Shown here piece by piece: positions 1 to 20,042 of a stretch of DNA of 20,042 nucleotides. The translations under genes and the position numbers were made by a program. Position 1 is the first letter of the stretch. Each line of letters opens with the position of its first letter. Below the pieces are notes generated by a model, which searched no databases, was not told where the DNA came from, and saw only the letters and a list, made by a program, of their open reading frames with translations. This DNA comes from Jimgerdemannia flammicorona (lineage: Eukaryota > Mucoromycota > Endogonomycetes > Endogonales > Endogonaceae). Location: the NCBI GenBank assembly GCA_003990745.1, contig RBNI01002013.1, positions 1 through 20,042 of the forward strand, given 5' to 3'.

Positions 1-33
1 AAAAAAAAAAAAGGGGGGGGGGAAAGGAGAGAG

Positions 34-61
<28 letters not shown>
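1..61. repeat. Low-complexity A/G tract at window start
   Basis: A run of 12 A is followed by 10 G, a short purine stretch and about 26 A. There is no coding content. Because the window also ends in a run of ten C, this may mark an assembly break at a homopolymer rather than a biological boundary. Confidence 0.8.
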
Positions 62-64
<3 letters not shown>

Positions 65-117
65 GATCTTCGGCACTTCCCCCGCAAAATTTAAATGGCT
101 AGAACGAACTATGGCAC

Positions 118-666
118 TTGGTAATTATAGTTCTGTGGGTAGATCTTTTCTATGTTAGCGCCAAAATCCTCGGATGCATCCTAGATCGTTTGGTGAAATT
201 GGACCGTCATATCTTCCAAGCTTTGCATTTTGAGCGATCGTTTCCTTATTATGAGATCGCCAAGGAACAAGTTCAAGGGGATAGAAACGCCCTGCTTTGA
301 ACCTTATTGCATGTTACCAAACGGGTTGCTATTTCCCAATTTGTATTCGAGCAGAGAATAGCAATAGGTGACAAACTTGAGCATCCGCAATGCAATAAGT
401 GCTGTACAACAACGCTCACGAATCCCCTTGATCTATCGTCTGCATGAAAGGGCTGTACTCGCTGTCGGGTGAACTTCTGTGCTCTGTGCCTCCTCTCCAA
501 AGTTATTTCGAGTGTTTTTTTGGATGTAACCAATTTCCCTCGTGCTGTGGTCCCTCGCATTGGGAATGTCGTGCAAATTTTTCAGGTGCATTCAAAAGTT
601 CGGCGAAAAAAGATCGCGCCCATCACCCCCACCCCCCCCCCAACCGTCTTGGATCGTCTACGATAA
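118..666 (+). pseudogene. Decayed reading frame with clustered cysteines, possibly an RBR-type zinc-binding relic
   Basis: One frame stays open over about 183 codons apart from two TGA stops, at 298-300 and 445-447. Around 391-489 it has Cys codons at 391, 400, 403, 454, 463, 478 and 487. The last four form C-x2-C-x4-C-x2-C, with Gly before the first Cys and Phe before the third. That spacing resembles the second half of the RING2/IBR domain in RBR E3 ubiquitin ligases, where GC...C-x2-C-x4-FC-x2-C is common, with a few residues apparently missing. The rest of the frame (a basic, helix-like N-terminal part and a Pro-rich end next to a ten-C run at 632-641) is not recognised. Both stops could come from a single transition (CGA to TGA). 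The frame persistence is directly visible; the RBR identity is inference. It could equally be an unrelated Cys-rich relic. Confidence 0.3.
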
Positions 667-792
667 CCCCAGTAATCCAGAATTGGCACTGCATATGCAG
701 AACTTAGCCGCTCCGAAGAAGTGCGCAGAAATCCCTTGAAGCGATAGATAGATACATCATTCGATGGAATCAAGTCTTCGTTCCTCTTTTTT

Positions 793-834
793 AAATAATA
801 ATAAAATAATAATAATATATTTCTTTTACATATA
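793..834. repeat. AAT-rich microsatellite
   Basis: Short interrupted runs of AAT/ATA triplets followed by TATA-like sequence. Simple repeat with no coding signal. Confidence 0.6.
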
Positions 835-861
835 TACTTCTAACATCCAATAAATAAAACC

Positions 862-2110
862 CATGCATTAGCGTTCGATCAATGTTTGTTGGCAGAGCAT
901 TACTGCAAGTATCTGAATAGCTTGATGTGCCAGGCCAATACACAGCCTGCTTTAGTAACGGCGAGCACCACGGGAGGATCTCCCACTCTTTCCTAGTTCT
1001 CGGTCGAACATAAATCCATCTCCACATAATGTCGGGCCTCAGTGGCATGCCAAATTTCTATTATTGCCCTTGGCCAATACCTCAATATGTTTGAATTGGT
1101 GTTGACAGCATCGAGACCGAGCAACGATGAATGATAAGAAAAAGTCGGTTTGTAATGTTATAGATCCCATTGCGAGCAACGAATCCTTCCTGCAAGCAAA
1201 TTTATAGCCCCATCAACAACATTCTCATTTACATTGCCAGACTTCGTCTAATGGGTTCGTTGACCATATACCTCAAATAGCCGTATGTCCTTTCTATGGC
1301 CTACTTATCCAACATACCTGTAAAGCCTACTAAAAACGCGCCACGCTGGCGGCCCGATTACAAAGTCTGGAAGTTTTATCTCGGCAATGGGAACTGGATT
1401 GCCTCACGAGTAGATCAGTTGCTCGTCTCGTTACAGATAGATTCCAGGTTTACATAACTTGCGGACCACCTCGACAAGCTACACAAGAAAGGCGATCCGG
1501 CTCTTGACGCTCGCACCAGGCATTACCGTTGAATATAATGCCCCAAGACAGGGATTAATAATTTTACCCGGCTGGATATGCGACAAATTTCCAACCAGGC
1601 AGTCCTGGAAGTGGCGAATCAAGCATTCAAAACACCTAATTACGTGAAGCCCATGCCACCTCCTTCGCAGGCCTGTGTTTTCGCAAACACAGGACATCAC
1701 CAAAAGTGAACATCCCGGGAGGAAACACATCCGAAGATGCGTTGGATCCATGGGTACTTGAGCTATCCCCCCCCCCCCCCCTTTGTTTATCACGTTGTAA
1801 TTAACAAGTAATCCGAACATTGTAAATACCCTTCTTGGCGGTGCATCCAATTCCCAGGTATTTCCAGGTGTACCATAACCTTCCTGCTCGGGCAATATCC
1901 ACTAACACTTCCTATCCAAGAATAGCTCACCGGAACTTTCGAATGGTGCACCGTAATCATGGCATGTCAATGCTAAAATTTCCGCGGCAACACGGTGTTC
2001 TAACCCGCTCGTGGGCCTGCCCAAACGTCCGTCGACGGATTTCGGCTGCCAACCCCGGTTTTTCATGCGAAGCCTTATGAGACGGATCCAAAAACTAACG
2101 TTAGTTTGAC
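862..2110. other. Unclassified, probably decayed coding DNA
   Basis: No intact gene is visible, but coding-like pieces persist on the plus strand. One frame from 862 to 1131 is broken only by a TAG and a TAA. Another from about 1335 is broken by one stop and has an aromatic/basic stretch (WRPDYKVWKFYLGNGNW). Base composition is near 50% GC, unlike the AT-rich intergenic DNA farther on. A minus-strand open stretch (1479-1895) runs through a 15-C homopolymer at 1767-1781 and reads poly-Gly there, so I do not treat it as a gene. No domain was recognised on either strand. The best description is the relic of one or more genes. Confidence 0.3.
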
Positions 2111-2740
2111 GAACCATTCGAAGATGGATATATGAGGCGAAGTTTATTAAAAACTACCTTATGGCCTATCTGGATTTGAAAAAATTCATCTCATATGATT
2201 AGCTCCTCCGGAGCCAGTTAGTAAGGTTGTGTGAAACAGTGACAGCGGTAGCACAAACCACGAGGGGCTACGATTTGGTCTGGGAAGGATTAGCGAACGT
2301 CTTGGAAATGATCTTGGAGAGTGGAGTCGGTTGCATATCTGTCGCCGAGAACCTACCGTTTTGTATCATAGCTTTGATATATTTTCCGTATCAATAAACC
2401 TAAACGAAGATGTGTTATAATCTGCGATTATCAGCATGTGCATGGTGGGATGTGTGTGATTGTGAACTAAATTGAATTCTATTCGTGACAACGTGCTCTT
2501 TTCCCGTACACACATTATTATGAGCTTTCTCTTGCAAATCTATTTTTGTCATCGAGTTGAAGGATCCCAGAAAAGTTAGGGATCCCAGAAGACGTGTTCT
2601 TCGAACCAAAGTCGATCCGATGTGCCCATACCTTCCCTTGGTGGTGAATAATAGGGTTTGCGGAGTTGAGACCCTGCACGGGCTGAAAAATGAACCGCGA
2701 GGTGTAAAGAGTGAGCAGTTGAAATGAGAAATCACATTTT
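2111..2740. other. Intergenic region upstream of the MFS gene
   Basis: No supported gene. It contains a degenerate repeat (about 2186-2290) resembling 5315-5440, a short direct repeat of an 11-bp GGATCCCAGAA-type word near 2564 and 2580, and AT-rich stretches. Confidence 0.5.
2186..2290 (+). repeat. Diverged direct repeat, copy A
   Basis: Shares ordered blocks with 5315-5440: GGAGCCAGTTA, then GTAAGGTTGTG-GAAAC, then ACGATTTGGT, with unequal spacers. Copy B lies just after the intact MFS gene, so copy A may be the downstream flank of an older, lost duplicate. Confidence 0.4.
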
Positions 2741-2945
2741 GGAAATTTCGTTCACAAATAAGCGCAAATAAACTAATTAATTAGCTGCCGACCGTAAATG
2801 GGTGCCATGGAAGTCCGAGATCGGTAATCCATCGGCAGGACAAGTGACACATTCTAGTAAACGAGAGCGCGTACCTACTTATAAAGTCCATGTGAGAGAC
2901 GACCAGTTGTCGTTTCTTTTCACCTGGAAAGTTGATCGCTCCACC

Positions 2946-4926
2946 ATGCCAACACCACCAAACAGCATCGAAAAAATCGTGAAAGAGAAGAGTAGTGTTG
3001 CGGGAATCCCCGCCGCACGTGCTTCAACGCCAACCCCCGCCGCACGCGCTTCAATGCCAACCCCCGCCGCACGCGCTTCAACGCTAACCCTCACCCCAAC
3101 CACCCACGCATCGCTGTCAAACGCGGCGCCACCAAGACCGTTTCTATTGAAGTTTCGCTCTTCCAAATTCTTCGTCCTGACGACAGTGAGCCTGGCCCTC
3201 TTCACCGACGTAAGCCGCGTAATGTTCATTGAGTTTTATCGTCGGATGTGCTTTGAACTTCACCGATCTAACATTTGATTCGCTGTTCGTACGTTTGCTT
3301 CAACTAGATTATTGTATATGGCATCATCATACCAATCATGCCATTCATCATTCAAGGCATCTACAGCGGGGTAGGCTACGACCCCAACATAGACCCTTAC
3401 ATTGTCTCCGAAAATTCAGCCTCTACTGCACGAGACACCGGCATCCTTCTCGCGGCATACGCGGTGGGCCTGCTCGGTGGCTCGCCCGTCTTCGGGATCA
3501 TGGGAGATCGCACCCTAACGCGTCGATTCCCAATGTTGATGGGCATGCTCGGCATGATCCTGTCGACGATAGTCCTCATGTTTGCCAATTACTACTGGCT
3601 CTTACTCATCGCCCGTTTCGCACAAGGCATCTCTGCCGCTTGTATATGGACCCTCGGATTGAGCCTCGTCGCTGATATTATTCCGGCGTCCGAACTCGGC
3701 GTGGAGATGGGCAAGGTCATGGTGTCATATTCGGTGGGGATGTTGGCTGGGCCGCCGATCGGTGGAGGTAGGCAGGCTGAACTTTGCGTTAGACCACGAC
3801 ATGGATTTCCACGCATTATCGGTCATGTTTGATAGCTCACGTTAATTCTCTGTTACCAATCCTTTTTTTAGCCCTGTACGCTCAACTAGGGCCCAGGGCG
3901 CCGTTCATTTTCTGTACCATCATCGCCATGACCGATTTTATCTTTCGTCTTCTGGTTGTTGAGAAGCGAAATGCCCCAAAGGAATGGTTTGACAATGACG
4001 ACGTCGAAAAAGCAGGGACTCTCTCAGCATCAGAGATATCCGAAAAGATCAACGTTCCCACAGAGAAGAGTGGCATCTCGGCCACCGCCTTAGACACCGT
4101 CATCGGTGCCGACAACGCGAACGAGAACAAACTAGAGACCACTACGACCTCAGCCGCGTCCGGAACTCTTGCCCGCCAAGAGGTGCAAACGCTCAGACTC
4201 ATCATGAACCCGCGCATGATTTCCGCCCTCATCGTGACTATTGTCAACTCCTTCCTCTATGGTGCCCTCGAGCCCACCGTCACGCTCCGCCTGGCCACGG
4301 AGTGGGGGCTCAACACCGGCTCGATCGGTCTGGTCTTCATCGCCCATGTTGTGCCCGGGTTCATTTGCGGGCCCGGTGCGGGGTGGGTGAGCGACAAGTA
4401 CGGGCCCAGGATTGTCGTTCTGGTCAGCATGATATTGACTGCCCTATGCACCATCCTGTTGGCGCTGCCGAACAAGGATACGGGGCTGTGGCCGTTGATT
4501 GTTGGATTGGTATTGATCGGTGGCGTTGGCGCTGCCTTCTTGTCACCTGTGTTGGCGGAAATTGCGGCTGTGGTGAATATGCAGGGAGGTCGGGAGGGCG
4601 ATGGGTTCGCGCGGAGTTACGCTATCTTTAACATGGCATTCAGTGTTGGTAAGTTTGGTAATCCAATTTTTTTTTATTTTATTTTTATTTTATTTTAATG
4701 AATTCGCTTGAAACCTTATAACTCATCTTGTTCACTCATCATAACAATAGGTTATCTGGTTGGCCCCACCACCAGTGGTATTGTGTATGGACAGTACGGC
4801 TTTTTCTGGGTCACCATCATGATCGCGGCCTTGATTTTCGCGACCGTTCCGATCGTCTACTTTTTCACCGGTACTCCGGGCCCCTTAATCCAGCGGAAAG
4901 TGACCCGTCCTCCAACTCCGGCATGA
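2946..4926 (+). CDS. MFS transporter, DHA1-type (drug:H+ antiporter / SLC18-like), four exons
   Basis: Exons 2946-3209, 3308-3767, 3872-4648 and 4751-4926 join to 1677 nt (558 aa). The introns (98, 104 and 102 nt) are GT-AG and keep the frame. The ATG was chosen for its CACCATG context. The N-terminus (about 80 aa) is an Ala/Thr/Pro-rich cytosolic tail with a 3 x 27-bp repeat. Membrane segments start at the end of exon 1 and continue into exon 2. MFS motif A is seen as GIMGDRTLTRRFP and motif C as SVGMLAGPPIGG, the antiporter signature. A charged central loop with an acidic and Ser/Thr-rich stretch (about 4000-4180) separates the two six-helix halves. The second half contains a motif-A-like GAGWVSDKYGPR. 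Role by family: proton-coupled efflux of small molecules at the plasma or vacuolar membrane; the substrate is unknown. No stops or frameshifts. A damaged tandem copy follows at about 6.9-8.5 kb. Confidence 0.9.
3011..3091 (+). repeat. 3 x 27-bp minisatellite in MFS exon 1
   Basis: Units start at 3011, 3038 and 3065, each encoding roughly PAARASTPT. The paralogous pseudogene near 6920 has a single unit, so the N-terminal tail length varies between copies. Confidence 0.85.
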
Positions 4927-5474
4927 ACGATTTGCTCTTTATCTTGTTTTTGACAGTTTATTTGATGAAAATTTCGTGCCATCCGATATATTCAGTTTAA
5001 TGTTTCTCTGCACGCTGGCAGAACTGCCGGTCGCACCGAACATTTTTTAGAACATTTAGTCTTGACATAGTCCCCCTTTGAAAAGTAGTACATAGTTTGA
5101 TTTTTATAATATAATGTATCATAAGAACTTGCTGGAGTGGATTGATATCACTGAGTTCTCACACATCATTGGGAAACAGTCAATACATGTAGAACCGGTT
5201 TCCAGTGAATATGATGTGATCTTGCAATTATGGCTTTGGTAAATGCGAGGGCCATGGAACGTCATAACAAACTGAAGTATCTTGGCATTCAGAGAAATGT
5301 CAAATGGGGAAACTTGTTAACTCATCTTGTGATTATGGCCCATTTTAAGGAGCCAGTTAAACGCAGAGGAGTAAGGTTGTGGGAAACGTGATTTCGACTA
5401 CGCGGGAACTAACGATTTGGTGAACTTTGAAGGGTGAGTGGGTTCGGATCGAGCCAGCTGATGTCTTAAGAACC
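4927..5474. other. Intergenic region after the MFS gene
   Basis: Holds the MFS 3' flank and the repeat copy B. No ORF with coding character and no RNA gene was recognised. Confidence 0.6.
5315..5440 (+). repeat. Diverged direct repeat, copy B
   Basis: Partner of 2186-2290, sharing the same three ordered blocks. It lies in the downstream flank of the intact MFS gene. Confidence 0.4.
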
Positions 5475-5502
5475 CTGAAAAGTGACATATTATATGCGGA
5501 TT

Positions 5503-6060
5503 CAAAATCTGGATTTTATTATTTCAGCAACCTATTCTATTTACAGATTAGAACATGTGATGTATAATATATCAATTCTAAAACATACCATCAATAAAAG
5601 AACCCTACTTATTTATAAATGGTAAAATTTACAAATAATAACAACATTAGTTTCAGCTCTTGCTAAAAACCTCATCAATAGACTAAAACTATCCAGACCA
5701 GCTATTAGCAAAAAACAAATACTATAATACTAAAATAAGATTTATATAATCAACTTATATAATATTGAAAAAAAAAAAAAATTCTACTTTATTATAAATC
5801 ATTGATATCTTACTATCTATCTCCCATACTATTCAATATTATATTTATAATATCTATTTATTACAAAAGTAACAATTCTTATTATAACACTCTCTTTAAA
5901 CTTATTTTAAGTAAAATCTAATACTTCAACATTCAAACCTATACCATATTTACAAACTATAAACTAAAACATTATCTATAGATATTTAAATCAAAATACC
6001 TCTAAAAAAAGTTTATCTTTCAAAATAAATAAACGTTCTTATATACAAACATATCAGATA
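5503..6060. other. Very AT-rich, G-poor core
   Basis: Mostly A, T and some C on the plus strand, with conspicuously few G. Contains a run of 14 A near 5767. No coding frame on either strand. It could be the mutated remains of transposon DNA. Confidence 0.6.
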
Positions 6061-6065
6061 TTATA

Positions 6066-6232
6066 CTCAACTTTTAGATGACAATGACAACAAAAAAGAG
6101 TAGAGATGACGAAAAAAGAATGAAAAAGATTTTTTTAAAAAAAAAAAGATTGAAAAGAGTAAAAAAAAGGAAAGAAGTAAAGAAAGGATGAAGGTAGTGA
6201 AGAAAGATGAAAAAAGGATGAAGGGTAGATAT
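6066..6232 (+). repeat. Purine-rich tract
   Basis: Nearly all A and G, with repeated GATGA, AAAGA and GGATGAAGG words. Non-coding appearance; lies inside the 5475-6713 element. Confidence 0.6.
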
Positions 6233-6239
6233 GGCACTG

Positions 6240-6335
6240 CGCGTACGCTATCAGAGCGCTTCAGTGTACGCTATCACGCCATTCATGCGTTTCAGCCATT
6301 CATGTGTTTCAACGTACGCTAGAATACGCGCAAGG
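6240..6335 (+). repeat. Short direct repeats
   Basis: The word GTACGCTATCA occurs twice (near 6243 and 6266), CGTACGCTA a further time near 6313, and GCCATTCATG-GTTTCA twice (near 6279 and 6295). They could be protein-binding subterminal repeats of the surrounding element. Confidence 0.55.
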
Positions 6336-6579
6336 GTTCGACGGTAGGGGTGGAGACGACGGTTGGTAGAGCGCGATCGCCATAGAATATGGCGAGGGAA
6401 CCCGTTAAATAATTTAAATAATTTGACAGAGAGAAATTGGGGGGATTTCGCCGAAGCGCAAAATGCGTTCTGCGAAATGCAATGTTGTGACGTTCTAGCC
6501 CAGTGTGACTCATGAAACATGCTACAAACTCCCAAGACGGACTAACGCCCAAGACAAACCTACACCTATTAGTTAGTTT

Positions 6580-6604
6580 AGCCTGGCAGCCAGCCTGCCA
6601 GGCT
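6580..6604. repeat. Perfect small inverted repeat
   Basis: Arms of 10 bp (AGCCTGGCAG and its complement) around a 5-nt spacer, able to form a GC-rich hairpin. It lies near the right end of the 1.24-kb element. Confidence 0.7.
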
Positions 6605-6824
6605 GGACGAGTTGGTTTACGTACTATTTCTTCGCCAGCAATTGTAAGGTTGTAGAACGATACAAGGAACGTGCTATCAGAATCCGCATATAGCATAATG
6701 GATCACTTTTCAGACTAAGGTTGCTCTACCACGCTTCCCTTGGGGAATTAACTAGCGATAGATCCGACTTTTTCAGGTTACAGACCACCTATCATAGCTT
6801 GATATATATATATATATCCCCTTT

Positions 6825-8466
6825 AGGAAATTCCGTTCACGGATGATACACGTGACATTCGCTAGTAAAACGAGACATATCAATTCGTGGAAGAAGAGAA
6901 GAGTAGTGTTGGGGGAATTCCCGCCGCACGCGCTTCAAAGCCAACCGCCCACGAATCGCGGCGCCACCAAGACCGTTTCTATTGAAGTTCCGCTCTTCCA
7001 AATTTTTCGTCCTGACGACAGTGAGCCGGCCCTCTTCACCGATGTAAGACGCATAATGTTTTTGGGATTTATCATCGGATGTGATTTGAACTGCACCTAC
7101 AGAATCTAACGTTTGATTTGCTGTTCGTACGTTCGTTTCAACTAGGTTATTGTATATGGCATCATCATACCAATCATGCCATTCATCATTCAAGGCATAA
7201 ACAGCGAGGTAGGCTACGACCCCAACGTAGACCCTTACGCTGTCTCCAAAAATTCAGCCTCTACTGCACGAGACACCGGTATCCTCTCGCGGCGTACGCG
7301 GTGGACCTACTCGGCTTCGGGATCATAGGAGATCGCTTCCTAACACGTCGATTCCCAATGTTGATGGGCATGCTCGGCATGATCCTGTCGACGATACTCG
7401 TGCTTTCCAATTACTACTGGCTCTTGCTCATCGCCCGTTTCGCACAAGGCGTCTCCGCCACTTGTGTATGGACCCTCGGATTGAGCCTCATCGCTGATAT
7501 TATTCGGGCACTCGAACTCGGCGTGGAGATGGGCAAGATCATGGTGTCGTATTCGGTGGGGTTGTTGGCTGGTCCGCCGATTGGTGGAGGTAGGATGAAC
7601 TTGTGCGTTAGACTACGACATGGATTTCCATGTATTATATCGGTCGTGTTTGATAAGTTCATGTCAATTCTTTGTTACCGATCCCTCCCTTTTTTTTATG
7701 TTAGCCCTGTACGCTCAACTAGGGCCCAAGGCGCCGTTTATTTTCAGTACCATCCTCGCTGATGATTTTATCTTCCGTCTTCTGGTTGTTGAGAAGCGAA
7801 ATACCCCAAAGGAATGGTTTGACAATGACGACGTCGAAAAAGTAGCGACTCCCTCAGTAACAGGGATATCCGAAAAGATCAACGTCCCCACAGAGAAGAA
7901 TAGCATCTTGGCTACCGTCTCAGACACCGCCATTGGTACCGACAACGCGAACGAGAACAAAATAGAGACGACCTCAGCCGCGTCCGGAACCCTTGCCCGC
8001 CAAGAGGTGCAAACGCTCAAACTCATCATAAACCCGCGCATGATTTTCGCCCTCGTCGTGGCGATTCTCAACTCCTTTCCTCTACGGGACCCTCGAGCCC
8101 ACCATCACGCTCCGCCTGGCCACAGAGGGGGGGGGGGTTCAAAACCGGCTCGATCGGCCTGGTCTTTATCGCCCATGTCATTTGTGGGCCCAGTCAGATG
8201 CGGGATGGGTGAGGGTGAGTGACAAGTACGGACCCAGGATCGTCGTTCTGATTACCATGATATTGACCGCCACATGCACCATCTTGTTGGCGCTGCCGAA
8301 CAAGGATACGGGACTCTGGTCGTTGATTGTTGGATTGGTATTGGTCGGTGGTGTTAGCACTGCGTTCTTGTCGCCCGCGTTGGCGGAAATTGCGGCTGTG
8401 GTGAATATGCAGGGAGGTCGGGAATCGCGCGGAGTTACGCTATCTTTAACATGGCATTCAGTTTTA
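6825..8466 (+). pseudogene. Tandem MFS transporter paralogue, inactivated and truncated
   Basis: Homologous to the MFS gene at 2946-4926 from its promoter (about 6825) through three exon equivalents: exon 1 remnant about 6891-7043, exon 2 7146-7589, exon 3 7705-8466. Introns at 7044-7145 and 7590-7704 keep GT-AG ends at matching places. Damage visible against the intact copy: loss of the segment holding the start codon; a 1-nt deletion near 7030; a 1-nt deletion near 7285 and a 12-nt deletion near 7313; an extra T near 8078; a G run expanded to 11 at 8127-8137; deletions near 8180 and 8425. The third intron begins (GTGAGT at 8467) but is interrupted at 8527 by the large transposon, and the fourth exon is absent. 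Motif A and motif C remain readable in exon 2. Confidence 0.9.
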
Positions 8467-8482
8467 GTGAGTTTGACAATCC

Positions 8483-8508
8483 AAAAAAAAAAAAAAAAAA
8501 AAAAAAAA
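8483..8508. repeat. Run of 26 A in the pseudogene's third intron
   Basis: The equivalent intron of the intact copy (about 4662-4697) has a T-rich tract instead. The run lies 18 bp before the transposon end. Confidence 0.9.
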
Positions 8509-8575
8509 GAGTTCTCTTGAAACATTAGAGCCGCTCAAAGTTCGATCCGAAAATGATCGCATCCATTTTTATCTA

Positions 8576-8612
8576 GAGCGCCTTCCATTTTCATCGTGAG
8601 CGCCTTCTAATT
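8576..8612 (+). repeat. Subterminal direct repeat, 22-bp spacing
   Basis: The word GAGCGCCTTC occurs at 8576 and 8598, and the mirrored pair occurs in the right arm. Such paired words near transposon ends can be transposase or Myb-protein binding sites; that role is inference. Confidence 0.5.
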
Positions 8613-9138
8613 TTGGATGGAACCCTAACCCTGGCTGAATTAGGTGAACTCTATGACCCGTAATCTGATTTTAATGTTCTTGGGCCCATTAGAAAGCCCT
8701 TGATAATGTGGTTCTAACAAGCTTAAGAACATTAAATTTGGATGATATTCTGTAGAGTTATGATTGAAAACATCCAAATTTCTATAATGCAGCCTTAATT
8801 ATAGATCACTAATGATTTTGGCCTTAATTTGGGTCTGATTAAAGGTCATGATTATTAGTGGCCTACAAACAATTTGCCTTATTTCTCAACAACCTATCAT
8901 CCGGATTTGATGTTCCTAGGCTCATTAAAAATCCATGAATATTGGGATTGCAGTACACTATATTTTATAAAATTTGGATAATAAGTCATTGAGAAATGAA
9001 GCAAAATATTTAAATCATACAAATCTATTAAATGGCCTTAAATTACAGACCACTAATAATCTCAGCCTTAATTTGGGACTGCTATCTTAGTTACTGGCCT
9101 CTGATTTAAGGCCAGAATTATGATTTAGCTCAGTCAAG

Positions 9139-11609
9139 TGTGTGCCCTCTCATGGCCACTGCTATTTGCTTTAAAATAGACCAAACACAGATCGTGAGCT
9201 TCATTCCATCATGCAGCCTTCACACAGTTCTGACATATAGTCAAGATTTAGGTCAAGGTCATGTTCTGCTTCAGAGACTCGACTAGGCCATGTGCTCTCT
9301 CAGCGCCAATGCTATTATCTTTAAAATGAATAGGGGATGAGTGAAATGCACAGATCGTGAGCTTCTTTCTATACACAATGCTTTACACAGTTCTGATATA
9401 CAGGAGATTCAGCTCAGCCAAGGTCGTATTATGCTTCAGAGACTTGGCTAGGGCACATGCCCTCTTATCGCAAATGCTATTCCCTTTAAAATGAACAGAG
9501 AATAAGCAAAATGCACAGATTATGAGCTTCATTCCATCGCGCAGCTGCACAATGCTTCACACAGTTCTGATATATCTCAAAGATTCAGCTCAGTCAAGAT
9601 CATGTTCTGCTTCAGAGACTCAGTAGAGCACGTACCCTCTCGCCACCAATGTCATTCCCTTTAAAATTGAACAGAGGATGAGCAAAAATGTACAGATCAC
9701 GAGCTTCATTCCATCACGCAGCAGTACACAATGTTTCACACAGTTCTGATATGCCTCTGAGAATCAGCTCGGTCAAGGTCATGTTCTGCTTCAGAGACTT
9801 GGTTAGGACGCGTACCACTTCGTCGCCAATGCTATTCACTTTAAAAATAAACAGGGGATGAGTGAAAATGTACAGATCATGAGCTTCATTCCATCGTGCA
9901 GCTGCACACAATGCTTCACACAGTTCTGATATACCTCGGAGATTCAGCTCGGTCAAGGTCATGTTCTGCTTCAGAGGCTTGGCTAAGGCATATGCTCTCT
10001 TACCACCAGTGTCATTCCCATTAAAATCTACTTTAGAGACTTGGCTAGGGCGCATGCCTCTCGTCGCCAATGCTATTCCCATAGGAGATGAGAGAAAACA
10101 CACAGATCATGAGCTTCATTCCATCACACAGCTGCACACAATGCTTTACGCAGTTCTGACATACCTCTGAGATTCAGCTCGTGTTCTGCTTCAGATACTT
10201 GACTAGGGTGCATGCCCCTCGTCGCCAATGCTATTCCCTTTAAAAATAAACAGGGGATGAGTGAAAATGCACAGATCATGAGCTTCATTCCATTATGCAG
10301 CTGCACAAAATGCTTCACACAGTTCTGATATACCTCAAAGATTCAGCTCAGTCAAGGTCATGTTCTGCTTCAGAGACTCAGTAGGGCACATACCCTCTCA
10401 CCGCCAATATCATTCCCTTTAAAATTGAACAGGGGATGAGTAAAAATGTACAGATCGCGAGCTTCATTCCATCATACAGCAGCACACAATGTTTCACACA
10501 GTTCTGACATGTCTCCAAGAATCAGCTCAGTCAAGGTCATGTTCTGCTTCAGAGACTCAGTTAAGGTGCATGCCACTTCATCGCCAATACTATTCCCTTT
10601 AAAAATGAACAGGGGATGAGTAAAAATGTACAGATCACGAGCTTCATTCTATCGCGCAGCTGCACACAATGCTTCACACAGTTCTGATATACCTCAGAAA
10701 TTCAGCTTGGTCAAGGTGGTGTTCTACTTCAGAGGCTTGGCTAGGGCACAGTGTCATTCCCATTAAAATCTGCCTTAGAGACTCATGCCCCTCGTCGCTA
10801 ATGCTATTCCCATAGGATATGAGCAAAAACACACAGATTGAGCTCCATTCCATCATGCAGCTGCACACAATGCTTCACACAGTTCTGACATACCTCTGAG
10901 ATTCAGCTCATATTCTGCTTCAGATACTCAGCTAGGGCGCATGCCCCTTATCGCCAATGCTATTCCCTTTAAAAATGAACAGGGGATGAGTAAAAATGCA
11001 CAGATCATGAGCTTCATTCCATCGCGCAGCTGCACACAATGCTTCACACAGTTCTGATATACCCCGGAGATTCAGCTTGGTCAAGGTTGTGTTCTGCTTC
11101 AGAGGCTCGGCTAGGGCCCATGCTTCCTCGCTACCAGTGTCATTCCTATTAAAATATGCTTTAGAGACTTGGCTAGAGCGCATGCCCCTCATTACTAATG
11201 CTATTCCCATAGGAGATGAGCGAAAATGCACAGATCGTGAGCTTCATTCCATCACGTAGTTCTGACATACCTCTGAGATTCAGCTCGTATTCTGCTTCAG
11301 ATGCTCAGCTAGGGTGCATGCCCCTCGTCACTAATGCTATTCCCATAGGAGATGAGTGAAAATGCACAGATCGTGAGCTCCATTCCATCATGTGGCTGCA
11401 CACAACATGCTTCACGTAGTTCTGACATACCTCCGAGATTCAGCTCGTGTTCTGCTTCAGATACTCAGCTAGAGTGCATGCCCCCTTGTTGCCAATATTA
11501 TTACCTTAAAAATAAACCGGGAATGAGTGAAAACGCATAGATCATGAGCTTCTTTTCATAATGCAGTTGCACACACATGACATACCTTTGAGATTCAGCT
11601 TGGTCAACC
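9139..11609 (-). pseudogene. LRR exon/intron array, left arm
   Basis: About 17 degenerate units read on the minus strand, each with the RI/NLR-type LRR pattern NSIGDEGARALAESLKQN followed by a TLTELNL-type segment. Units are recognisable by the complement of the NSIG codons (CCAATGCTATT or CCAATGTCATT words) near 9303, 9470, 9640, 9824, 10005, 10064, 10222, 10402, 10583, 10797, 10953 and onward. The LRR segment is about 84 nt and is separated from the next by about 96 nt bounded by GT(A/G)TRTC and TTTAAAG. Many units carry stops, a missing G that shifts frame, or fused neighbours. No start, end or non-LRR domain of a parent gene was found. Confidence 0.75.
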
Positions 11610-11806
11610 CTTTAAAATGTCCGGATTCCATCTCCCATCCTTGTTCATCTCTTATCCTCTGCTATTAATTATTATTTATCCTTTATATTTTATCCAATTA
11701 TTCAACTATATTATATCCTGTTGCCTATTAATTGTCTATCTGTATTCATCTCTGTCATATATATATATATTTCATTCTGTCTCTCATTCCCTCATTCATC
11801 TCTCTA
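11610..11806. other. Pyrimidine-rich spacer at the left core edge
   Basis: Degenerate T/C/A-rich repeats of TATCC/ATTCATCTC type with an AT dinucleotide run near 11757. In reverse complement it resembles the A/G-rich repeats at 15620-15800, so it may be an eroded inner continuation of the inverted arms. Confidence 0.45.
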
Positions 11807-13101
11807 TCATTGTCTATTTTCTTCCTCGGTCTCATCTTCTTCCTCAGTCTCATTTTCTTCCTTAGTCTCATCTTCTTCCTCAGTCTCATTTTCTTCCTCA
11901 GTCTCATCTTCTTCCTCAGTCTCATTTTCTTCCTCGGTCTCTCTCTCACTGCTTTTACTGGAGGTTGTAGCTTCTTCTTCTATCATACTTTGACTTTTAT
12001 ATCTCATCTCAATAGCATACATCTTTCTTTTGTTCCTGTGTTTATTCTGTCTTGCCCTTTCCTTTGCTCTCTGCCTTCTTGTCTCCACATTCTTCTCTCT
12101 TGTTTCTGCATTCTTCTCTAATACTTTTATATGCCATAATTCCAAATCATAGGTAAGCTGATCACGTTTTCTCTTTCTATCCTCTTCTCCTTCTATCTTC
12201 CTACCTATCAACTTCTCTAAGTTCTGCACTGCCTTGGTCAACTCATGAATAGATTCAGCAATATTCTGCTTAGCTTTTTCTTTAATGTATCTTCATTTGT
12301 GATTGTTACACTTGTTAAATCTATCAGCAGATGTGGGAAGAGGTTTGGAAGATATCTGAAGATATCATGCATGGTATCATACCATTCCCAGCACAATGAT
12401 TTATTTCCTGATTCCTTATTATGCTTTCGAATAAGATAATAGGTCTCAAGCATACGGTATACTTTGCGCCAGACACTGCCCTTATTGCGAGTAAGTCCCT
12501 CTTGTTGTATCTACTGCATATATAGCTTATCCTTAGACATTTGATACTTTATAAAGTTTATCTGAATATGTTCAAGAAGTCTATGAAGTAGTTCTTTAGG
12601 CCACAGCCTTGTTTCAACAGGTCAAAGATCAGGTGTATTCGAGATGATAGATGATGTTGGTCGAAGCATGTTGTCTGCAGGTTCATCAGCATCACTGCCA
12701 TTTCTTTCTTCCTTGTCTTCGACATCTAGATCATCTGGATCATATATTTTTTGTAAGGCTTCAACTGGATTGCATGGTATAGTAGTGATGATTGCAGATG
12801 TGGTGGAGGGGGTAGCTCTAGGTTTCTTAGATGGTGTAACCTTTTCTTTTCCCTTTCCCTTGTCTCTTGATTGCTTTTGTCCTTAATGTAGTGTTTGAGT
12901 TGGTTCACTTTCATTCTCATTGATGGTAATAGCATTCAATCCTGTTCCCAAGGAGGCAGTGGTGGAGATAGCTGACCCATCATCTGTCCCAGACTGAGGA
13001 AGTGCTGGTACACATCCAGATTCAAATATAAACCGGGTTTTGCGCTGCATAGCTAATTTCTGTATTTGTGCTGAATTCTGTAGAAGTTGTATAGTATACA
13101 T
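11807..13101 (-). pseudogene. Myb/SANT-like DNA-binding protein of the Harbinger element, inactivated
   Basis: Read from 13101 downward. The frame has three in-frame stops: TAA at 12885-12883, TGA at 12624-12622 and TAG at 12513-12511. It then needs a 1-nt frameshift near 12280 to join the last 145 codons ending at 11807. About 431 codons in all. Order: N-terminal low-complexity region; basic KGKGKEK/PSKKPR stretch (possible nuclear signal); acidic linker; a Myb/SANT or MADF-like domain (W-P-K-E-L-L-H-R-L-L, then a W-R-K-V helix and WEWYDTMHDIF) at about 12600-12330; then a charged coiled-coil tail and a Glu-rich repeat tail. By family knowledge, such proteins bind the transposon ends and bring the transposase to them. 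All three stops can arise from single C-to-T changes (CAA, CGA and CAG). Start codon uncertain. Confidence 0.75.
11821..11941 (-). repeat. 18-bp tandem repeat encoding a Glu-rich tail
   Basis: About 6.7 copies of an 18-bp unit; on the minus strand they encode alternating ETEEEN and ETEEED. Forms the acidic C-terminus of the Myb-like protein. Confidence 0.85.
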
Positions 13102-13271
13102 CAGAATGTGAATATTGTGCTGAATTATAGAAGTCTTGTTAAGTCACGTCATGCTGAATTGTGGTAGTGGGCATCATATTGTAAGTCAGAATATAAACTA
13201 GAACTCCGCAACCTGACCCGACCTGTATACATAATTGACGCAACCCAGCAGAATACAACCCAAAAAAAAAG

Positions 13272-13818
13272 CTGACCTTGCAGCTCACCTGATCCTTCAC
13301 ATAAATATAAATAACTCCACCGATACCTATTAGAATTTAATAATATTCTTATGCTTGATTCGCCATGTAAAGGTAAATCCAACAAGCTAAAGTACATCCA
13401 AATCGGATGTATATTCATGGAGTTATTAACATTATCTGTGGTTGGGTCGGGTTATCAGGTTCAGTATGACGCAGAGAGACAGAGAATAAATCCATCCCCG
13501 ACCCATCTGTAGTTGGGTCGGGTTATCAGGTTCAGTATGACACAGAGAGACAGAGAATAAATCCATCTCCGACCCATCTGTGGTTGGATCAGGTTATCAG
13601 GTTCAGTATGACGCAGAGAGACAGAGAATAAATCCATCTCTGACCCAACTACAAAAATGTTAATAACTCCATGAATATACATCTTATTTGGATGTACTTT
13701 AGCTTGTTGGATTCACCTTTATATGGCAAATCCAGCACAATAAAAATTATTAAATTCTGATGTGTATTCTTGGAGTTATTCACGTTTATGTGAAGCTTCA
13801 GGTGTGTTGCAGGGTCAG
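13272..13818. repeat. Nested foldback with about 161-bp arms
   Basis: The left arm (13272-13432) and right arm (13657-13818) are imperfect inverted repeats. The innermost 27 bp (GATGTATATTCATGGAGTTA and onward) match exactly. The loop is the 3 x 71-bp tandem array. It could be a small MITE-like insertion or part of the element's own regulatory region. Confidence 0.8.
13441..13652. repeat. 3 x 71-bp tandem repeat
   Basis: Copies start at 13441, 13512 and 13583, each beginning GTTGGRTCRGGTTATCAGG. They fill the loop of the surrounding foldback. The copies differ mainly by transitions. Confidence 0.9.
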
Positions 13819-13956
13819 ATATTTTTTGCTGCTATCAAAATCAAATCTCTGACCAGCACTATTCACATACATAACAAACAGCTCAAATTTAGAGTCCGAT
13901 CTGACAGAGCCCAATTACCAATGCCTCTATTTCAACTTCAGCATGATGCTAATGTT

Positions 13957-14275
13957 TTTCTGACTTACAATATGACGCCAACAATGCCGACTTCAACAAT
14001 TATCATATTCTGACTTATAGTATGATACCCGCAACACCAACTGCCACAATTTATTTCAATATCCATATTCTGACTTACAGTACGACACCCATAATACTGA
14101 TCTCTATATTCTTTTACAGACTCTGCAATTCAGAAATCTCTGTTGTGTGAACTTCTATAATTCAGCGCAATCCTGACTTCGACAGCACATCACTATATTC
14201 GGACCAGACTTACAGCACAACACTATATTTGGACCTGACTTACAGCACAACATCTATATTCTGACTTACTGTGAC
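13957..14275 (+). repeat. Dispersed CTGACTTACAG-type motifs upstream of the transposase
   Basis: At least five variants of ATTCTGACTTACAGTAYGACAC occur near 13957, 14005, 14068, 14206, 14238 and 14262, and one in the opposite orientation near 13180. They are candidate binding sites for the element's Myb-like protein; this is inference. Confidence 0.5.
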
Positions 14276-14293
14276 TACTGGCGTGATGATCTG

Positions 14294-14417
14294 ATGCCTC
14301 AACTTTCTAAAAAACTTCCAGCCCTCATACAAGCAGCAGCAAGTCTGTCAGTAATAGCTATAATAGATACCATTATTGAAAATGAAACGAGTTCTTCTGA
14401 TAGTGATGTTGATGATA

Positions 14418-14463
<46 letters not shown>

Positions 14464-15616
14464 CAAAACTACTCTGGAAGGGGCAATGGATGTTCGTTGC
14501 TTAGCAAATGAGATATTGGCAAGTGCAGACTTATCTCAATCTCGATATAGCACTCCTCAAAGACATAGAATACCTATCTCTTTGGACTGGGTAAACAATG
14601 TGCTTCCATACTATGAAGATAGAGAATGTCTTAAAGTTCTGAGAATGAAGTGAAGTACATATGACAAGTTGGTATTGGAGTTGATGTCACATCCCATGTT
14701 CCAATCAAACAAACAGCAAACTCTAGTACACATTCAGGTTGCAGTATTACTTAAGTGACTTGGTGGACTGATGATATATGCTGAGTTATCAATGCTCTTT
14801 GACTGTGCAGAAGGATCTATTGAAACCTTTTGTACAAGAACTATGACAGCAATTGTTGATAACCTGAGGGCAACATATGTTCAGTAGCCATGTGGAAAAT
14901 AATGTCAAGAAGTTCATGAAGGATTTCAGCAAATTGCAGGCTTTCCAAGTGTTATTGGTGCAATTGATGGCACTCATATTCCTTTTCAAGATGCACCAAT
15001 AGACAATAAGACATCTTACTGATCAAGGAAGATGAAGTATGCACTGGCAGTATAGGCAACAGTTGACCATCTTGCAAATTTCACCAGCTTTGTAATTGGA
15101 TGGCCAGCATCATGTCATGATAGAAAGATTTTCAATGAATCATTTCTTCCTAAAGACTATATGAAATATTTTATTAATGATGACTATCTTCTTGCAGATG
15201 ATGGCTACAAATCTTGTGCAACATATATGATCTGTCCTTATCCAAAGCCACCACACAGAGATCTTAGAAATATATTCAACAAGCGTCTATCTAAAACTTA
15301 TGTTGTTGTTGAGCATGCTTTTGGTAGACTGAAGACATGTTTTCCACTCTTGAGAAGTCTTCACACAAGGAATCCCGTCAAAGCTGTAAATCTCATCCAT
15401 GCAGCTATGATATTACACAACTTTATTCAAGCCTCAAATGACACCATATTACCACCTAGAGAAGAAAATACAGGAGATGAAGAAAATGAAGATGAAGACG
15501 AAAATAGTCAATATGAAGTACAAAGAAATATATTATTTCAAGGACTGGAGAATGATGGTGAGGGTGATCAGAAAAGGAACATAATTATGGCAATGTTACT
15601 TACTTCACAACAGTAG
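14294..15616 (+). pseudogene. HARBI1-type (PIF/Harbinger) DDE transposase, inactivated by stops
   Basis: A single frame of 441 codons runs from ATG 14294 to TAG 15614-15616 with six internal stops: TGA 14651, TGA 14756, TAG 14885, TAA 14900, TGA 15020 and TAG 15053. All could be made by one transition from CGA, CAG, CAA or TGG, and none needs a frameshift. The N-terminus has an acidic poly-Asp stretch from a GAT microsatellite. The DDE_Tnp_4-type catalytic region is clear: VIGAIDGTHIPF (Asp at 14966), ATVDHLANF, GWPASCHDRKIF (Asp at 15119), LLADDGYKS, and VVEHAFGRLK (Glu at 15311), ending in AAMILHNFI. A Lys/Glu/Asp-rich tail follows. It would cut and rejoin the element's ends with help from the Myb-like partner encoded divergently. 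Length fits the family. Catalytic acidic residues remain; the protein is not producible from this copy without readthrough. Confidence 0.92.
14402..14465 (+). repeat. GAT microsatellite encoding poly-Asp
   Basis: About 19-20 GAT triplets with a few variants, inside the transposase N-terminus. Confidence 0.9.
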
Positions 15617-15805
15617 AGGAGAAGATGAAAGTCAGACTATTGAAATAGAATATGGACAGATGATAGGATAAAATCTGGATGATGAGCAATAAATAGACAA
15701 TAGGATATAATATGAATAGATAACAGGATGGAATATGGATGATAAAATATAGATGGACAATGGATATAATATAAAGAACAGAATATGGACAGACGATTGT
15801 AGAGA
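15617..15805. repeat. A/G-rich degenerate repeats at the right core edge
   Basis: Repeated words of the type GGATGATA, ATATGGACAG and AATAGACAATAGG. In reverse complement they resemble 11640-11815. No coding frame was accepted on either strand. Confidence 0.5.
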
Positions 15806-15812
15806 ATGTGAC

Positions 15813-16051
15813 AGATCCCTGCTGAACCAACTGAACCTGCCAAACCTGCCAAACAAATACCTGCTCCTGTGAAACCAACACCCACCACACCTTCCTCTGC
15901 CAAGCCAACACCCACTACTGATGAACTAACATTTATCTCTGCCAAACCAACATTCATCCCCACTGAACTGATACTCACTCCTAAAAGAAAGCCTGATGCC
16001 ACCAACCATGAAACACCCACCACAAGACTGAGCAACATTGTGAACTCATAA
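15813..16051 (+). other. Pro/Thr/Ala-rich open frame of unknown status
   Basis: Open for about 79 codons from after a TGA (no Met until 15869) to TAA at 16049-16051. Composition is dominated by Pro, Thr, Ala and Lys, with KPTPTTPSSAKPTPTT and a basic TPKRKP patch. It resembles the disordered tail of a nuclear protein. It may be the former C-terminal tail or a third product of the transposon, or chance. No domain recognised. Confidence 0.3.
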
Positions 16052-16112
16052 AAGTAATGCTGCGTGAATATAAGAGCAAGATCTGTCTGACAGAATAGGA
16101 AGATCCACCCTA

Positions 16113-19100
16113 CCTTGACCGAGCTGAATCACAAAAGTATGTGAAGCATTTTGTACAGCTGCGTGATAGAATGAGACTCACAATGTGCATTTTCATTCAT
16201 CTCCTGTTCAATTTAAAGGGAATGACATTGGTGACGAGGGGACATGCATACTGGCCGAGCCTCTGAAGCAGAACATGGCCTTGACTGAGCTGAATCTCGA
16301 AAGTACGTATGTCAGAACTGTTGTGAAGCATTGCGTGCAGCTGCGTGATGGAATGAAGCTCACGATCTGTGTATTTTTGCTCATCCCCTGTTTATTTTAA
16401 AGGGAATAGCATTGACCAAGCTGAATTTCGGAGGTATATCAGAACTGTGTGAAGTATTGTGTACAGCTGCACGATAACAATCTGTGTATTTTTGCTCATC
16501 CCCTATTCATTTTAAAGGAAATGACATTGGTGGTGACAGGTATATGCCCTAACCAAGTCTCTGAAGCAGAACACGACATTGACTGAGATGATTCTCAGAG
16601 GTATGTCAGAACTGTGTGAAGCATTGTGTGCAGCTGCGAGTTCACAATCTGTGAGTTTTCGCTCATCCCCTGTTCATTTTAAAGGAAATAACATTGGTGA
16701 CAAAGGGGCATGTACCATAGCTGAGTCTCTAAAGCTGAACACAACCTTAACCAAGCTGATTCTTGGAGGCATGTCAGAACTGTGTGAAACATTGTGTGCT
16801 GCTATATGATGGAATGAAGCTCACGATCTGTACATTTTTGCTCACCCTCTGTTCAATTTTAAAGGGAATGACATTAGCAACGAGAGGGTATGTGCCCTAC
16901 TAAGTCTCTGAGCAGAATACAACTTTGACTGAGCTGAATCTCTGAGGTATATCAGAACTGTGTGAAGCATTGTATGCAGCTGCGCGATGAAATGAAGCTC
17001 ATGATCTATGCATTTTCACTCATCCCCTATTCATTTTTAAAGGGAATAGCATTGGCGATGAGGGGCACGTGCCCTAGCCAAGCATCTGAAGCAGAACACG
17101 AACTGAATCTCAGAGGTATGTCAGAACTATGTGATGGAATGAAGCTTATGATCTGTGTATTTTTGCTCATCTCCTATGGGAATAGCATTAGCGACAAGGG
17201 GCATGTGCCCTAGCCGAGTCTCTAAAGCATATTTTAATAGGAATGATACTGGCGGCGAGGAAGCATGTGCCCTAGCCGAGCCTCTGAAGCAGAACATGAC
17301 CTTGACCAAGCTGAATTTCCGGGGTATATCAGAACTGTGTGAAGCATTGTGTGCAGCTGTGCGATGGAATGAAGCTCATGATCTGTGCATTTTCACTCAT
17401 CCCCTGTTCATTTTTAAAGGGAATAGCATTGGTAACGAGGGGTGTGTGCCCTAGCCGAGTATCTGAAGCAGAACACGAGCTAAATCTCGGAGGTATGTCA
17501 GAACTGCATGAAGCATTGTGTGCAGCTGCATGATGGAATGAAGCTTACGATCTGTGTGTTTTCTCTTATCTCCTATGGGAATAGTATTGGCAATGAGAGG
17601 CATGCACCCTAGCTGAGTCTCTAAAGTAGATTTTAATGGGAATGACACTGGCGGTGAGGGAGCACATGCCTTAGTCGAGCCTCTGAAGTAGAACATGACC
17701 TTGACTGAGCTGAATCTCTGAGGTATATCAGAACTGTGTGAAGCATTGTGTGTAGCTGCGCGATGGAATGAAGCTCATGATCTGTGCATTTTCACTCATC
17801 TCCTGTTCATTTTTAAAGTAAATAGCATTGGCGATGAAGTGGCACGCATCCTAACCGAGTCTCTGAAGCAGAACATGACCTTGACCGAGCTGATTCTTGG
17901 AGGCATGTCAGAACTGTGTGAAACATTGTGTGCTGTTGCATGATGGAATGAAGCTCGCGATCTGTATATTTTCGCTCATCCTCTGTTTAATTTTAAAGGA
18001 AATGACATTGGCGGCGAGAGGGTATATGCCCTACTGAGTCTCTGAAGCAGAACACGACCTTGACTGAGCTGAATCTTTGAGATATATCAGAACTGTGTGA
18101 AGCATTGTGCAGCTGCGTGATGGAATGAAGCTCATAATCTGTGTGTTTTGCTCATCCCCTGTTCATTTTAAAGGGAATAGCATTTGCGATGAGGGGGCAT
18201 ATGCCCTAGCCAAGTCTCTGAAGCATAATATGACCTTGGCTGAGCTGAATCTCCTATATGTCAGAACTGTGTAAAGCATTGTGTATAGAAAGAAGCTCAC
18301 GATCTGTGTATTTCACTCATCACCTATTTATTTTAAAGATAATAGCATTGGTGCTGAGAGGGCACATGGCCTAGTCGAGTCTCTGAAGCAGAACATGACC
18401 TTGACCTAAATCTTAACTGTATGTCAGAACTGTGTGAAGGCTGCATGATGGAATGAAGCTCACGATCTGTGTTTGGTCCATTTTAAAGCAAATAGCAGTG
18501 GCCATGAGGGGGTATACACTTGACTGAGCTGAATCATAATTCTGGTCTTAAATCAGAGGCCAGTAACTAAGATGGCAGTCCCAAATTAAGGCTGAGATTA
18601 TTAGTGGCCTGTAATTTAAGGCCATTTAATAGATTTGTATGATTTAAATATTTTGCTTCATTTCTCAATGACTTATTATCCAAATTTTATAAAATATAGT
18701 GTACTGCAATCCCAATATTCATAGATTTTTAATGAGCCTAGGAACATCAAATCCAGATGATAGGTTGTTGAGAAATAAGGCAAATTGTTTGTAGGCCACT
18801 AATAATCGTGGCCTTTAATCAGACCCAAATTAAGGCCGAAATCATTAGTGGCCTGTAATTAAGGCTGCATTATAGAAATTTGGATGTTTTCAATCATAAC
18901 TCTACAGAATATCATCCAAATTTAATGTTCTTAAGCTTGTTAGAACCACATTATCAAGGGCTTTCTAATGGGCCCAAGAACATTAAAATCAGATTATGGG
19001 TCGTAGAGTTCACCTAATTCAGCCAGGGTTAGGGTTCCATCCAAAATTAGAAGGCGCTCACGATGAAAATGGAAGGCGCTCTAGATAAAAATGGATGCGA

Positions 19101-19130
19101 TCATTTTCGGATCGAACTTTGAGCGGCTCT
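16113..19130 (-). repeat. Right inverted arm (about 3.02 kb)
   Basis: Reverse-complement partner of 8527-11609. The outer 612 bp (18519-19130) show, by eye, about 14 differences from the left arm, all transitions, with equal length. The inner array matches unit for unit over most of its length but lacks one higher-order duplication present on the left. Confidence 0.85.
16185..18540 (+). pseudogene. LRR exon/intron array, right arm
   Basis: About 16 units on the plus strand. LRR segments begin after AAAG near 16219, 16401 (truncated), 16518, 16684, 16863, 17041, 17178, 17420, 17577, 17819, 17999, 18173 and 18338. The clearest is 17819-17902, exactly 84 nt, reading NSIGDEVARILTESLKQN and then MTLTELILGG, followed by 96 nt (17903-17998) that ends in AG. 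Skipping the 96 nt restores the 28-residue spacing of ribonuclease-inhibitor/NLR-type LRRs, so each unit looks like one phase-matched LRR exon plus an intron. Some units have GC in place of the GT donor, frame-shifting losses of one G in a G run, or fusion without an intron. No intact gene. Confidence 0.75.
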
Positions 19131-19406
19131 ATTGATATATATTTAGATGAACAAAATCACCGCATTAGGCTGATATGACTTTTTAATTTGGACGCATTCG
19201 TATGCAACGTCCTTTTTTGAGAGATGTGTTATGGTGCGTTGGTGTCGCCAGCCAGCACAACGCATCGTACCTGACGAATACACCGCCCCAGAAAACGATA
19301 TATCGAATTTGTAATCATCCGGCATTTTTTCCGAGCCAGCCTGGCATCCATAAGTACTCCCCCTAATGTCTCCACTTCCATTCCACATCACAAACCACAC
19401 ATCACC
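19131..19406. other. Right flank of the transposon and leader of the oxidoreductase relic
   Basis: No gene. It does not resemble the third intron or fourth exon of the MFS gene. The last 60 bp are pyrimidine- and CA-rich, typical of a fungal 5' leader, and run into a CACCATGG start context. Confidence 0.5.
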
Positions 19407-20042
19407 ATGGTCAAAGCCCTGATTCTCCCCCGCCGCGGGCGCTGCCCTGCAAATCGTGACTAACTGGACCAAGCCCGTCCCACAGGCTGGCGAAGTGCAT
19501 CGACTGGAAACAGGCGAAGCATGGATATTACATCACCGAGTCCTCGGCTGTAATTATGCGGGTGTCGTGAGGTGAATCGCATTTATGGGTGGCCGAAGGG
19601 TATATGCGCGCGGTCGGATAATGTGAAATGTTTAGGGGTCTTGCGTGGATGGGGGGGGGGGTTTTTTAATCGTTTCTGTAGGCTAAAACGTTCAGCGAGT
19701 ATGTTGTTTCCTCAGATGCCTTGTTGGCCAAGGTATGTGTTCAGTATATATATATATTTCTTTGCTCGGCTTTTGCTGTGACTCGATCATGTTTGAGTAA
19801 ACTACCACACCACACAGATCCCCGATAAGCTGTCGTTCGAACAGGCTGCCACCATCAATCTTGGGGCCGCCATCTCATTTATCGCCCTTTACCGCGAGCT
19901 GAAGTTGCCTCGCCCACAAGAACACAAGGTGTTTGACAATCCCGAATATATCTTGGTACGAAACACTTTCTGAATATGCCAACGTTCTTTTATTCTCTAT
20001 AATGTTGATTTTGTTCTCATCGCGAGTGCAAACCCCCCCCCC
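19407..20042 (+). pseudogene. MDR-superfamily oxidoreductase (trans-enoyl reductase / quinone-oxidoreductase type), broken and cut by the window end
   Basis: Starts at CACCATGG with MVKALIL. A run of five C then shifts the frame, and the next piece reads PAAGAALQIVTNWTKPVP through AGEV. The frame shifts again, with a likely deletion, to IDWKQAKHGYYITE (the conserved N-P-x-D-W-K region), and once more to VLGCNYAGVV (the GCDFAG-V region). Later pieces fit a spliced gene: TFSEYVVSSDALLAK ends at 19732, a GT-AG intron spans 19733-19817, and an open 46-codon exon (19818-19955) begins IPDKLSFEQAATINLG, followed by a GT at 19956. The family uses NAD(P)H to reduce enoyl or quinone substrates, often in secondary metabolism. 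The segment between the GVV and TFSEY pieces is too short and disordered, with an 11-G run. The first frameshift is in a homopolymer and could be a sequencing error, but the deletions are not explained that way. Confidence 0.75.
20033..20042. repeat. Run of ten C at window end
   Basis: The homopolymer ends the window. Together with the A/G run at the start it suggests assembly boundaries. Confidence 0.7.

Follow-up and report, generated by a model that had tools for sequence, protein, structure and literature searches.

The window, i.e., the whole stretch of 20,042 nt of Jimgerdemannia flammicorona DNA analysed here (contig C2013), contains a 10.6-kb element in which inverted arms of ~3 kb enclose a 4.5-kb core. 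The element interrupts a gene for an MFS-type transporter, and its arms are largely filled with LRR-coding units (Table 1).

Table 1. Coordinates of the features at the locus, counted from the first nucleotide of the window.
Feature	Position	Strand	Remarks
Second copy of MFS-type transporter gene, 5' half	6954..8526	+	interrupted in apparent intron; 3' half on C4428
Whole element	8528..19129	.	GAGCCGCTC...GAGCGGCTC; TA on either side (8526-8527 and 19130-19131)
Left outer arm, non-LRR	8528..9119	+	
Left LRR array	9120..11607	-	13 anchors of LRR units (exon and intron), most with frameshifts
Possible Myb/SANT-like accessory gene	11810..12882	-	broken by stops and frame changes
Inverted pair 13263-13448 / 13642-13827 (84%)	13263..13827	.	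related to dispersed repeat family
Harbinger/IS5-type transposase	14177..15613	+	single frame interrupted by six stops; D-D-E motifs recognisable
Right LRR array	16110..18537	+	mirror orientation; 11 unit anchors found
Right outer arm	18538..19129	-	
Unique right flank	19132..20042	.	does not continue the interrupted MFS gene

The two arms align without gaps over 1857 nt (8523-10379 with 17278-19134) at 94% identity, a match that was judged by its length and identity not to be due to chance, and more pairs are present further inward. Counted inward from 8528 and 19129, the outermost 126 nt of both arms are identical, and 598 of the outer 612 bases match. Thus, the arms of ~3 kb and, for the outermost 126 nt, the exact inverted ends described in the sequence-only reading are borne out. 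The identity between the arms declines from 99% at the element end to 90% at 1.8 kb. Each arm consists of ~590 nt of outer sequence followed by ~2.4 kb of tandem LRR exon and intron units. The claim that these units fill the inner arms as mirror images holds for their orientation, with the left array on the minus and the right array on the plus strand, but not for the inner ~1.3 kb, which is not a simple mirror: aligned identity there is 70-84%, and the order of the units differs. The limits of the left array were placed by eye, using repeat and host matches; as judged by unit lengths, four of its units are missing from the right array. A segment of the left outer arm (8656-8784) is ~70-80% like a dispersed repeat found on 36 other contigs, and the one copy of this repeat that was examined (L008:1217-1703) is a palindrome of ~490 nt (90%). 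The inverted pair within the core is probably a nested MITE-like insertion.

The transposase in the core matches the Pfam domain DDE_Tnp_4 (E 1.8e-27) and has 41 relatives, one of them named HARBI1. The earlier assignment to HARBI1 thus stands as far as the domain is concerned, but the reading frame is broken. The closest named relative is from Rhizophagus, and proteins of rusts, animals and plants are more distant. In a tree rooted at its midpoint and containing no labelled PHISTA reference, the transposase clusters with Rhizophagus and ten environmental proteins (support, 0.999), away from the rust clade (Puccinia/Austropuccinia). The Myb/SANT-like gene that was also reported in the core had been proposed on its appearance, and the candidate found no support in Pfam, NCBIfam, a homologue search of protein databases or a sequence search of PDB. 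Its predicted fold offered nothing usable (mean pLDDT, 44.9), and it overlaps an 18-nt tandem repeat at 11798-11959.

The interrupted gene is present in the window also as a first, paralogous copy at 3119-4666, which has a Pfam MFS_1 match and is 86.6% identical to the left-flank half. Between the two copies, positions 5501-6000 are very AT-rich (GC, 0.21; CpG o/e, 0). The 3' half on C4428 starts directly after an element end, and searches with 100 nt from the 5' side and 645 nt from the 3' side retrieved only the interrupted halves and the first copy, the apparent intron of which represents the empty site. Against the sequence of this paralogue, CCTTATAAC, the junctions read CATTA/GAGCC and GGCTC/TATTATAAC. 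The target duplication is ambiguous: it would be TTA if the final TA is right-end sequence, and an indel relative to the paralogue would make it TA. TA adjoins all three element ends seen, and the empty site in the paralogue favors 3 bp. Since the 3' half of the MFS gene sits on C4428, the right flank in the window is discordant, and either an assembly switch or ectopic recombination may have produced it.

Copies of the element were searched for throughout the assembly (134.8 Mb in 7754 contigs). A second copy was found on C5244 (core, 96%; arm, ~91-96%; 40 of 118 candidates scored), which aligns with positions 9297-14976 of the window at 94.6% identity over 5.7 kb and has the same left LRR array. 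This contig exits the element at window position 14976, in the middle of the transposase gene, and the right arm of the second copy is not assembled. Its terminal 421 nt (L010:2419-2839) have no real match in the window and represent an insertion or a misjoin. The arm on C5244 is interrupted by an LTR retrotransposon (L009:379-6737) with direct terminal repeats of 1481 nt that are 95.7% alike, Pfam dUTPase and aspartyl protease frames, and a CpG o/e of 0.38. A third element end, distinct from both ends in the window, forms the first 255 nt of C4428 (40 of 382 candidates scored); it lies at the contig edge, where a solo end and a full element are indistinguishable. With up to 3 mismatches allowed, a 21-nt terminal pattern was found at four sites (control, 0): it matched exactly at two sites in the window and one on C4428, and with 3 mismatches on C413. 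Of the further copies with matching ends to which the sequence-only reading had looked for support, a second copy and a third matching end were thus found, and the three distinct ends adjoin three different flanking sequences. Over the outer 1.8 kb, the left, right and C5244 arms are about equidistant. Both arms were seen together only once, in the window. The family would therefore appear to comprise about two copies, with no burst, and the fragmented assembly may hide repeats.

Nine other contigs match the transposase; two of these were seen whole, three along with several kb to either side, and four only within ~1.5 kb. On eight of the nine, no LRR sequence was found within the stretch examined. 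The ninth, C826, has an LRR array nearby, which is of the host type (CpG o/e, 0.92; 5/7 exons open) and has no inverted partner in the stretch examined. Since eight related contigs are without LRR and the C826 array is host-like, the LRR arms look peculiar to the family of the 8528-19129 element.

An LRR unit consists of an exon, which is 84 nt long in host arrays, and an intron of ~95 nt. The host LRR family is large, with one 28-residue repeat per exon and highly alike introns. Arrays of the same kind, all running one way, are present on at least 35 contigs besides C2013 and C5244 (40 of 212 first-look candidates scored, giving 361 matches; contigs counted by eye), and among the matches listed, both LRR orientations occur on C2013 only. 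All six arrays sampled look like host LRR sequence, not like copies of the element. Among exons at anchors with recognisable splice sites, 54 of 63 in these arrays were 84 nt long and open (C912, 9/11; C3207, 15/15; C1159, 3/6; C1313, 9/11; C25, 13/13; C826, 5/7), whereas in the arms this was the case for 8 of 33 (left, 3/12; right, 2/11; C5244, 3/10). The anchors omitted from this scoring numbered 1/13 in the left, 0/11 in the right and 1/11 in the C5244 arm, and 6/17 in C912, 3/18 in C3207, 9/15 in C1159 and 2/9 in C826, and their number was not recorded for C1313 and C25. Exons of 74, 83 and 85 nt recur in matching order in the two arms as well as in the second copy, and lengths of 80 and 82 nt are common to both arms of the window. 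Since the same odd lengths recur in matching order, the LRR fragment must have been damaged before the arms and copies separated. The element contains no intact LRR gene. The suggestion that it could spread LRR exons through the genome is not supported: two copies and one further end were found, and 25 of the 33 arm exons as well as the transposase are broken.

In a tree of 100 units (30 from the arms and 70 from five host arrays; units outside 150-230 nt dropped), 28 of the 30 arm units formed one clade (0.927) within the diversity of the host units, in support of the earlier proposal that an LRR fragment was captured and amplified; the outermost pair of arm units clustered elsewhere (0.999). 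After purine/pyrimidine recoding, by which transitions are neutralised, the arm units fell into five groups (supports, 0.18-0.99), with the outermost unit again apart. Because recoding splits the clade, a single origin of the arm units does not seem secure, and shared CpG decay may have added to the clade. LRR genes matching the arm units were found in so far as host arrays of the same kind exist, but no donor was identified among the candidates scored (40 of 212), the best host matches being 82-83% over ~440 nt. The array on C3207 is preceded on the same strand by a kinase-like open frame, with named relatives in Endogone and Jimgerdemannia. The donor was probably a kinase-LRR gene of the host.

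CpG o/e is 0.28-0.51 inside the element, in arms and core alike; it is 1.09 in the left and 1.0 in the right flank. Of the six host LRR arrays, three gave values of 0.78-0.91 and the others 0.87, 0.87 and 0.92. In bins of 500 nt, the drop begins and finishes with the element. The loss of CpG suggests cytosine methylation and deamination of the element, and the copies seen look dead. Since arms and host arrays differ in their open exons, recurring odd lengths and CpG content, the arms would represent a broken fragment of host LRR sequence that was captured, expanded and inverted.

How transposons acquire long, internally repeated arms is an open question. The arm repeats described here recognisably come from outside the element, namely from host LRR exons and introns, with which reading frame and CpG content can be compared, and because of this source, the order of capture, inversion and expansion could be established. 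The element illustrates a way in which the ends of a transposon can be assembled out of exons of its host. Literature searches for captured fragments, foldback or LRR together with Harbinger, and for LRR together with foldback TIRs, retrieved no element of this form, in agreement with the earlier statement that no described family of this form was known; they were judged by titles and the starts of abstracts and mostly covered papers outside subscription journals.

In Pack-TYPE transposons, the captured DNA usually lies between the TIRs. Like the present element, these DNA transposons take up coding sequence of their host, and a survey in plants includes Harbinger-PIF (PMC8903248). They are described there as plant and non-autonomous elements, whereas here the captured DNA became the TIRs. 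Membership of this group was rejected, since a transposase gene, be it broken, is present besides the captured fragment. With PIF/Harbinger (PHIS) elements as surveyed by Han et al. (2015, PMC4482050), the element shares a DDE_Tnp_4 transposase with D-D-E, G as the first TIR nucleotide, a target of the TA/TTA type and the presence of TIRs. However, the TIRs reported in that survey are 5-1042 bp long, ~93% of them under 60 bp, and the autonomous consensus is ~4.1 kb; the present element is 10.6 kb long, and its arms of ~3 kb, about three times the longest TIR reported there, are built of host LRR units. Two further traits of PHIS elements are a second gene with a Myb/SANT domain, for which the present element offers a suggestive ORF that found no profile, homologue or fold support, and a 3-bp TWA target duplication, which TTA would fit if one TA is counted with the right end. 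PHISTA elements, which are fungal relatives of Harbinger with TA TSDs and cargo genes, similarly combine a Harbinger-like transposase and TA next to the ends with extra, non-transposase sequence, but their described cargo is a TET/JBP gene (PMC12730594), and here LRR pseudo-exons lie within the arms. Membership is not supported by the midpoint-rooted tree without PHISTA reference mentioned above, in which the transposase stands apart from the rust proteins, with Rhizophagus and environmental proteins. Long TIRs with internal tandem repeats, unequal in number between arms, are also known from the Drosophila elements Galileo (PMC3573991), of the P superfamily, and Tetris (PMC4079207). Their repeats of ~210-220 bp derive from the elements' own sequence, whereas those described here derive from host exon and intron units. 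The TIRs of Galileo and Tetris are reported to extend via recruited sequence, and Galileo to undergo ectopic recombination (PMC3573991, PMC4079207). On the basis of its transposase and its long arms with internal tandem repeats, which support the earlier classification, we place the element with PIF/Harbinger (PHIS), of which it would be a foldback-like variant.

We consider it likely that a PIF/Harbinger (PHIS) element took up a stretch of a host LRR array, mirrored it in its arms, moved, inserted in the MFS intron, was silenced and decayed. In this scenario, a cut-and-paste transposon would have acquired exons and introns of a host LRR gene beside one of its ends. During repair, the fragment could then have been copied to the opposite end by a template switch or by conversion, giving rise to the long arms, and unequal exchange may have enlarged the array. 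From then on, the arms would have worked solely as very long, foldback-like terminal inverted repeats, not as genes. The element would have transposed at least once more, landing in the intron of the MFS gene, after which it was presumably silenced by methylation and decayed.

Long, near-identical arms would also invite exchange between copies, and this offers one of the two readings of the right flank: with arms and core taken as genuine, two copies of the element would have recombined ectopically, as described for Galileo, and so produced this flank. Such arms are indeed present on two copies, and both MFS halves adjoin element ends on different contigs. However, contig breaks in a near-identical outer arm are usual assembler behavior at repeats, and we hold recombination to be unlikely. 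A more radical explanation is an assembly artefact, in which a false join of distinct copies would have created the mirrored arms within one contig. The position of the MFS 3' half next to the third element end on C4428, while the window runs into unrelated unique DNA, could be taken as a sign of this, and C4428 and C5244 both break within the outer arm. Plain doubling would have yielded identical arms, however, whereas the arms differ by 1-10% over the outer 1.8 kb as well as in the number and order of the inner units, and both continue without N into the core. Such an artefact is thus quite improbable, and we infer that an assembly switch was confined to the outer right end, at ~18733-18875, and that the arms are not false.

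With respect to function, transcription across the arms might generate a long hairpin, and from this dsRNA and small RNAs directed against the large LRR gene family of the host, so that LRR receptor-like genes would be silenced by a mobile element. Exact 21-mers of the arms occur in the six host arrays (left, 355/2468; right, 342/2408; C5244, 336/2273; reverse complement, 0), and with up to 2 mismatches, the numbers for sampled 21-mers are 474/823, 471/803 and 454/758, respectively. In maize, similar inverted duplications at Mu killer reportedly trigger silencing. However, the arms are 4.5 kb apart, and host arrays share 21-mers to a similar extent among themselves (2-25%), so that this role seems quite improbable. 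The element nevertheless offers a place to test whether inverted arrays of host genes feed small-RNA silencing.

The reverse direction, in which the LRR units arose in the transposon and host LRR genes were built from them, might be considered in view of the abundance of LRR arrays and the proximity of one to another Harbinger copy (C826). It is very improbable, as the host units sampled are more diverse than those of the arms, their 84-nt exons are open and their CpG content is near normal, one host array follows a kinase-like frame, and most contigs with a related transposase (8/9) have no LRR in the stretch examined. That the core alone is the transposon, which landed in a palindromic LRR pseudogene cluster, is hardly conceivable, common as host LRR arrays are, since the matching ends lie outside the arrays, adjoin three different flanks and interrupt a gene, the second copy has the same left array, and CpG depletion begins at the outer ends.

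Other Harbinger-type sequences in the assembly include a family represented by C4301:2214-8319 (L061, L044, L062) and C5083:1-6093, which share 6.1 kb at 95%. Its ends read ATA or TTA directly followed by GGGCTATTC, and it has no LRR match. Use of these ends to determine a target duplication was abandoned, as the ends were found only singly and the 33 matches to the pattern mostly resemble another fixed repeat. Two further related transposase copies, on C4391 and C7335, are 87% alike across 1 kb, and each is located near direct repeats of ~1.5 kb with 73-74% identity; the stretch on C4391 has a CpG o/e of 0.05.
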